From: Paenibacillus bovis
Lineage (GTDB): Bacteria > Bacillota > Bacilli > Paenibacillales > Paenibacillaceae
Direction: 5' to 3'
DNA: 64,000 bases
Assembly (NCBI RefSeq): GCF_001421015.2
Contig: NZ_CP013023.1
Location: forward strand, 1,729,501-1,793,500
The notes under the pieces were generated by a model. The model ran no database searches and was not told the DNA's origin. It saw only the letters and a list, made by a program, of their open reading frames with translations. Positions 1 to 64,000 of the stretch are shown piece after piece. A program made the translations under genes and the position numbers. Position 1 is the stretch's first letter; every line of letters starts with the position of its first letter.

Positions 1-1
1 C

Positions 2-2338
2 TGTCGGCTCAATCTGACTACATGGGTCGATGCGACGCATCTGCATCCGGAAGATCGTGCTGTCTATATTGAAATAGGGCGCAGATATCATGTGCCTGTT
101 ACGATTATTGCATTGGATATTCCCGAGAAAACGCTGCTGGAACGGGATCGCGAACGTGAACATGCTCGCGGCCGGCAGCGGGTTAAGCAGCATTATCAGG
201 TATTCCGCAAAAATATATTCACTCTGAAAAGTGAAGGCTTTCGGGCTGTCCATATTCTAAAACCTCAGGATATGGCATCCGTTACTTTTGAACGAAAAGC
301 CAATCCGCTGATTCACGATCTCGATCACGGTATAGATATCATTGGCGATATCCATGGATGCTATGAGGAGATGATAGAACTTATCCAGCAGCTGGGCTAT
401 GAGCCGGATAAAGACGAAGTATATCGTCATCCCGATGGCCGTCAACTGGTATCGGTCGGTGATATTATGAGCCGCGGACCTCGCTCCATGGACACCATGC
501 TGTTCTGGCAGCGCCAGATTGCGGCTGGTCAGGGACTTATGGTTGACAGTAATCACGGCTGGAAAGTAGCGCGTTATCTGGAGGGTCGCAAGGTTACGAT
601 GAATCATGGTGACGAGAAATTCGCTGCCGAGCTGGAGGCTTATGGAGCCGAGCATGGAGCGGAAGCGATGAAGCTTCTGCAAAACTCGCTAAAAGATATG
701 CTTATGTCTGCTCCGTCGCATCTGGTCTTCCAGCGTAACGGTATTCGCTGTCTGGTTGTGGCCCATGCCGGAATACAGGACCGCTTTATCGGCAAACAAT
801 CACGGCGTATCGACGACTATTGCCGCTATGGCGATGTATCTGAGACGGGTGAAGATGGCCGTCCTGTTCGCAAAGACTGGTTTACCGACCATACCTCGGG
901 TGAGATTATTGTATGGGGGCATGATCCGCGTCCACAGCCTACCGTTGTGAACCGGACCATTAATATAGATCAGGGAGCTGTATTTGGCGGCAGATTGACA
1001 GCGTATCGTTATCCGGAACAGAGGTTTGTAAGTGTGGAAGCGAAAGAAGATTATGCCCAGGACCCGGACAGTCCGCTCATCCGGTGGCAGAAGCGCCGCT
1101 TTGCTGCACCGAATCTGCGCCAGTTTATCGATGGATATACGGTACTGACAGACAGCTATGGAGAGATTGGCGTTCGCAGTGAATTTGTCAAATCGGCACT
1201 GGATTCGACTTCCCATTACACAATACCGCTGGAAGAACTGGTCTATATCCCGCCGACCATGACACCACCTCCTGTTCCGGCGGAAGCAGAAGGCTATCTG
1301 GAGCACCCGGCAGAAGCGGTAGCCTATTACCGTTCTCGCAATGTTACCCGGCTGGTAGCGGAGAAAAAGCATATGGGCAGCCGGGCCATTGTACTTCTGT
1401 TCCGCGATGAACATGCAGCGGTGCCTTATGTGGGTCGTCCGCTGGCAGGTACTATTTATACCCGTACCGGCAGAGCCTTTTTTCAGACAGAACTGGAACA
1501 GATGGTTATCGGACAGCTTCGGGACGATCTGGTCCGGGCAGGCTATTTTGACCGTTATGCTACCGACTGGGTGCTGCTGGATACCGAGATTGTGCCATGG
1601 AATCTCAAAGCACGTGAATTGATTGCTTCCCAGTATGCCCATGTATCCGAAGCGGCTGATATGGACCGCAGCTATATACTGAAACGTCTGCATACCGCTC
1701 GGGCCGAAGGACGTGAAGTGGATGACTGGATCACAGAATGCACAGCCCGCCAGACCAATGCGGATATTTTCCGCGAGACGTTCCAGAAATACTGCTGGGA
1801 TACTGAAGGAACAGAAGGGCTGCGTATTGCACCATTTCATATTCTCGCTCACAGCAGCGGTTCCCTCATGGATCGTTCACATGAATGGCATATGCAGCAT
1901 GCGGCAGAACTGGCAGCATATTCGTCTCTGTTTATGCCGACCGAATACCGGGTCATGGATATTGACAATGATCCGGACAGTGAACAGGAACTGATCCGCT
2001 GGTGGATAGAAATGACCGAAGATGGACATGAAGGAATCGTACTCAAACCGGAGTATATGACCATGTACGACGGCGATCGGCTGATTCAGCCTGCGATCAA
2101 GGTCAGAGGCCGCAAGTATCTGCATATGATCTACGGAATGGATTACTTGCAGCCGGAGCATCTGACCCGACTGAAGCAGCGCAAAACGCGCAAAAAAGAA
2201 CGTCATGCACTGATGGAATTTGCACTGAGTCTGGAGTCGGTGGATCGTTTTGTCCGCCGGGAGCCGCTGGAGCGTATGCATGAATGTGTACTGGCTGCTC
2301 TAAGTCTGGAATCGGATGCGATCGATCCAAGGCTGTAA
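2..2338 (+). CDS. pnkp: Polynucleotide kinase-phosphatase-ligase Pnkp (5' end outside window)
   Basis: Trifunctional RNA end-healing and sealing enzyme of the bacterial Pnkp family. The reading frame is open to base 2 with kinase-like sequence (WVDATHLHPEDR) before the first internal ATG at 92, so the P-loop and true start lie left of the window; 778 residues are visible. The central metallophosphoesterase has DIHGC near visible residue 115, then GDIMSRGP, SNHG, AHAG and WGHD. The C-terminal adenylyltransferase has the nucleotidyl lysine in KKHMGSR (near residue 456), then EGIVLKP and the IKVRGRKYL end motif. The family normally partners the 2'-O-methylase Hen1, which would have to lie upstream. 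rtcB follows after 37 bases on the same strand. Family call is firm; the substrate here is inferred. Confidence 0.93.
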   Translation, partial: CRLNLTTWVDATHLHPEDRAVYIEIGRRYHVPVTIIALDIPEKTLLERDREREHARGRQRVKQHYQVFRKNIFTLKSEGFRAVHILKPQDMASVTFERKANPLIHDLDHGIDIIGDIHGCYEEMIELIQQLGYEPDKDEVYRHPDGRQLVSVGDIMSRGPRSMDTMLFWQRQIAAGQGLMVDSNHGWKVARYLEGRKVTMNHGDEKFAAELEAYGAEHGAEAMKLLQNSLKDMLMSAPSHLVFQRNGIRCLVVAHAGIQDRFIGKQSRRIDDYCRYGDVSETGEDGRPVRKDWFTDHTSGEIIVWGHDPRPQPTVVNRTINIDQGAVFGGRLTAYRYPEQRFVSVEAKEDYAQDPDSPLIRWQKRRFAAPNLRQFIDGYTVLTDSYGEIGVRSEFVKSALDSTSHYTIPLEELVYIPPTMTPPPVPAEAEGYLEHPAEAVAYYRSRNVTRLVAEKKHMGSRAIVLLFRDEHAAVPYVGRPLAGTIYTRTGRAFFQTELEQMVIGQLRDDLVRAGYFDRYATDWVLLDTEIVPWNLKARELIASQYAHVSEAADMDRSYILKRLHTARAEGREVDDWITECTARQTNADIFRETFQKYCWDTEGTEGLRIAPFHILAHSSGSLMDRSHEWHMQHAAELAAYSSLFMPTEYRVMDIDNDPDSEQELIRWWIEMTEDGHEGIVLKPEYMTMYDGDRLIQPAIKVRGRKYLHMIYGMDYLQPEHLTRLKQRKTRKKERHALMEFALSLESVDRFVRREPLERMHECVLAALSLESDAIDPRL

Positions 2339-2375
2339 ATATCAACTAATCCGCAGGAATAAAGGAGTGTAATCA

Positions 2376-3605
2376 ATGGCATTTCAAGTTATCGATGGTG
2401 TACGTGTCTGGGGGGAACCCGATCCGGGAGCACTCAGTCAGGCGGTGACCTGCTCGCGTACCGGCAATGTGGTACAGACGCTGCTAATGGCAGATCATCA
2501 CAAAGGCTACAGTCAGCCGATCGGTGGAGTAGTGGCGTATCGCGGCCAGATTTCTCCTTCTGGTGTCGGTTATGATATCGGCTGCGGCAACAAAGCGGTT
2601 TGTACCAATTTAATGGTAGCAGACATTCGTCCGCAGATCGCGGCAATCATGGACCGGATTGCTGCCAGTATTTCCTTTGGCGTAGGAAGAGTGAATCAAC
2701 AGCGGGTTGATCACGAATTATTCGATGATCCAGACTGGGATGTATATACAGCTGCCGCAGGCCGCGAAGCGCATGACAAATTAAAGCGTCTCGCCCGTGA
2801 ACAGCTGGGTACAGTGGGCAGCGGTAACCATTATGTCGATCTGTTTGAGGAAGAAGCAACCGGACGGCTCTGGATCGGCAATCACTTTGGTAGCCGCGGC
2901 TTCGGTCATAAAACAGCGAGCGGATTTCTGAATCTAGCAGCTGGACGTGATTTCCTTGGGAAAGCGCCGGGAGAACATATGGACCAGCCGCCGGTGCTGC
3001 TGGATCTGGACAGCGAGCTGGGAGATATGTATTACCGGGCGATGAAGCTGGCTGGCCGGTATGCTTATGCCGGACGTGATTATGTAATTGATGAACTGTT
3101 GAGACTGCTAGGTGCGCAGGCGGATTTTGAAGTGCATAATCACCATAACTTTGCCTGGAAAGAACAGCATGACGGGCAGGAGACGATCGTCGTGCGTAAA
3201 GGAGCTACACCATCTGCGCCGGGTCAGCTCGGATTTATCGGCGGCAGCATGGGGGATATCTCGGTGATCGTCAGCGGCAAGGACAGCGCCGAGAACCGGG
3301 AAGCCCTGTACAGCACAGTGCATGGAGCCGGGCGAATCATGAGCCGCACCCAGGCTGCTGGCAAGATGAACTGGAAAACCCGTACACGCTCTGGTGGTCA
3401 GGTAACACGCGAGCAGATGAAAGAAGCAGTAGCAAGCTTTGGAGTGGAACTGCGCGGAGCGGATACAGACGAGAGTCCTTTTGCTTATCGCAAGCTGCAA
3501 ACCGTACTGGATGCGCACAGCGAGACGCTCGATATACTGCATGTGCTCAAACCAATCGGCGTATGCATGGCAGGTGCAGATGAATTTGATCCGTACAAAG
3601 ATTGA
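2376..3605 (+). CDS. rtcB: RtcB-family RNA-splicing ligase
   Basis: RtcB enzymes join RNA 3'-phosphate or 2',3'-cyclic phosphate ends to 5'-OH ends using GTP and Mn2+. The 409-residue protein shows MADHHKGYSQPIGG, the metal-site Cys region VGYDIGCGNKAV (about residues 65-78), GTVGSGNHYVD, NHHNFAW, and the guanylation-site HGAGRIMSRTQA near residue 310. The start is ATG 2376 behind AAAGGAGTG. It lies 37 bases after pnkp and the two probably form an operon; a G-U-containing hairpin near 3661 ends it. Pnkp heals ends to 3'-OH/5'-P while RtcB seals the opposite chemistry, so the pair covers both repair routes. RtcB membership is confident; the stress or nuclease it answers is unknown. Confidence 0.93.
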   Translation: MAFQVIDGVRVWGEPDPGALSQAVTCSRTGNVVQTLLMADHHKGYSQPIGGVVAYRGQISPSGVGYDIGCGNKAVCTNLMVADIRPQIAAIMDRIAASISFGVGRVNQQRVDHELFDDPDWDVYTAAAGREAHDKLKRLAREQLGTVGSGNHYVDLFEEEATGRLWIGNHFGSRGFGHKTASGFLNLAAGRDFLGKAPGEHMDQPPVLLDLDSELGDMYYRAMKLAGRYAYAGRDYVIDELLRLLGAQADFEVHNHHNFAWKEQHDGQETIVVRKGATPSAPGQLGFIGGSMGDISVIVSGKDSAENREALYSTVHGAGRIMSRTQAAGKMNWKTRTRSGGQVTREQMKEAVASFGVELRGADTDESPFAYRKLQTVLDAHSETLDILHVLKPIGVCMAGADEFDPYKD

Positions 3606-4131
3606 ATAAATAATGAAATAAAAATAAATAGTTATAGATAGATCCCTTATTTTATATCCGGAAAAGAGTGAAGCATCCATTACGCTTTGCTCTTTTCTTT
3701 CTATAGATACACAATCAGGGCAAAAGCAAAGAGGAGAGAATGAGTGGATTTCTTGAAACGCAAAAATGATATAATTACACTTAATTACGTTATTTTTATA
3801 TGGATAAATCGATAATGATCTATTAGTATAGTATCCAGATGGATAATAAACTGGTGAATTAGCTTTAATTTTTGTCTGGTCAATATGTACTATCCATGCG
3901 ATACTTAAAATTGACAAAAGCGAAAAGAAAATCATATACTATTTCTAATTCTATTTAATGGATATAATTACTATTAAAACAATTTAATACCATACATATT
4001 TAGTAAACTTATTGCATAACTATACATCCTAGCGTATTCAGACTGATTGTTTGATTTTAATTTAAAGCGCTTCAACTTGATAACTAAGGCATATCCATTT
4101 ATTTAGAAGATCAAGCATCGTTCAGAAAGGG
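3606..4131. other. Intergenic region with terminator and AT-rich leader
   Basis: No convincing gene. The left part holds the rtcB terminator hairpin. The rest is strongly AT-rich and probably carries the promoter of the downstream MFS gene, but no clean -35/-10 pair could be chosen. A short palindrome AAGCGCTT lies near 4064; it resembles a CcpA core but the flanks fit poorly. Confidence 0.5.
3661..3705 (+). terminator. Rho-independent terminator after rtcB
   Basis: A 14-base stem starting GAAAAGAG pairs with the run ending CTCTTTTC (two G-U pairs), with a loop of about 9 bases and a TTTCTTTCT tail. Confidence 0.75.
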
Positions 4132-5436
4132 ATGGGGTTTTTGATTAGAAAATCGTTTTATATGTTATGGGGCACACAGACCGTATCGAATATTGCGGAT
4201 ATTGTGTACACGCTCAGTCTGGTAACGCTGGTATTTACGCAGAGCGGTTCACTGCTCACCACGATTTTTATTCCGCTGTTTCGGATGCTGTCCAAAATGA
4301 TTAGTGGACTGGTTGCACCGCTGATCATGTCTCGTCTTCGCCTGACATCGATTCTGATGGGTTCGCAGCTGGGACAATTCGTGATTTTTACCGGACTGAT
4401 CTTTTATTTGTGGCTAAGTCCCGAAGTATCGTATCCGATTATTTTTCTGGCTGTGTTCGGGATGTCCTTTCTTGATGGATGGACCGATCCTGCCCGCAAT
4501 GCACTCATTCCGAGACTGGCAGAGGATGAAGGTCTGATGAAAGCCAATGGGCTCATGTCGGTGAGCGATCAGGTGGTCAAGTGCTCAGGCTGGGCGCTTA
4601 GCGGGGTGATTGTTGCTGTAATCGGCGCAATCCCGACGATGTGGATTGCATCGGTGAGTTATTTTCTGGCCATGTTTTTTACCGCCTTTATCCGTGACCC
4701 TTATGCAGCTGCTGGAGTTCAGGCGGCTGACAAGGTATCTTCTGCAGCGTCCGGTGCAGGTGATGTGGCACGCAAGCCATCTTACGGAGAGCAATTGTCC
4801 GAAGGATGGAAAATTCTCGCTACCAATCGGCGTATTCGCACACTGGCGATTGTCGATAATATCGATACGCTGGGAGGCGCAGCCTGGCTGGGGGCATTTA
4901 TTTTGGCTTTTGTCGTGGAAGTGCTGCATCAGGATGCTAGCTGGTGGGGCTTTATGAATACGGTATTTTTTATCGGCTCGATAGCCGGAGGCGTATTTAT
5001 CGTAGCCCGCGTCAAAAAGCTGCAAAAAAATGCGTATCTGTGGATGCTGTTCAGCCTGCTCGCTTATGTGATCATTACCTTCTTCTTTGCCTTTAACAAT
5101 GTTCCGATGCTGGCGCTGATTCTGTTCGCTGTATCCGGACTGCCGGTACAGATTGCCGGTATTATCCGGCGTACATTGATCCAGCAAAATTTGACGCCGG
5201 CAGAGACACCAAGCGCGATGTCTGCTCTTAGTGTGCTGAGTAATTTCACTTTTGCCATTGCCATGCTGCTGTTGAGCTGGATCGCCGATCGGTATGGGAT
5301 GCGGGATATGTATGTAGTAGCAGGTGTAATGACGACAGCTGCTGTAGTCATCGGATTCGTATACCGCTCCGCATTCCGTGAAGAATCTTCTCCCGCGTAT
5401 GCGTCAGAAGAGAACGTAGCCGTAAATAAAGCTTGA
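4132..5436 (+). CDS. MFS family transporter
   Basis: Integral membrane protein of 434 residues with about 12 hydrophobic segments, typical of a major facilitator exporter. The segment LDGWTDPARNALIPRLAEDEGLMKANGL (split by short gaps) is characteristic of the MFS branch that includes enterobactin and macrolide exporters. A charged cytoplasmic loop sits between segments 6 and 7 (near residues 190-220). Substrate cannot be read from sequence. ATG 4132 has no spaced ribosome site; TTG 4141 in the same frame sits 9 bases after AGAAAGGG and may be the real start, giving MIRKSFYMLWG. The gene stands alone and is convergent with the hexuronate genes. Drug or metabolite efflux is an inference. Confidence 0.85.
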   Translation: MGFLIRKSFYMLWGTQTVSNIADIVYTLSLVTLVFTQSGSLLTTIFIPLFRMLSKMISGLVAPLIMSRLRLTSILMGSQLGQFVIFTGLIFYLWLSPEVSYPIIFLAVFGMSFLDGWTDPARNALIPRLAEDEGLMKANGLMSVSDQVVKCSGWALSGVIVAVIGAIPTMWIASVSYFLAMFFTAFIRDPYAAAGVQAADKVSSAASGAGDVARKPSYGEQLSEGWKILATNRRIRTLAIVDNIDTLGGAAWLGAFILAFVVEVLHQDASWWGFMNTVFFIGSIAGGVFIVARVKKLQKNAYLWMLFSLLAYVIITFFFAFNNVPMLALILFAVSGLPVQIAGIIRRTLIQQNLTPAETPSAMSALSVLSNFTFAIAMLLLSWIADRYGMRDMYVVAGVMTTAAVVIGFVYRSAFREESSPAYASEENVAVNKA

Positions 5437-5760
5437 GTACCAAGCTGATTCATAGAGCGGCAGAACAGAATTTCTATCCGCAATACAAGCAGCATTAATA
5501 GGTGGAAACGTATAATAGCAGAAGCATATAAAGGAAAAGCGAGTATGCATAAGCATGTATAAAAGCAGGTAGCAAACATATGCTATCTCTCCAGAGCAAC
5601 CGACTTTTTGGCGGGCTCAAACTGTCCAGTGAAATCAACAGAATAATAGATATACAAAAACGAAGCAGACCGGCGAACGGTGCTGCTTCGTTTTGGTATA
5701 CTTTTATAAAAAGATATATCAGATCCTATTATAATGCCAATCATTCCTCGATCCTATGAT
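5437..5760. other. Convergent intergenic region with shared terminator
   Basis: Between the MFS gene and the end of the mannonate reductase gene. Apart from the hairpin at 5659-5696 nothing gene-like was seen. Confidence 0.5.
5659..5696. terminator. Bidirectional terminator
   Basis: ACGAAGCAG pairs with CTGCTTCGT around an inner ACCG/CGGT stem, flanked by A-rich and T-rich runs, so it can end transcription from both sides. Confidence 0.8.
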
Positions 5761-6885
5761 TTATACACCGGAATAGGCCATAAATCCGCCATCGACCGGT
5801 ACCACAATCCCTGTCACAAATCCCGAGGTATGCGTATCGGCCAGCCAGAGCAGCGTGCCGAGCAGATCTTCCGGCACACCGAATCGGTTCATCGGTGTAT
5901 GAGCCAGAATTTTCTCGGATCGTGCCGTGAGTGAGCCGTCGTCATTTTTGAGCAGCTTCTCATTTTGGGTAGTCAAAAAGAAGCCAGGCGCAATCGCATT
6001 GACCCGGATTCCCGCATCGGCAAAATGAACAGCCAGCCATTGGGTGAAGTTGTTGATCGCTGCCTTGGCTGCACTGTAAGCCGGTACTTTGGTCATTGGC
6101 GCAAAAGCGCTCATCGAAGAAATATTGATAATTGTCGCGCCGGGACGACCAGTCATATGACGCGAGAACACCTGTGTCGGGATCAGTGTACCTGTCATAT
6201 TCAGATCCAGCACCTGACGGAACCCATCAATCCGGATATCGTAGAACGTTTTCTTCAGCTCGTCATTGAGGTCTTCTTCGCGGAAGCCCTCTTCGGTCGT
6301 ATTGGCATCCGGACGATTACCGCCGGCTCCATTAATCAGAATATCGCACGGACCGAGTTGGGTCGTAACCGCAGTCTCCGCGAGGATTACGCTGTCTTCG
6401 GAAGTGACATCGCATCCGACAGCGATCGACTGTACGCCCAGCTGGCGAATCTCTTCGGCCAGCTGTTCGCCTTTTTCTACGGTACGGTTGAGAATAGCAA
6501 TGTGGCAGCCCTGATGGGCAAGTTCCAGCGCCATCGCACGGCACAATACACCGGCTCCACCGGTAATCACAGCGACTTTCCCTTGTAATCCTTCGTGCAG
6601 GGGCAAGGGAAGGGAGCGGGTATCGGTAGGCGGCTCATGTTCCTTGGCTTCGACCGAATGAATAACTTCACGCAGCGTTTTGTCGACCAATGCATTGCCG
6701 GTAGAGGGAGCTGCCGGAGCTGTCGGCAGATTTGGGATATCGGAAGAAACAGGCTGTACCGGCGTGTAATCAGTATTCACAGGAACAGGAGTCCCTATAC
6801 CGGAATCTGCTTCCGTATAGCCTGGTTCTCCGGCTGCGCCTGCAGCAGACATTTGTGCAGTTACCCGTGGATCAGATTCATTCAT
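5761..6885 (-). CDS. uxuB: SDR-family D-mannonate oxidoreductase with N-terminal extension
   Basis: Short-chain dehydrogenase that probably reduces D-fructuronate to D-mannonate, reversibly, in glucuronate breakdown. The 374-residue protein has the NAD(P)-binding glycine motif ITGGAGVLCRA near residue 110, NGAGGN, the catalytic Ser in INISSMSAF, and YSAAK with catalytic Tyr and Lys. The start ATG 6885 has GGAAGGGA upstream and overlaps the uxuA stop by 8 bases. About 100 residues precede the Rossmann fold; they are rich in Pro, Ala and Thr and look disordered, which is unusual for an SDR. Assignment rests on the SDR motifs plus linkage to mannonate dehydratase, as in the Bacillus YjmF-type enzyme. 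Cofactor preference is not resolved. Confidence 0.85.
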   Translation of the reverse strand: MNESDPRVTAQMSAAGAAGEPGYTEADSGIGTPVPVNTDYTPVQPVSSDIPNLPTAPAAPSTGNALVDKTLREVIHSVEAKEHEPPTDTRSLPLPLHEGLQGKVAVITGGAGVLCRAMALELAHQGCHIAILNRTVEKGEQLAEEIRQLGVQSIAVGCDVTSEDSVILAETAVTTQLGPCDILINGAGGNRPDANTTEEGFREEDLNDELKKTFYDIRIDGFRQVLDLNMTGTLIPTQVFSRHMTGRPGATIINISSMSAFAPMTKVPAYSAAKAAINNFTQWLAVHFADAGIRVNAIAPGFFLTTQNEKLLKNDDGSLTARSEKILAHTPMNRFGVPEDLLGTLLWLADTHTSGFVTGIVVPVDGGFMAYSGV

Positions 6886-7990
6886 CACGAATCCCTTCCT
6901 TTCGGCCCGGTGCAGCTGCAACAGGGTGGTCGCGGCGATACTGCAGGGAATCCCATAATCCCCACAAATACATAATGCCGAGTGCACGGTCATACAGTCC
7001 ATAACCCGGACGGCACTGCTCGCCCCAGAGATGGCGTCCGTGATCCGGTCGACAGTATCCAGTAAAGCCTTCTTCGTGATAAGCCTGCACAATACCGGCG
7101 ATATCCACTGTCCCATCGATCGTACGATGCGAGGTTTCCTGGAAATCGCCGTTGTCTTCCACCTTGACATTACGGATATGTGTAAATGGAATCCGGTCCG
7201 CAAATTCATGGATCATCGAGATAATGTCATTATCCGGATTGGCACCGAGTGATCCGCTGCATAGCGTTATTCCGTGTGCTTTGCTATCGTACATACCGAG
7301 GAAGCGGCGTATATTATCCTGACTGCGAATAATGCGTGGCAGCCCGAAAATCGACCACGGCGGATCATCCGGATGAATGGCCATCTGAATACCATTAGCC
7401 TCGGCGACCGGAATAATCTCATCCAAGAAATACTGCACATTGCGCCACAAATCCTCTTCCGTGAATCCCTGATACGCCTCAAATAGCTCGGTCAGATGAG
7501 AGAGACGTTCCGGCTCCCAGCCCGGCATGGTCAGTGCCGAGTTGGACTGAATCTGCATAACCAGCTCAAACGGGTCCATATTCTCGATTCGGCTGTTTTC
7601 GTAAAATAAAGAGTTCGATCCATCCGGCAGCGGATGGTGCAGATCGGTACGAAGCCAGTCAAAAATCGGCATAAAGTTGTAGCAGATCACTTTGACACCG
7701 GCTTCACCCAGATGTTCAATCGTCTGCTTGTAGTTGGCGATATAGCGGTCACGGCTGGGAAGTCCCAGCTTGATATCCTCATGGATATTAACGCTTTCCA
7801 CGACTTCAATATGTAAGCTATAACGCTCGCCGAGTTGCTTCATCTCCTGCACGCGTTCCCGCGGCCAGACTTCGCCCACGGGAAGATCATGCAGGGCCCA
7901 GACGATACCTTCCACGCCCGGAATCTGACGTACCTGGTCCAATGTAATGGTGTCATTATTCTCACCGAACCAGCGAAATACCATTCTCAT
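6878..7990 (-). CDS. uxuA: Mannonate dehydratase
   Basis: Converts D-mannonate to 2-keto-3-deoxygluconate in hexuronate catabolism. The protein opens MRMVFRWFG and continues with family hallmarks VWALHDLP, VESVNIHEDIKLG, YNFMPIFDWLRTD, IHPDDPPWSIFGLPRI, TLCSGSLGANPDND and RPDHGRHLWGE, a full-length UxuA TIM barrel with His, Cys and Asp metal-site candidates. ATG 7990 is preferred because GGAG lies 10 bases upstream; a GTG at 7999 is only one base from it. The gene follows the AraC regulator by 66 bases and overlaps uxuB, so the three are likely one transcript. No glucuronate isomerase or KDG kinase is in the window, so the rest of the pathway must be elsewhere. Confidence 0.94.
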   Translation of the reverse strand: MRMVFRWFGENNDTITLDQVRQIPGVEGIVWALHDLPVGEVWPRERVQEMKQLGERYSLHIEVVESVNIHEDIKLGLPSRDRYIANYKQTIEHLGEAGVKVICYNFMPIFDWLRTDLHHPLPDGSNSLFYENSRIENMDPFELVMQIQSNSALTMPGWEPERLSHLTELFEAYQGFTEEDLWRNVQYFLDEIIPVAEANGIQMAIHPDDPPWSIFGLPRIIRSQDNIRRFLGMYDSKAHGITLCSGSLGANPDNDIISMIHEFADRIPFTHIRNVKVEDNGDFQETSHRTIDGTVDIAGIVQAYHEEGFTGYCRPDHGRHLWGEQCRPGYGLYDRALGIMYLWGLWDSLQYRRDHPVAAAPGRKEGIRDE

Positions 7991-8056
7991 ACGGTTCACA
8001 CTCCATCTATTGATATGATGCTGCGCATGGATGCCTTGGCCGGTTGTGTGCTTTAT

Positions 8057-8992
8057 TTATACACCTGCCTCCAGCGGTTGACGCATCTGGAGATGGGTTT
8101 TGCGGTAATGACTTGGCGAGATACCCGACCAGCGCTTGAACTGACGGCTGAAATGGGCGATATCCCGGTAGCCGAGTGTCGTCGCAATATCCTGAATAGA
8201 CATCTGCGGATCAGCGAGCAGCAGCTTGGATTTGTGCAGTACCAGATTGGACAGATAGCTGCGCGGCGAGATCGCAAATACCTGATGAAAAATCCGGTTG
8301 CAGTGCGATGGACTGATACCCAGCTCTGCTGCAATATCGTCGATTCCGTAATGGGAATCAGGACGCTCGGCGATCTGGCTTGGATTGCGGTTCACAATAC
8401 CCTGCAAACGGGCGGCAATCTGATGGGCAAGCTCCATATGCGCATAGGTTGAAGGAGATACCTGCGCCGCTTCATTCAATAAAATTTCCCACAGTACGCT
8501 GAACAGCTCAAAAGAAGCAGCCTGCAGGCGTATCCGGCGGGTAATCATATGCTGGCTCTCATGCTCGGCAGCCTGCACAAGCTTCATGATGCAGGGCTGA
8601 ATCTGCTGCGCTGCCATGCTGTCCTTGCGGAACACCAGCTGGTGCAGACGCTCCAGCAGAGACAGGAATACCCGATCATTCATCTCAAAATGAATACATA
8701 CATAGACCAGTGACTGATCTCCGACACTGCGGCTTGTATGAGGAATCCCCGGCGGCAGGATAACGACATCCCCGGCCTGTTGGGTATAGCTGTGTGTACC
8801 CGCTCTCATTTGCTGGGTGCCCTGCAGCACATAATTAATCTCATACTGGTCGTGCTTGTGGCTCGGGCATTCCCAGTCCCGGCTAACCTCCCGCAGATGA
8901 ATCCCCAATAGATTAACCGTCGTCTGTACGTCCGGGCATATGGTCTCAGACAGGCTGATTCCCCATTCCGGTGATATAAAGGAAGTAGACAT
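8057..8992 (-). CDS. AraC-family regulator of the uxu genes
   Basis: Transcription factor of 311 residues. The N-terminal half is a cupin-like sensing domain (SHKHDQYEINYVLQG, then GDVVILPPGIPHTS). The C-terminal half has two AraC helix-turn-helix motifs: IDDIAAELGISPSHCNRIFHQVF and SIQDIATTLGYRDIAHFSRQFKRW, followed by GISPSHYRK. ATG 8992 has GGAGG upstream. It is first in a minus-strand unit with uxuA and uxuB and most likely activates them in response to a sugar acid; that ligand is inferred from context only. A 7+7 inverted repeat in the upstream gap (9133-9150) is a possible binding site. Confidence 0.88.
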   Translation of the reverse strand: MSTSFISPEWGISLSETICPDVQTTVNLLGIHLREVSRDWECPSHKHDQYEINYVLQGTQQMRAGTHSYTQQAGDVVILPPGIPHTSRSVGDQSLVYVCIHFEMNDRVFLSLLERLHQLVFRKDSMAAQQIQPCIMKLVQAAEHESQHMITRRIRLQAASFELFSVLWEILLNEAAQVSPSTYAHMELAHQIAARLQGIVNRNPSQIAERPDSHYGIDDIAAELGISPSHCNRIFHQVFAISPRSYLSNLVLHKSKLLLADPQMSIQDIATTLGYRDIAHFSRQFKRWSGISPSHYRKTHLQMRQPLEAGV

Positions 8993-9132
8993 CGATAACC
9001 TCCAATCTCACATTTTATGCTTGATAGAGTGCTGGTGTAACAGGCTTGGATGAGTTGCAGAATATCGTGATAAAATAGATATGGGTAATTTTACTAGTAC
9101 TATTAATCCCAGCATACATGGATATCATTAAA

Positions 9133-9150
9133 AATGAAAGGGTTTTCATT
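9133..9150. promoter_or_regulatory. Inverted repeat, possible operator
   Basis: AATGAAA, four bases, then TTTCATT. It lies about 140 bases upstream of the AraC gene and a similar distance upstream of the nuclease. The controlling protein is unknown. Confidence 0.35.
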
Positions 9151-9234
9151 AATAACATTGAAATGAATACGGACGGATGTATGAACTGTTAGCAGCTCTT
9201 TGTCGCTATCGCTAAAGAGTTATCGCAAAACCTC

Positions 9235-9243
9235 TGGTATAAT
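9235..9243 (+). promoter_or_regulatory. Extended -10 promoter for the nuclease gene
   Basis: TGGTATAAT fits the TGnTATAAT extended -10 pattern, about 50 bases before the nuclease ATG. No good -35 is present, which extended -10 promoters tolerate. Confidence 0.5.
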
Positions 9244-9294
9244 GGGTATAATTACGATAAATCTCTACAAGTATCTACAGAAAGGCTGTCTGGC

Positions 9295-10212
9295 ATGGCA
9301 CAATACCCGCAATGGTCCTACTCACAGTCCAGGGCCAATATGTTTGATGAATGTCTGCGCAAATATTACTTTCACTATTATGGTTCTCATAACGGCTGGA
9401 ATGACCGGCTGGGCTCGGAAGAGCAGGTGCATGCCTATCGGCTGAAGCAGCTGCGTAATTTTTATCTGTTGTTTGGCGATCTGGCGCACCGGATGTGCGA
9501 ATCGGCGCTGCGGCAGTGGGATGAATCCAAAAGTTCTCCTCGTCCCGAATTTTTATCAACGACGATACGCAAGCTACTCAACGATGCCTATGTACAATCC
9601 CAGGATCGGGAAGGCTGGCTACGCAATCCCAAGCATCATATGATGCTGTCCGAAATCTACTATGGCGACGATACCCTGAACAGCCGTATTGCCACAATCC
9701 GGCAGCGGCAGGAAGAATGTGTACGCCATCTTTATCATAATAAGACCTGGCAGGAAATTACCGGCAGCAAGGTGAATATTCTGGAGATCGAGAAATGGGA
9801 TACGATGATTCTGTTCGATACCAAAGTCTATGTCAAAATGGACTTATTATATCGAAAAGAAGATGGTACAGTAGTCATTGTGGACTGGAAAACAGGCCGC
9901 GAAGATGATTTCTCCGATCAGCTATATCTGTATGCTTCCTATGTTCAGGAAAAATACAATATGCCTCTGGAAAAAATACAAATCCGTGTAGAGTATCTGG
10001 TTACCGGAGAACATCAGGAATACAGCGTAACCCGCGAGGATATCTCCAAAGTCGAACAAAACATCGGCAGGTACATTGAAGAAATGCGCTCCTGTCTGGA
10101 TGATGATTATTATAACCGGCCCAAACCGGAAAGCTATTTCACCGCGATGCCATCTCCGCGCAAATGCAAAGAGTGCAATTTCCGTGAAATCTGCAAAGAC
10201 CGGGCAGTCTGA
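9295..10212 (+). CDS. PD-(D/E)XK nuclease with Fe-S-type cysteines
   Basis: RecB/Cas4-like nuclease domain protein of 305 residues. An early Cys in FDECLRKYYFHYYG and a C-terminal CKECNFREIC give the four cysteines that bind an iron-sulfur cluster in AddB- and Cas4-type proteins. The catalytic core is MDLLYRKEDG followed by VIVDWKTG, the D-(D/E)xK signature, near residues 182-200, and then a conserved QLYLYASY helix. Members act on DNA ends, but this one has no helicase or CRISPR partner beside it. ATG 9295 follows GAAAGG. The hybrid kinase starts about 100 bases later on the same strand. The fold call is confident; the biological role is not known. Confidence 0.82.
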   Translation: MAQYPQWSYSQSRANMFDECLRKYYFHYYGSHNGWNDRLGSEEQVHAYRLKQLRNFYLLFGDLAHRMCESALRQWDESKSSPRPEFLSTTIRKLLNDAYVQSQDREGWLRNPKHHMMLSEIYYGDDTLNSRIATIRQRQEECVRHLYHNKTWQEITGSKVNILEIEKWDTMILFDTKVYVKMDLLYRKEDGTVVIVDWKTGREDDFSDQLYLYASYVQEKYNMPLEKIQIRVEYLVTGEHQEYSVTREDISKVEQNIGRYIEEMRSCLDDDYYNRPKPESYFTAMPSPRKCKECNFREICKDRAV

Positions 10213-10315
10213 ACACTGGACTGTCCGTATACTGTCACAGCTGAATACACAGACAGTTGTACGGAAAAAATAACCGCTACACTCAAGGCATTACCATTCA
10301 AAGGAGGATTGGTTC

Positions 10316-13300
10316 GTGGATATTTCGTCTGCACCCGGCATGTCCTTACTCACACATATATATAAGCATACTCCGCAGGGAGTTGCGATCTTCTCGCCTC
10401 AAGGTGAATGTCTGCAGGTCAATCCCGCTTTTTGCCGTTTACTGGATTATGAAGAGGAAGAATTAAAGCAATTCCTGAATATACAGCAGCTGGCGGATAG
10501 CTGGCTGTATCAACAGCAGACAGACCCGATCGAGCGGCGTCTGATGCGGCATGACCAGAATATGATCTGGTTGTCACTACAAGCTTCACGCTACCCGGAT
10601 GTTCCGGAACAGCAGCTGGAATATCTGGTGTTGTATGCCAGTGAAATTACCGACCGCGAAGAAGAAGATCTGTATACGATGGTCGCTCGTAATGCTTCGA
10701 GTGTCGTATCGGTCAGCTTGCCGGATGGTACGATCAACTATGTATCACCTTCAATCAAAAAAGTACTTGGTTATGAACCTTATGAAGTGATGAATTCCAA
10801 GCGGATGGAGTATTACCATGAGCAGGATGCCCAGGATATGCTCCTTCCGGGACTTATGTATAACGACAGCAAAACGTTTATTCGCCGTGCCAAACACAAG
10901 GATGGGCATTATCTGTGGATCGAGGTCTTCACTCAGACCATGCATAATGCAAACGGCGAAGTAGAGCGAATCCTCAGCATTGCCCAGGATGTCACCAAGC
11001 GCAAAGCCCAGGAAGATATCGTCTCCCGGGCACACAAGCTTGCCCAGATCGGCGCCTGGGACTGGGATATGGTCAATAACCGGATTCATTTCTCCAAGGA
11101 CATCCGCCGGATTTTCGGTAATGTAATGAAACCGGTAGAGCTGAATACCGATTCGTATATGTCCACGATTCATCCCGACGATGCCGATCATGTCATGAAA
11201 TGTATTATGGATGCGCTTCATGATGGCACGAATGGAGAAGCACTGTACCGGATCATACTGCCAGGCAATATCCAAAAAGTCGTGCAGGCTTACTGGGAAG
11301 TCATTACTGATAAAGCTACCGGTACGCCACTACAGATTATTGGTATCGTGCAGGATGTAACCGCCAATCACCAGATGAGCGAGCAGCTTCGTCAGAGCGA
11401 GCATAATTACCGTCTGATTACCGAGAATTCGCTGGATATGATTTCCCGGCATTATGATGATCAGGAATTCACTTTCCGTTATGTCTCTCCGGCCAGCATG
11501 ATTATTCTGGGCTATGAACCGGAAGAGCTGATCGGCAGTTCCTGCTTTGAGCTGCTTCATCCCGAGGATATCGACAAAGCGCGTCGCTTCCTGGAAGCGA
11601 TCAAAGGCAAAGGCAGTCAGCACGATACGATCATCTTCCGTTATCGGCACAAAAAGGGCCATTATATCTGGTTCGAGACGCTGAGCCGGTATGCTTATAA
11701 TGAACAGGAAGGCAGCTACGGCTATACGTCGGTCTCCCGTGATATTACAGAGCGCAAATATCTGGAAATGGTGCTGCGTGACAGCGAATATCGCTACCGT
11801 TCACTGTTCGAGAACAATCCATCCGGCGTATGCGCGATGGATCTTCAAGGACACTTCCTGTCAGTTAACAGCAGTCTGGAAGAGATTACCGGATTTTCCC
11901 GGCATGAGCTGATCGGACGCCGGATTTTCAACTTTTTCTCGGCAGAGGACCTGGGCAAGATCAGGCATCATGCGCGCATGGCAGCAAAAGGTGTTCCGCA
12001 GACCTACGAGATTTCCGTACCACGCAAAGATGGTTCCTTTTTCCCGGCAGATGTGATCAATGTGCCGATTATGGCAGATACCGAAGTTATAGGACTGTAC
12101 GGGATTATTACCGAAACGACCCGGCTCAAGCAGTATATCAGCCAGATCGAAAAGCTGGGTAATGAACGCGCGCTGATTCTGGACTCGGTCTCCGAAGGCA
12201 TATTCAGTGTGGATGCGGAAGGCCACGGTATATTTATCAACCGGGCTGGTGCGGAAATGCTAGGGCTGGTTATACAGCAGCCGGATAGTCAGGGACTGTA
12301 CAATTCCCATAGCTGGAATCAGGCACTATACGATGTGGATATTCTGAACGAGCAGTCGCCGATTATTCAGGCGATCCGGCAGGGTACACCGCATCAGGAG
12401 GAAGAGACCGTATTTTGGAAAAATGACGGCTCCAGCTTCCTCGCCGCGTACCGGGTAACACCGGTATACGAGCAGGGTGAATATCGCGGAACCGTTATCG
12501 TGTTCCGGGATATTACGGATGAAAAGGAAATTCTGCGTGCCAAAGAATCTGCGGAAAAAGCGGATCGTGCCAAATCGGAGTTTCTGTCGGTGATGAGCCA
12601 TGAACTGCGTACGCCGATGAACGGCATTATGGGCATGACCGGTCTGCTGGCGGATACCGAGCTGGATGAACAGCAGCGCAGTTATCTGGAGATTGTTATG
12701 AATAGTAGTGAGACCCTGCTGCAGCTGCTGAATGAAATACTCGATTTCAGTAAAGCGGAAGCCGGTATGCTCACGCTGGAACCGGAACCATTCGAAACGA
12801 CAAGGGTAATGGATTCTGTCGCCGAGCTGTTCCAGGTGCGCGCGTCCGAGAAAGGAACACTGCTTGCTGTCGAAATCGCTCCGGAAGTGCCGGATATACT
12901 TGTCGGAGATGCCGGACGAATTCGTCAGATTCTGATCAATCTGGTAGGCAATGCCGTGAAATTCACCGAAGAAGGACAGATCACTGTCTCGGTTCGCGCA
13001 CTGGAACGTTCCGAAGGACAGACCGATCAGCCTGGAGAAATCTGGCTCGAATTTGCTGTACAGGATACCGGAATCGGAATTGCCCTGCATCAGCAGCATC
13101 TGCTGTTCCAGCCATTCTCCCAGCTTCATCCGGTCTGGAATCGCAAATATGGCGGCACGGGTCTTGGACTATCGATCTGCAAAAAGCTCGTAGAGCTGAT
13201 GGAAGGCAGTATTGGCGTGATCAGTGAGGAAAATCAGGGAGCCGTGTTTCGGTTTGTATTGAAGCTGGGCACCGTCACTGCTGCTCAGCCAGATGATACT

Positions 13301-13783
13301 TTGCTGGCGCCTTCCGTGATTTCTGCCGACAATCGTTTATTGCAAGCGACTGTAGCCCATCCAACGGCTCATCATCCGGAACTGCGCATTCTGATTGCCG
13401 AAGATCATCCATCCAACCAGCGAGTGCTGCTTTCGATGCTGCACCGGGAAGGATACACGGCAGATCTGGTGGTAAACGGGGAAGAAGCGGTTCAGGCTTG
13501 TCTGGATCAGACATACGATCTGATTTTTATGGATGTACAGATGCCAGGCATGAATGGACTGGAGGCGTCCCAGATTATACGGGGGCATTTCAGTAATGAG
13601 CAGACGCCGATCATTATCGGTGTAACGGCGTTCGCCCGCCAGGAAGACCGGGAACGCTGCCTGTCTGCCGGTATGCATCATTTTGTCAGCAAGCCGGTGA
13701 TGAATGCGGAGCTGCAAAGAGTACTGCAGGAGAGTACGGATATGCTTCGGCTCCGTCGTCCGGTCAGCGACCCTCAGCTATAA
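10316..13783 (+). CDS. Multi-PAS hybrid sensor histidine kinase
   Basis: Protein of 1155 residues without transmembrane segments, so probably cytoplasmic. Six PAS-like sensing units run over about residues 1-735; several end in DVTKRK, DITERK or DITDEK linkers. A HisKA domain follows with the phospho-accepting His in SVMSHELRTPMNG (about residue 760). The ATPase domain has NLVGNAVKF, DTGIGI and GGTGLGLSICKKLVE. The C-terminal receiver has LIAEDHPSNQR and the phospho-accepting Asp in DLIFMDVQMPGMNG, and ends without an output domain. The start is GTG 10316, eight bases after AAAGGAGG. No response regulator lies next to it, so its phosphorelay target is elsewhere. Signal unknown. Confidence 0.93.
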   Translation: MDISSAPGMSLLTHIYKHTPQGVAIFSPQGECLQVNPAFCRLLDYEEEELKQFLNIQQLADSWLYQQQTDPIERRLMRHDQNMIWLSLQASRYPDVPEQQLEYLVLYASEITDREEEDLYTMVARNASSVVSVSLPDGTINYVSPSIKKVLGYEPYEVMNSKRMEYYHEQDAQDMLLPGLMYNDSKTFIRRAKHKDGHYLWIEVFTQTMHNANGEVERILSIAQDVTKRKAQEDIVSRAHKLAQIGAWDWDMVNNRIHFSKDIRRIFGNVMKPVELNTDSYMSTIHPDDADHVMKCIMDALHDGTNGEALYRIILPGNIQKVVQAYWEVITDKATGTPLQIIGIVQDVTANHQMSEQLRQSEHNYRLITENSLDMISRHYDDQEFTFRYVSPASMIILGYEPEELIGSSCFELLHPEDIDKARRFLEAIKGKGSQHDTIIFRYRHKKGHYIWFETLSRYAYNEQEGSYGYTSVSRDITERKYLEMVLRDSEYRYRSLFENNPSGVCAMDLQGHFLSVNSSLEEITGFSRHELIGRRIFNFFSAEDLGKIRHHARMAAKGVPQTYEISVPRKDGSFFPADVINVPIMADTEVIGLYGIITETTRLKQYISQIEKLGNERALILDSVSEGIFSVDAEGHGIFINRAGAEMLGLVIQQPDSQGLYNSHSWNQALYDVDILNEQSPIIQAIRQGTPHQEEETVFWKNDGSSFLAAYRVTPVYEQGEYRGTVIVFRDITDEKEILRAKESAEKADRAKSEFLSVMSHELRTPMNGIMGMTGLLADTELDEQQRSYLEIVMNSSETLLQLLNEILDFSKAEAGMLTLEPEPFETTRVMDSVAELFQVRASEKGTLLAVEIAPEVPDILVGDAGRIRQILINLVGNAVKFTEEGQITVSVRALERSEGQTDQPGEIWLEFAVQDTGIGIALHQQHLLFQPFSQLHPVWNRKYGGTGLGLSICKKLVELMEGSIGVISEENQGAVFRFVLKLGTVTAAQPDDTLLAPSVISADNRLLQATVAHPTAHHPELRILIAEDHPSNQRVLLSMLHREGYTADLVVNGEEAVQACLDQTYDLIFMDVQMPGMNGLEASQIIRGHFSNEQTPIIIGVTAFARQEDRERCLSAGMHHFVSKPVMNAELQRVLQESTDMLRLRRPVSDPQL

Positions 13784-13849
13784 AGAATACGTGCAGACCC
13801 TATACAATATAGAGGCTAATCTTCTATAACGATACAAAAGTAGGATGCA

Positions 13850-13890
13850 AAAGCGGATCACCGGGGCTGTCCCTGGTGATCCGCTTTTTT
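13850..13890. terminator. Bidirectional terminator
   Basis: AAGCGGATCACC pairs with GGTGATCCGCTT around a G/C-rich inner stem, with A and T runs on the two sides. It serves the kinase gene and the convergent IF-3-like gene. Confidence 0.85.
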
Positions 13891-13922
13891 GGCTATGATA
13901 TGGGGTGTTTTTGATAAGAAAA

Positions 13923-14399
13923 TTATACCGGGTCCACCTGTACCATGGATTGCTTGCCACTTACCTGAATACCGGTTTGTGGTTTGCCGGCTTCTTTGAG
14001 ATCGCGCAGCAGGTCTTCAATAATCGATTTGGCTTTGGCGGATTCCTTGCTGCCCTGTGTTTTGACGACGAGTGTCACGGCATTGCCGGATTGCAGGATG
14101 CGCAGTGCCTGATTTTTCTTGGTATCATAATCATGATCCTCAATCTGGGCAGTCAGGCGGATTTCTTTGATTTTGGCGGGGCGGTCGCTTTTGGCAGCTT
14201 GCTGCTTGTTTTGGCGGGCAGCTCCAGCAGAGATTAGCTGGCAGGGTGGGGGACTGCTGAACAGTGAATTACACACCAGATCCACTTTTAGCTTGCGGGC
14301 CATTTGCAGGGCTTCGACAGTAGGCATAATCCCCAAATCTTCACCGTTCAGACCGGTAAGATGCACTTCGGATGCTTTGATTTTTTCGTTTTTGATCAT
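13923..14399 (-). CDS. Divergent translation initiation factor IF-3 paralogue
   Basis: A 158-residue protein with the two-domain plan of IF-3. The N-terminal part reads NEKIKASEVHLTG then GEDLGIMPTVEALQMA, matching the IF-3 N-domain. The C-terminal part begins KEIRLTAQIEDHDYDTK, matching the IF-3 C-domain. Between them the usual YGKF linker motif is missing and replaced by SAGAARQNKQQAAKSDRPAK. The C-terminus ends SGKQSMVQVDPV in place of the normal GRNM-like ending. It starts with ATG and stands alone, whereas housekeeping infC uses AUU and precedes rpmI-rplT. It is therefore probably a second, specialised IF-3-like protein; ribosome binding is inferred from family only. Confidence 0.8.
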   Translation of the reverse strand: MIKNEKIKASEVHLTGLNGEDLGIMPTVEALQMARKLKVDLVCNSLFSSPPPCQLISAGAARQNKQQAAKSDRPAKIKEIRLTAQIEDHDYDTKKNQALRILQSGNAVTLVVKTQGSKESAKAKSIIEDLLRDLKEAGKPQTGIQVSGKQSMVQVDPV

Positions 14400-14608
14400 G
14401 ATGATTCCTCCAGCAGGTCTGTTGATCTTTCCTAGATATACACTTTATCAGCTATTGTATCATAATCGCTCTTCGATCAGGCACAGCATGCCTTACGGAT
14501 AGCTAAATCGCCTATATCGATATTTACATAAAATTACAGGATTGTTTTACAAATAGATGGCAAACTGGGATAATGAAGGGGAATTTCAAATATGAAAGGA
14601 GATTATTC

Positions 14609-16111
14609 ATGAAGAGAAAATTGTGGATTACCCTTCCGCTGGTACTGCTGTTGATCGTATTGTCAGGCTGTCAGGCCGTTGGAAATCTGGATATCAAAAA
14701 TGCTATGATTCGCAATCTGGATGTACAGTCCATTGAATCCAGTCAGACCATATCCGTTCAGCTAACACCATCCGCTTCCGCTGATGCAGAAGATATTCAA
14801 CTGGCTACAATTGTAAATGCATTGCAGCTGAATATTGACAGTGCCAAACTGCAGGCAGACGGTAAAATGTCTATACAGGGGTCTGTCCAGTACAGCGGAC
14901 AAAAACTTCCGTATCACATCTATCTGGATGAGCAGGGCATGACGATTGATTTGGAGGGCGCCAAACAGCCACTATACATATCTTTTGCCTCCAATGATTC
15001 TATCGAAGGTCTGTCCAGCCTGAGCGGCAGCTTCAGCACCGCTTCTCTCAAAGGAGAAGAAAAGGAATTTGCCAAGCAGGTAATCTCGTTCCTGTATACG
15101 CATCTGCCGAATCCATCGAATATTTCGATGAATTCCGTACAGCAGGATGTATACGGTGAAGCGCTCGATCTGACCCAGCTGCATGTGGAGCTGACAGGCG
15201 ATGAGCTGATTACACTGGTGAAGCCTTTCCTGGTCAGCGTTTCTCAGGACAAAGAAGGTATCCGGGAGCTAATCGGAGCAGTGTATGACTTTATGTCTAC
15301 TACACTCGAACAAACAGAGCCAGGCTCCGCCAAGACTATGCTAGGCGGCAGCAGAGCAGAGTTTGTGAATAAAGGCTACAAAGAAATCAATGAAATGCTG
15401 GCACTGGTTCTCAAAGAATACGATAGCCAGCTGGCTGAACTGCAGGAGTCCAAAGAATTCAATACCGTATTTGGACCCAATACCCGCGTCAGCACAGATG
15501 TATATTTTGACAAGGATATGTATATCCGCAAGCAGTCTATGGATATGACTATTGCACTGCCGGATACAGAATATACACCGATTTCGATGATCCGCATCTC
15601 CACAGCGAGTCAATCGTGGAATATTAATGGCAATGTAACGGCTGATCCAGTAGATACAGCTGGCGGTGTACTCCAGGTATCCGAGAAGACTACACCAGGT
15701 ACATTCCTGCGCAATTTTGAAAAAACATCTCCGGTATATATGCTGCTGAACAATATGAACGGCATTACCGAGAAATCTATCTATTTTGGAGCCTACGGAG
15801 ATTATGCGGAGACGATTACCCGCAATCGTGTGACTCTGGTTCCGGTCAAAGATCTGGCAGAAGGACTGGATGCGAAAATGCAGTGGAATGCAGCCTCCAA
15901 ACAGCTCACCCTGACAGATGATATTACCGGTGCAGTAACTGTGCTGAAGCTGAACTCCAATCAGGCTGTAGTAGATGGCCAGTCACGTACATTGTCTTCC
16001 AAAGTGATTCAGGTCAAAGGTAAAATCTATGTACCTTTGCGTTCGGTAGCCGGTATCCTTGGTGCTACCGTAGCTCCTGAAGGAGACGGATTCACAGTAA
16101 CCCGTAAATAA
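14609..16111 (+). CDS. Lipoprotein with C-terminal stalk (copper amine oxidase N-like) domain
   Basis: Secreted lipid-anchored protein of 500 residues. The signal peptide MKRKLWITLPLVLLLIVLSGC ends in a lipobox LSGC, so Cys21 would be lipidated. The long middle region (about residues 25-370) has no recognised catalytic motif. The last 100 residues carry the stalk pattern VTLVPVKDLAEGLDAKMQWN, then SSKVIQVKGKIYVPLRSVAG and ILGATV, common in Paenibacillus surface proteins. ATG 14609 is chosen because AAAGGAG lies just upstream; an earlier ATG at 14573 has none. A terminator follows. Probably a cell-envelope protein of unknown role. Confidence 0.8.
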   Translation: MKRKLWITLPLVLLLIVLSGCQAVGNLDIKNAMIRNLDVQSIESSQTISVQLTPSASADAEDIQLATIVNALQLNIDSAKLQADGKMSIQGSVQYSGQKLPYHIYLDEQGMTIDLEGAKQPLYISFASNDSIEGLSSLSGSFSTASLKGEEKEFAKQVISFLYTHLPNPSNISMNSVQQDVYGEALDLTQLHVELTGDELITLVKPFLVSVSQDKEGIRELIGAVYDFMSTTLEQTEPGSAKTMLGGSRAEFVNKGYKEINEMLALVLKEYDSQLAELQESKEFNTVFGPNTRVSTDVYFDKDMYIRKQSMDMTIALPDTEYTPISMIRISTASQSWNINGNVTADPVDTAGGVLQVSEKTTPGTFLRNFEKTSPVYMLLNNMNGITEKSIYFGAYGDYAETITRNRVTLVPVKDLAEGLDAKMQWNAASKQLTLTDDITGAVTVLKLNSNQAVVDGQSRTLSSKVIQVKGKIYVPLRSVAGILGATVAPEGDGFTVTRK

Positions 16112-16152
16112 ATGTACTGCTTCCATCCAATCTATGGATAGACTAAGAATAG

Positions 16153-16192
16153 ATAAAAGGACCTTTCCCCTGAGCGGAGAGGTCCTTTTATT
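16153..16192 (+). terminator. Rho-independent terminator
   Basis: AAAAGGACC pairs with GGTCCTTTT around an inner stem, followed by ATTCATTT. It ends the stalk-domain lipoprotein gene. Confidence 0.8.
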
Positions 16193-16477
16193 CATTTAAT
16201 TTTGAAATAATAATGCTTATAGTTTGTCGAAAATAGTCAATTGGAACGCAGCAATTAAAAGAAAGGGGAATTTGCCGAAAAAAATAGCCTCATTTCGGCA
16301 AAATACAGCGATGGAAGAACGAAAAATAAAAAAGAGATAAATGAGCAATTCGAATCATCCCAATTATGAATGATGAAGTTAAAATTTATCCATAAATACT
16401 TTTTATTAGAAAAATATAGGAGCCGCAGTAAACTAGTCCTCTTATGACAAAAGAGACCTTTACATAAGATCTCTATA

Positions 16478-16582
16478 ATGCACATAACAACTGTAATTCC
16501 TGTATCTTTCGTTCATGATGGCATTGCGGCGATTATACTCCTGATTCGCCAACCCAAAAGGAGGCAGGCAAAGAAAAAATAA
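16478..16582 (+). CDS. Possible small membrane peptide or gene remnant
   Basis: A 34-codon frame with a hydrophobic centre (VHDGIAAIILLIR) and a very basic tail (QPKRRQAKKK). No ribosome site is visible before ATG 16478. The pattern fits either a tiny membrane peptide or the surviving C-terminus of a deleted membrane protein. Low confidence. Confidence 0.2.
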   Translation: MHITTVIPVSFVHDGIAAIILLIRQPKRRQAKKK

Positions 16583-16843
16583 AAACTGGAAAATTATAAA
16601 ATAATATGTAATCAAGTGAGTCAACAATCCAAAATATGGTTATTAAACCGTCATGGAAATATCATTCATTTTTTCGGGGAGAAATGGATGTAGACAGTCT
16701 CATCAATCTTCAAGCTCAAACGGTTCTATGGGAGTGGAACTGTGATGGTACTCGATGATGTATTGCACTTCTACAGAAAGCTATCCCATCCGATTTACCA
16801 AACAGACATAAAGATGATTTAATTCAAAAGGAGAGATTTTAAA

Positions 16844-17830
16844 ATGGGATTGCTTAATTTCAAAAATGGTATGGTACTGGCTGGCGCATTGTTTCTGGGG
16901 ACTGTTTTTCAGAGTGGAACAGTGCATGCACTGCAATACGGAGGAGATATCGTTCCGACACTTAGCAGCAGCGCAGGCAGCAATGGTACAGCCAAAGCAA
17001 GCGTAGAAGAATCGGGTTATGAAGCATGGAAAGCTTTTGACAATAACGGAAATGCAAACAGCTACTGGAGAGCACCGGCAGACAGCACATCCAAACTGTC
17101 CTATGAGCTGAACCAGAAGCAGGTTGTTAATAAATATACAGTACAAGCCGACACGTATGATGCAGCAGACGCACCGAAAAAGTGGCAGTTTGCTGGCAAA
17201 ATCGGCAACAACTGGCTCGTAATTGACGAGCAAGCCGGTCAAAGTGGCTGGGCACCGGGAGAAAAGCGTACGTTTGAAGTGGATAACGATGTAGCTTACT
17301 CCGGTTATGCCCTGTTCATCACAGGCAATAACGGCAGCAAATGGGTAGGCATCAATGATCTGGAACTGACTTCGTTCGAAGGCAATACCAATGTGATTCC
17401 GGCAATGGGCGCACCTACATTGGATGCTGTTAATACGCCTGGCGCTGCTGCTTCGGTAAATGTAGAGTCTGCCTGGAAAGCATTTGATCACTCCGTGAGC
17501 CAAGACAGTGCATGGACATCCGACTCGCAGCGGTATGTTGATGCTTCCCTGTCCTACACATTCTCGAGTCCGAAAGTGATCAAAGGCTACGCGATCGCAG
17601 TAACTGCCAAATCAACAGCACCGGTATCCTGGATGCTGGTAGGCTCCAACGACGGCAAAGAGTGGGATGAAGTGATTCATGAGGTGAAGTCCTCGATGCG
17701 CTGGGAGCCAGGCCAAAAGAAAATCTACGCTGTAGACAATACTACAGCTTACAAAGCCTACAAACTGATCATTAACCGCAATTCCGGTCCTACTCAGGTA
17801 GTAGTGAACGAATTTGAACTGTATCAATAA
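16844..17830 (+). CDS. Secreted protein with two discoidin (F5/8 type C)-like domains
   Basis: Exported protein of 328 residues. A signal peptide of about 30 residues ends VHA before LQYGG. Two repeats of about 140 residues follow, each opening with a WKAFD motif (EAWKAFDNNGNANSYW and SAWKAFDHSVSQDSAW), then a beta-rich stretch, and closing with a YKLIINRN/YALFITGN strand and an INDLELT or VNEFELY ending. This is the sugar-binding discoidin-like plan without any catalytic domain. ATG 16844 follows AAAAGGAGAG. The gene is monocistronic with a strong terminator. It may bind extracellular polysaccharide; the ligand is unknown. Confidence 0.8.
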   Translation: MGLLNFKNGMVLAGALFLGTVFQSGTVHALQYGGDIVPTLSSSAGSNGTAKASVEESGYEAWKAFDNNGNANSYWRAPADSTSKLSYELNQKQVVNKYTVQADTYDAADAPKKWQFAGKIGNNWLVIDEQAGQSGWAPGEKRTFEVDNDVAYSGYALFITGNNGSKWVGINDLELTSFEGNTNVIPAMGAPTLDAVNTPGAAASVNVESAWKAFDHSVSQDSAWTSDSQRYVDASLSYTFSSPKVIKGYAIAVTAKSTAPVSWMLVGSNDGKEWDEVIHEVKSSMRWEPGQKKIYAVDNTTAYKAYKLIINRNSGPTQVVVNEFELYQ

Positions 17831-17884
17831 AAAGAAATCGGCAGTGCAGCAAGCCGCTTTTCTTAATTAATTCCATACAAAAGC

Positions 17885-17922
17885 GAAAGAAGCAGCCTAT
17901 GCAGAGGCTGCTTCTTTTTTTT
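17885..17922 (+). terminator. Rho-independent terminator
   Basis: AAGAAGCAGCCT pairs with AGGCTGCTTCTT, six-base loop, then a T run. Confidence 0.9.
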
Positions 17923-18066
17923 GGCATGCTGTTCAATATTGCCAAAGCAAGCTGCCCATCATGATCGAATATTGTGGGTAATGATACGATAGCTTGTGCT
18001 TACAGATATAACTATGAGAACATAGACTAGAAAAAAGAGCGCTATCATCAGACAGGAGGAAATAAA

Positions 18067-19047
18067 ATGAACAAGATTATGCCACTGGCCCGTCGCGGTA
18101 TTTCCAGCAGTCGACTCGCTCTCGGTTGTATGCCTTTTGGAGGCGGCTGGGATCAGACCCCGTTTACGGATGAGCATGTCAAAGAAGCGGAAGCTGCTGT
18201 CGATGCAGCACTGTCGATCGGGATTACCATGTTTGATCATGCAGATATCTATACAAAAGGCAAAGCCGAGCAGGTATTTGGCCGTGTACTGAATAATCGT
18301 CCGGAGCTGCGCGACCAGATCGTGATCCAGTCCAAATGCGGTATTCAGCTGGGAGATGATGAACTGCCCGGTCGCTTTAATTTCTCCAAAGAACATATTC
18401 TGCATTCTGTCGATGGCAGTCTGGAGCGTCTGGGTACGGATTATCTGGATATTCTGCTGCTGCATCGTCCCGATCCACTCGTCGAGCCGGATGAAGTGGC
18501 AGAAGCTTTTGCATCACTCAAAGCTTCCGGTAAAGTACGCTATTTTGGCGTATCCAATATGAGTGCTGCACAGATCGCCTTTTTGCAGCAGGCGATTCCG
18601 GACTCCTTTGCGGTAAATCAGCTGGAAATGAGTCTGGGTCATCTGCACTTTGTAGACCAAGGTGTTCATGTGAATCAGGCAGCAGGTACGGCTGTGAATT
18701 TTGCCGAGGGTCTGATGGAATACTGCCGGACGCAGAATATTCAGCTTCAGGCTTGGGGACCGCTGGCACAGGGTAAATTCTCCGGTCGCGATGTGAAGGA
18801 TCAACCAGAGCATATTCAGGAAGCTGCCCAGCTGGTACAGCAGCTCGCCAATGAAAAAGAAACAACACCTGAAGCGATTGTCCTGGGCTGGCTGATGCGC
18901 CATCCGGCGATGATTCAGCCGATTATCGGTACTACCAATCCGCAGCGGATCAAAGCCTGTAAAGATGCAGAACGCCAATCCCAGCTGATGACCCGTGAAG
19001 AGTGGTACACCCTGTATGTGAGCGCACGCGGCGAATCCATGCCATAA
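18067..19047 (+). CDS. Aldo/keto reductase
   Basis: NAD(P)H-dependent oxidoreductase of 326 residues with the (beta/alpha)8 fold. The catalytic tetrad is visible: Asp and Tyr in FDHADIYTKG, Lys in VIQSKCGI and His in LLLHRPDP. Later motifs are GKVRYFGVSNM, LQAWGPLAQGKFSG and the cofactor-site PIIGTTNPQRI near the C-terminus. The order and spacing resemble E. coli YdhF-type enzymes. ATG 18067 is preceded by GGAGGAAATAAA. It stands alone between two terminators. Substrate unknown. Confidence 0.9.
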   Translation: MNKIMPLARRGISSSRLALGCMPFGGGWDQTPFTDEHVKEAEAAVDAALSIGITMFDHADIYTKGKAEQVFGRVLNNRPELRDQIVIQSKCGIQLGDDELPGRFNFSKEHILHSVDGSLERLGTDYLDILLLHRPDPLVEPDEVAEAFASLKASGKVRYFGVSNMSAAQIAFLQQAIPDSFAVNQLEMSLGHLHFVDQGVHVNQAAGTAVNFAEGLMEYCRTQNIQLQAWGPLAQGKFSGRDVKDQPEHIQEAAQLVQQLANEKETTPEAIVLGWLMRHPAMIQPIIGTTNPQRIKACKDAERQSQLMTREEWYTLYVSARGESMP

Positions 19048-19236
19048 CCTGTACAATTCAGCAGAGAGAGTATGCCCGTTATGTACTGCATATGGGATTG
19101 TTCTCATTCTAAAAGGTAGTAGACAACGAGGAAGCTGCTTATTTGGCTGTTATATAGAAAAATCATTGTACAGAGGATTGTACAAATCACCAATATATTG
19201 ATGCGCATCACCAATGTATGGAACAGAATATGCGCA

Positions 19237-19277
19237 CAAAAAGAGCAGACCGGCTATATGGGTCTGCTCTTTTTATA
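19237..19277 (+). terminator. Rho-independent terminator
   Basis: AAAAAGAGCAGACC pairs with GGTCTGCTCTTTTT, followed by more T and A bases. It ends the aldo/keto reductase gene. Confidence 0.85.
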
Positions 19278-19740
19278 TATCTGAGTAGGAAAATTAAATT
19301 TTTACAGAGGAAAAAGCAGGTAAATATGACATGAGAAGTAAGCAAAAAATGGAAGAATTATAATCACGAGATTTAGATAGTCAAATTGCAAATATTTTAA
19401 TTAGGTATATAAAGGGAACGTATGATCTATGAGTGGAATAAATATCATATTTAATTACAATAAAATGTCCTATGTAACAAAATTGTAATAAATAAGAGCG
19501 TTTTCTTTTTGGTTGCCTAAGAAAATTATTTAAATCAAAAAGCAGAAATAGACCATGATGATAAGTTAGCAAATTCCCTTATGTTATAAGGGATTCCACC
19601 AATATTTTTACTTAAAATACCATAAATGTAAGATGAGAATCCGTATAAGACTAGGACTTTTGACATTTAACAAATATATGAAAAAAATAATTTATCTTAG
19701 TAATTGGAAAATTTATCATGTAAATTATTCGATTAGAGTA

Positions 19741-19783
19741 TATAATATGTTACAAATCAATAAAGTTATTCAAAACGAATAAC
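19741..19783 (+). promoter_or_regulatory. Putative promoter and operator of the lasso cluster
   Basis: A TATAAT box at 19741-19746 is followed by the inverted repeat GTTATTC, five bases, GAATAAC (19765-19783). If the box is used, the repeat sits just downstream of the start point, a good place for a repressor. No matching regulator gene is in the cluster. Confidence 0.35.
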
Positions 19784-19968
19784 AATTGGGTAAAGGTAAC
19801 AATGAGTTCATATGTTCAGGAAAAGAAGGACATAAGAAAATAATCAAACTGATGACCGATCGTGAGCATCATCTTTCTTTTATATAAAGAGAAGGATTGT
19901 TTGAAGGAACGAGGTCTTACAGTAGATGTGAATGTTCGTATCGGGGCATGAACCGGATAGGAGGACAA

Positions 19969-20259
19969 ATGGTGTATACAACAGACGACAAAACTAAGTT
20001 AGTGAATAAATCACTAATCTCTGCACAATCCATCTATCGCTCACCTATTGTTACTCTGGATAAACCTGATCCTTTCAGTATCCATAGGACTGGTCTCGAA
20101 CCGTATCCATGGCAAAAAAGCACAGGGATCTGCAAAACGACTTCTCTGGTAGATCATTACCGTCACCGATTGGATAGCTATATCAGCCAGCGTGATCAGT
20201 TAAAGCAGTATAGTGACCAATTACGGCAGGAAACAACTATTAATCCTCATCTTCATTAA
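19969..20259 (+). CDS. Unknown small protein at the head of the lasso cluster
   Basis: A 96-residue protein of no recognised family, 78 bases before the cyclase on the same strand. The likely start is ATG 19969 or GTG 19972, close behind AGGAGG; an earlier in-frame ATG at 19897 has a poorer context. The sequence is polar, with Asp/Pro-rich middle segments (LDKPDPFSIHRTGLEPYPWQ) and a C-terminal helix rich in Gln and charged residues (DSYISQRDQLKQYSDQLRQE). It has no signal peptide or membrane segment. It could be an accessory or regulatory protein of the cluster, or a non-essential passenger. Confidence 0.5.
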   Translation: MVYTTDDKTKLVNKSLISAQSIYRSPIVTLDKPDPFSIHRTGLEPYPWQKSTGICKTTSLVDHYRHRLDSYISQRDQLKQYSDQLRQETTINPHLH

Positions 20260-20337
20260 TTGATGCAGGCATGACCTATATATGAATTATAAATACACCG
20301 ATATTCAAATAATCAATCACCCGAAGGAGGTGCAGGC

Positions 20338-22290
20338 ATGAGTGCAACAGCTGGAATCTGGGATATGGCAAAACGGCATGACCATGATGAATTGCAGCAG
20401 CAGGGCAATCGTATGATGCAGAGTATGGAGCGGTACCCGGCGGATGCTTCGGGTATATGGCAGGGAGAACATCTTTTCCTCGGCTGCCATGATCAGTGGG
20501 TCACTCCAGAATCGGTTCATCAGCGTATGCCCCATTATGATTCGGTTCGCCGACTGGCGATTACAGGAGACGTAATTATTGATAATCGGGAAGAGCTGTT
20601 CAGCCAATTGGGATTGAACGCTTCTATGCATGATATACCGGATATTATGCTGCTGCTTCATGCCTACGATAAATGGGGCGAGCAAATGCCCCGTTATCTG
20701 AACGGTGATTTCGCTTTTGCAATCTGGGACGAATCCAGACAACAGCTGTTTCTCGCAAGAGACTGGTCGGGTAACCGTACGCTGTATTATTACCAGACCG
20801 CCGAGAAATTTATTTTCGCCAGTACGATGGAAGCTCTGTTCCAGACCGGCGATGTAAGCAAAAAATTATCTACACCGTGGATGGCGGAATTCCTCACAAC
20901 CGTTGCGATGGAAGAGTCGACCGATATTCAGGCAACGGTGTACGAGCAGATCAAGCAGCTGCCGCCAGCACATGCGATGATCCTGTCGGCAGACAAATCA
21001 TCCATTTACCAATATGGTACGCTGCTGCCAGACGAGCCACTGCGGCTGAAGTCGGATGGAGAATATGTAGAAGCTTTCCGCGATGTGTACAGCCGGGTGA
21101 TCCGTGCCAAGCTGCGTACCCGTCACGGCGTAGCAGCTACGCTGAGCGGCGGACTGGACTCGGGCAGTGTAGTAAGTTACGCAGCCAAAATCCTGTCCGG
21201 TCAGAACAAGCCGATCTATACATACAGCTTTGTGCCGATTCCTGGCTTCAAAGACTGGACCTCCTCGCGGTTGATGGCTAATGAACGGCCATATATTGAA
21301 GAGACGGTGAAACATGTCAGCCGGATTCATCCGGTACATGATCATTATATGAACTTTGCCGATCGCAGTCCGCTCAGCGAAGTGGAGCACTGGCTTTCGC
21401 TGATGGAGATGCCTTACAAGTATTTTGAGAACTCCTTCTGGATTCGCGGTATTTTTGAACAGGCACAGCAGCAGGGAGCCGGTGTACTGCTTACGGGAGC
21501 ACGGGGGAACTTTACGATCTCCTGGGGACCGGCGATCGAGTATTATGGCGAGATGCTCAAAAAGTTCCAGTGGATCAAACTGTATCAGGAAATGAAGCTG
21601 TACAGCCAGAATGCCGGTATCCGGCGCAAAAAGATTATCCAGCAGATTCAGCAGTCCGCCTTTCCCCGGTTAAGCCGCACTACACGCGATCTGGGACGCC
21701 CGGATGCGCTGAAATGGATTAATCCGGAACTGGCAGAGCGGACCGGGATGGCGGAGCGGGTGCGCCGGGCCGAGCTGGAGCTGGTAGGCAGTGACACCAT
21801 GAGCGATCAGGATATCCGGCTGGACAAGTTCTCCAATCTGGCGACCGCCAACAAGGATGGCGCTGTAACCTCCAAAATATCCATGGGATACGGCGTCTGG
21901 GAACGCGACCCGACGAATGATCCTAGAGTGATCAAGTTCTGTCTGTCGGTACCGTATAACCAGTATGTACAAAATGGAATGGACCGCGCGCTGATCCGGC
22001 GTGCGACGGCAGGAGACCTGCCGGACAAGATCAGGCTGAACCAGAAAGTACGTGGTCTGCAGCCTGCCGATTGGGTACAGCGTATGCTGCCGATGTGGCC
22101 TGCCTTTACCAGCGAGATCCGTGAGATCTGTCAGGATCCGGCAGCTGCCGCATGGATGAACACCAGCAATATCATGGAAGCTCTAAATGAAGTGGGAGAT
22201 TCCCCTTCGGCCGAAGCGGCATTTAATCCGGCTACACGCCTGCTGATGCGCAGTCTTATTATGGGACGATTCATCCGCAGCCTAGCATAG
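20338..22290 (+). CDS. padeC-like: Lasso peptide macrolactam synthetase (asparagine synthetase-like)
   Basis: Cyclase that adenylates a ring Asp or Glu side chain and lets the core N-terminus attack it. The 650-residue protein has an N-terminal Ntn-hydrolase-like domain that begins MSATAG and so lacks the Cys needed for glutaminase activity, as in known lasso cyclases. The synthetase half has the ATP-pyrophosphatase motif LSGGLDSGSVVSYAA near residues 269-283. Its C-terminus has RRATAGDLPDKIRLNQKVRGLQ. ATG 20338 follows AAGGAGGTG. It directly precedes four precursor genes that each carry Asp at core position 9, which supports the role. Assignment to the paeninodin type follows from its neighbours. 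Confidence 0.93.
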   Translation: MSATAGIWDMAKRHDHDELQQQGNRMMQSMERYPADASGIWQGEHLFLGCHDQWVTPESVHQRMPHYDSVRRLAITGDVIIDNREELFSQLGLNASMHDIPDIMLLLHAYDKWGEQMPRYLNGDFAFAIWDESRQQLFLARDWSGNRTLYYYQTAEKFIFASTMEALFQTGDVSKKLSTPWMAEFLTTVAMEESTDIQATVYEQIKQLPPAHAMILSADKSSIYQYGTLLPDEPLRLKSDGEYVEAFRDVYSRVIRAKLRTRHGVAATLSGGLDSGSVVSYAAKILSGQNKPIYTYSFVPIPGFKDWTSSRLMANERPYIEETVKHVSRIHPVHDHYMNFADRSPLSEVEHWLSLMEMPYKYFENSFWIRGIFEQAQQQGAGVLLTGARGNFTISWGPAIEYYGEMLKKFQWIKLYQEMKLYSQNAGIRRKKIIQQIQQSAFPRLSRTTRDLGRPDALKWINPELAERTGMAERVRRAELELVGSDTMSDQDIRLDKFSNLATANKDGAVTSKISMGYGVWERDPTNDPRVIKFCLSVPYNQYVQNGMDRALIRRATAGDLPDKIRLNQKVRGLQPADWVQRMLPMWPAFTSEIREICQDPAAAAWMNTSNIMEALNEVGDSPSAEAAFNPATRLLMRSLIMGRFIRSLA

Positions 22291-22319
22291 CATTGTATAC
22301 CCTATAAAGGAGGTGAATA

Positions 22320-22457
22320 ATGAACATGACAAAAATGGAATGGCAAGCTCCGGAAATGCAGGTCCTGGATGTTAATGAAACAGCAGCTGGTAAAGGCTGG
22401 AAAGTCATTGACTGGGTTACTTATGATGATGCCGATCTGTACAACCCGGGCAGCTAA
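22320..22457 (+). CDS. padeA-like: Lasso peptide precursor 1
   Basis: A 45-residue precursor behind AAAGGAGGTG. The leader contains WQAPEMQVLDV, the region recognised by RRE proteins, with Trp where other lasso leaders have Tyr. Thr is at leader position -2 (NETA). The predicted core starts at the second Ala: ring AGKGWKVID (Ala1 to Asp9), tail WVTYDDADLYNPGS. The C-terminal Ser matches the residue phosphorylated in paeninodin. The leader (MNMTKMEW) is the most divergent of the four, but the core is identical to that of precursor 2. Confidence 0.92.
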   Translation: MNMTKMEWQAPEMQVLDVNETAAGKGWKVIDWVTYDDADLYNPGS

Positions 22458-22523
22458 TTGTTGCATATCAAAGGGGTAAGTTGCACGACCAATCTATCCA
22501 AAACATTTGAGGAGGAAATACTC

Positions 22524-22661
22524 ATGAACCAAGAAAAAATGCAATGGCAAGCTCCAACGTTGGAAGTTTTGGATGTCAATGAAACAGCAGCTGGTAAAGG
22601 CTGGAAAGTCATTGACTGGGTTACTTATGATGATGCTGACCTGTACAACCCAGGTAGCTAA
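22524..22661 (+). CDS. padeA-like: Lasso peptide precursor 2
   Basis: A 45-residue precursor, MNQEKMQWQAPTLEVLDV leader then NETA and the same 23-residue core as precursor 1 (ring AGKGWKVID). ATG 22524 is chosen over an in-frame upstream TTG at 22458 because GAGGAGG sits just before it. The untranslated stretch AAAACATTTGAGGAGGAAAT is shared with precursor 3, which shows that gene and leader were duplicated together. Confidence 0.92.
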   Translation: MNQEKMQWQAPTLEVLDVNETAAGKGWKVIDWVTYDDADLYNPGS

Positions 22662-22723
22662 TCCATTTCTATTACAGTAACAGGCTCACCCCTGAACCCA
22701 AAACATTTGAGGAGGAAATAATA

Positions 22724-22858
22724 ATGAATCAGGAAAAAATGCAATGGCAAGCACCATCCTTGGAAGTTTTGGACGTGCATCAAACAGCTGCAGGTAAAGG
22801 TTGGAGAGTCATCGACTGGGTTACTTACGACGATGCGGATCTGTACAACCCGAGCTGA
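22724..22858 (+). CDS. padeA-like: Lasso peptide precursor 3 (variant core)
   Basis: A 44-residue precursor with leader ...WQAPSLEVLDV and HQTA before the cut. The core differs from copies 1 and 2 in two ways: Lys6 is Arg (ring AGKGWRVID) and the tail lacks the penultimate Gly (WVTYDDADLYNPS), giving 22 residues. Asp9 and the C-terminal Ser are kept, so ring closure and Ser phosphorylation remain possible. Confidence 0.92.
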   Translation: MNQEKMQWQAPSLEVLDVHQTAAGKGWRVIDWVTYDDADLYNPS

Positions 22859-22903
22859 TTTCCATATCCAACAGTTTGATTAACGAATAAGGAGGAACAC
22901 AGG

Positions 22904-23041
22904 ATGAAAAACGAAAAAATGCAATGGCAAGCTCCAGCAATGGAAGTTTTGGAAATGAACGAAACTGCCGCAGGTAAAGGCTGGAAAGCAATTGACTGGG
23001 TCACTTATGATGACGCAGACCTGTACAACCCGGGCAGCTAA
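22904..23041 (+). CDS. padeA-like: Lasso peptide precursor 4 (variant core)
   Basis: A 45-residue precursor, ATG 22904 behind AAGGAGGAACAC. Leader MKNEKMQWQAPAMEVLEM, then NETA. In the core Val7 is Ala (ring AGKGWKAID) with the usual tail WVTYDDADLYNPGS. It is the last intact copy; a degraded core-like stretch begins three bases after its stop. Confidence 0.92.
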   Translation: MKNEKMQWQAPAMEVLEMNETAAGKGWKAIDWVTYDDADLYNPGS

Positions 23042-23043
23042 TA

Positions 23044-23108
23044 GAATTAGCGCCAGGTCTAGGCTGAAAGGTCATCGACAACGTCGATTATAAATGATGC
23101 AGATTTGC
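23044..23108 (+). pseudogene. Decayed fifth lasso core fragment
   Basis: Aligned base by base with the precursor cores, this stretch keeps GGT-x-AGGCTG, GTCAT-GAC, TTAT and ATGATGCAGAT in order. The Trp5 codon TGG has become TGA, Trp10 is changed, and one extra base shifts the frame after the Tyr13 codon. No leader is attached. It reads as a leftover of tandem precursor duplication. Confidence 0.65.
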
Positions 23109-23183
23109 GAAAGTCTTGCTGATTGTTCTTGGTAAGCGACCTGTGTTGCTTCGTAAGACCAGCAACAATGTAATTCTCAAAGT

Positions 23184-23220
23184 GACCCTTATACCCCAAA
23201 AATGTATAAGGGTCCATTTT
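23184..23220 (+). terminator. Hairpin between precursor genes and biosynthetic genes
   Basis: GACCCTTATAC (23184-23194) pairs perfectly with GTATAAGGGTC (23204-23214) over a nine-base loop, followed by CATTTTCTT. The T tail is modest, so it may be a partial terminator or an mRNA-stabilising end that keeps precursor RNA above enzyme RNA. Confidence 0.6.
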
Positions 23221-23309
23221 CTTCACCAGGACACAAACATGATGGAATCACCGGTGTGCATTAAGTTCCGGAAGCGATCAGCCAGGGAACCTATCGGGAG
23301 GTTATTACT

Positions 23310-24260
23310 ATTAACACGATCCAACAAACCGTATATCAAGCCTTTGGTCTGCGGATTAAAAGCGAAATTTCCTTGCCTGAGCTACAGCAAGTTAACAATA
23401 CAAATAGATCAGCCGATGTTACCGTCCGTTTTGCGGATTTATCCCAGTGGGCGGGAGCCATTGCTACACGTGAAACCAATTTTACGATGCAGCCACCAGG
23501 CTTTATGTTCCAGATGCCCGATACGGGTATATTCTGTATTCACGAAGGAAACAGTATCACGATTGATCCTGCGCCACAGGTCAGCGAAGCCAAGCTGCGT
23601 CTGTTCGTGCTGGGGACCTGTATGGGTATTCTGCTAATGCAGCGTGATATTTTCCCGCTGCACGGCAGTGCACTGATGATTGAAGGGCAGGCGTATGCTT
23701 TTGTCGGTCATTCGGGAGCAGGTAAATCAACGCTTGCAGCTACATTTATGCAGGCAGGCTATCCGCTGATCAGCGATGATGTGATTGCCGTCAATTACGA
23801 GAATGGGGTACCGCATGTGTATCCAGCCTATCCGCAGCAGAAGCTGTGGCAGGAAAGCCTGAATCACTTTGGGATATCTTCGGATCAGTACTCTACGCTG
23901 CATGATGAATACGATAAATTCGCGATTCCGGTCGGCGATCAGTTCTATAATCAGCCGGTACCACTGGCAGGCATATTCGAACTGGTGAAGACGGATGAAC
24001 CGGAAGCCAAAATCACGGAACTGAACCGGCTGGAGCGTCTTCATATTATGCTGGCCCATACTTTCCGTGGAGCAATCGTGCCGCGTCTTGGTCTGAAGCA
24101 GCGTCATTTCTCCCAGGTTGCCGCACTCGCAGGCGAACTGGATGCGTATCAGATTCATCGTTCGACTACTGCCTTTACTGCACCTGCTATTATGGAAAAG
24201 GTTGTTCAGATCATCCAATCCCAAAATCATGCTGCATCCCGTTCCGGCAGCAACAGCTAG
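23310..24260 (+). CDS. padeK-like: Lasso precursor kinase (HPr kinase-like)
   Basis: ATP-dependent kinase related to HPr kinase/phosphorylase; in paeninodin-type clusters it phosphorylates the precursor's C-terminal Ser. The P-loop reads GHSGAGKSTLAATF near residue 132 and is followed by the acidic motif ISDDVIAV. The N-terminal domain includes YQAFGLRIKSEISLPEL. No ATG or GTG lies between the in-frame stop at 23262 and this conserved region; the best start is ATT 23310, eight bases after GGGAGG (316 residues). TTG 23373 would cut conserved sequence and has no ribosome site. The C-terminal Ser in all four precursors supports the role. Confidence 0.82.
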   Translation: MNTIQQTVYQAFGLRIKSEISLPELQQVNNTNRSADVTVRFADLSQWAGAIATRETNFTMQPPGFMFQMPDTGIFCIHEGNSITIDPAPQVSEAKLRLFVLGTCMGILLMQRDIFPLHGSALMIEGQAYAFVGHSGAGKSTLAATFMQAGYPLISDDVIAVNYENGVPHVYPAYPQQKLWQESLNHFGISSDQYSTLHDEYDKFAIPVGDQFYNQPVPLAGIFELVKTDEPEAKITELNRLERLHIMLAHTFRGAIVPRLGLKQRHFSQVAALAGELDAYQIHRSTTAFTAPAIMEKVVQIIQSQNHAASRSGSNS

Positions 24261-24357
24261 ACCGTCCGGGGATGAATGTGCCGAGGAGATCAAATCACCC
24301 ATTATAAGCAATACCGGCAATAAATAGATCAGCCTATCAGCGAAAGGGGAAAAGTTA

Positions 24358-24660
24358 ATGTCCAAGCAAATGATGAACGATACACAAAAAATCACCCAGA
24401 ATTCCAACTATATCGCCAGCGATATGAATGGTGAAAAGGTTATGCTCGATATCGAGTCCGGCAAGTACTATAATCTGGGCGCAATTGGCGGCCGGATCTG
24501 GGATATTAGTGAAAAACCGGTTACTGTAGACGAGATCGTCGCAGTACTGGTACAGGAGTATGATGTTGCGCAGGACGTGTGCAAACAGCAGGTAAGTGTA
24601 TTTGTAGAAAAAATGCTGCAGGAAGGGCTGGTTGAGGTCAATGGGGCTGCCGTTCGCTAA
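24358..24660 (+). CDS. padeB1-like: Lasso RRE protein (PqqD-like)
   Basis: A 100-residue PqqD-like RiPP recognition element that binds the precursor leader and presents it to the protease and cyclase. The sequence fits the fold: beta strands in YIASDMNGEKVMLDIESGKYYNLG, then a winged-helix part with GGRIWDIS, VDEIVAVLVQEYDV and a C-terminal helix VEKMLQEGLVEV. ATG 24358 follows AAAGGGG. The gene overlaps the protease gene, typical of split B1/B2 lasso systems. The aromatic-containing leader motif WQAP in the precursors is its likely docking site. Confidence 0.9.
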   Translation: MSKQMMNDTQKITQNSNYIASDMNGEKVMLDIESGKYYNLGAIGGRIWDISEKPVTVDEIVAVLVQEYDVAQDVCKQQVSVFVEKMLQEGLVEVNGAAVR

Positions 24661-25105
24661 ATTGTCCAAAGCAGCCAAACTGCGCAACTACCCGGCTGCG
24701 ATGCGCAAGCTAATGCTGGAAGCTCTGTTTTACCTTGCCTGGGGGCGCATCATGAAGATGCGGCCTTTTGCCAAAGTCTCTCCGTCCCTGGGTGATTATA
24801 TGCAGGAGACCACGTATGAGTCGGATCGGGATGCTCACCGTCAGGCGGTGCAGATCTCCAAAGCGCTGCATCTGGTCAGTCCACATGTGTTCTGGGAAAC
24901 GGAATGTCTCGTTATGGCTTTTGCTGCGATGAAAATGCTTGAACGCCGCAAGCTGCCAAGTACACTTTATCTCGGTATGCGCCGTGACGAAAAAGGCGGC
25001 AATGCCGCACATGCCTGGCTGAGAAGCGGACGCTTTTATCTGACAGGCGCCAAGGAAATCGAACAATATACAGTCGTCGGGCGGTTTGCCAAGCAGTTCA
25101 ACTGA
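24632..25105 (+). CDS. padeB2-like: Lasso leader protease (transglutaminase-like B2)
   Basis: Cysteine protease that removes the leader so that Ala1 is free for cyclisation. The protein of 154-157 residues has the catalytic Cys in WETECLVMAFAAMKML and the catalytic His in NAAHAWLRSG, followed by a YTVVGRF strand, as in lasso B2 proteins. The start is either TTG 24632 or ATG 24641; both overlap the RRE gene, so translation is probably coupled. The N-terminal hydrophobic helix ALFYLAWGRIM is usual in this family. Confidence 0.9.
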   Translation: MRSMGLPFAKLSKAAKLRNYPAAMRKLMLEALFYLAWGRIMKMRPFAKVSPSLGDYMQETTYESDRDAHRQAVQISKALHLVSPHVFWETECLVMAFAAMKMLERRKLPSTLYLGMRRDEKGGNAAHAWLRSGRFYLTGAKEIEQYTVVGRFAKQFN

Positions 25106-25139
25106 CAACGATTGAATACAGAATATAAAGGAGTAAGCC

Positions 25140-26333
25140 ATGAATAAGGAATGGGGCCTTGATCTACGGAACTTCCCTGTCGAATTGAAACTGATGCTGG
25201 GTTCAATGAAGTCCAAGCCTGCTGACCTGTTACTGGCTGGCGGAGAATCTGCGCTGGACTGGCAGGAGTTCAGTTCGCTGTCTATGCATCACCGTGTTTA
25301 TCCTACGATCCATGCGCATCTGTCGGCGTACAGCGATCTGCTGCCAGCAGAGACGATGCAGTGGCTGAATCACCGCTATCACCATAATACCTTCACCATG
25401 CTGCAGCTCAGCGGCCAAATGCAAAAGGTCAGCCAGGCGTTTAACAAGCAGGATATTCCGGCTCTCCAGCTCAAGGGTCCGGTCCTCGCTCAGCTGCTCT
25501 ATGGGGATCTGTCCCGCCGCACGTCCAAGGATCTGGATGTACTGGTACCGATGGATCGTATAGAAGCAGCCGAACAGACACTGCTGGAACTTGGATATAC
25601 CAAGACCCAGGAAGTGGACCGCACGCTGGATAAATGGAAATGGCGCTACAATCATGAATCCTACACGCATGAACGTACCGGTGTAGAGATTGAGCTGCAC
25701 TGGCGGCTGAACGGAGATGCTGGTGCGGAACAAAGCTTTGACGATCTGTGGACACGCAAACAAACGATGCAGTTTGGCGGTACCTCCGTGCATATGCTGG
25801 GCAAAGAAGATCTGCTGATCTATCTCGCTGTCCATGGGGCACGTCATGCCTGGTTCCGGCTGCGCTGGTTGGCGGATATTGACAGACTGGTACGTATGGA
25901 TATCGACTGGGAACTGCTCACACGCCTGGCTCGCCAGTATAAGAGCAGTCATATTATCGGTCAGGCTTTTCTGCTGTCGGCTGCTCTGCTGGAGACCCCG
26001 GTAACACCGCAGATGGAAGTCCTGATGAATCAGCCGCGTGCCAGAGATCTGGCTCGCCGGGTTATTGTATTTATCCGGGAAAAGGTCAGCCTCTGTCCAG
26101 AACCGGAAACCGAGCGGCTGGCGCAAAAATACCGTTCCTATCAGTATGCACTGCGTACCAACGGTCAAAAAGCATTGTTCTGGTGGCGCAAAATGACGCC
26201 GGATGCCTGGGATATGCAGACTCTGCCGCTGCCGAAGCCGCTGCACTTTATGTATTATCCGCTTCATCCGTTTCTGCTGCTGTACCGGCGCAATCAGCGC
26301 CGCAGTGCCCTGCAGCGGGAGGTGGGCCAGTGA
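25140..26333 (+). CDS. padeN-like: Nucleotidyltransferase-family protein of the lasso cluster
   Basis: A 397-residue member of the NTP_transf_5-like family found in many paeninodin-type clusters. The active-site pattern LKGPVLAQLLYG, then SKDLDVLV (two metal-binding Asp) lies near residues 110-135. Further conserved parts are VEIELHWRL and LIYLAVHGARHAWFRLRWLADI. ATG 25140 follows AAAGGAG. The stop overlaps the start of the exporter gene. The modification it makes is not established; in related clusters it has been proposed to act on the product or on phosphorylated precursor. Confidence 0.85.
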   Translation: MNKEWGLDLRNFPVELKLMLGSMKSKPADLLLAGGESALDWQEFSSLSMHHRVYPTIHAHLSAYSDLLPAETMQWLNHRYHHNTFTMLQLSGQMQKVSQAFNKQDIPALQLKGPVLAQLLYGDLSRRTSKDLDVLVPMDRIEAAEQTLLELGYTKTQEVDRTLDKWKWRYNHESYTHERTGVEIELHWRLNGDAGAEQSFDDLWTRKQTMQFGGTSVHMLGKEDLLIYLAVHGARHAWFRLRWLADIDRLVRMDIDWELLTRLARQYKSSHIIGQAFLLSAALLETPVTPQMEVLMNQPRARDLARRVIVFIREKVSLCPEPETERLAQKYRSYQYALRTNGQKALFWWRKMTPDAWDMQTLPLPKPLHFMYYPLHPFLLLYRRNQRRSALQREVGQ

Positions 26334-28126
26334 ATGAGCTGCGCAGCTACGTAAATGAACTACGCCAATATGGTGGCAAGCGAATCTATTTCTATATCGG
26401 TCTGATGCTGGTCATCAGTCTGCTCGATATGGTAACCCTGTATATGCTCGTTCCGCTGCTCAGCCTGATTGGTGTGTTTGGCGGAGCAGGCAGCAGCACG
26501 CTACCGATGGCCTCGCTGTTCGCGCCGCTCAAGCAGATGCCGGTGGCGACTACATTGATTATTATTTTGTCGATCTACAGTCTGCTGACAATCGTACAGG
26601 GACTGATGCAGCGCAAGCAGGCTATTATGGGTGCCGAGATCCAGCAGGGATTTATCAAAAGTCTGCGGCTGCGAGTCTATCGCTCGATTATGCGCTCCAA
26701 CTGGACCTTTTTCCTGCGCAAGCGCAAATCGGATCTTAGTCATATGCTGACTACCGAGTTGGCCAGAGTCAGTCAGGGTACGAATCTGGTATTGATGCTG
26801 TCCACTTCGCTGCTGTTTACCGTGATCCAAATCGGATTCGCTATGGTACTGTCGTTCAAGATGACGCTGCTTGTAATGATCGGCGGCGGATTGCTGGCCT
26901 TGTATTCACGCAAGTTTGTCCGCAAATCCAAAACGTACGGAGATAAAATGACCCAGCTATCGCAGGATTATTTCTCCGGTATTCAGGAGAATCTGAACGG
27001 AATCAAGGATATCAAAAGCAATATGCTGGAGTCTTCGCACTTTGACTGGTTCCGCAATATGGCCAACAAGCTGGAATATAATCTGATCCAGCAGATTCGC
27101 CTGAATTCGGCTACCCAGCTGATCTACAAGCTGATCTCGGTCGTATTCATTGTCGGCTTTATCGTATTATCCGCACAGGTATTCAAGCTGCAGCCGGAGC
27201 GTTCAGTGCTGATCGTACTGATCTTTGCCCGGTTATGGCCACGATTCAGTGGTATCCAGTCGTATCTGGAATATATCGGTGCTTTGCTGCCGGCTTTCCG
27301 CGCACTCTCCAAGCTGCAGACCGAATGTGAACAGGCCGAAGAATCATATCGTCCGGTTGGATATGGTCAGGGACCGGTACAGCCGCTGCAGCAGGGTATC
27401 CGCTGTGAGCAGGTATCGTTCCGTTACAGCGAGGAGCATGGTAATGCTCTGCAGAATATTAATCTGTTTATTCCGGCAGGCCAGATGACGGCGGTCGCCG
27501 GACGCTCGGGAGCGGGCAAAAGTACGCTGATCGATATGCTGATGGGCCTCATGGAGCCGCAGGAAGGCAAAGTCACTGTAGATGGAGATGTGCTGACCGG
27601 AGAGCGTCTGCTGTCCTGGCGCAACTCGATCGGTTATGTAGCACAGGAGCCGTTCCTGTTCCACAGTAGTATTCGTGAGAATCTGCTGCTTGTGAAGCCG
27701 GATGCGAGTGAGGAAGAGCTATGGGAAGCATTATCATTTGCTGCCTGTGACGAATTTGTACGGAATCTGCCGGATGGACTGGACACGGTTATCGGTGACC
27801 GCGGTGTCCGTCTGTCCGGAGGAGAACGTCAGCGTATTGTATTGGCACGTGCGATTCTGCGCAAGCCGGAAGTGCTGATTCTGGATGAAGCGACCAGCTC
27901 ACTGGATACCGAGAATGAAGCCAAGGTACAGCTGGCTCTGGAGAAGCTGAAAGGCAAGATCACATTGATCGTTATCGCTCACCGTCTGTCCACGATTCGC
28001 AATGCCGACCAGGTGATTGTAATGGATCATGGCCAGATTGTGCAGCAGGGCGGATTCAACCAGCTGTCCAGCGAGACCAAGGGAACCTTCCACCAGCTGC
28101 TGGCGTATCAGACAGCTGCCCAGTAA
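26330..28126 (+). CDS. padeD-like: Lasso peptide ABC exporter
   Basis: ABC half-transporter of 598 residues: about six transmembrane segments in the first 320 residues, then an ATPase domain with Walker A GRSGAGKSTLID (near residue 400), Q-loop YVAQEPFLF, signature LSGGERQ and Walker B VLILDEATSSLD. It is expected to dimerise and export the mature lasso peptide and so protect the producer. The start is GTG 26330, seven bases after GGGAGG and overlapping the nucleotidyltransferase stop; the longer upstream frame is an overlap artefact. A strong terminator follows and marks the cluster end. Confidence 0.9.
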   Translation: MNELRSYVNELRQYGGKRIYFYIGLMLVISLLDMVTLYMLVPLLSLIGVFGGAGSSTLPMASLFAPLKQMPVATTLIIILSIYSLLTIVQGLMQRKQAIMGAEIQQGFIKSLRLRVYRSIMRSNWTFFLRKRKSDLSHMLTTELARVSQGTNLVLMLSTSLLFTVIQIGFAMVLSFKMTLLVMIGGGLLALYSRKFVRKSKTYGDKMTQLSQDYFSGIQENLNGIKDIKSNMLESSHFDWFRNMANKLEYNLIQQIRLNSATQLIYKLISVVFIVGFIVLSAQVFKLQPERSVLIVLIFARLWPRFSGIQSYLEYIGALLPAFRALSKLQTECEQAEESYRPVGYGQGPVQPLQQGIRCEQVSFRYSEEHGNALQNINLFIPAGQMTAVAGRSGAGKSTLIDMLMGLMEPQEGKVTVDGDVLTGERLLSWRNSIGYVAQEPFLFHSSIRENLLLVKPDASEEELWEALSFAACDEFVRNLPDGLDTVIGDRGVRLSGGERQRIVLARAILRKPEVLILDEATSSLDTENEAKVQLALEKLKGKITLIVIAHRLSTIRNADQVIVMDHGQIVQQGGFNQLSSETKGTFHQLLAYQTAAQ

Positions 28127-28459
28127 TACTGGATGGGCTCATGCTTCTTTTTCTGACAGATAAACCGTTCGCTGCTGAAGTGAATAAAATTATGTGTATG
28201 CAATAAGATGAGCGATATGCAGATCAACCAATGGTATGCAGGCGAATTACACCATATGATATGAAAAAGGAACAGATCACTGCAATGCAGTGAAATCTGT
28301 TCCTTTTTTGATAGTTTGGATTAAGGATAGTCTGAATTGATTGTTGATACTGCAGAGTGGATTTTAGCAGAATAGTATTGGATTTGATGCCAGATCAGGG
28401 TATACAGCAATCGTTACTCTTTTCCAATCATTCGGTAAATGATTGTGTAGAGCCAGGAT
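28127..28459. other. Intergenic region after the lasso cluster
   Basis: Contains the cluster terminator. Nothing else gene-like was seen between it and the convergent reductase gene. Confidence 0.5.
28264..28310 (+). terminator. Terminator of the lasso cluster
   Basis: AAAAAGGAACAGAT pairs with ATCTGTTCCTTTTTT, with an inner ACTGCA/TGCAGT stem. The A-rich left side means it could also work in reverse. Confidence 0.85.
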
Positions 28460-29386
28460 TTACTTCAGATCCAGCCAGTTCAGTTCTTCGCGTGTCAAAT
28501 TGATCTTCGCACCCTCATCACAGGATAACAGCTCCTCACGGTTCTGTGCTCCGATCAGGGCACAGGTCGGGAAAGGCTGATTGAGTACATAGGCAAGTGC
28601 AATCTGGATCGTGGTGGTCTGCTTTTGTCCAGCCAGTTCTCCGGCACGGCGCAGCCGCTCCCAGTTGTCGTCGCTGTAGAATACGCGTACCAGGTCTTCA
28701 TTATCCCGTACTTCTGGAGTAAATCGGCCGGTAAAGAAGCCTCTCGCCTGCGAAGACCAGGACAGCAGCGGCAGCCGGGTCTGTTCATGCCAATCCAGTG
28801 TCTCGCGATCAGCGGAGACACAGCCCGGCCAGAACGGTTCATTGGCTTTGGCAAGGCTCAGATTGGGACTGCTGAACGTAAAGCCGGTTAATCCGTGGGA
28901 AGCCGCGTAATCATTCGCTTCCTGCAGCCGCTGCCATGTCCAGTTGGAGGCTCCAATAGCGCCTACCCGCCCGGCTTCGACATGCTCGTTAAGCGCTTCC
29001 AAAATAGTGCCTACAGGAACAGATGGATCATCCCGATGCAGACCATACAGCTCAATAAAGTCGGTTTGCAACCGTTCCAGACTGGTCATCAGATCACTGC
29101 GAATAGCCTCAGCATTAACACGTGGTCCATGCTGGTCATGATGCGCTCCCTTGGTCAGAATGACCAGCGCTTCGCGGTTGCCGCGTTCTTGCATGTATTG
29201 ACCGAGCACTTCTTCGCTTTCACCACCGCAGTAAATATGAGCAGTATCCACAGTCGTGCCGCCAATCGCCAGAAAAGCATCCAGATTCGCAGCTGCCTTT
29301 TCATAAGTATCATGTTTAAAGTAGTCGGTTCCTTTGATCAGCCGGGAGACCGGTTTGCGTGCACCTTCAATCTGGATATATTCCAT
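28460..29386 (-). CDS. Aldo/keto reductase
   Basis: A 308-residue NAD(P)H-dependent reductase. Catalytic Asp and Tyr are in VDTAHIYCGG, Lys in VILTKGAHHD, and His in LYGLHRDDP. The cofactor-binding end has CALIGAQNREEL. It belongs to a branch separate from the other reductase at 18 kb, with which it shares only the general fold. ATG 29386 follows AAGGAAG. It is transcribed away from an AraC regulator about 110 bases off, which probably controls it. Substrate unknown. Confidence 0.88.
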   Translation of the reverse strand: MEYIQIEGARKPVSRLIKGTDYFKHDTYEKAAANLDAFLAIGGTTVDTAHIYCGGESEEVLGQYMQERGNREALVILTKGAHHDQHGPRVNAEAIRSDLMTSLERLQTDFIELYGLHRDDPSVPVGTILEALNEHVEAGRVGAIGASNWTWQRLQEANDYAASHGLTGFTFSSPNLSLAKANEPFWPGCVSADRETLDWHEQTRLPLLSWSSQARGFFTGRFTPEVRDNEDLVRVFYSDDNWERLRRAGELAGQKQTTTIQIALAYVLNQPFPTCALIGAQNREELLSCDEGAKINLTREELNWLDLK

Positions 29387-29493
29387 ATCGTATATCTTCC
29401 TTTCGTGTATAGGATGAATTACTTGTATATTGTGATTATAATGAATTCAAAAAGGCTTGGAAATGATAATATATTGAATAGATTAACACAATA

Positions 29494-30351
29494 TTGTCAT
29501 TAGAGAGGGTGAAAGGAATTAGACAGACCGTACTGCTTACGCTGCAGGAACAGCCTTATTTTTGTTTGCCGGAATCGGTCGGACATTATCATCAGCATCC
29601 GGAACATTCCGTGTTGAGAGAAGAAGGGGCACTAAATAATTTCAATATACATTATGTAGCATCCGGTAAAGGTTATGTAGAGGTGGAAGGGACAGTGCAT
29701 GAGCTACGCAGCGGACAAGCCGTATTGTATTTTCCGCATCAGCGTCAGCGGTATTATAGTAGCCAGGATGATCCCTGGGATGTGCGCTGGGTGCATTTTT
29801 ATGGAGAACGTCTGCATGATTATATGATTGAGCGGGGATTTCACCGTAATCTGCTATGGACACTGCGTCAGCGGGAAGGGTGGGAAGCGGCTCATCTGGC
29901 GCTGCTGGATGAAGCAGAGCGGCACCGCATGCTGCATCCGGCTCTGTTATCCACATTGACCTATGCGGTTCTGGCCGAATTTGTACATCAGGCGGTTCCG
30001 CTGAAGAATCGGCGGGCCGGTCAGGCCGAGAACCGGATTCTGAGCTTGCTGCCGCAGATGCAGCAGCAAGCCTGTGAACCTTTTTTGCTGCAGGATTGGG
30101 CGGAGCGAGCGGGAGTGAGCGAGCACTATTTTTGTCGATTGTTCAAAAGTGTGGTCGAGATGACTCCAATGGAATTTATTACCCGTTCCCGGCTGCAGAT
30201 GGCCAAGCAATGGCTGCTGGAATGTCCGGACCGTCCGATTGGGCAGATTGCAGAAGATGCCGGTTACCCGAGTGTGAGCTATTTTAACCGTCAATTTCTG
30301 GCCCGTGAAAAGAAGACTCCGACAGAATATCGCAGATTGTACTGGAACTAA
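29494..30351 (+). CDS. AraC-family regulator
   Basis: A protein of about 285 residues with an N-terminal cupin-type domain (SVGHYHQHPEHSVLREEG, IHYVASGKGYVEVEG) and a C-terminal DNA-binding domain with helix-turn-helix motifs LQDWAERAGVSEHYFCRLFKS and PIGQIAEDAGYPSVSYFNRQF. The start is uncertain: TTG 29494 has no clear ribosome site and GTG 29509 sits right against AGAGAGG. Divergent to the aldo/keto reductase, which is its likely target. The cupin half suggests a small-molecule, probably sugar, ligand. Confidence 0.85.
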   Translation: MSLERVKGIRQTVLLTLQEQPYFCLPESVGHYHQHPEHSVLREEGALNNFNIHYVASGKGYVEVEGTVHELRSGQAVLYFPHQRQRYYSSQDDPWDVRWVHFYGERLHDYMIERGFHRNLLWTLRQREGWEAAHLALLDEAERHRMLHPALLSTLTYAVLAEFVHQAVPLKNRRAGQAENRILSLLPQMQQQACEPFLLQDWAERAGVSEHYFCRLFKSVVEMTPMEFITRSRLQMAKQWLLECPDRPIGQIAEDAGYPSVSYFNRQFLAREKKTPTEYRRLYWN

Positions 30352-30433
30352 ATTTACTCCATGTCGGCAGGTATAATCATTATTCCTGCCTGACAATACA
30401 TGAACAGACTAAATATACGCTCCGTCAGCCGGA

Positions 30434-31051
30434 TCAGCGGGAAAGATCCATACTGGGTACAGCAGACAGTTCAAGTGTCTCCATGATCAGCATCACGGAT
30501 TCTTCAACAGACAGGAACTCGGTGTTGATAACGAGTTCCGGCTGCTCCGGGATATCATAGGGAGCGCTGATTCCGGTGAACTGGGGAATTGCTCCACTGC
30601 GCGCCCGAATATACAACCCCTTTGGATCACGCTGCTCACAGGTTGCCAGAGAGCAATTAACATAAATTTCGCAAAAGTCCTCCGGCTGGAACATTTCCCG
30701 CACCATCTGCCGATCCGGCGCGTGGGGAGAAATAAGTGCAGCGATCACGATCTGCCCGCTATCCAGCAAAATACGGGCGACTTCGCCTATGCGTCGCAGA
30801 TTCTCGCGCCGATCTTCCGGGGCAAAGCCAAGATCGCTGTTCAGTCCCTGCCGCACCCGGTCCCCGTCCAGTACATAACAGGATTGTCCACGCAGGAACA
30901 GCTCGTGCTCCAAGGCAAAAGCCAGTGTGGATTTACCTGATCCGGATAGTCCGGTCAGCCACAGTACACGTCCCTTTTGCCGTAAAATCCGTTCGCGGTC
31001 ATTACGTGTGATATAGGGCGAACCTGCTGCGGACTGCTGTGATTCCGTCAT
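30434..31051 (-). CDS. cysC: Adenylylsulfate (APS) kinase
   Basis: Phosphorylates adenylylsulfate to PAPS. The 205-residue protein has the P-loop GLSGSGKSTLAFALE, the family motif LDGDRVRQGLNSDLGF, DRRENLRRIGEVARI, and ISPHAPDRQMVREMF; the mobile-lid region is CEQRDPKGLYIRARSG. ATG 31051 has AAAGGAGTG upstream, so a longer frame starting at 31075 is not needed. No sulfate permease, ATP sulfurylase or PAPS reductase is beside it. It may therefore serve PAPS supply for a sulfotransferase or an assimilation pathway coded elsewhere. Family call is firm. Confidence 0.92.
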   Translation of the reverse strand: MTESQQSAAGSPYITRNDRERILRQKGRVLWLTGLSGSGKSTLAFALEHELFLRGQSCYVLDGDRVRQGLNSDLGFAPEDRRENLRRIGEVARILLDSGQIVIAALISPHAPDRQMVREMFQPEDFCEIYVNCSLATCEQRDPKGLYIRARSGAIPQFTGISAPYDIPEQPELVINTEFLSVEESVMLIMETLELSAVPSMDLSR

Positions 31052-31194
31052 AAATACACTCCTTTGTACAAACAAATTGGGTTTATTTTATCATAACAGC
31101 AATACGCCGGAATTGCCCGTATGGAACCAATGAAGCTGGAAAAATTCTGGATAAAGACTGATACAGCTCACTAAAACTTGATAAGCTTGGAAGG

Positions 31195-31250
31195 AATAAA
31201 AAAGAACCCTGTACGCAAAAAAAATCTTTTTGCAAACAGGGTTCTTTTTG
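31195..31250. terminator. Bidirectional terminator
   Basis: AAGAACCCTGT pairs with ACAGGGTTCTT around an inner GCAAAAA/TTTTTGC stem, with A and T runs outside. It mainly serves the polysaccharide deacetylase gene on the minus strand. Confidence 0.85.
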
Positions 31251-31300
31251 TACAGTTGTATAAACTGCATAGGCTGTATATCCGGCTTTGGATCGCCCAA

Positions 31301-32026
31301 TTAGCGTTCGTCGTTCCAGAAGTTCAGCGGATGATTTTTTTTGTCTAATACTTCAAAATGATAGCCTTCTGCCTTGAGCTCTTTGAGTACTTTTGGCAGT
31401 ACTTTGAGCGTGGCGGGCTGATCATGCATCAGTACAACCGGAGTGGAGCCGCGACGTTCGACCGATTTCACCTGGGCCATAATGTTGTTGTATACTTTCT
31501 GGTGATCTTTTTTGTATTTCCAGTCCAGGGAATCCACGTTCCAGTCCCACAGATGGAAACCACCGGTGCTCAGCATAATATCCCGGTAGGATTTTTTGAG
31601 ATACGGCTTGCTGCCGTAAGGAGTACGCACCAGGCTGGTGTACTTGCCGGTTACTTTATACAGGCTCTCGTTGGCGCCTTTCATTTCCTTGTAGGCGCTG
31701 TAGGGAGAGCTGTAGAACTTGCTTACCACATGGCTAACACCATGGAGACCGAGTCCGTTACCTTCTTTGACAATACGTTTGGTCGCTGCTGGGAAGTGTT
31801 CCATATGCGGCCCAAGCATAAAGAAAGTCGCTTTGGCATTGTACTGATCGAGGATATCGAGCAGCTGCATCGTGTGGGCAGTCGGTCCGTCATCAAAAGT
31901 CAGATAGATCACTTTGGATGAATGTGCTTTGCTGCCGGATGATTGTGATTTGGCAGCGGTCGCTGTCTGGGGAATTAATAGTACAGCGATGAGTAGTGCG
32001 AATAACCATTTTTGCTTATGTAGCAT
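31301..32026 (-). CDS. Secreted polysaccharide deacetylase
   Basis: NodB-type deacetylase of 241 residues, probably acting on peptidoglycan or an exopolysaccharide. A signal peptide (MLHKQKWLFALLIAVLLIPQTATA) is followed by the NodB motifs: TFDDGPT with the catalytic Asp, HGVSH with metal-binding His, and RTPYGS. VDSLDW and VVLMHDQ are the later motifs. ATG 32026 is used because AAGGAG lies 10 bases upstream; the frame extends further but without a signal or ribosome site. It is close to PdaA-like deacetylases in plan. Substrate is inferred. Confidence 0.9.
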   Translation of the reverse strand: MLHKQKWLFALLIAVLLIPQTATAAKSQSSGSKAHSSKVIYLTFDDGPTAHTMQLLDILDQYNAKATFFMLGPHMEHFPAATKRIVKEGNGLGLHGVSHVVSKFYSSPYSAYKEMKGANESLYKVTGKYTSLVRTPYGSKPYLKKSYRDIMLSTGGFHLWDWNVDSLDWKYKKDHQKVYNNIMAQVKSVERRGSTPVVLMHDQPATLKVLPKVLKELKAEGYHFEVLDKKNHPLNFWNDER

Positions 32027-32337
32027 GAATAAAACGCTCCTTACCTGCAAATTTCTGTATCTATCATAACAAGGCAGCCAGCAGTGAATCTTCCGTAAAT
32101 GGATACTATTGCATAACATTTTTGTTACATTAATCGGCATTAAACTACAAAATCGTCAAATTGTGAATATTGCAAATAAAAGAATTGGTTCCAAAGGTAG
32201 ATAGATAAGTATTTGGTCGCATAACAAAGCACAGAAAATGAACTACCCATAGAGATAAAATTATCTCGGTATATTCTCCATATATACATAAAGAGACAGA
32301 CGGAAAAGAACGTCTGTCTCGATAGTGAAGCATCATT
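32027..32337. other. Intergenic region upstream of the deacetylase
   Basis: Holds the terminator of the next minus-strand gene at its right end and, presumably, the deacetylase promoter. No additional gene seen. Confidence 0.45.
32288..32322 (-). terminator. Terminator of the TIM-barrel-like gene
   Basis: On the minus strand GAGACAGACG pairs with CGTCTGTCTC over an eight-base loop, followed by TTTATG. Confidence 0.75.
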
Positions 32338-33222
32338 TTATTTATTTACCAGTGTCGACCAGCCGGCATAATCATGCACAGCAATACCGGCAAAAGAATC
32401 ATGTGCACCAGCCTGCTGGATCACGCTGGCCAGCTGGTTGTTCAGATAGGCAGCGCCTTCCTCGTAAAAGGTGATCGCATCCCCTTCATCTGTAGGATTG
32501 GTCTCTACACCTATATAGACGGGAGTACCGGCAGCATCACCTTCGGCAAGCTGGGCTTCGGCGACATCCAGAATTCCGGAGGCATGATCACGGTAAGCCA
32601 TGATCGTAATGGAATCATACTGCTGCATCATCCAGCTGCTGAGCGTCGCAGATTCGTCTGCGGTCAACAGGGTATGCAGCCAGAACGGGATATCGGCAGA
32701 AGCGGGGATATGCAGAGCATGAGCAGTCTGTACAACAGTCTTCACACTGCGCTGCCAGCCGGCGATAACGGTGGTCTGGTCGGTACGCCATTCGGGCAGC
32801 AGATAAGGCTCGATATCGATATGGATACCGCTGAATTTCTCATTTGCCGAGGCGTCCTGTTGATACGTGGTTATCCAGTCAAGCGTGGCCTGAAGTTCGT
32901 GACGCCGGGAATCCAGCGCCCAGGAAGGGGCTCCATCGAGTGCCTGCACCGTAATGTCCTGTGCAGAAGCGGCAGCAATAAAGTGTTGGTATACATCAGC
33001 ATCCAGATCGGCGTTGACCTGCAGGTAGATCAGGGTAACGTTCTGGCTGGCTGCAAAAGATAAAATGCGGTCTGTGGAATTCACAATCAACTGTGTGTTC
33101 CACAGCCAGGTCGCTTTCTGTGGCGCTTGAGCATAAGCAGATGTCATCGTGAATCCTCCTAGCCCTAGTAATAATGCTATACAGAGGATACCCAATTGTA
33201 AGCGATAATATGCTGTTCTCAT
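32338..33222 (-). CDS. Secreted TIM-barrel-like protein under c-di-GMP riboswitch control
   Basis: Exported protein of 294 residues. The signal peptide ends TSAYAQA. The mature part alternates strands and helices like a (beta/alpha)8 barrel: TLIYLQVNAD, then GIHIDIEPYLLPEW, SADIPFWLH, SITIMAYRDHASG and VYIGVETNP. The DIEPY segment and the MAYRD strand resemble acidic catalytic loops of GH18-like glycosidases, but no family is certain. ATG 33222 follows AAGGAG. The leader is a c-di-GMP-I riboswitch, and a hairpin covers the ribosome site. A role in cutting or shaping biofilm polysaccharide is inferred from this control. Confidence 0.75.
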   Translation of the reverse strand: MRTAYYRLQLGILCIALLLGLGGFTMTSAYAQAPQKATWLWNTQLIVNSTDRILSFAASQNVTLIYLQVNADLDADVYQHFIAAASAQDITVQALDGAPSWALDSRRHELQATLDWITTYQQDASANEKFSGIHIDIEPYLLPEWRTDQTTVIAGWQRSVKTVVQTAHALHIPASADIPFWLHTLLTADESATLSSWMMQQYDSITIMAYRDHASGILDVAEAQLAEGDAAGTPVYIGVETNPTDEGDAITFYEEGAAYLNNQLASVIQQAGAHDSFAGIAVHDYAGWSTLVNK

Positions 33223-33227
33223 GATGT

Positions 33228-33245
33228 TGGACTCCTTCGAGTCAT
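33228..33245 (-). promoter_or_regulatory. Hairpin sequestering the ribosome-binding site
   Basis: On the minus strand GACTC-GAAG-GAGTC folds into a small hairpin that includes the AAGGAG ribosome site of the gene at 33222. A second hairpin ATACC-TGATGC-GGTAT lies just upstream. Together they form a likely translational expression platform. Confidence 0.6.
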
Positions 33246-33260
33246 ACCGCATCAGGTATT

Positions 33261-33351
33261 CATCGGCAACCGGCTGCCTTAGCACGATCCTGCTTGTCAT
33301 GCCTTAGACCCATGGCTTTGCGTCTTCACTTTTCAGTGAATTTGCCCTGAT
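33261..33351 (-). promoter_or_regulatory. Cyclic di-GMP-I (GEMM-I) riboswitch aptamer
   Basis: The minus strand shows the class I signature in order: CAGGGCAAA; a hairpin TTCACT-GAAA-AGTGAA with a GNRA tetraloop; GACGCAAAGCC; GGTCTAAGGC; then GCTAAGGCAGCCGGTTGCCGA, which includes the tetraloop-receptor side and closing strand. It ends about 40 bases before the ATG of the secreted TIM-barrel-like gene. Recognition is by eye against the known consensus; whether the switch is on or off with ligand is not shown. Confidence 0.88.
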
Positions 33352-33612
33352 TAAATATGATAGACAATCATTCAGCATGGGATGCTGTAGTGATGAAGGC
33401 TTTGCCAAGACTTCATAGGGTATATATCGTCGGTATAGCTAAGTTTCTAAATAGATAATTACTAATTTTGCGACAAAAAATGACATTTTTTATAATGTAT
33501 ATACGATGTGAAAAACAAGCTGCATAGTTATGGAAATATCTATTCAGCTAAGAACGAATATACACAAATAGAATGACTGGAGATAAAAAGAATTAACTAC
33601 CAGCAAAAACAT
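33352..33612 (-). other. Region upstream of the riboswitch
   Basis: AT-rich, non-coding. It should hold the minus-strand promoter for the riboswitch-controlled gene, but no confident -35/-10 pair was identified. Confidence 0.4.
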
Positions 33613-33616
33613 AACA

Positions 33617-33653
33617 GCAAAAACCCGGCGCTGTAGAAAACGCCGGGTTGGAA
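33617..33653 (-). terminator. Terminator of the cyclophilin gene
   Basis: On the minus strand AACCCGGCG pairs with CGCCGGGTT, followed by TTTGC. It lies right after the stop codon. Confidence 0.85.
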
Positions 33654-33660
33654 AATAGGC

Positions 33661-34440
33661 TTATTTTGTTTTCTCCGGTTCTGGATAATCGACACCTTTG
33701 GTGTCCACGGTTACCTTTTTCATGACAGGAGGAGTGTTCGGTTTGTCATTGCTATCTCTTGGCAGGTTGACGATTTTGTTGACTTCTTCCATGCCGCTGA
33801 TGACTTTACCAAATGCAGCATATCCGCCATCCAAATGCGGAGCGTCCGCTACCATCAGGAAGAATTGGGAGCCGGCGGAATTCGGATCGCCGGAACGTGC
33901 CATCGACAGTACGCCAGCCGTGTGCTTCAGATCATTCTGCACGCCATTGGCTTGGAATTCGCCTGGGATGCTGTAGCCTGGATCACCAGTGCCATCGCCT
34001 TTGGGATCGCCGCCCTGGATCATAAAGCCCGGAATAACGCGGTGGAAAGTCAGACCGTCATAGAATCCTTTTTTGACCAGGGAAATGAAGTTATTGACGC
34101 TGTTCGGTGCTGCTTTGGGATACAGCTCGATTTCGATCTTTTGACCATCATCCATTTCGACTGTTACGATCGGATCGTTATCCTGCTTGAAATTGGCCGA
34201 GTTATCAGTGGCGGATGGTGCCTGTGTTGTATCTGTTGCTGTAGATCCGCTCTGGTCGCCGGTGCTTCCGGTCGAACCCGTGCTGCCACTGGAGCCGTTC
34301 GTCTCTGTGCTGGTAGACGTACCGGTCTGGCCGGAAGTAGAACTGCTGGTTCCATTATTATTGCCGCAGCCGGCGATAATCAGGAACAGGGCTGCACATA
34401 CGAGTACAAATACAACATTTTTACGCGGTTGGCGTAGCAT
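33661..34440 (-). CDS. Cyclophilin-type peptidyl-prolyl isomerase lipoprotein
   Basis: Extracellular membrane-anchored foldase of 259 residues. The signal ends in lipobox IAGC. A Ser/Thr/Gly-rich linker of about 65 residues follows, then the cyclophilin domain: [33 protein letters not shown], written here in parts as [13 protein letters not shown], with [22 protein letters not shown] holding the usual QFF and Phe/His active-site features. ATG 34440 is 11 bases after AAGGAG; GTG 34452 is too close. It likely helps fold exported proteins at the membrane-wall interface. Confidence 0.93.
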
Positions 34441-34636
34441 AGATAGGTTCACTCCTTAGTGGATGGTAAGTTCCCTGGCACGTTGTCTGGCGCTAGCCGA
34501 TTTCGAGACGGATCAATCATCCGCAAAGAAACGTCTAACGCAGAAATGTGCTGCAGAGCATATACTATGACTTTAAACCAAGCCAGGGCTGTGAAGCAAA
34601 TATTGACGCGTAATATTTGGCAGCCGCTAAACAGAA

Positions 34637-34680
34637 GCAGGCTGCCGAATCAACAAAGTGTTCATTCCGGCAGCCTGCAG
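34637..34680 (-). terminator. Terminator of the AEC permease gene
   Basis: GCAGGCTGCCG and CGGCAGCCTGC form a long stem over a loop of about 20 bases; on the minus strand it is followed by TTCTGTTT. It lies in a 292-base gap with no gene. Confidence 0.7.
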
Positions 34681-34732
34681 GTCATCTTGCATCTGTATTT
34701 TTTATTCACGGTGGATATCGCAAACGATCCGA

Positions 34733-35665
34733 TTATTGCAGATGCCCGGATAATGCAATGACAGCAGTAATCGTAAATACATTCACAATTGTCGAAATCA
34801 GTACCGTCTGAGCGGCAAAATCGGGTTCATTGCGATATTCTTCCGCCAGAATCGATGTATTGACCCCTGTCGGCATAGCAGAGGCAATCAGCAGCGCCTG
34901 CGCTGGAATCCCGTGCATATCGAGCAGCAGAATCAGCATCAGACCGATCAGTGGACCGCCAAACAGCCGCAGTACCATGCTGATATAGATATCGCTGCGA
35001 TACAGCCGCAGTGGATATTTGACGATCTGCGCACCGAGCGTGATCAGTGCGATCGCGACCATAGACTGCTGGGCATACGTGAGCGGCTGGGCGAGTACGG
35101 TCGGCAGTGGAATCGCCAGCGCATGCATAATCAAGCCAAGTGCCAATGCGTAGGGAACCGGCATTTTCAGAAATCCGATAATAACGCTGCGGTAATTGCC
35201 CTGCAGCCGGGAACCCTGAATCGAGATGACTCCATAGGTAAAGGTAAGCAGGCTCTGCAAAGACATGATCAGTGCCTGCATCGAAGCGGCCAGCGGCTCT
35301 CCGCTGAATACGAGCTGATTGACCGGCAGACCGTAATTACCGGAGTTATCCAGCATGATGCTGTTATTGAAAGCAGCCTTTTTGCCGCTTTTGTAGCCCA
35401 TGATTTTTGAAGTCAGGGAGCCGAGAAGATACAGAATCAGTACATACAGAGCATAGAATAGTATCACACTACCCAGTAGTTCAGGATTCATATTCGAATG
35501 ATACAGACTCATAAATACGGTTGCCGGTGTAATACAGTAAAAGTTGATTTTGGATAGCGTGTACAGATCCAGCTGAAAAATCCGCTGCAGTACCGAACCG
35601 ACAACAATCAGCACAATAATCGGCAGGACTACGCTGTACAGGATAGTTATAAACAAGCAATTCAC
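34733..35665 (-). CDS. AEC-family (auxin efflux carrier/malate permease) transporter
   Basis: Membrane protein of 310 residues with about ten hydrophobic segments in two halves. Conserved features include INFYCITPATVFMSLYH near the N-terminus, AAFNNSIMLDNSGNYGLPV in the first half, and the C-terminal ASAMPTGVNTSILAEEYRNEPDFAAQTVLISTI block, all typical of bacterial AEC permeases. Family members move malate, malonate or similar acids. GTG 35665 is the first start; TTG 35656 is slightly better placed behind AGAAAGAAG. Monocistronic with its own terminator. Substrate unknown. Confidence 0.88.
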   Translation of the reverse strand: MNCLFITILYSVVLPIIVLIVVGSVLQRIFQLDLYTLSKINFYCITPATVFMSLYHSNMNPELLGSVILFYALYVLILYLLGSLTSKIMGYKSGKKAAFNNSIMLDNSGNYGLPVNQLVFSGEPLAASMQALIMSLQSLLTFTYGVISIQGSRLQGNYRSVIIGFLKMPVPYALALGLIMHALAIPLPTVLAQPLTYAQQSMVAIALITLGAQIVKYPLRLYRSDIYISMVLRLFGGPLIGLMLILLLDMHGIPAQALLIASAMPTGVNTSILAEEYRNEPDFAAQTVLISTIVNVFTITAVIALSGHLQ

Positions 35666-35982
35666 TTCTTTCTCTATTTGTTTCTCTCGATGTAAATCAG
35701 TATAGACAAGTAGTCATCACACTTGTGCCGAAGTCTCTCTACTCCAACAGTTCGACCAAAAGTATAACATAGTTTCCCGGTCAGAAAGATGAATACACGG
35801 TAATCTGCGGACAAGAAAGTAGAGTGTACACCTAAAGACCGTACAAAGTACATCACAAAAAGGATGTAGAAAGAACGTACAGGAAGTGCATAAACCATAA
35901 CTTGGTTACAGCACCTCTTGCAGCCCAAATACCAGGTTGCCTGATTCGGATGAATGGCACAGCTATCTGAATGTATAACACA

Positions 35983-36020
35983 AAAAAGGCAGAAGTCGTA
36001 TCCACGACTCTGCCTTTTTC
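35983..36020. terminator. Terminator (bidirectional form)
   Basis: AAAAAGGCAGA and TCTGCCTTTTT pair around an inner GTCG/CGAC stem. It lies just beyond the stop of the minus-strand GIY-YIG-like gene. Confidence 0.8.
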
Positions 36021-36066
36021 AAGAAGGAGACTTTACGGATTCGCTCCAGTTCCTGATGCAGATGTA

Positions 36067-36432
36067 TCATACCGATGTGTTTTTCTGAAGAGGAAGATAC
36101 AGATTCATGCCTTCACTGCGGAAACGCTCGATCCATTCCTCTTCCTTGTCCTGCAGCTTGTCCTTGATTCGTTCATATGGATTTTCCAGCGGCTTGAGTA
36201 CTTCCAGTATATTCACTTCGAACTGATCTTTGCCAAGCCGTGTCCAGTCTGCCTGCAATTCCCGGTGGATAAAACTGCCCATCTCCAGCGAGAACAGGGA
36301 CCCGTTAATAGTACGCAAATTTGGAGTACTGGTGACCCAGACTTTTTGCTCCGGCAGATTGCGCACCTCGTAGATGCCTGCTTCTATCTTTATTTCCTTG
36401 TACTGCTCCTGCAGTTCTTTTCTGCGATTCAT
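36067..36432 (-). CDS. GIY-YIG-like domain protein (degenerate)
   Basis: A 121-residue protein related to a small Firmicute GIY-YIG family. AGIYEVRNLPEQKVWVTSTPNL matches the GIY...YIG strand pair, but the second motif is VWV in place of YIG; then LQADWTRLGKDQFEVNILE fits the family's following segment. The altered motif suggests it may not be an active nuclease. ATG 36432 is nine bases after AGGAG; TTG 36441 touches the ribosome site. No functional partner lies nearby. Family call is moderate, function unknown. Confidence 0.65.
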   Translation of the reverse strand: MNRRKELQEQYKEIKIEAGIYEVRNLPEQKVWVTSTPNLRTINGSLFSLEMGSFIHRELQADWTRLGKDQFEVNILEVLKPLENPYERIKDKLQDKEEEWIERFRSEGMNLYLPLQKNTSV

Positions 36433-36766
36433 TTTATTCAACTCCTATAATAGATTAACGCTATACTTATACCAATATAATATAGATAATAATATAAATT
36501 GTCTATAAAATAATTAGACAGATATGATGTAAGAAAGTATAAAGGTCAAAAAATCGGCAAATGGGTAATAATAAGGGTTTGACGATCAATTGTATTGCAA
36601 GATAGCGAGCGTTAAAATAAAAGAAACGATAGTACAGTGCCATGTTTTCGATATCAATGCACTGCTTTGGCGAGAGATCATACAATTTGGCTAGAAATCA
36701 TGCAAATAGATGGAATAAAAATATAGATAAATAAAAAGTATATCAAGCATATGAGGATGTGGAGTA
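36433..36766. other. Divergent AT-rich promoter region
   Basis: Separates the GIY-YIG-like gene and the M50-like protease. A weak GTCTA...TAGAC inverted repeat lies near 36499-36520. No coding sequence is convincing. Confidence 0.45.
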
Positions 36767-37474
36767 TTGAACAAATGGCTTAAATTGATTCTTCTGCTTG
36801 TTGGATCGGCGGTTCTGACCCGGCTGATTCCGTTCTCCTCGTTATTCCGCAATCTGGATACGATGATTCACGAGTTCTGTCATGCCATTGTTACGCTGAT
36901 GACTTCGGGACGGGTAAATCGGATTGAGCTGAACGCAGATCACAGCGGAGTGACCTATTCCATGATTACATCAGCCTGGAGCGGACTGCCTATTGGACTG
37001 GCAGGATATATGGGGTCTTCGCTGTTCGTGATCTGGCTGTTCTACCTTTATCATAAGCGTCAGCAGCGAATCGGTATTATCGTAACGGCAGCTATCGCCC
37101 TTATTATGCTGATTCTGTATGTACATCAGGGATTCGGCGTAATCTGGCTGATCGGATTTGTAATTGTAAGTATTCTAATGCTGATCAGTCCGGAATGGCT
37201 GCGCAATGGCTATTATTTGCTAATTATGTTTTTGACGCTGGAAGAATCGGTGCTATCTTCTCTGACTATACTGATTATGGCCATTACCAGCCCTTCGTCG
37301 GCAGGTGATGCGACCGGACTAGCTCATCAATTTATGCTGCCTGCTGTAGTATGGGGCGTTATTTTTGCCGGATTCTCACTATGGTGTGCCAAAATCTCTG
37401 CCCAGCTGTTTCTGCGCAAGCGCAAACCGCCGCGTACTACAACATCTTCAACCTCAGGAGGGTTTGCCGGATGA
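36767..37474 (+). CDS. M50-like membrane zinc metalloprotease
   Basis: Polytopic membrane protein of 235 residues. The zinc-binding motif HEFCH (HExxH) lies at about residue 35 in a hydrophobic region, followed by several more transmembrane segments. This matches M50B-like proteins that cleave within membranes. The second part of the zinc site (an NPDG-type motif) is not obvious, so activity is unproven. TTG 36767 is the only plausible start, with GAGGATGTGGAG upstream. The last four bases (ATGA) overlap the start of the next gene, so the two are translationally coupled. Target unknown. Confidence 0.72.
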   Translation: MNKWLKLILLLVGSAVLTRLIPFSSLFRNLDTMIHEFCHAIVTLMTSGRVNRIELNADHSGVTYSMITSAWSGLPIGLAGYMGSSLFVIWLFYLYHKRQQRIGIIVTAAIALIMLILYVHQGFGVIWLIGFVIVSILMLISPEWLRNGYYLLIMFLTLEESVLSSLTILIMAITSPSSAGDATGLAHQFMLPAVVWGVIFAGFSLWCAKISAQLFLRKRKPPRTTTSSTSGGFAG

Positions 37475-38835
37475 ATGATCACCCTTATCGCAGCCGCCCC
37501 TGGGCGATGCGGGGCGCAAGTATACAGATCGATCCGCTGTTTCCTTATTATGCGGATCGTTCTCCCGACAGTATCGCGGATGAGCTGATGCTCGCCGGAT
37601 ATCGTACGGTGCATTATTTTGTAGTCAACGAACAAAAGGTCGACCAGTGGCTTGTCGAAGCGCTCCAGAAAAGGGAAATTGCTGTCTGGGCGCTGGTGCT
37701 GGGTAACGGCACATTCAGTGTAGAACATGCACCGCCATCCTGGGCTTCCTGGAAAATGGAGCTGCTGCGTCCGATCAATGACGGGTTTGAACGGTTCTCC
37801 CATTTCTCGGCAGATTATATCCAGTGGAAAAAGGAAGTGCTGTCCTATCTGCTGGAAAATGTGCCGTTCGACGGTGTGGAAGTGGCCGAACCGTATTTCC
37901 CGGAATGGAATGGCATCGCACGCGGTGTCTATGGCGATATTGGTCCGCTCGCAAGGCAGGCATTTCATCAGAAATACGGTGAAACTATTCCCGAATTTGT
38001 CGATGAATCGGCATCCAATTATTACAAGCGCGTCCCCGATATTTACCAGGCATGGGTCGATCTGCGCGTTGATGCGGTCAACCATCTGATCGATGAGCTG
38101 ATCAATGGAGAGAAGGGGGCAAGGCAGGTGCGTCCGGATATCAAGGTGGCGACCTGGTCACTGGCTGTGCGGGAAGCAGATGCCGTAGACAAGCTGCGTG
38201 AATGGCAAGGGCTTGATCCGCTATCCATGATCGAGAAGGTGCGGCCGGATCTGCATATTCTGCAGACCCACTGGCCGGACTGGATGAAGCGGGGGCTGGG
38301 CGCTGATTATATCCGCGAATATGAACCGGTGGCGGCACCGATCCGGGAACGTTATCCGAACCTGCCGCTTGGCATCCAGGCGGATATCGGTTCCAAGGCG
38401 AGCATGATCAAGGGTCGTCGCTGGGTCGATGATTTTGAACATCAAGCGTATGCGCTCGGTTATCAGACCTGGACAGCCTATGAGTATCATATTGGCGGCT
38501 ATATGTATGCCGAGCCGCCCCTGCCTTCTTCCGGACTGCTGCTGGATGAGGATGAGGTCATGATCACATATAACAAACGAATTGATCCGGAGTCGGTCGG
38601 CAGTGTGGTTCTGCATTTATCAACGGGTCTGAGCAAGCCCCGCGAATGGAAAGTCAGCCACTCGGCAGTAGATGGCAATCGACTATTTCTGCGTTTTGCC
38701 CGAGCGCTGCCGCCGGCCCCTTTTCAGCTGGAAATCCGTGATATTCGAGATACGCCCGATCTATGGCTACTCAAAGGCCGCAAAGCCAATCGTACTCCCC
38801 GTAAAACACGGGTGACCGTTATCCGCAAAAATTAA
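37471..38835 (+). CDS. TIM-barrel-like protein, possible glycoside hydrolase
   Basis: Cytoplasmic protein of 454 residues with no signal peptide. Alternating strands fit a (beta/alpha)8 barrel: GYRTVHYFVVNE, IAVWALVLGNG, FDGVEVAEPYFPEW, IKVATWSLAVRE, DLHILQTHWPDW and LPLGIQADIGS. The EVAEPYFPEW segment could hold a catalytic acid. The last 100 residues (VMITYNKRIDPESVGSVVLHLS) look like a small beta-sandwich. ATG 37471 follows AGGAGGG and overlaps the M50-like gene. I do not recognise a named family; hydrolase activity is a guess from fold. Confidence 0.6.
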   Translation: MNDHPYRSRPWAMRGASIQIDPLFPYYADRSPDSIADELMLAGYRTVHYFVVNEQKVDQWLVEALQKREIAVWALVLGNGTFSVEHAPPSWASWKMELLRPINDGFERFSHFSADYIQWKKEVLSYLLENVPFDGVEVAEPYFPEWNGIARGVYGDIGPLARQAFHQKYGETIPEFVDESASNYYKRVPDIYQAWVDLRVDAVNHLIDELINGEKGARQVRPDIKVATWSLAVREADAVDKLREWQGLDPLSMIEKVRPDLHILQTHWPDWMKRGLGADYIREYEPVAAPIRERYPNLPLGIQADIGSKASMIKGRRWVDDFEHQAYALGYQTWTAYEYHIGGYMYAEPPLPSSGLLLDEDEVMITYNKRIDPESVGSVVLHLSTGLSKPREWKVSHSAVDGNRLFLRFARALPPAPFQLEIRDIRDTPDLWLLKGRKANRTPRKTRVTVIRKN

Positions 38836-38910
38836 ACATCAACAATCCCCAAATAGACCATTCATCTTGCATGGTTCATTTAGAGAGAGTCATAGAAAAG
38901 AGGAACCAAC

Positions 38911-40083
38911 ATGATCGTGTCCAGTGTCGAATGGTTGATGCTTGCCCTGGTCCTGATAGCTATTATCGTTTTTATCATCAAACGTCCGTCCCGGGTAGTC
39001 AGCTTTGCTGATTCTCCACTATATAAATGGAGCCGTGTTGATCTGAGCGGCCGGGCGGTATCGGGAGACGGATCTTCCTACTATCTGCTGACCAAGCGGG
39101 GCCGCAGCAATAATCTGATGGTGTATTTTTCCGGTGGGGGCATCAGTTGGAACCGCAATACGGCGACCAAGCCTTTTGGACTGCGTACACTGCTGCATAA
39201 TCATGAGCTGGGTTATTATTTTGCCAATATTCCTTTTTACAAACCCGATTTGCTGGGAGGCATACTGGATAATCAGCGCAAGGACAATCCATTTCGCGAC
39301 TGGAATATTATCTATGTCCCTTATGCAACAGGCGATTTCCATATCGGAGATCATCAGGTGAAATACAAGGACCGCGGGAAATTGACATTCACCGCGCATT
39401 ACAGCGGCCGGGCGAATACGCTCAAAGGGCTGGATTGGATGTTCAAGCATGTGCCTGCACCGGACAAGCTGCTGATCGCCGGAGCGAGTGCCGGCGGGTT
39501 TGGCTCTGCTTTTTGGGCACCGTATATCGCCGAGCATTATCCGCAGGCACAGTTGTACCATTATGCGGATGGCGCTTATCTGTCTTCGCACCAGTGGCCG
39601 CATATTATCGATGAAGTATGGAAAGCGGACTTCCGGCAGCGGTACGGCTATGAGATCGAGGACGATATTATCGGCGCCGCTTTCCGGGCGAACCACCGCC
39701 TGCTGCCCGAGGGAACGATACTGCTGCAGTCGAATACGGTGTACGACAAAGTACTGCCTTCGTATGAAGCCGTACTGAACGGGCGAACCGAGGGACTGGT
39801 CAGCGACGACCTGGAGATTACTAACGAATGGTCGCTTGGGATGCTGAACTCGGCACGCCGCTTGCAGCAGGAACTGCCGGAGTATTACTTTTTTATCACC
39901 GATTATGGAGTAGGCAGCGGCAAAAAAAGACGCGGCACGCCCCATACGCTGTCACCGTACAAAGTATTCTATTCCGCCCAGGAAAGCGGTGTGAAGCTGA
40001 GTCGCTGGCTTGGCGATATCATTAATGAAGATAAACGGTATTCGGTCGGCAAAGAGTTTGTCGAGTTCCCCGGCCGGGAGTAA
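38911..40083 (+). CDS. Pectinacetylesterase/Notum-like serine hydrolase, membrane-anchored
   Basis: A 390-residue protein with one N-terminal transmembrane helix (WLMLALVLIAIIVFII) and an alpha/beta-hydrolase-like domain outside or at the membrane. The family features are VYFSGGGISWN, FRDWNIIYVPYATGDFHIGD and the nucleophile motif IAGASAGGFGS near residue 193; a later PHTLS may hold the catalytic His. This order matches the pectinacetylesterase/Notum group, which removes acetyl or acyl groups. ATG 38911 follows AGAGGAACC. It lies 75 bases after the TIM-barrel-like gene on the same strand. Substrate is unknown. Confidence 0.75.
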   Translation: MIVSSVEWLMLALVLIAIIVFIIKRPSRVVSFADSPLYKWSRVDLSGRAVSGDGSSYYLLTKRGRSNNLMVYFSGGGISWNRNTATKPFGLRTLLHNHELGYYFANIPFYKPDLLGGILDNQRKDNPFRDWNIIYVPYATGDFHIGDHQVKYKDRGKLTFTAHYSGRANTLKGLDWMFKHVPAPDKLLIAGASAGGFGSAFWAPYIAEHYPQAQLYHYADGAYLSSHQWPHIIDEVWKADFRQRYGYEIEDDIIGAAFRANHRLLPEGTILLQSNTVYDKVLPSYEAVLNGRTEGLVSDDLEITNEWSLGMLNSARRLQQELPEYYFFITDYGVGSGKKRRGTPHTLSPYKVFYSAQESGVKLSRWLGDIINEDKRYSVGKEFVEFPGRE

Positions 40084-40331
40084 AAATACCTGTACCTCTC
40101 CGTTATATCGCCATAGGCGTACAGAAGCGATGAACACCATGAATAAACCAGTCAGGCAATATCAGGAATAGCATTCAGTCATTGAACCAGTTATTTGGAT
40201 GAAAATGATGGATATCAGGGAAAAGGCATTGTATTCGTTGGGCGGATACAATCCTTTTTTGTATCTATGCGATTAATGAGAAACTGCGCTTTATCTTATA
40301 AAATACGATTAATGGAAATGAGGGAATGATG
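40084..40331. terminator. Intergenic region with terminator at 40218-40262
   Basis: The hairpin pairs AAAAGGCATTGTAT with ATACAATCCTTTTTT around a ten-base loop. Nothing else of note before the methyltransferase gene. Confidence 0.6.
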
Positions 40332-42413
40332 ATGCTGCAAGCTCTTGTTGCTATCGAATCTTATCGTAATGCAGGCCCGCCGTTGCCATTCAGCGCACCG
40401 TGGCTGAATCATCTGGTCTCCGCCGAAGAACGGATCGTCAATTTGGAACGGGTTAATACTCTGCAGGAGCTGAATGAAGCCAATCCGGTACTGGATTATG
40501 TAGAGCGTACACTGCGTATTCTCGATCAGCTGCGGGTATCGTTCTGGCTGCGTGATATTGTCGAAGAGACACTGATGTGGTCGGAGACAGCCAAAGGCGG
40601 CTCGGCACGTGAGCGGATACGCTGGCAGGAACAGGGGATCAATCTGTTTGTACATAATGAAGGGTCCGCCGAGCTATATGAGCGTGCTGCGATAGAGCCG
40701 GAGCATGACCGAACCCGATTGGTCACAGCACTGATCCGTACTCATGGACTGCTCGGTCAGTATCTGCGGGGAGAAGTTCCTTTTTATGAGAATCATACAC
40801 TGACGGAGATCGTAGCCGAAGGCATATTGTCCCCGGAAGAAATGAAAAGTACGCTGCTCGTACTGAACCGCTGCGTGATTGAAGCCGTATCGACAGAGCT
40901 ATGGCAGCGTGTACGAGACGAGCTGGTACAGCTGATCCATGCTATTGCCTATGGCGAGCAGCCGGAGAATGTTACCGTGCAGGATCGTATTTTGCGCCTG
41001 CGTACCGGCAGCGCGGCATATGGAGAGAACACACTGGAACAGTTGGAGCAGCTGCGCCGTCAGATTGATATAGACCAGGCGTTTGAACAGCTGGCAGATC
41101 GTACTTTTTGGTACGTCGAAGCGGCGTTAAAGGACTTTTCGATGGAGGAATTCAGCAAAATCTTCCTTCTAATCAGCAGCCAGATCGGAGAACAGGTGCG
41201 TCATATCAGTTTTGAGCGCCTGATGAACAGTATGTACTACGATTACAGAGGGACAAAGAAAATCAATCTGTACAAGAAGCGCATTATCGAGAAATATCTG
41301 GCCGATTGGGGATGGGATGAGCTGCGTACCGGTCGTCTGGATCTGTCCAGTCCGCATCTGACGTATGAGCTGACGATAGAGCCGCATATTGCGGATACCG
41401 TATTTTTTAATTTTGCCTTTTCTCCGGCAGCAGAGAAGCTGATCGAATTCTGCATGGAGGCAGAGAAGTCTCCATTGTATGAAAAGGCAGTGCTCATGCT
41501 GTTCGACCTGTTCGATCTGCGGCGTGATGCGTATGACCGTTTCCATAATGAGGATAGTTATCTGGAAACGATGAACCAAACGATCGATTACAAAAAGCTA
41601 CTACTGCGCGATGTGGTTGGACAGACGGTACTGGATATCGGTCCGGGCGGCGGCATCATGCTGGATCTGCTGGAAGCGGAGATGCCGGAAGTACGCGCAA
41701 TCGGTATCGATATTTCCGAAAATGTGATCGAATCGCTGAACCGCAAAAAACAGCGGGAAGGACATCAGTGGGAAGTCGTCAAGGGAGATGCGCTTGCTTT
41801 GCAGGAATATGTGACGCCGGGCAGTGTGGATACGATCCTGTTCTCCTCGATTCTGCACGAACTGTACTCCTATGTTCCTTTTCAGGGACGCAAATTCAAT
41901 CTGGACACTGTCGCCGCTGCCCTTCGCAGTGCTTTTGAAGTACTGTCTGTAGGAGGCCGGATTATTATCCGCGATGGCATCATGACTGAACCGACCGTGC
42001 AGCAGCGCAAGATTACCTTCCTCGAAGAAGGAGGAATGACAGCGCTGGAGCGTTACGCGGAAGATTTTGAGGGCAGAGAGATCCAGTATGAGATTATGGG
42101 TGGCAATCAGGTGATGATGCCGGTGAATGATGCGATGGAATTCCTGTACACGTATACGTGGGGCGAAGAAGCATATGTGCATGAAGTGCAGGAGCAGTTT
42201 GGTTATATGACACCGACACAGTACCGTACATTGATCAGTGACACACTCGGGGAGCAAGCGAATATTGTGCATATGGAAGCTTTTCTGCAGGAAGGGTATA
42301 CGGAGGCGCTGTGTCACCGGATACAGCTGCAGGATGAGTGGGATGAAGAGGTACGTCTGCCGAATAGTACCTGTATTATTGTGATTGAGAAGCTGCCAGG
42401 CGATATACAGTAG
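40332..42413 (+). CDS. Large protein with C-terminal SAM-dependent methyltransferase domain
   Basis: A 693-residue protein. The first 410 residues are mostly helical with no recognised motif. A class I methyltransferase domain begins near residue 425 with the SAM-binding motif VLDIGPGGGIMLDLLE, then AIGIDIS, GDALAL and DTILFSSILHELYSY, followed by GGRIIIRDG. Three ATGs lie in a row; ATG 40332 is seven bases after GAGGG and is preferred. A long bidirectional terminator follows. The target, possibly a small molecule or a protein, cannot be told. Confidence 0.75.
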   Translation: MLQALVAIESYRNAGPPLPFSAPWLNHLVSAEERIVNLERVNTLQELNEANPVLDYVERTLRILDQLRVSFWLRDIVEETLMWSETAKGGSARERIRWQEQGINLFVHNEGSAELYERAAIEPEHDRTRLVTALIRTHGLLGQYLRGEVPFYENHTLTEIVAEGILSPEEMKSTLLVLNRCVIEAVSTELWQRVRDELVQLIHAIAYGEQPENVTVQDRILRLRTGSAAYGENTLEQLEQLRRQIDIDQAFEQLADRTFWYVEAALKDFSMEEFSKIFLLISSQIGEQVRHISFERLMNSMYYDYRGTKKINLYKKRIIEKYLADWGWDELRTGRLDLSSPHLTYELTIEPHIADTVFFNFAFSPAAEKLIEFCMEAEKSPLYEKAVLMLFDLFDLRRDAYDRFHNEDSYLETMNQTIDYKKLLLRDVVGQTVLDIGPGGGIMLDLLEAEMPEVRAIGIDISENVIESLNRKKQREGHQWEVVKGDALALQEYVTPGSVDTILFSSILHELYSYVPFQGRKFNLDTVAAALRSAFEVLSVGGRIIIRDGIMTEPTVQQRKITFLEEGGMTALERYAEDFEGREIQYEIMGGNQVMMPVNDAMEFLYTYTWGEEAYVHEVQEQFGYMTPTQYRTLISDTLGEQANIVHMEAFLQEGYTEALCHRIQLQDEWDEEVRLPNSTCIIVIEKLPGDIQ

Positions 42414-42445
42414 TTCACTGTGAAAATAGTAAACAGAAAAAATAA

Positions 42446-42501
42446 AACAGCAAAAAGCGATCCCAGTCGTTCGAATGATCCGGGATCGCTTTTTGCTGTT
42501 A
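42446..42501. terminator. Bidirectional terminator
   Basis: AACAGCAAAAAGCGATCCC pairs perfectly with its complement at 42482-42500. It serves the methyltransferase gene and the convergent acidic-protein genes. Confidence 0.9.
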
Positions 42502-42592
42502 CTTTTACAAGGCAAGGGTATGTGTATCCATCATTGATCACTACCGGGTATGATCTGATCTGTATTTGAAAAGAAAACCGGATGCTGCTCAA

Positions 42593-42799
42593 TCAGCGCT
42601 GGGTATCTTCATCTTCCGCATCTTGTTCATGCTGCGGCAGCTCATTATCACGCGGCAGTTCATTTTCGATCACACGTTTTTGTACTTCATCGCTACCTGA
42701 ATCGGGAAAAGAATCTTCACGGAACAAGCCAAACTTAGGATCATTATCCCGTTCGGTAACCAGATTGTCCTCATTGGGGTCTTGCTTGTGTTCAGTCAT
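42593..42799 (-). CDS. Small acidic protein 1
   Basis: A 68-residue, highly acidic protein of no recognised family, likely disordered. It contains NDPKFGLFRED and ENELPRDNELPQHEQ, the second resembling VELPRDAEL in the acidic protein at 46.7 kb. ATG 42799 follows AAGGAGGACT. It lies 19 bases behind the larger acidic gene on the same strand and is probably co-transcribed. A stress or spore-related role is possible but not shown. Confidence 0.6.
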   Translation of the reverse strand: MTEHKQDPNEDNLVTERDNDPKFGLFREDSFPDSGSDEVQKRVIENELPRDNELPQHEQDAEDEDTQR

Positions 42800-42818
42800 G
42801 AGTTAGTCCTCCTTGGAT

Positions 42819-43328
42819 TTAGCGGTCGCGGCGTTCAAAGCGATCCGGATCATCTTCGCCGGTAGAGCCGTTACGCAGATCGGTACCGTGTGCATCCTGA
42901 TCGTAGGAAGATGGTACAGACGGATCTTCCGGTGTCTCGCCGCCATTTAGTTCATCGGCATCCGGGATATCCGGCAGAGGGCCGTCTTCTACCATGGAGT
43001 CATTTTGTGCATTGTCCATAATGCCCTGATCTACGGCATTGGTACCGGTATCCAGTTCCTCGGCATGGGTATCCAGATCAATCGTATGACGATGCAGATC
43101 AATATCTTCCGAAGCTAGCCGCGGGTCCAGATCGTGAACCGAATTGTTCTCGCTGATTACCGGCTGAATCCCTTCCTCATCACGAACCGTCGGATTGATC
43201 AGATCCAGATCATCCGCCGGAATACTTTGCAGTTCTTCTTCATCCCGTGCAGTTACCGGATCAATCGTACGATAACGGTTGTATTCCTGTGCAGCAGCAT
43301 CCCTGTTATTATCAAATTCATTACTCAT
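42819..43328 (-). CDS. Acidic low-complexity protein 2
   Basis: A 169-residue, strongly acidic protein with repeated short patterns such as DEEELQSIP, DEEGIQPV and DLDPRLASEDIDLHRHTIDLD; almost no hydrophobic core is visible, so it is likely disordered. ATG 43328 is nine bases after GAGGAG; ATG 43337 directly touches the ribosome site. It precedes the 68-residue acidic gene. Function unknown. Confidence 0.6.
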   Translation of the reverse strand: MSNEFDNNRDAAAQEYNRYRTIDPVTARDEEELQSIPADDLDLINPTVRDEEGIQPVISENNSVHDLDPRLASEDIDLHRHTIDLDTHAEELDTGTNAVDQGIMDNAQNDSMVEDGPLPDIPDADELNGGETPEDPSVPSSYDQDAHGTDLRNGSTGEDDPDRFERRDR

Positions 43329-43613
43329 TTTATTCATCTCCTCGGTCGGTATGGACGCTTGTCGTAGGAGGTCCATTTATTGTAAAAGTCGTTTGTGTAA
43401 AATGTCTTACTCGTTCTTACCCCAAATTGCGGGGGATGACATCTTTCTTGCTAAATTCGGCGGGATGCTGGTGACTTAGCGGACTGAATGGTTTGAAGGA
43501 GAGTACGGCGGCTGCGTGGTAAAGTGGATAAGGTGATCGGGTGAGAGGATACTGTGTTGGATTAGTAAGATAAAGTGCTGTGGCAGAACAGAGTAGAGTA
43601 GTAGGGTAGACCG

Positions 43614-43732
43614 CTGCGAAAAGGGATTGTCCTGCTGGCCTCCGGTTAAGATCGGATATTTGGAATCACCGCTGATCGCGGTAAATATCCGATCTTAAAT
43701 GTCGGCTTGCAGGACAATTCCCTTTCCTTCGC
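43614..43732 (+). repeat. Structured palindromic repeat, copy 1
   Basis: A long imperfect palindrome. Outer arms GGGATTGTCCTGC and GCAGGACAATTCCC; middle arms CCGGTTAAG and CTTAAATGTCGG; inner stem ATCGGATATTT with AAATATCCGAT; apical CACCGC/GCGGT. Nearly the same sequence occurs inverted 450 bases away with matching changes on both sides of the stems. Confidence 0.75.
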
Positions 43733-43760
43733 TCAGTGCAATCAACTGAAATTGGCTCGG

Positions 43761-44003
43761 TTAGTCTAAAAGCTCAAAGAATTTGATGGACTCAAGATTT
43801 AAACACTGCAGTTCAATCTCCATGCTCAGCTTCTCAGCCACTTCACGTTTTACCGCATCCATGAGTATCTCTCCAGCCTGCTGTCCTCCACCGGGCATAA
43901 TGTAAAAGACATCACCCTGATCATCCAGCTACAAAGCCAGCATATGGCCTTCCCGGATAATAAGTGCTTTTGCAGAATTACGAATCATTCGCTCCATACT
44001 CAT
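43761..44003 (-). pseudogene. NUDIX hydrolase pseudogene
   Basis: Read on the minus strand from ATG 44003 the frame gives SMERMIRNSAKALIIREG, then an in-frame TAG at 43931-43929, then DDQGDVFYIMPGGG and a Nudix-box-like GEILMDAVKREVAEKLSM. The box has lost a conserved Glu (Lys instead) and Gly (Ser instead). The frame stops after about 80 codons, half the usual NUDIX length. A ribosome site AAAGGTG remains. Inactive gene, next to repeat copy 1. Confidence 0.8.
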
Positions 44004-44185
44004 CACCTTTCCCAATTACTATGTATACTTGCACCCCATAATTACACTTATATCCAACGCCATTATTTCATGCTCAACCAAGGAAGTCGTAATTATTTTC
44101 TTCTTAATCTCACAAAACAGTTACGCCTAGCAACTGTGCACCCATAAAGTAATTGGAAAGCATCAATAGAAACGCCTAGCACGGA

Positions 44186-44309
44186 GCGGAGGGAAGGGAA
44201 TTATCCTGCAAACCGACATTTAAGCACCGGATATGTACCGCGATAGCGGTGATTCAGACATATCCGGTGCTTAACCGGAGGTCAGCAGGATAATCCCTTC
44301 CCGAAGCGC
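44186..44309 (-). repeat. Structured palindromic repeat, copy 2 (inverted)
   Basis: Reverse complement of copy 1 with compensated differences: outer arm ATTATCCTGC with GCAGGATAA, and inner stem CACCGGATATGT with ACATATCCGGTG. The middle arms and apical CACCGCTATCGCGGT are nearly unchanged. It ends within the first 24-base tandem unit. Confidence 0.75.
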
Positions 44310-44362
44310 TGTATCATTCATTGTCTGAAGCGCTGTATCATTCATTGTCTGAAGTGCTGTAC
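44303..44362 (+). repeat. 24-base tandem repeat, two and a half units
   Basis: GAAGCGCTGTATCATTCATT plus GTCT occurs twice without change, followed by a half unit GAAGTGCTGTAC. It lies between repeat copy 2 and the MFS gene. Confidence 0.8.
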
Positions 44363-44455
44363 CGTCAGATCGCCAATACGATATGCTGCATGATCGTCCA
44401 GGGCCATGCAGGCCCCCCTCCCAACGATTTGGACTTTCCTCCAAACAGGAGTAAA

Positions 44456-45718
44456 ATGGTCGATAATCGAAAGGATGTGTCTGCCTGGATGGAGTTTCCA
44501 TGGAAAAGAAATCTCATTGTATTATGGCTTGGCGTATTTTTTTGCAGTACGGCGTATTCGATTTCGATTCCGTTTTTGCCGATTTTTCTGGAGACGGAGC
44601 TTGGAGTGACCGATCATCTGGAGATCTGGGCGGGCATTGCGTTTGGCATTACTTTTTTGGCGAGTGCGCTAATCTCGCCATTCTGGGGATCGCTGTCGGA
44701 CAAGTACGGACGCAAGCCGATGCTGATTCGTTCGGGATTCAGTCTGGCGGTGCTTTATCTGGTCAGTTACTTTGTGACCGATCCGTATGTGTTCCTGGTA
44801 GTTCGTCTCTGTCAGGGGCTGCTGGCAGGATTTGTACCGGCATCGATTGCACTTGTCGGAACAAATACACCGGAGCACAAGACGGGTTATGCGCTCGGCG
44901 TAATGGCGACTTCGGGAGCGACAGGGACGATTATCGGGCCGCTGATCGGTGGGGTGGTCAGTTATTATTTTGGCAACCGAAATGCTTTTCTATTCTCGGC
45001 GCTGATTGTATTGATCGCGGCACTGATTGCGACGATCTGGGCCAAGGAGCACAATTTCAACCGATCGGCCAAGCGCTCTCATGTGCTGGATGATATCAGG
45101 CAGGCGGCATCCAACCGGCTGTTCATGTCACTGCTGTTGCTGACGGGGGTAGCCAACTTCTCGGTGATGATTCTGGAACCTCTTATTACGATTTATGTAA
45201 AAAGTATGGGCGTGTCTACCAGTAATGCATCACTCAGTGCCGGGATTGTGTTCTCGGCTGTCGGTATTGCGACCCTGATTATGGCGCCGCGCTGGGGCAA
45301 GATCGGTAGCCGGATCGGCTTTGGCAAAGTGCTGCTAATCGGACTATTGGGCAGCGGGGTCGGTAATATGCTGCAGTTTTTCTTTACGGATATCTGGGGA
45401 TTCGGAGCGCTGCGGTTCGGCTATGGATTGTTTTTTGCGGCGGTGCTGCCGTCGATTAATGCGATAATTGTCCGGGTGACACCGGCGGATTTCCGCGGAC
45501 GGGCATTTGGACTGAATCAGTCGGCATCCCAGATTGCTACGATGGCAGGTCCTGTTATAGGCGGGCTGCTGGGGGCATGGCTGGATATCCGGTTTGTTTT
45601 TATTATCAATGGATTGCTGCTGCTCGTATGTGCCTTTATGGTAACAAGGCGCAGCTGGGAGATACCGGCTGCTGCAGCTGCCGAACCGGTTGCCAAAGTA
45701 CGTACCGAACAGCCATAA
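44456..45718 (+). CDS. MFS drug efflux transporter
   Basis: A 420-residue membrane protein with about 12 transmembrane segments. It shows the MFS signature loop GSLSDKYGRKPML between segments 2 and 3, RLCQGLLAGFVPASIALVG (segment 4, with the proton-coupling Arg), and GTIIGPLIGG, the drug-antiporter motif C in segment 5; these fit MdtG- or tetracycline-type antiporters. ATG 44456 follows AGGAG, four bases away; the frame runs back into the tandem repeats but those codons have no ribosome site. Substrate is inferred only to class. Confidence 0.88.
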   Translation: MVDNRKDVSAWMEFPWKRNLIVLWLGVFFCSTAYSISIPFLPIFLETELGVTDHLEIWAGIAFGITFLASALISPFWGSLSDKYGRKPMLIRSGFSLAVLYLVSYFVTDPYVFLVVRLCQGLLAGFVPASIALVGTNTPEHKTGYALGVMATSGATGTIIGPLIGGVVSYYFGNRNAFLFSALIVLIAALIATIWAKEHNFNRSAKRSHVLDDIRQAASNRLFMSLLLLTGVANFSVMILEPLITIYVKSMGVSTSNASLSAGIVFSAVGIATLIMAPRWGKIGSRIGFGKVLLIGLLGSGVGNMLQFFFTDIWGFGALRFGYGLFFAAVLPSINAIIVRVTPADFRGRAFGLNQSASQIATMAGPVIGGLLGAWLDIRFVFIINGLLLLVCAFMVTRRSWEIPAAAAAEPVAKVRTEQP

Positions 45719-45808
45719 TGAAAGGTACATAAACAATCTATACACGAATATGTACAAGGACAGTCTGAGACTATGTGCAGGCTGAGGCAATGGAGGCATA
45801 CAAAAGAT

Positions 45809-46489
45809 ATGGCAAAATCAAAATATTATGTAGTATGGGAAGGGCACAATCCAGGTGTGTATACATCATGGCCGGAGTGCCAGAAGCAGACGAGTGGATA
45901 CAAGGATGGCAAATATAAATCCTATGAATCCCGCGCCGATGCGGATAAAGCTTACAGCGAAGGCTGGAAAAAGCACTGGGGACAGGGCAAATCCGGCACC
46001 GGTAGTTCGTCTTCTGCAGGAAATTCCCGGACAGCAGGCTATGGCAAACGTACTGCTGCATCGACGAGTATTTCGATGGATCAGATTGATTATGACAGTA
46101 TCTCTGTCGATGTAGGTACACGGGGCAATCCTGGTCCGGTGGAATACAAGGGAGTCGATACACGCACCGGGCAGACTATTTTCAGCTGTGGCCCGATCGC
46201 CAAAGGGACCAACAATATGGGAGAGTTCCTCGCTATTGTACATGCGCTCGCTTACTTGAAGCGCCAGGGCAGCAGCAAAACGGTCTACAGTGATTCCGAG
46301 AATGCCCTGAAATGGGTGCGGCAGAAAAAAGCAGCCTCTACGCTGGTACGTGATGCTTCAACCGCCGAGATCTGGGAACTGGTAGATCGCGCAGAGCAGT
46401 GGCTGCGTACGAATACGTACAGCAACAAGCTGCTCAAATGGGAAACCCGCAGCTGGGGCGAGATCAAAGCCGATTATGGACGGAAATAA
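45809..46489 (+). CDS. RNase H with N-terminal viroplasmin-like domain
   Basis: A 226-residue protein combining a caulimovirus-viroplasmin-type hybrid-binding domain (KSKYYVVWEGHNPGVYTSWPECQKQTSGY, here in parts: KYYVVWEGHNPGVY, KSYESRADADKAY) with a linker and an RNase HI domain. Catalytic acids are visible: Asp in ISVDVGTRGNPGP, Glu in NMGEFLAIVHAL, Asp in VYSDSENALKWV, and a C-terminal Asp in KADYGRK. It should cut RNA in RNA-DNA hybrids. ATG 45809 has GGAGG upstream, 12 bases away. Monocistronic with its own terminator. Confidence 0.9.
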   Translation: MAKSKYYVVWEGHNPGVYTSWPECQKQTSGYKDGKYKSYESRADADKAYSEGWKKHWGQGKSGTGSSSSAGNSRTAGYGKRTAASTSISMDQIDYDSISVDVGTRGNPGPVEYKGVDTRTGQTIFSCGPIAKGTNNMGEFLAIVHALAYLKRQGSSKTVYSDSENALKWVRQKKAASTLVRDASTAEIWELVDRAEQWLRTNTYSNKLLKWETRSWGEIKADYGRK

Positions 46490-46611
46490 TCAGTATTTCT
46501 GGTCCGACGACAATGGTACAGAACAACTTTGCCCATACGGACAGGTATAGTATTAGACAGCTCCAATACCAATACATGCAGTCACTCTAATCCTGTGAAT
46601 CTGTATTCAAA

Positions 46612-46655
46612 TAAGCCGGAAGCGATCAGAATATTCTGATTACTTCCGGCTTTTA
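46612..46655. terminator. Rho-independent terminator
   Basis: AAGCCGGAAG and CTTCCGGCTT pair around an inner GATCAGAAT/ATTCTGAT stem with almost no loop, followed by TTTAC. It ends the RNase H gene; the acidic-protein gene stops beyond it on the other strand. Confidence 0.85.
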
Positions 46656-46713
46656 CTGTATAACTATGCAGCTGATTATACACGTGCTGTTGTTATGTTG
46701 CTTCTATATTGTT

Positions 46714-46986
46714 TTATTTATTCTCGTCCAAATCTTCCTCGCGGGCGAGTGCAGCGTCGGATTCGATATCTTCCGGGTCAGCCTGTGGATGCTTGCCGGC
46801 ATCTTCTTCATCCGCAATACTGTCATATTCCTTCGGATTCATCCGTTCCGGCTGGATAACAGCAAGTTCTGCATCTCTTGGCAGTTCCACCTCGGTATCT
46901 TCTCCTGCCGGCTGGGAATCTTCGTCATCCAGTAATGAGTTTCTTGTTTTCCAAAATACATCATCATAGTGTTTGTTGTCTGTCAT
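46714..46986 (-). CDS. Small acidic protein 3
   Basis: A 90-residue acidic protein, likely disordered at its C-terminus. It opens MTDNKHYDDVFWKTRNSL and contains VELPRDAELAVIQPER, similar to ENELPRDNELPQ in the acidic protein at 42.6 kb, then EYDSIADEEDAG. ATG 46986 is nine bases after GAAGGAG. It stands alone. Its similarity to the 42.6-43.3 kb pair suggests a small paralogous set of unknown function. Confidence 0.6.
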   Translation of the reverse strand: MTDNKHYDDVFWKTRNSLLDDEDSQPAGEDTEVELPRDAELAVIQPERMNPKEYDSIADEEDAGKHPQADPEDIESDAALAREEDLDENK

Positions 46987-47365
46987 ACGTATCATCTCCT
47001 TCGGAATAATGTTCCAGAGGAAATCGGTCCCCTTATTGGAGCTTACCCTTGTCATTGCCAGACCAAACATTGCCAGAACAGCACAGCTCTGAAGACGTTT
47101 AACAAGAAAAGGCTGTTTTTGACGAGAAATGACGGGTGGTGACGCAACTTACTCTGGCATATTTTTCATCTGTAGAAGGAATTTTACTGATTCTTCCGTA
47201 ATTTATGTGTATCCGGCATGCGCAAACAAGTATAATAATAGTTATGAAATAACGCGTTATAAGGTACAATAGGGAAATATACATATTTATCAAGATTAAG
47301 TTCGTTCTGCTAACAATGAAGTATATTGGTATCACCAGGACAGTATATAAATAATGAGGTGCACT
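46987..47365. other. Divergent promoter region
   Basis: Between acidic protein 3 and the sensor kinase. TATAAT at 47232-47237 and TACAAT near 47265 are candidate -10 boxes for the kinase, and GTTAT...ATAAC palindromic sequence lies between them. No gene. Confidence 0.4.
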
Positions 47366-49258
47366 ATGAAGTTTATGCCAAAAGCCTTAATTATATTCCT
47401 ACTCTTCATTATCATGGCTATGCTGGCATTGTCTCTGTCTGCGAATGCAAGAGAAGACCAAAAATTCCAGCGTATCGATTATTGGCAGGTCCGATGGCAG
47501 GCACAGAACAGCTTTACCTCCAAGCCCTGGAATGACGACCAGAACGGTTACTGGACATCCTCCCAGTTAATGAAGGATGGCAAGCCGGTCAACAGCTCCT
47601 CCGCATGGATACGGATTCCGCTTCCAGAACTGAACTGGAACACCTCCGGCCTGCTGATCCGGGAACTGCAGGGCAAGCACGTTATCGTCTATCTGGACGA
47701 CAACAAAATCTATGAATCACGCCGCGGTTACGCCTACGAGCAGAATCAGCTGCTGCTGCCGCTAACCCGCGAAGACTCCTATAAAATGATTTATATCTGG
47801 GTCGAATCTGCCCGGGAGAAAATTGGTCTGACCAATGGTATCCTGATCGGGGATTACCAGGAGATCCTGACCACTTATGTCAGCTCCGATCTGGTAGATG
47901 TGGTTATTGGATTTTCATTTATCTTTGTCGCTTTTATTATGGCCTTCTGCTCGGTGTTCCTGAGGGGACGCTCCCGCAGGATGTGGGTGAGTCTCTGTAT
48001 CGTAATTCTGGCGCTGGGCAGTGTGATTGTGACCTATTCGCCGTTCCTGTTTACTTTTTATCCGGATGGGGACAGGCTGTACGCGCTTGGATTTGATATC
48101 AGCCTGTTTGTACTGGTGCCGGCATTTTATGAATTTTTCGAAAGTGTATTCGGCAGGGGCTACCGGGATATGATCCACAAGCTCAAACGGGTGCAGTACT
48201 TCTATTCGGGCTTCTGCGTATTGGCGCTGATCGCCAACGTACTCACCCATGACCGGTATTTCAAAATCTACTATGTGATATCCGTGCTTATCCTGGGATT
48301 GTTTATTCTGGCAGGGTTGATCCTGTTCATGATTATTACGATCCGGTATGCACTGCAGCGCAACCGGGCAGCGATTATTTTCGCTTCCGGATTTACCACT
48401 TTTGCGCTGATTACCGCCAGTGAGCTGATCTGGTTCTATCTGGAAGATGGGGATTACAAGCTGATGCTGTGGAAATGGGGCGTGATTTTCTTCGTGATCT
48501 CGCTGATCGCTATCATGGGCCGGGTATTTGCAGAGAATCAGCGGCAGGTGCTGCAGTATTCCCAGCAACTGGAGTTGTTCAATAATGAACTCCAGCGCTC
48601 CGAGAAAATGGATATGATCAGCGAATTGGCAGCTTCGGTAGCCCATGAGGTACGCAACCCGCTGCAGGTGACGCGAGGGTTCCTCCAGCTTACCCAGATG
48701 AATACGGATGACAAAGGTCGCGAGCATCTCCGAATGGCGCTCGAAGAGCTGGACCGTGCCGCCAATATCATTACAGATTTTCTTACTTTTGCCAAACCGC
48801 AGTTTGAAAAAACAGAGACGCTCAACCTGTATGAGGAGTTCCAGCATATCGAGAATATTATGCGGCCGCTGGCCAGCCTGCAGGGCAGTGTACTGCAGAT
48901 TCAGGTACCGCAGCATCTGCAGATCCGGGGAAATTCGTCCAAGTTCAAGCAGGCCTGCATCAATATTATCAAGAACAGCATTGAAGCAGTACACAAGGAA
49001 GGCTATGTTCGGGTATGGACAATCGAACATGAGAACCATATCGAGCTGCATATCAAGGATAATGGCTCGGGGATGACCGAAGAAGAACTGGCACGATTGG
49101 GAGAACCTTATTTCTCCAACAAGACCAAAGGAACCGGACTTGGTCTGATGGTCACTTTCCGTATTATAGAAGCCATGGACGGCAGTCTGGAATTTTGCAG
49201 TAAAAAAGGTGAAGGCACTGAAGCCATTCTGACATTTCCGATCGCGGCGCGCAGCTAA
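47366..49258 (+). CDS. Membrane sensor histidine kinase (sporulation-kinase type, orphan)
   Basis: A 630-residue kinase. A signal-anchor helix is followed by an extracellular beta-rich domain of about 150 residues, then about seven transmembrane helices (residues 175-385), a 7TMR-DISM-like plan. The cytoplasmic part has the H-box ELAASVAHEVRNPLQVTRGFLQL, the wording typical of Spo0F-directed kinases, and an ATPase domain with IIKNSIEAV, DNGSGM and TKGTGLGLMVTFRIIE. ATG 47366 follows GAGGTG. There is no response regulator next to it. Feeding the sporulation phosphorelay is an inference from the H-box. Confidence 0.85.
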   Translation: MKFMPKALIIFLLFIIMAMLALSLSANAREDQKFQRIDYWQVRWQAQNSFTSKPWNDDQNGYWTSSQLMKDGKPVNSSSAWIRIPLPELNWNTSGLLIRELQGKHVIVYLDDNKIYESRRGYAYEQNQLLLPLTREDSYKMIYIWVESAREKIGLTNGILIGDYQEILTTYVSSDLVDVVIGFSFIFVAFIMAFCSVFLRGRSRRMWVSLCIVILALGSVIVTYSPFLFTFYPDGDRLYALGFDISLFVLVPAFYEFFESVFGRGYRDMIHKLKRVQYFYSGFCVLALIANVLTHDRYFKIYYVISVLILGLFILAGLILFMIITIRYALQRNRAAIIFASGFTTFALITASELIWFYLEDGDYKLMLWKWGVIFFVISLIAIMGRVFAENQRQVLQYSQQLELFNNELQRSEKMDMISELAASVAHEVRNPLQVTRGFLQLTQMNTDDKGREHLRMALEELDRAANIITDFLTFAKPQFEKTETLNLYEEFQHIENIMRPLASLQGSVLQIQVPQHLQIRGNSSKFKQACINIIKNSIEAVHKEGYVRVWTIEHENHIELHIKDNGSGMTEEELARLGEPYFSNKTKGTGLGLMVTFRIIEAMDGSLEFCSKKGEGTEAILTFPIAARS

Positions 49259-49271
49259 TGCGTGTCCTGAC

Positions 49272-49296
49272 CGGAAAAGCGGAATGGCTTTTTCTT
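49272..49296 (+). terminator. Weak terminator
   Basis: A short GAAAAGC/GCTTTTTC hairpin soon after the kinase stop, with a short T run. Confidence 0.45.
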
Positions 49297-49372
49297 ATGA
49301 GATCAGACCGATCAGCTAAAACATAGCAGAATATTGAAAGGGTATAGCAGAATAGTGTAATAAAAAGCATAA

Positions 49373-49386
49373 AGAAAACGCTTACA
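49373..49386 (-). promoter_or_regulatory. TGTAAGC-type operator (CcpA/LacI-like)
   Basis: Minus-strand TGTAAGCGTTTTCT matches the catabolite-response pattern TGTAAnCGnTnnCA except at the last base. It lies just downstream of a possible promoter (TTGAAA, 18 bases, TAATAA at 49334-49363) of the first importer operon. Confidence 0.5.
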
Positions 49387-49468
49387 ATAAAAGGGTAAAC
49401 GATATCAATCCCACTGGCCCATTTTATACCTGACTCCCTGAGCCAGAGCACAAAGGAGGAATCATTCA

Positions 49469-50422
49469 TTGGATACCGCAAAATCTATCCCTGCCGTGCG
49501 TGTAAAGCGTTCCCGGCGCAAGCAGTTTCACAATAGCCGTGTGCTCTTGCTGATGTGCTGTCCGGCTGTTATTTTCTTCTGTATATTTGCCTATTTACCG
49601 ATGCCCGGCCTGTATCTGGCATTCGTCAAATACAATTATACAGATGGCATTTTTGGCAGTCCTTTTGTCGGATGGGATAACTTCAAATTCCTGATTATGA
49701 CCGGTGATCTGTGGAGGCTGACTTTCAATACGGTTGCCTATAATCTGGCTTTTATCCTGCTTGGCAATATCGCGCAGATTACAGTTGCGATCCTGCTGAA
49801 TGAAATCCGCAAAAAATGGTTCAAAAAAGTATCGCAGACACTGATGTTTTTGCCTTATTTCATCTCTGCCGTGCTGGTTGGCCTGCTGGCCTACAATATC
49901 CTCAGCTATGACTATGGTCTGCTGAACGGCGTACTGGGCGCACTCGGCATGGACCCTGTCAAAGCTTACTCGGAGCCGCACCTGTGGCCGTTTATCATTA
50001 TTATTACGTATCTCTGGCAAACGACCGGTTACGGTTCGATTATCTACTTTGCCGCTATTATGGGACTGGATACAGAGATTGTGGAAGCCGCAGAGATCGA
50101 TGGAGCGAATGCTTTTCAGCGTATTGTCCATATCGTGATTCCGTGGCTCAAACCGACATTCATTATTCTGCTGCTGTTCTCGCTCGGCGGTATTCTCAAA
50201 GGCAACTTTGGATTGTTTTTCAACTTGGTAGGTGCCAATAACACGGCATTGTACGCCAGCACCGATATTATCGAGACGTATGTATTCCGCTCGCTGATGA
50301 CCAATTTCAACTTCTCGATGGGCAGCGCCGTCAGTCTGTATCAGTCCATATTCGGCTTTGTCGTCGTACTGACTGCCAACTGGATCGTCAAAAAAGTTTC
50401 CCCGGAAAACTCATTATTCTAG
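49469..50422 (+). CDS. ABC sugar importer permease (LplB type), system 1
   Basis: Inner-membrane permease of 317 residues with six transmembrane segments. The cytoplasmic loop AAEIDGANAFQRIVHIVIPWLKP is the EAA motif that contacts the ATPase. The N-terminal pattern (YLPMPGLYLAFVKYNY) is typical of LplB-type permeases for oligosaccharides. The start is TTG 49469, nine bases after AAAGGAGG. The second permease begins 13 bases after its stop. No ATPase gene is nearby, so a shared MsmX-like ATPase is expected. Sugar specificity is inferred from the neighbouring GH32 genes. Confidence 0.9.
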   Translation: MDTAKSIPAVRVKRSRRKQFHNSRVLLLMCCPAVIFFCIFAYLPMPGLYLAFVKYNYTDGIFGSPFVGWDNFKFLIMTGDLWRLTFNTVAYNLAFILLGNIAQITVAILLNEIRKKWFKKVSQTLMFLPYFISAVLVGLLAYNILSYDYGLLNGVLGALGMDPVKAYSEPHLWPFIIIITYLWQTTGYGSIIYFAAIMGLDTEIVEAAEIDGANAFQRIVHIVIPWLKPTFIILLLFSLGGILKGNFGLFFNLVGANNTALYASTDIIETYVFRSLMTNFNFSMGSAVSLYQSIFGFVVVLTANWIVKKVSPENSLF

Positions 50423-50435
50423 GAGGTGCACAGCG

Positions 50436-51377
50436 ATGGATATCAACAGCAAAATGGATCTGATTGGCAGTACTCCTCCGCGGCCTGCACGTATTCGCCA
50501 GGATAAGAGTGAAATTATTGTACGCTGGGCCGGATATATTTTTATCAGCCTGTTTGCCATTTCCTGTCTGCTGCCGTTTCTGCTTATTCTGGGCACGTCT
50601 TTTACGAGCGAGAGCGCGGTCAAGCAGCATGGATTCAATATCTGGCCGCATGAATTCAGTACATTCGCCTACCAGATCGTATTCGAGAATCCCAAGCTGA
50701 TTATCGGATCGTATCTGGTCACAATGGGCATTACCGTTGTCGGTACGATTGTCGGCCTGTTTATCGTGGCGATGACCGGATATGCACTGCAGCGTCCGGA
50801 TTTCTCTTACCGGAATCGTATTTCCTTTTTTATTTACTTTACGACTCTGTTTTCCGGCGGACTGGTGCCGTTCTATCTGCTGATCACCCAGTACCTGGAG
50901 CTCAAGGATAATTATCTGGCGGTACTGCTGCCGGGGCTGCTCACACCTTTTCTGATTATTATGATGAAAAGCTTTGTTCGCTCGATTCCGCATGCGATTA
51001 CCGAATCCGCCAAAATTGACGGAGCCGGCGACTTTACTATTTTCCTGCGGCTGATTCTGCCCATGTCCACACCGGCGCTGGCAACGATCGGGCTGTTTAT
51101 CGCCCTCGGCTACTGGAACGAGTGGTATCATGCGATGCTGTTTTTGTCGCCGGATATGGATTATCGTCCGCTGCAGCTGTTCCTCTACAATGTGGTCACC
51201 AGCGCCGACTTCATCCGCAATTCGGCAGCGTCCTCCAATGTGGCAATGAGCGATGTACCGCTGGAGACGATGAAGATGGCAACAGCAGTCGTCGCTACCG
51301 GACCGGTGATTTTATTTTATCCGTTCGTTCAACGCTATTTTATCAAAGGGATTACAGTCGGCGCGGTCAAAGGCTGA
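50436..51377 (+). CDS. ABC sugar importer permease (YtcP type), system 1
   Basis: Second permease, 313 residues, six transmembrane segments, with the EAA loop ESAKIDGAGDFTIFLRLILPMSTP. It ends in VQRYFIKGITVGAVKG, the standard YtcP-type ending. ATG 50436 follows AGGAGGTG, 13 bases after the first permease. It pairs with that protein to form the membrane channel for the binding protein encoded next. Confidence 0.9.
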   Translation: MDINSKMDLIGSTPPRPARIRQDKSEIIVRWAGYIFISLFAISCLLPFLLILGTSFTSESAVKQHGFNIWPHEFSTFAYQIVFENPKLIIGSYLVTMGITVVGTIVGLFIVAMTGYALQRPDFSYRNRISFFIYFTTLFSGGLVPFYLLITQYLELKDNYLAVLLPGLLTPFLIIMMKSFVRSIPHAITESAKIDGAGDFTIFLRLILPMSTPALATIGLFIALGYWNEWYHAMLFLSPDMDYRPLQLFLYNVVTSADFIRNSAASSNVAMSDVPLETMKMATAVVATGPVILFYPFVQRYFIKGITVGAVKG

Positions 51378-51448
51378 GACTGTTCGAATAATGTAGATAT
51401 CGGGGCAGTAGGATATTATCTAGCAATGATTCCAAAGGGGGCCAATGT

Positions 51449-52993
51449 ATGTGGAAATTCCGTAAGCTGATCTCGGCACTGATGGTGGCTGTTATCGTTC
51501 TGTCACTCGCTGCCTGCGGCGGCAGCAAATCCGGCGCTGGAGACGACAAATCGCAGTTTGTAACTGTCACATTTGTCGCGCTGGGCGACAAACCGAAGAA
51601 TGGGCAGTTTGAGAAAGTGATGGAAAAAGTCAATACGATCATGAAGCAGAAGATCAATGCCGAAGTAAAATGGAAATGGGTAGAATGGGCCGACTGGCAG
51701 ACCAAATACAATCTGCTGCTCGCTTCCGGTGAACCGGTTGATCTGATTACGATCGGTACCGACTGGCTGGATACCTGGTCCAATGCGCAGCGCGGCGCTT
51801 TTATGCCGCTGGATGATCTGCTGCCCAAGTACGCTCCGGTCACCTGGAAATCGATTCCTGCCGAAGATTGGAATCAAAGCAAATATAACGGCAAAATCGT
51901 GCTGATTCCCGAAAATGATTATACCCAGTGGATTAACCACGGCTTCTTCTATCGTGGCGACTGGGCGAAACAGGCCGGTATCACCGAGCCGATCAAGGAT
52001 TGGGATACGATTGGCAAGTATCTGCAGTGGATCAAAGATAACAAACCTGGCGTTATTCCATGGGATGCGCAGTCCAGTACCAGCACTTTTGGAGGCTGGG
52101 TCCAGTCGCATACGCCATATCTGGAACTGCCAATGTCGACAGGTTATCTGCCGGTGTTCAATACCAAATCCTATGACGACCGATATACGGTAGTCAGTCC
52201 GATCTTCGAAGATACATTCCTGAATTTTGCCACTACGATGAAAGAGTGGGCGGACAAAGGCTACTGGCGTGAGGATGTACTGAACAACAAAAATGATACC
52301 CGTGTCGCTCTGCAGGCGGGTCAGACCGGTATGGATCAGCATCATACACAGACCTTCTCCGGTCTGCGTGTACAAATGGATAAAAAACAGCCGGGTTCGG
52401 AACTGCAAATGTTCCCGTTCTCCCGTCAAAGCGGCAATCTGCTGGAAATGCCGATTACCCATGGCGGTGTATCCATTGGTGCCCATAGCAAAAATCCGGA
52501 ACGTGCCCTGATGGCCTATGACCTGATCCGCAATGACAAAGAAATCTACCAGCTGATCAACTATGGAATGGAAGGCGTACAGTACGATATCAAGGACGGC
52601 AAGCGTGTGCTGCCAGCCAATTATAACGAGACCAATGATGCGTTCTACTCCGACTTCTGGGCAGGCCGAATGGATGAACACGAGATTCCAAGCGATACCA
52701 CCTGGGACAAAATCGATACCCTGTACAGCGAATACGACAAAATCAAAAAGCCGTATCCATATGGACAATTCGTATTTGACAAAACAGCTGTCGAATCGGA
52801 ACTGACTGCCATTTCACAGGTGACTGCAGAAATGGGACCAGCGATTACTTATGGCAAAGCCGGCGATCCGGCGCAGGCTGTGCAGGATTTCCGCGATAAG
52901 CTGAAAGTAGCCGGTTATGACAAAGTGATGGCAGAGCTGCAGCGTCAGCTGGATGCCTATAAAGCGCAGCAGGAGTCTGCAGGTACCAAATAA
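51449..52993 (+). CDS. Extracellular solute-binding lipoprotein, system 1
   Basis: A 514-residue lipid-anchored binding protein. The signal ends in lipobox LAAC (MWKFRKLISALMVAVIVLSLAAC, Cys near residue 23). The long periplasmic-binding-type body has ASGEPVDLITIG and PITHGGVSIGAHSKNPERAL, usual in the LipO/YtcQ family that feeds LplB/YtcP permeases. ATG 51449 is seven bases after AAAGGGGG. It is last in the first importer operon and ends at a bidirectional terminator shared with lacI. Oligosaccharide ligand inferred. Confidence 0.9.
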   Translation: MWKFRKLISALMVAVIVLSLAACGGSKSGAGDDKSQFVTVTFVALGDKPKNGQFEKVMEKVNTIMKQKINAEVKWKWVEWADWQTKYNLLLASGEPVDLITIGTDWLDTWSNAQRGAFMPLDDLLPKYAPVTWKSIPAEDWNQSKYNGKIVLIPENDYTQWINHGFFYRGDWAKQAGITEPIKDWDTIGKYLQWIKDNKPGVIPWDAQSSTSTFGGWVQSHTPYLELPMSTGYLPVFNTKSYDDRYTVVSPIFEDTFLNFATTMKEWADKGYWREDVLNNKNDTRVALQAGQTGMDQHHTQTFSGLRVQMDKKQPGSELQMFPFSRQSGNLLEMPITHGGVSIGAHSKNPERALMAYDLIRNDKEIYQLINYGMEGVQYDIKDGKRVLPANYNETNDAFYSDFWAGRMDEHEIPSDTTWDKIDTLYSEYDKIKKPYPYGQFVFDKTAVESELTAISQVTAEMGPAITYGKAGDPAQAVQDFRDKLKVAGYDKVMAELQRQLDAYKAQQESAGTK

Positions 52994-53036
52994 ATCTTTC
53001 TGACATTCTGCTTGCTATCGATATCCAATACATTAT

Positions 53037-53092
53037 CAAAAATCCCTGAACAACAAGGCTGTACTAGCCTGTTATGTTCAGGGATTTTTGTG
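53037..53092. terminator. Bidirectional terminator
   Basis: AAAAATCCCTGAACA and TGTTCAGGGATTTTT pair around an inner AGGCT/AGCCT stem. It ends the first importer operon and the convergent LacI gene. Confidence 0.9.
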
Positions 53093-53109
53093 ATGAACAG
53101 CTCTTCAAA

Positions 53110-54171
53110 TTATGCGTGCAGCATGGAAGCCGCAGTGGCATGGTTCGCCGATTCACGCAGCATGGGCCGCGTCTGTACGTGAACGACCTGATAAGGCTGC
53201 TCCGGATAGCGAATCCGGGACAGCAGCATTTCGGCAGCTTTGACACCCATTTCGCTGCTATAAATATGCACGGTAGTCAGATGGGGCTCCACAATTCGAG
53301 ATGCGGAAGCATTATCGAATCCGGTCACTCCAATATCATCCGGAATAGATAGTCCGCTTGATTTGAGCGCTTTCATTAGGCGGATAGCGATAAAATCATT
53401 GGCGCATACAAAAGCATCCGGTAGTTCATCCAGCTGCTTCAGGCGATCTTCCATCCAGTCGGTCTCAAACAGGAAAAAACGGTCTTCATCGAGGATAGAG
53501 AACGAAGAAGACATAGGTACACCTGCTTCCAGCAGCGCACGATTATAGCCCATCCAGCGTTCACCAAAGCTTTTGCAGTGCCGGTAATCGCCGACAAAGC
53601 CAATGCGATCATACCCGTTACCTAGCAGGCTGCGGGTCAGCTGGTAAACACTGTGTTCATTTTCCATCAGCAGAATATCCGCCTGGAAACTGGAAAAGTC
53701 GATATCAAAAGCACAGTCGACAAAGATAACCGGGATCTGAAGGCCGGTCAGCAGCTCGCTGTATTCCCGGTCAAACAATTCGATACATACAATACCGTCC
53801 ACCGCCGACACATCGAAATTATTAGGCAGCCGCAAGGCATCCCGCTCATCTTCGCGGACAATATGAATGGACAGATTATAGCCCTCCGCACTGATACGCT
53901 TCTCCAGTCCGCTGATGACCGGCGAGCCAAAGTGCGAGCTGTCCGGCATATTGGTGGTGAGCAGGGCGATATTGCCGGTTTTGCGGGGGATCAATCCATC
54001 ACTTTCCATATAGGCGAACTGCTTGTATTTCAGCTCAATGGCTTTGCGAATGACTTTGCTGCGGGTTTCATCCGGGATGCCTTCATTTCCGTTCAGCGCT
54101 TTGGAAGCGGTATTGCGCGAAATGCCCAGGGCATCGGCAATATGCTGAATCGTCACTTTTTCTTTGGTCAT
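53110..54171 (-). CDS. LacI-family transcriptional regulator
   Basis: A 353-residue repressor-type protein. The N-terminal DNA-binding domain has VTIQHIADALGISRNTASKALNG, followed by the hinge region. The sugar-binding domain includes DGIVCIELFD, NGYDRIGFVGD, DAFVCANDFIAIRLMKAL and DIGVTGFDNASASRIVEPHLTTV. ATG 54171 follows AAAGGTGG. It is divergent from the second importer/GH32 operon and convergent with the first. A palindrome TGTAAGCACTTACT near the second operon's promoter is a good operator candidate. It probably represses fructan genes until the sugar is present. Confidence 0.9.
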   Translation of the reverse strand: MTKEKVTIQHIADALGISRNTASKALNGNEGIPDETRSKVIRKAIELKYKQFAYMESDGLIPRKTGNIALLTTNMPDSSHFGSPVISGLEKRISAEGYNLSIHIVREDERDALRLPNNFDVSAVDGIVCIELFDREYSELLTGLQIPVIFVDCAFDIDFSSFQADILLMENEHSVYQLTRSLLGNGYDRIGFVGDYRHCKSFGERWMGYNRALLEAGVPMSSSFSILDEDRFFLFETDWMEDRLKQLDELPDAFVCANDFIAIRLMKALKSSGLSIPDDIGVTGFDNASASRIVEPHLTTVHIYSSEMGVKAAEMLLSRIRYPEQPYQVVHVQTRPMLRESANHATAASMLHA

Positions 54172-54375
54172 GGATAAAATCCACCTTTATACTATCAAAT
54201 TTGCTGCTCTATCAGCAGAACAGGTGCAGCAAGTCGGATACCACTGCACATATATACCTAAAATATAAAGGAGATGAAAGGTAAAAGCAATCTGTTGTGT
54301 GCAAATGTAACTTTGTGATTGTGCAAATAAAAATTTATTCATAAAAAAATGTAGCTTTTTAGTTTACAAAATAGA

Positions 54376-54404
54376 TTGACATATGAACAATTCATCGTTT
54401 AAAT
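54376..54404 (+). promoter_or_regulatory. Sigma-A-type promoter of the second importer operon
   Basis: A perfect TTGACA (54376-54381), a 17-base spacer and a weak -10 TTAAAT (54399-54404). The palindromic operator follows about 30 bases downstream. Confidence 0.6.
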
Positions 54405-54432
54405 TGTAAAGGAATAAACTTACAAATGAAAA

Positions 54433-54446
54433 TGTAAGCACTTACT
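54433..54446 (+). promoter_or_regulatory. LacI-type operator
   Basis: TGTAAGCACTTACT contains GTAAG and CTTAC as inverted arms with a two-base centre. It lies between the promoter and the first permease gene, so a bound repressor could block transcription. Confidence 0.6.
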
Positions 54447-54526
54447 TTTTGGTGTATGGGGTTATGAATCACAGAAGCAAATGGCAATAGCAAGTGGCAA
54501 TAGAATGGTGAAATGGAGGGACAATC

Positions 54527-55498
54527 ATGGAAAGTTCAGCAAAACCCGGCCGATCGGGCGCACACTCTGTGGATACAGGCAAGCAGTCGGTCAGCAGAAC
54601 ACGCTGGGAGCATATCCGGAAAAATAGTTTTTTGTACCTGCTGCTGGCTCCGGCGCTGCTTCTGACAATTTTGTTCAAGTATGTGCCGATGTATGGGGCA
54701 GTCATTGCCTTCAAGGATTTCAGTCCGATCCGGGGGATTATGCACAGTGACTGGGTAGGATTCAAGCATTTTGAGAAATTTCTGACTTCGCCCAATTTTG
54801 AAGTGATTTTTATGAATACGCTTAAATTAAGTGCGTTTGGTCTGATATGCGGGTTTCCGATTCCGATTCTGCTGGCGCTGATGCTCAATCAGGTACGCCG
54901 CAAAGGAATCAAGAAAAATATCCAGCTGTTTCTGTATGCGCCGAATTTTGTATCGGTCATCGTTATTGCCGGGATGCTGTTTATTTTCCTGTCTCCAACT
55001 GGGCCGATCAATCAGATCGTCAGCTGGATCAGTGGGCAGCCGCTGATGTTCATGACCGATCCCGAGTATTTCCGCTGGGTATACATTCTGTCCGATATCT
55101 GGGCGACCGCAGGCTGGGCATCTATCATCTATGTAGCGGCGCTCGCTAATGTAGACCCCGAGCTGCATAATGCAGCCAGTCTGGATGGAGCAAGTCTGCT
55201 GCGGCGAATCTGGCATATTGATTTGCCGACGATCAAGCCGATTATGGCGATTGTATTTATTCTGGCAGCAGGCGGCATTATGTCGATCGGTTTTGAAAAG
55301 GCTTACTTGCTCCAGACTTCGATGAATCTGCCTTCCTCCGAGATTATTGCTACCTATGTATACAAGATTGGTCTGCAGTCAGGCGATTATGCCTACTCCG
55401 CTGCGGTTGGATTGTTTAACTCGCTGATCAACGTCATTCTGCTGCTTGGTGTGAATTTTATCGTGAAGAAGCTCAATGATAATGAAGGATTGTATTAG
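54527..55498 (+). CDS. ABC sugar importer permease (LplB type), system 2
   Basis: A 323-residue permease with six transmembrane segments. The N-terminal block KYVPMYGAVIAFKDFSP and the EAA loop NAASLDGASLLRRIWHIDLPTIKP are characteristic. ATG 54527 follows GGAGGG. It is the first gene of the LacI-controlled operon and lies 33 bases before the second permease. Its C-terminal IVKKLNDNEGLY matches the usual ending. Probably imports fructo-oligosaccharides, judging from the two GH32 genes in the same operon. Confidence 0.92.
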   Translation: MESSAKPGRSGAHSVDTGKQSVSRTRWEHIRKNSFLYLLLAPALLLTILFKYVPMYGAVIAFKDFSPIRGIMHSDWVGFKHFEKFLTSPNFEVIFMNTLKLSAFGLICGFPIPILLALMLNQVRRKGIKKNIQLFLYAPNFVSVIVIAGMLFIFLSPTGPINQIVSWISGQPLMFMTDPEYFRWVYILSDIWATAGWASIIYVAALANVDPELHNAASLDGASLLRRIWHIDLPTIKPIMAIVFILAAGGIMSIGFEKAYLLQTSMNLPSSEIIATYVYKIGLQSGDYAYSAAVGLFNSLINVILLLGVNFIVKKLNDNEGLY

Positions 55499-55531
55499 AT
55501 CGCATCAGGCTTACAGAAAGGACTGAAAACC

Positions 55532-56413
55532 ATGATTGTCAAAAATTCTCCGTTTGATCGTTTTCTGCTTGTACTGAACGGGCTGTTTCTCGGATTGGGT
55601 GTACTGATCGTTGTGATTCCGTTTGGTTATATTATCGCAGCTTCCTTTATGGACCCGACCGTGCTGCTGAATCGTGGATTTTCTTTTCAACCAGCCGACT
55701 GGAGTCTGGAAGGATATCGTAAAATTCTGGGCAATGAAGCGATGATTCGCGGATTTTTCAATTCGATACTGTATGCGACAGGATTTGCTGTTGTGACAGT
55801 GCTGATCTCCATTTGCGCCGGATATGCGCTGGCCGAAGATACGCTTGTCGGCCGCAAATGGTTTATGACCCTGTTTATTATTACGCTGTTTTTTGGTGGT
55901 GGATTGATTCCAACCTATCTGTTGGTTCGTCAGCTGGATCTGCTGAATACGCCATGGGCACTCATTATTCCGGGAGCAGTGAATGTATGGAACATTATTC
56001 TGGCACGTACATTTTTCAAAGGCATTTCCAAAGAACTTAAAGAAGCAGCCAATGTGGACGGCGCTTCGGAATGGACCATCTTCACACGTATCGTGATTCC
56101 ACTCTCCAAACCGATTATGTTTGTGCTCGCGCTATACGCGTTTGTCGGGCAGTGGAATTCTTATTTTGATGCAATGATCTATCTGGATGATCCCAATCTG
56201 TTCCCGCTGCAGCTCGTTCTGCGCTCTATTCTGATACAGAATCAGGCGGCACCAGGCATGATCGGTGACCAGCAGGCTATGGCCGAACTGAAAAAGCTGT
56301 CCGAGATGATCAAATACTCTTCGATCGTCATCTCCAGCCTGCCGCTGATCGTAATGTATCCTTTCTTCCAGAAATATTTTGAAAAAGGCGTTATGGTCGG
56401 TTCACTCAAATGA
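55532..56413 (+). CDS. ABC sugar importer permease (YtcP type), system 2
   Basis: A 293-residue permease, six transmembrane segments, EAA loop EAANVDGASEWTIFTRIVIPLSKP and the typical ending FQKYFEKGVMVGSLK. ATG 55532 follows AAAGGA. It partners the preceding permease. The 132 bases that follow before the binding-protein gene contain no gene. Confidence 0.92.
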   Translation: MIVKNSPFDRFLLVLNGLFLGLGVLIVVIPFGYIIAASFMDPTVLLNRGFSFQPADWSLEGYRKILGNEAMIRGFFNSILYATGFAVVTVLISICAGYALAEDTLVGRKWFMTLFIITLFFGGGLIPTYLLVRQLDLLNTPWALIIPGAVNVWNIILARTFFKGISKELKEAANVDGASEWTIFTRIVIPLSKPIMFVLALYAFVGQWNSYFDAMIYLDDPNLFPLQLVLRSILIQNQAAPGMIGDQQAMAELKKLSEMIKYSSIVISSLPLIVMYPFFQKYFEKGVMVGSLK

Positions 56414-56545
56414 ATGCAGGCTGACGCTGCTGTTCAGCGATTCGCTATCTAACAGATGGTTCATTATAGCAGTCCCCAACCCGGCAGAAGTCAGCTCGTT
56501 CGCTCACCTCATCAGGCCGGAATACATGATTCGGGAGGCAATACC

Positions 56546-58174
56546 ATGCGCAAAGTAAACGGTAATTCCAAAGTACGCAAAGCGGCTGTCGCATCTGCTC
56601 TGTCAGTTATCCTGCTGGCAGCCACAGGCTGTGGAGACGGAGGCAATGAACCGCAAAAAACAGCAGACGGCAAACCGATTCTGCATATCATGACATCCAG
56701 TTCTCCGCTGGCTCCAGCCAATCCCAATGACAAGCTGGTGCTGCAAAGGCTGGAAAAGCAAACCGGCGTTCATGTGGAATGGAAAAGCTATACCAGTGAT
56801 GTATTCGCAGAAAAGCGCAATCTTGCTATTGCCAGCGGTGATCTGCCGGATGCGATTTTTGCAGCGGAATACAGTGATTACGATTTGCTCAAGCTCGCCA
56901 AGGACGGAGCGATTGTACCACTGGAAGACCTGATCGACCAGCATATGCCCAATTTCAAAAAAGTGCTTAAGGAGCGGCCGGAATACCGCACGATGATTAC
57001 TGCGCCGGATGGACATATTTATTCTTTTCCCTGGATTGAAGAGCTGGGTACAGACAAGGAACGTATTCAATCGGTCGATGATATGCCTTGGATCAATGTG
57101 AAATGGCTGAAAAAGCTCGGACTGTCCATGCCAAAGACGACCGATGAACTGAAGCAGGTACTGACCGCTTTCAAGACCGAAGACCCGAATGGCAACGGCA
57201 AAGCCGACGAGATTCCGCTGTCCTTTATCGACAAGCCTGGTGGCGAGAATCTGACTTTCTTGTTTGCGTCTTTTGGATTGGGGGAGAATCCTGACCATAC
57301 GGTGGTGACGGATGATGGCAAAGTGCTGTTTACCGGCGATCAGGATGGTTACCGGGAAGCAGTCAACTATGTGCATGATCTGTACAGCCAAGGACTGATC
57401 GATATTGAATCTTTCCAGCAGGATTGGAATACGTATCTGGCCAAAGGCAAAGATCAGCGCTATGGACTGTACTTTACCTGGGACAAAGCTAATATTACCG
57501 GCATGAACGACGACTATGATCTGATGCCGCCGCTGGCCGGCCCGGATGGACAAGTGAATGTGACCCGCAATAATGCGATGGGCTTTTTCCGGGGGAGTAT
57601 GGTCGTGACGAGCAGCAACCAGCAGCTGGAGCAGACCGCCAAATGGGTCGATCAGATGTATGATCCACTGCAGTCGGTGCAGAATAACTGGGGAACCTAC
57701 GGCGACCCGAACCAGCAGAATATTTTCACATACGATGAATCGAAAAAAATGCTGAAGCATCTGCCACTGGAAGGATCGGCGCCGGTAGAGGTACGCCAGA
57801 AAACCAGTATTGGCGGCCCGCTGGCTGTTCTGAGCGATTATTTTGGCAAATATACGACGATGCCCGATGATGCCAAATGGCGGATGGATCTGATGAAAAA
57901 AGTACTGGTACCGCATATGAAGGCAGAGCATACGTATCCGAATGTATTTTTCAGTATCGAGGAACTGGATCGTCTGTCGACAATCGAAGCGGATCTGTTC
58001 CCGTATATGCTGCGCAAGCGCACAGAATGGTATCAGAATGGACAGGCGGATCAGGAATGGGCTGCCTATCTACAGGAGCTGGACCGGCTCGGTCTGCAGG
58101 AATGGCTGAAAATCAGGCAGGATGGTTATGACCGCAGCAAGCAGCAGATCGCCGAACACACGACAGGAGGTTAA
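56546..58174 (+). CDS. Extracellular solute-binding lipoprotein, system 2
   Basis: A 542-residue lipid-anchored binding protein with lipobox LAATGC (SVILLAATGC). The body has IASGDLPDAIFAAEYSDYDLLKLAKDGAIVPLEDL (in parts: ASGDLPDAIFA, DGAIVPLEDLID) and an EF-hand-like DPNGNGKADEIP, a calcium-binding loop often seen in this family. ATG 56546 follows GGGAGGC; a longer frame from 56456 lacks the signal peptide at its start. GH32 enzyme 1 begins four bases after its stop. It should capture fructan fragments for the two permeases. Confidence 0.9.
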   Translation: MRKVNGNSKVRKAAVASALSVILLAATGCGDGGNEPQKTADGKPILHIMTSSSPLAPANPNDKLVLQRLEKQTGVHVEWKSYTSDVFAEKRNLAIASGDLPDAIFAAEYSDYDLLKLAKDGAIVPLEDLIDQHMPNFKKVLKERPEYRTMITAPDGHIYSFPWIEELGTDKERIQSVDDMPWINVKWLKKLGLSMPKTTDELKQVLTAFKTEDPNGNGKADEIPLSFIDKPGGENLTFLFASFGLGENPDHTVVTDDGKVLFTGDQDGYREAVNYVHDLYSQGLIDIESFQQDWNTYLAKGKDQRYGLYFTWDKANITGMNDDYDLMPPLAGPDGQVNVTRNNAMGFFRGSMVVTSSNQQLEQTAKWVDQMYDPLQSVQNNWGTYGDPNQQNIFTYDESKKMLKHLPLEGSAPVEVRQKTSIGGPLAVLSDYFGKYTTMPDDAKWRMDLMKKVLVPHMKAEHTYPNVFFSIEELDRLSTIEADLFPYMLRKRTEWYQNGQADQEWAAYLQELDRLGLQEWLKIRQDGYDRSKQQIAEHTTGG

Positions 58175-58178
58175 TACA

Positions 58179-59645
58179 ATGTCACTTCAATTGAAACCGG
58201 ATTACCGGGGAGCGTATCACTTCTCACCGTCCCGCTGCTGGATGAACGATCCGAATGGCATGGTTTATCTGGACGGGGAATATCATTTGTTTTTTCAGCA
58301 TCATCCACATGGCGATACCTGGGGACCGATGCACTGGGGACACGCGATTACAAGGGATCTTGTTCACTGGGAGGAACTCCCGATCGCGCTGGAGCCAGAC
58401 GAACACGGTACGATTTTCTCGGGCAGCGCTGTAGTCGACTGGCATAATACGACCGGATTTTTCCCGGAGAAGCCAGGTCTCGTTGCGATCTTCACGCATC
58501 ATGATGAACAGCCCGATCGTCCGGTGCGTCAGAGCCAGAGTCTTGCCTACAGCCATGACCGTGGCAGAACCTGGCACAAGTATGCAGGTAATCCGGTGCT
58601 GACATGTGAGGATCGACCCGACTTTCGCGATCCCAAGGTATTCTGGCACGAATTATCCAGCCGCTGGATCATGGTGCTCGCTTGCGGACAACGTATTGCG
58701 TTGTATCATTCTCCCGACCTGAAAAACTGGAGTGAAAGCAGTGTATTTGGACAAGGAATAGGCTGTCATGACGGGGTATGGGAATGCCCGGATCTGTTCG
58801 AACTCCCGATAGAAGGTGCACCGGAACTCAGCCGCTGGGTTATGCTTGTCAGTATCGGCGATAATGGTCAGGGAGCCGAAGGATCGCGTCCCCAGTATTT
58901 TACCGGTCATTTTGATGGAGAGGTATTCCTGCCGGATGAAGCCTCACAGCAAATACGCTGGCTGGACCATGGGCGTGATAATTATGCAGGCGTAAGCTGG
59001 TCGGATATTCCGCAGCAGGATGGACGCCGGCTGTATATCGGCTGGATGAGCAACTGGCGCTACGCCAACCAGACGCCTACCGGCAGCTGGAGAGGGGCAA
59101 TGACCATCGTTCGTGAATTGATGCTGGAAATGACGCCTACCGGAGTACAGTTGCTGCAACGTCCGGTCCATGAACTGGCATCGATACGCCAGCCTGTACT
59201 CAGACTGGACCATGCGCCGCTGGATCAGGTACGGCAGGCTATACAACAACTTCAGCTAGAAAGCTATGAATGGATTATCCGGACAGGCAAAGAAGTCTCA
59301 TTTGAAATCCAGGTACGTGCCGGAGCAGCAGGGTGTACGCGTATCGGTGTGGATGCGGACTCTGCGCAGCTGTATATTGATCGTACCCAATCGGGGCAAA
59401 GTGCTTTTCATAAGGATTTTGCCAATCGTCATACTGCCTTGCTGCAGACGATTCAGGGGGAGCGGGAGCTGCGTATTCTGGTAGATACTGCCTCGGTAGA
59501 GGTATTTGCGGATCAGGGACGTACTGTGATGACAGATCTTATTTTCCCGGAGCCGGGTGCCAACCGTGTGATGCTGACGGCTGCGCAGGAAGATGCCGGG
59601 CTGTATCATATTGAGCTATACGATTTATCCGGTTCTGTATCTTAA
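58179..59645 (+). CDS. Cytoplasmic GH32 fructosidase (sucrase/levanase type)
   Basis: A 488-residue glycoside hydrolase family 32 enzyme without a signal peptide, so intracellular. The three catalytic motifs are intact: WMNDPNG (nucleophile Asp, near residue 24), FRDPK (transition-state Asp) and ECPDLF (acid/base Glu). A C-terminal beta-sandwich includes RILVDTASVEVFADQG. ATG 58179 is after ACAGGAGG and four bases behind the binding-protein stop, so it belongs to the same operon. It probably hydrolyses imported fructo-oligosaccharides or sucrose to fructose. Exact substrate not resolved. Confidence 0.92.
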   Translation: MSLQLKPDYRGAYHFSPSRCWMNDPNGMVYLDGEYHLFFQHHPHGDTWGPMHWGHAITRDLVHWEELPIALEPDEHGTIFSGSAVVDWHNTTGFFPEKPGLVAIFTHHDEQPDRPVRQSQSLAYSHDRGRTWHKYAGNPVLTCEDRPDFRDPKVFWHELSSRWIMVLACGQRIALYHSPDLKNWSESSVFGQGIGCHDGVWECPDLFELPIEGAPELSRWVMLVSIGDNGQGAEGSRPQYFTGHFDGEVFLPDEASQQIRWLDHGRDNYAGVSWSDIPQQDGRRLYIGWMSNWRYANQTPTGSWRGAMTIVRELMLEMTPTGVQLLQRPVHELASIRQPVLRLDHAPLDQVRQAIQQLQLESYEWIIRTGKEVSFEIQVRAGAAGCTRIGVDADSAQLYIDRTQSGQSAFHKDFANRHTALLQTIQGERELRILVDTASVEVFADQGRTVMTDLIFPEPGANRVMLTAAQEDAGLYHIELYDLSGSVS

Positions 59646-59668
59646 TCCATTCATCAGGAGGACTGAAG

Positions 59669-61843
59669 ATGCCATCCAGATTGTCAAAATTAGCAGTTAC
59701 CACATTGGTGCTGCTGCTGGCGGATGTATATATACCCGTTCGCAGTGCAGCCGCAGCACAGCCATCTGTCCGTACATTACCCGCAGCCCAGGAGGACAAC
59801 ATGAATCAATCAACCGGCAAGGACAGTGAAAAGAATACAGCAGATGATACACCGGTTGTATGGAATCATAACCTGACAGGCGAGCACACCTATGGTACAG
59901 CAGTATGGGCGCTGGACGAGCGTGGTATGCGGGGCACTGCCGACGGCGGCGCATCCGGTATGCGTACGTACACTGCCCCTGCCCAAACCGGGGATGCTGT
60001 GATCATGACAGATCTGATGCCGATCGATGCTCAGATGCAGGCAGGCCTGTTTTTCCATGGTACAGCCGATGGCCAGCAGGGATATATCGCTCTTTTGATA
60101 CGACAGGATCAACGGGTCAAGGTCAGATTACAGCAGACCGATGGTACGGTTATCGCGACTTCTACACAGGATTATTACAGCGAAAAAGGTACAAGGCATC
60201 GCCTGGAGATTTATCTGGAGAAGGACAGAGTCCGCCTGTTTCTGGATGGTTACGCAGATCCGGCAATAGATACTGGCGGTATTGCCCGTCCGGGAACTGC
60301 TTCAGGACTGGTTGTCTTGCGGGGCGCGGCTTCTTTTCAGGATACGTATATGATGGCGGCCAGTGAATTTTATGGGGAAAAGCATCGTCCGGCGTATCAC
60401 TATTCTGCGCTGCGTGGCTGGGCGAGCGATCCGAACGGAATGATTTATTACAAAGGCGAGTATCATCTGTTCCATCAAGATGGCGGACGCTGGGCACATG
60501 CAGTTAGCGAAGATCTGCTGCACTGGAAAAACCTTCCCTTTGCGCTGGAATGGAACGAGCAGGGTCATATCTGGTCAGGATCGGCTATTGCTGATGATCA
60601 CAATGTATCCGGCCTGTTTGACCAGGCGCCGGAGCAGGGAGGATTGATTGCCTATTATACTTCCTATACGCCTGACCGTCCCAATGGCAATCAGAAAATC
60701 GGAATCGCCTATAGTATGGATCGCGGCCGAACATGGCATTATCCCAAGGAACATTCGATTGTGATCCAGAACCCCGGACAGACTGCTGATGATCCAGGCA
60801 GCTGGGATTTCCGTGATCCCAAGATCGTTCGGGATGAAGAGCGGAATCGCTGGGTGATAGTCGTGTCCGGAGGCGATCATGTACGTCTGTTCACTTCGAC
60901 CAATCTGCTGGATTGGACGCTCACTGATAATTTTGGCTATGGCGATTATATTCGCGGCGGGGTATGGGAATGTCCTGATCTGTTCCAGCTGCCGGTACAA
61001 GGGACTGGTCAAAGTAAATGGGTGCTAATGATTAGCACCGGCGCTCATCCGAATACCAATGGCTCGGATGCCGAATATTTTATCGGACAGCTGAGCGACG
61101 AGGGTCGTTTTATTAACGATAATCTGCCGGGACAGGTACTCAAAACCGACTGGGGCAAAGAATTTTATGCTTCTATGACCTTTGCCGGACTGCCTGATCG
61201 GCGGATTGCAATGGCCTGGATGACCAACTGGGATTATGCATTCGATCTTCCAACGGCAGATTGGAAAGGGATACTGAGTACACCAAGAGAACTCTCGCTG
61301 ATTTCTACAACATCAGGCGTACGTCTCGTGCAGGCACCCCTACGGGAACTGGACACCCTTCGCACACCGCTGCGCAGTATCCGTACTGCGACAATAGATG
61401 CTTATTCCACCAATATACTGGCAGATCTGTCAGCCGGCAGCTATGAGATTGAAGCCGAGCTGAAGCTGCCTGTACAGCAGACCGCAGCAGATTTTGGCTT
61501 CCGGCTGCGCACAGGTAAACAGGGCAGACAGTTTACAGAGACAGGCTATCAGGTGGATACCGGACAATTGTATATGGATCGTACTTCTTCAGGGATAACA
61601 GACTTCTCCGACCGATTCAGTACCCGGCAGACGGCCGACTTACAGCCGGAGAACCGGCGTATCCAACTGCGTATTCTGGTGGATGAGTCTACGGTGGAGA
61701 TATTCGCGAATGGCGGCCAGCGTGTATTCTCGAGTGTGATTTTCCCGGATCAGGAAAGTCGGGGTATGTCTTTTTATGTAAATGGCGGCCAGGTCAAGCT
61801 GATCTCAATGGATGTGTATGAGCTGAAAAGTGTCTGGAAATAG
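59669..61843 (+). CDS. Secreted GH32 fructan hydrolase with N-terminal beta domain
   Basis: A 724-residue secreted enzyme. The signal peptide (LAVTTLVLLLADVYIPVRSAAA) is followed by a beta-rich module of about 180 residues (VIMTDLMPIDAQMQAGLFFHG, LRLEIYL-like strands), then the GH32 domain. FRDPK and ECPDLF are intact; the first motif is WASDPNG, with Ser where most family members have Asn, while the nucleophile Asp is kept. The C-terminal sandwich has RILVDESTVEIFANGGQ. ATG 59669 follows CAGGAGGAC, 23 bases after the cytoplasmic enzyme. Likely cuts levan or inulin outside the cell. Confidence 0.9.
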   Translation: MPSRLSKLAVTTLVLLLADVYIPVRSAAAAQPSVRTLPAAQEDNMNQSTGKDSEKNTADDTPVVWNHNLTGEHTYGTAVWALDERGMRGTADGGASGMRTYTAPAQTGDAVIMTDLMPIDAQMQAGLFFHGTADGQQGYIALLIRQDQRVKVRLQQTDGTVIATSTQDYYSEKGTRHRLEIYLEKDRVRLFLDGYADPAIDTGGIARPGTASGLVVLRGAASFQDTYMMAASEFYGEKHRPAYHYSALRGWASDPNGMIYYKGEYHLFHQDGGRWAHAVSEDLLHWKNLPFALEWNEQGHIWSGSAIADDHNVSGLFDQAPEQGGLIAYYTSYTPDRPNGNQKIGIAYSMDRGRTWHYPKEHSIVIQNPGQTADDPGSWDFRDPKIVRDEERNRWVIVVSGGDHVRLFTSTNLLDWTLTDNFGYGDYIRGGVWECPDLFQLPVQGTGQSKWVLMISTGAHPNTNGSDAEYFIGQLSDEGRFINDNLPGQVLKTDWGKEFYASMTFAGLPDRRIAMAWMTNWDYAFDLPTADWKGILSTPRELSLISTTSGVRLVQAPLRELDTLRTPLRSIRTATIDAYSTNILADLSAGSYEIEAELKLPVQQTAADFGFRLRTGKQGRQFTETGYQVDTGQLYMDRTSSGITDFSDRFSTRQTADLQPENRRIQLRILVDESTVEIFANGGQRVFSSVIFPDQESRGMSFYVNGGQVKLISMDVYELKSVWK

Positions 61844-61881
61844 TGATTGCTTTACTGCTTACCGATTCAATCGTCCCTGCT

Positions 61882-62664
61882 TCAGGAAGACTGACAGGAT
61901 TGTTTTTCGTAAAAGCTGCTGCGATAAAGGGAAGGGCTGATGCCAAAATGGCGGGTGAATTTGCAGGTGAAATAAGTCTGTGAATTAAAGCCTACTTCGT
62001 AAGCAATCTCGCCGATATAACGGGTCGTAAAACAAAGCAGATGTTTGGCCTGCTCCAGTCTTAGCCGAAGTACCGTATCCATAATCGTCTCGCCGGTCTG
62101 TTCCTTGTACAAATGGGACAAATGCGACGGGGAGAGGCAGACATGCTGGGCCAGATGTTCAATACGGATATCGCTTGTATAGTGGATATACAGGTATTGA
62201 AGTACTTCGTCGATGCGCGGATCGACAGGATAAGCTCCCGGGCGTGCGCCAGCAGCGAGCAGCAGCAGCAGTTCACTTAGCAAATGATAAGAAAGTTTGC
62301 GGTAATACGTATTATGCGACTGGACGCCATATTCCTGCATCCGCTCCAGAACATACGCAATCTGCTGGCACAATGATTGGTCTTCCAGCCATAGCGGCCG
62401 ATCCGGCAGTCCGGTCTGCAGCTTGTGCAGCAGCAGAGTCCACTGGGAATGAGCAGTGAATTGACAACAAACCTCTGTCAGCGGAAGCAGATGTAAATAT
62501 AATGCGATTTTGCCGGGAGGAAGCAGGTAGATCTGGGCTGTTGGACCGTCCAGGGTTCCACTATTCGCAGCTGCATACAGCAGGGTCCATTTGTGTGGAT
62601 GCAGACTGGAATGGACAGGGAAGCTGAGATCAATATCATGTTCAAGCATGAATTCGGTATTCAT
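61882..62664 (-). CDS. AraC-family regulator
   Basis: A 260-residue regulator. The first 120 residues look like a cupin-type sensor (LPPGKIALYLHLLPLTEV). The DNA-binding domain follows: IEHLAQHVCLSPSHLSHLYKEQTGE and YIGEIAYEVGFNSQTYFTCKFTRHFGISPSLYR. ATG 62664 is six bases after AAAAGGAGG; the upstream ATG 62682 precedes the ribosome site. It is convergent with the secreted GH32 gene, 38 bases apart, with no clear terminator between. A TGTAAGCGCTTTAT palindrome lies 55 bases upstream. It may regulate fructan or other sugar genes. Confidence 0.87.
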   Translation of the reverse strand: MNTEFMLEHDIDLSFPVHSSLHPHKWTLLYAAANSGTLDGPTAQIYLLPPGKIALYLHLLPLTEVCCQFTAHSQWTLLLHKLQTGLPDRPLWLEDQSLCQQIAYVLERMQEYGVQSHNTYYRKLSYHLLSELLLLLAAGARPGAYPVDPRIDEVLQYLYIHYTSDIRIEHLAQHVCLSPSHLSHLYKEQTGETIMDTVLRLRLEQAKHLLCFTTRYIGEIAYEVGFNSQTYFTCKFTRHFGISPSLYRSSFYEKQSCQSS

Positions 62665-62718
62665 CAGAGGCCTCCTTTTCATCAGGCAAATACGACAGAT
62701 GATCCAACATCATATCAA

Positions 62719-62732
62719 TGTAAGCGCTTTAT
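62719..62732. promoter_or_regulatory. TGTAAGC-type operator upstream of the AraC gene
   Basis: TGTAAGCGCTTTAT shares TGTAAGC with the sites at 49373 and 54433 and has the AAGCGCTT core of catabolite-response elements. Confidence 0.45.
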
Positions 62733-62789
62733 TAATAGAATAATCAAACTGTCTACCGCCGACAAGGGAGAAAAGACGCAGTAGCATAT

Positions 62790-62833
62790 AAAAAAAGCGC
62801 AATCCTGCTTTACAAAGGATTGCGCTTTTTTTG
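62790..62833. terminator. Bidirectional terminator
   Basis: AAAAAAAGCGCAATCCT pairs with AGGATTGCGCTTTTTTT over a nine-base loop. It marks the end of the minus-strand NHLP precursor unit. Confidence 0.9.
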
Positions 62834-62876
62834 ATATTTCTATTGGGATCGTCAATAAAACCGCTGTTCAAGCCAG

Positions 62877-63119
62877 TTACCAGGCAGCTTTGACATTTAT
62901 CCGGGCAGATGCAACCATTTCGGAAGGCTTGGGCGGGATGACCAGATAAATTTCCTCGGCAGTTTCCTGAATCGTCTTCAGCTGTACATTTTCCGGAAGC
63001 GTAATTCCCATTACATCGTACAATGCCTTTTTGGGATCACTTTTGAGCAATTCCATAAAGTTTGGATCTTCCCATGCTTTTTGAATGATCTGCGAGTGTA
63101 AAAGGGCTTGGCTGGACAT
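62877..63119 (-). CDS. NHLP-family RiPP precursor ending in Trp
   Basis: An 80-residue peptide with the nitrile-hydratase-like leader (NHLP) pattern: IIQKAWEDPNFMELLKSDPKKALYDVMGITLPENV, seen in parts as AWEDPNFMELL, SDPKKALYDVMG and ITLPENVQLKTI, then IYLVIPPKP, the usual leader end. The short remainder SEMVASARINVKAAW would be the core; it has no Cys and ends in Trp. ATG 63119 is nine bases after GAAAGGA. It lies 66 bases downstream of an isoprenoid-fold enzyme on the same strand. NHLP membership is confident; what modifies it is inferred. Confidence 0.82.
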   Translation of the reverse strand: MSSQALLHSQIIQKAWEDPNFMELLKSDPKKALYDVMGITLPENVQLKTIQETAEEIYLVIPPKPSEMVASARINVKAAW

Positions 63120-63185
63120 GACCATCAATCCTTTCGCAAAATGGTTATATTTTCCTATTAGTCTAGCATGGCATACTGCAAAAAT

Positions 63186-64000
63186 CTATAACAATTTGGG
63201 AGGATAAACATAGTAAAAAAGGCTTCCCTGCTCCAGCAGCAGATGGCGGCTTGCTTCGATCGCAGCCGCGAGTTGATCAAGCTGCTGTACCAATTCCTCG
63301 CAAAATTGCAGCAGATCCAGACTGTCTGCCGGAACAGCCAGCTGCGAAACATACTGCTCGTGAGCGAGATTGGCATAATGGCGCAGAATATTGCGGTCAT
63401 AGATATAGTGGCGTACCGTCTGTTCATCAAGTATGTAAAAAGCTTCGGGTGGGTGGTCGGTACGGAGAGCGGCATCCTCATGAATCAGGGACAGCAGGCA
63501 GTTGTAATTGTGCAGCCGCAGATCTTCCGGCCAGTCTGCCGCATCGTCATTCATCTGCAGCAGAAGCAGTGCCAGATCCAGCTGCTGCAAAATACCGGGT
63601 AGCAGCGCAGGAAGGCCGACTTCCAGCAGCATAACGACAGCAGATAGCCGGAGTGGACTGGCTCTGCCGGTGATAAGAGGAATATGATTCATAAAATGAC
63701 CGGGGTGCTGTTCATGTTGGACAGCGCGTGCCCAGTCGTAAGTATATTGGCGGCGATACAGCCAGTATTCCGGTCGATGTCCGGCGATACGGGAAAGGAT
63801 ACCGGTGTACTCCGCATGCAGCAGCTCACTGAGCGGGAGCAGACGCCGCAGATTCTGTATCAGCGCGGCTCCATTATCTTCGGTGGCTGTCGCGGAAGCA
63901 TCCATCAGGTCATCATGGATAAAGTAATGCAGCATGCCCATAATATTGCCTGCAGCGATACTTTGCGCAATCTGCTGCAGATGTTCTTTCCGTTCAGGCG
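63186..64000 (-). CDS. Class I isoprenoid-fold enzyme (5' end outside window)
   Basis: Partial all-helical enzyme of the polyprenyl synthetase superfamily; about 271 residues are visible and the frame is open to base 64000, so the start lies right of the window. It has two Asp-rich motifs that bind Mg2+-diphosphate: HDDLMDA in the first visible helix and NDDAADWPED later. This fold makes or transfers prenyl groups; ComQ, which prenylates the Trp of ComX, belongs to it. It precedes the NHLP precursor, with which it is probably co-transcribed. Whether it makes a terpene or prenylates the peptide cannot be decided here. Confidence 0.75.
   Translation of the reverse strand, partial: PERKEHLQQIAQSIAAGNIMGMLHYFIHDDLMDASATATEDNGAALIQNLRRLLPLSELLHAEYTGILSRIAGHRPEYWLYRRQYTYDWARAVQHEQHPGHFMNHIPLITGRASPLRLSAVVMLLEVGLPALLPGILQQLDLALLLLQMNDDAADWPEDLRLHNYNCLLSLIHEDAALRTDHPPEAFYILDEQTVRHYIYDRNILRHYANLAHEQYVSQLAVPADSLDLLQFCEELVQQLDQLAAAIEASRHLLLEQGSLFYYVYPPKLL

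Follow-up and report, generated by a model that had tools for sequence, protein, structure and literature searches.

Organization of the locus

The window, i.e., the whole stretch of 64,000 nucleotides of Paenibacillus bovis DNA that was analysed, harbors a gene cluster of the paeninodin type, the features of which are collected in Table 1. Its outer bounds had initially been annotated as 20338-28126, which is correct, and the proposed paeninodin-type gene set was confirmed by Pfam and NCBIfam family matches and by gene order. For Firmicutes, PMC5067487 gives the paeninodin-type order as C A K B1 B2 D, and this order is found here with four A genes and with the nucleotidyltransferase placed between B2 and D. 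The enzyme genes listed in the initial annotation are all present; two of their starts were revised, as the exporter begins with the GTG at 26330 and the kinase probably with the ATT at 23310, which lies 5' of the ORF listed before, whose start is the TTG at 23373.

Table 1. Features of the lasso peptide locus (positions within the window)
Feature	Position	Strand	Basis or remark
Small ORF, 96 codons, fast-evolving	19969..20259	+	directly 5' of cyclase
Lasso cyclase (C), intact, SGGLDS motif	20338..22290	+	family profiles; relatives in genus
Precursor A1, core AGKGWKVIDWVTYDDADLYNPGS	22320..22457	+	
Precursor A2, core as A1	22524..22661	+	
Precursor A3, core AGKGWRVIDWVTYDDADLYNPS (K6R, without penultimate Gly)	22724..22858	+	
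Precursor A4, core AGKGWKAIDWVTYDDADLYNPGS (V7A)	22904..23041	+	
Decayed fifth precursor, core region, broken frame	23044..23107	+	local alignment to A1
Hairpin around CCCTTATAC..GTATAAGGG, then T-rich tail	23185..23213	+	conservation, fold
PadeK-type kinase (K), start read as ATT	23310..24260	+	
RRE (B1)	24358..24660	+	Pfam/NCBIfam; closest solved chain 9x90_B, E 3.6e-23
Leader protease (B2), overlapping B1, start codon approximate	24641..25105	+	Pfam/NCBIfam
Nucleotidyltransferase-like tailoring enzyme (N)	25140..26333	+	Pfam (PF14907)
ABC exporter (D)	26330..28126	+	Pfam/NCBIfam profile searches

The small ORF preceding the cyclase was identified by tblastn in P. dauci (60% identity), in P. 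wulumuqiensis (42%) and, weakly, in P. hunanensis and a further genome of the comparison, G006, while a Pfam search with it gave no match. When the two aldo/keto reductases that flank the cluster were sought in the 16 genomes of the genus, no clean empty site was found among the matches listed, since these reductases have many paralogues; in the cluster-free genome G005 the best listed matches lie about 0.95 Mb apart.

Family evidence for the enzymes

The frames of all cluster enzymes are intact. The cyclase scores over the cut-off for both GATase_7 (PF13537) and Asn_synthase (PF00733), and reaches 367 bits with NF033535, which is under the curated cut-off of 525. Relatives of it occur in five other genomes of the genus with 97-63% identity (77% for G006), and a cyclase match is absent from 10 of the 16, hence whatever benefit the cluster brings is not a general one. 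Scores over the cut-off were likewise obtained for B1 (PqqD/RRE) with Pfam and NCBIfam NF033536, for B2 with Pfam and NCBIfam NF033537, for the nucleotidyltransferase with NTP_transf_5 and for the exporter with Pfam; the single PqqD match in the whole genome is the cluster's own. The HPr-kinase-like kinase matches Pfam and NCBIfam models solely below their cut-offs, and 2258 homologues were obtained for it in a homologue search. Its translation contains HGS, GAGKST and SDD, which were judged by eye to fit the His-Lys-Asp-Asp residues named in PMC9266682.

The precursor array and its cores

The four precursor genes in a row described in the initial annotation proved to be intact, all on the plus strand and each preceded by a GGAGG-type site, and they match NCBIfam PadeA (NF033524) with 46.5, 55.3, 54.1 and 42.0 bits for A1 to A4, the cut-off being 27. 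Their leaders retain W, P (WxxP) and T(-2) in the alignment, and the translations bear out three distinct cores with the differences given in Table 1 as well as a C-terminal Ser on all four. Between pairs of the window's cores, codons 1-21 differ at 3-8 synonymous versus 0-2 nonsynonymous codons. Behind A4, the remnant of a fifth precursor aligns locally to A1 with a score of 45, which was reached by none of 1000 dinucleotide shuffles, and this decayed copy is common to the window, P. dauci and P. wulumuqiensis.

As to the age of the core variants, the locus in the window was compared with four close loci, i.e., those of P. dauci, P. wulumuqiensis, G006 and P. hunanensis. When typed by positions 6 and 7, the cores fall into KV, RV and KA, all three of which are present in every one of the five loci, and the tail WVTYDDADLYNP(G)S is invariant in all 19 precursors, for which reason the variants are taken to be old. 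It could be argued that the extra copies serve dosage only and that K6R and V7A are near-neutral and their products equivalent, as the changes are mild (K/R, V/A), A1 and A2 encode the same core and A1 of P. wulumuqiensis carries R6. The recurrence of the same three types, even in the G006 locus, counts against this, because neutral variants would be expected to mix or to disappear, and a role in dosage only therefore appears rather doubtful.

Tandem precursors are the rule in the clusters of this genus, where three to four of them were found in all six cluster-bearing genomes of the 16, and they are present elsewhere too. Across the family, at least four PadeA matches occur in 25 of 394 genomes, many of them at separate places, and copies less than 350 bp apart were identified in 1 of 22 genomes of genus g16, 0 of 37 of g2, 7 of 51 of g17 and 4 of 75 of g5; within this set of 185, runs of at least three copies are confined to G363 (four) and G386 (three). 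The idea of the four-in-a-row array as a rare novelty was thus rejected, given that arrays of three to four copies are normal in the clusters of the genus and that a four-copy array exists in another.

The hairpin and the kinase start

Between the precursors and the kinase lies a hairpin, CCCTTATAC…GTATAAGGG, with a T-rich tail behind its stem; it is not private to this locus. In Paenibacillaceae it was found 3' of PadeA-family precursors with unrelated cores at 45 of 48 distinct loci, which had been fetched irrespective of the hairpin. The window's copy folds with -16.7 kcal/mol (z -2.85; 2 of 200 shuffles were equally stable), and its T-tail is modest (CATTTTCTT), while at least five T within 12 nt are found in 28 of 31 rows. 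A stable stem followed by a U-run, as is expected of an intrinsic terminator, is hence present; a terminator consensus scan with a loop limit of 8 does not list the window's hairpin, the loop of which counts 9 in the fold, and Rfam 15 gave no match at E<=1 for window positions 19500-28600 and seven other loci. The stem is retained while cores and loops change completely, and changes on both sides occur at pairs outside the search pattern, with the outer pairs changing together. A kinase follows the hairpin in 57 of 66 distinct loci, at a median distance of 70 nt. We read the hairpin as a partial terminator that would leave precursor in excess of enzyme.

The same stem also occurs away from precursors, namely at 13 of 54 sites within the family and at 10 of 11 outside it, the remaining one of the 11 adjoining a PadeA-like precursor. 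A class-wide search of 398 genomes gave the pattern in 14 and the reversed control in about 15 of them, which amounts to no enrichment overall. The covariance model R1 was rejected as a discriminator, as same-stem sites outside lasso loci score as high: L102, which has no adjoining precursor, reaches 45.6 bits, above every lasso locus scored. Since R1 cannot separate lasso from other same-stem sites, the claim made for the hairpin rests on its position. L102-L104, all from one non-family genus, were dropped as a lasso lead, as no PadeA-like precursor turned up there.

The hairpin might instead be an ordinary full terminator inherited with the cluster, the kinase having its own promoter. Such a reading is suggested by the terminator-like shape with its T-rich tail, by the family sites that do not adjoin a PadeA precursor, one of which, that of L079, is located 22 nt 3' of an unrelated ORF, and by the equally high covariance-model scores of non-precursor sites. 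Against it speak the constancy of the stem while cores and loops change, the covariation of the outer pairs and the short median distance to the kinase, which leaves scant room for a promoter, and we consider it unlikely.

For the kinase, ATT at 23310 is the most likely start. The codon is ATT in three species and ATG in relatives; the N-terminal kinase codons of the three ATT species differ by 0-2 synonymous changes and agree in the amino acids encoded, and GGGAGG is retained 8 nt 5' of the ATT. Compared with G006, codons 2-21 differ by three synonymous changes and one nonsynonymous change, the pattern of a translated sequence, whereas the comparison with P. hunanensis (eight synonymous, four nonsynonymous) was counted against the favored explanation.

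The decayed fifth copy and the non-standard kinase start, ATT having replaced ATG, are also compatible with an erosion of the cluster, in which the kinase start would have been lost and the product would be unmodified or absent. However, the enzyme frames are all intact and the kinase N-terminal codons are nearly invariant among the ATT species, with GGGAGG kept in place, which renders erosion quite improbable. Least probable is that the element, palindromic as it is, acts as a DNA operator rather than as RNA, as its half-sites are 6 to 16 bases apart depending on the precursor-linked locus, a variation that a dimeric protein could scarcely accommodate, and as its T-tail is one-sided.

A model for the locus

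The best explanation assumes an intact paeninodin-type operon of the order C-A1-A2-A3-A4-[decayed A5]-[hairpin]-K-B1-B2-N-D, and the probability assigned to it, about 0.68, refers to layout, enzymatic steps and the roles of hairpin and ATT start together. What the analysis itself establishes is the sequence, the family membership, the conservation, the covariation and the position. Every enzymatic step is modelled on the known biochemistry of the family, and co-transcription, the action of the hairpin, the effect of the ATT and peptide activity of any kind are what we only infer. The hairpin 3' of the last precursor would serve as partial terminator or as stabilizer of the mRNA end, yielding more precursor RNA than enzyme RNA, while the ATT start would further reduce kinase output. 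B1 would bind the WxxP leader common to the four precursors, K would phosphorylate the C-terminal Ser and B2 would cleave after T(-2)-A(-1), and C would form the Ala1-Asp9 ring around the tail. N would modify the phosphate with a sugar (or nucleotide), and export would fall to D. Three products are expected, with the KV core coming from two gene copies. The monoisotopic masses calculated for the lasso forms are 2551.202 (core 1/2), 2522.187 (core 3) and 2523.171 (core 4); with HPO3 they become 2631.168, 2602.153 and 2603.137, and with HPO3 plus hexose 2793.221, 2764.206 and 2765.190. As only 0.98 Da lies between cores 3 and 4, their isotope signals would overlap. By analogy to PsmN of pseudomycoidin, as described in PMC9266682, the nucleotidyltransferase suggests glycosylation of phospho-Ser and not phosphate alone; a family of phosphorylated, possibly glycosylated, lasso peptides is the best reading of the predicted product.

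Beyond this locus, it is conceivable, at about even odds, that paeninodin-family operons of Paenibacillaceae possess a dedicated conserved RNA hairpin (CCCUUAUAC…GUAUAAGGG with a U-rich tail) located where the precursor cistron ends. It would have persisted in several genera despite a complete change of the cores, and would either fix the ratio of precursor to enzyme or be recognized by a protein of the cluster; together with the conserved AUU start it would tune the phosphorylated share. The hairpin could help to locate precursor genes and may mark the ends of precursor transcripts, and it would make the question of precursor excess over enzyme in a lasso operon testable in one small element. 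Moreover, the locus offers three natural, nearly isosteric predicted lasso substrates to one enzyme set; as these have stayed distinct in several species, the locus lends itself well, as a natural experiment, to asking what ring changes a paeninodin cyclase and kinase will tolerate.

Comparison with known systems

RRE, HprK-like kinase, NTP transferase and exporter are shared with the linear polyphosphorylated peptides (LPP), but these, according to PMC13381572, lack a cyclase and carry a YxxP leader, whereas the present locus has a macrolactam cyclase, B2 and WxxP leaders; it was hence not assigned to the LPP. In the psm cluster of pseudomycoidin, kinase and nucleotidyltransferase likewise occur within one lasso cluster, according to PMC9266682.

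The peptides had been proposed to be new, which was not borne out, and a search for prior reports of the cores did yield a close match. PMC7829367 prints, as a prediction for the cave Paenibacillus strains 23TSA30-6/28ISP30-2, the single-precursor relative MSKKEWQEPTIEVLDINQTMA-GKGWKEIDWVSDHDADLVNPS, which, if its core begins at Ala, is identical to the window's at 17 of 23 core and 8 of 9 ring positions; in that paper, cleavage was set one residue further on, and the ring was predicted to comprise eight residues. Novelty is further weakened by the NCBI name of the relatives, 'paeninodin family lasso peptide', and by genus g5, which is full of related cores.

The arrays of genus g17 (four copies in G363, three in G386) resemble the present locus in having PadeA genes in tandem whose cores differ slightly, but their cores are unrelated to those here (AGFGxxKxDFTYVDGK..), and the one hairpin that the model detects there follows a single precursor located elsewhere. 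The paeninodin cluster has one precursor, as opposed to four here. As the full paeninodin core, that of locus L080 (ring AGPGTSTPD) was used, and the core comparison gives identity at 6 of 23 positions, 4 of 9 in the ring; L080 carries the same type of hairpin 3' of its precursor, and with paeninodin (PadeA/C/K/B1/B2/D, Paenibacillus dendritiformis) the locus shares gene set and order, the WxxP-type leader, the Ala1-Asp9 ring and the C-terminal Ser.

Gene set and precursor array

The initial annotation had described four intact precursors in a row beside the enzymes of a paeninodin-type cluster, and this description was borne out, as all four ORFs, each with a GGAGG-type site upstream, exceed the cut-off of the paeninodin precursor family NF033524 (NCBIfam), and as the claimed cores and their differences agree with the sequence. 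In the neighbourhood, family models match a cyclase (under the curated lasso-cyclase cut-off), an HPr-kinase-like protein (under every one of its family cut-offs), a PqqD-type RRE, the B2 protease, a PF14907 nucleotidyltransferase and an ABC exporter. Among solved chains, 9x90_B, a lasso PqqD chaperone by name, is the closest to the RRE; for the kinase, a sequence search of solved structures found no relative. The cluster is bordered by two aldo/keto reductases, and a fast-evolving ORF that immediately precedes the cyclase gene, with identities of 60% in P. dauci and 42% in P. wulumuqiensis, gave no Pfam match. Within the genus, the cyclase is encoded in 6 of 16 genomes, the 5.5 Mb host genome included (identities: G000, the host, 100%; P. 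dauci, G003, 97%; P. wulumuqiensis, G015, 94%; P. kandeliae, G006, 77%; G008 and G009 63%), and the remaining 10 gave neither a cyclase nor a PadeA match.

Features of the window and of related loci (core types KV, RV and KA are named by the residues at core positions 6-7)
Feature	Location	Strand or position	Description
Aldo/keto reductases	18067-19047 and 28460-29386	bordering the cluster	opposite orientation
Fast-evolving ORF	19969-20259	upstream of cyclase	96 codons
Four tandem precursor ORFs (A1-A4)	22320-23041	+	44-45 codons each
Decayed fifth precursor	23044-23107	downstream of A4	alignment to A1 core region, frame broken
Hairpin with T-rich tail	23185-23213	between precursors and kinase	stem
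Codon at homologous kinase start	23310		ATT
Precursor cores	window and P. dauci		KV, KV, RV, KA
Precursor cores	P. wulumuqiensis		RV, KV, RV, KA
Precursor cores	P. kandeliae (G006)		KV, RV, KA, KV
Precursor cores	P. hunanensis (L046)		KV, RV, KA
Hairpin sites in fetched loci	L009-L016, L018, L020-L043, L046-L055, L057-L060, L062-L071, L073, L076, L080, L082, L083, L085-L091, L105	behind PadeA-family precursors, as in the window

All three core types are present in each of the five close loci (window, P. dauci, P. wulumuqiensis, P. kandeliae and P. hunanensis), and the tail WVTYDDADLYNP(G)S is kept in 19 of their 19 precursors; G008 and G009 carry three precursors each, with cores AGIG(W/Y)(R/K)QIDWVS(D/E)QDADLYNPS. 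Between the window copies, pairwise differences amount to 3-8 synonymous and 0-2 nonsynonymous in core codons 1-21, and to 3-7 synonymous and 3-6 nonsynonymous in the leader codons. As read from these sequences, the core tail is held and ring positions 6 and 7 vary inside a small set; we read the array as old and its variants as maintained. The decayed fifth copy, situated between A4 and the hairpin, scores 45 against the A1 core region versus 30 for the best of 1000 dinucleotide shuffles; it recurs in P. dauci (score 47) and P. wulumuqiensis (score 49), where in neither case any of 1000 shuffles reaches the score. This intervening copy would explain why 144 nt separate the hairpin from the last intact precursor in the window, versus a median of 33.5 nt in 66 distinct loci.

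A hairpin kept with paeninodin-family precursors

The hairpin has a fold energy of -16.7 kcal/mol against -9.55 for shuffles (z -2.85; 2 of 200 shuffles reach this stability) and occupies the same place in 7 of 7 loci of the window's group. The search pattern CCTTATAC-N3-16-GTATAAGG was found at 54 sites in 49 of 388 Paenibacillaceae genomes, as compared to about 25 sites in 21 genomes for the reversed pattern serving as control. A PadeA precursor lies within 200 nt at 41 of the 54 sites (29 assigned by match coordinates, 8 by reading the loci, 4 being genus loci); 13 sites have none, 12 of which were read, the second G206 site being judged by that genome having no PadeA match. Class-wide, the pattern occurs in 14 of 398 genomes and the control in about 15, with no overall enrichment; three of these 14 belong to the genus, and among the 11 outside the family one site (L105) adjoins a PadeA-like precursor, 17 nt behind it.

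Covariation was assessed on the A3 alignment of 31 sequences by five measures, two of which were not above shuffles. Pairing is seen in 98.4% of cells (shuffles 95.0; slid controls only 20-57%), and two-sided changes were counted in 14 cells versus 3.1 in shuffles (0 of 500 reach 14), with fewer independent events than changed rows because related rows share changes. Pairs with two-sided change (3 versus 2.0, 98 of 500) and further pair types (6 versus 5.9, 382 of 500) did not exceed shuffles. Six pairs are invariant, mostly because they were set by the search pattern; information comes from the two outer pairs, which lie outside the pattern and change from G-C to A-U in five rows and from C-G to U-A in six rows, and from the innermost pair (C-G to U-A in three rows).

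A covariance model was applied to 51 loci that had been chosen by their precursors, cyclases or kinases regardless of the hairpin, and gave a match at E<=0.007 in 48 (misses L017, L019 and L056), or in 45 of 48 distinct places as three loci repeat a place. Training sequences had come from 11 of these 51 loci, L022 coincides with the training row L089, and many of the others are closely related. L053 reached an E of only 0.018 on the precursor's strand; among the best-scoring 30 PadeA loci (L014-L043), 28 have a match. After adding 23 pattern-chosen loci (71 loci, 66 distinct), a precursor was found at most 260 nt upstream of the hairpin in all 66 distinct loci and a kinase downstream in 57 (tblastn). 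In clusters of g17, another genus of the family (L049 on G363:C5, L050 on G386:C26, L051, L053-L055), two precursor types lie near each other, namely an AGFG-type set in tandem and, some 2 kb away, a GG(K/P)NG(V/I)YPDRNGKG type; the model hairpin stands only behind the latter.

No Rfam family matched in the window or in the seven other loci searched. Other sites with the same stem score equal or higher in the covariance model, and some high-scoring non-lasso sites are apparent terminators of unrelated genes; therefore, the RNA by itself resembles a terminator. Its peculiarity is that the hairpin sequence is kept with one kind of gene, the paeninodin-family precursor, within Paenibacillaceae.

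Start of the kinase

Between the stop at 23262 and the TTG at 23373 of the window, no in-frame ATG, GTG or TTG was found. At the homologous kinase start, P. kandeliae and P. hunanensis have ATG, and the window, P. dauci and P. wulumuqiensis have ATT; each of these five loci carries GGGAGG 8 nt before that codon. In G008 and G009, GGGAGG is followed by an in-frame ATG at 2 nt and an ATT at 8 nt. Over kinase codons 2-21, the window shows no differences to P. dauci, 2 synonymous and 0 nonsynonymous to P. wulumuqiensis, 3 and 1 to P. kandeliae, and 8 and 4 to P. hunanensis. The nearest database kinase (295 aa) begins at TTG, 21 codons after the ATT, and the other relatives among the 120 matches listed have at least 305 aa. 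From these comparisons we infer that the kinase probably begins at AUU. In public records, many relatives of the lasso kinase among the matches listed are named 'aldolase'.

Proposed working and relation to known clusters

The most likely processing route is predicted from work on PadeB1, PadeK and PsmN, as described in PMC5067487 and PMC9266682: B1 would recognise the precursor leaders, the C-terminal Ser would be phosphorylated while on the precursor, B2 would cleave, the ring would close and a sugar would be added. At the hairpin, many transcripts would stop behind the precursor genes.

The initial annotation had considered the peptides new. A search of open-licence literature with four core fragments found no paper, but a close relative is printed in PMC7829367. 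Reports of the hairpin were likewise not found in open-licence literature, an earlier mention being possible; PMC13381572 uses none of the words terminator, hairpin, stem-loop and intergenic.

The locus is a further case of an already known cluster type. A four-copy precursor array is present in another genus, and, according to PMC13381572, one lasso cluster may hold multiple precursors whose cores diverge while the leader motif is shared, WxxP being the motif of paeninodin-type leaders. Internal terminators are reported in PMC9045158 to control stoichiometry in another operon type. The gene order of the window agrees with the order C-A-K-B1-B2-D given for Firmicute clusters in PMC5067487. Some hairpin sites of the family lie at precursors whose cores are unrelated; one such precursor (L080) bears the ring of paeninodin itself, AGPGTSTPD.
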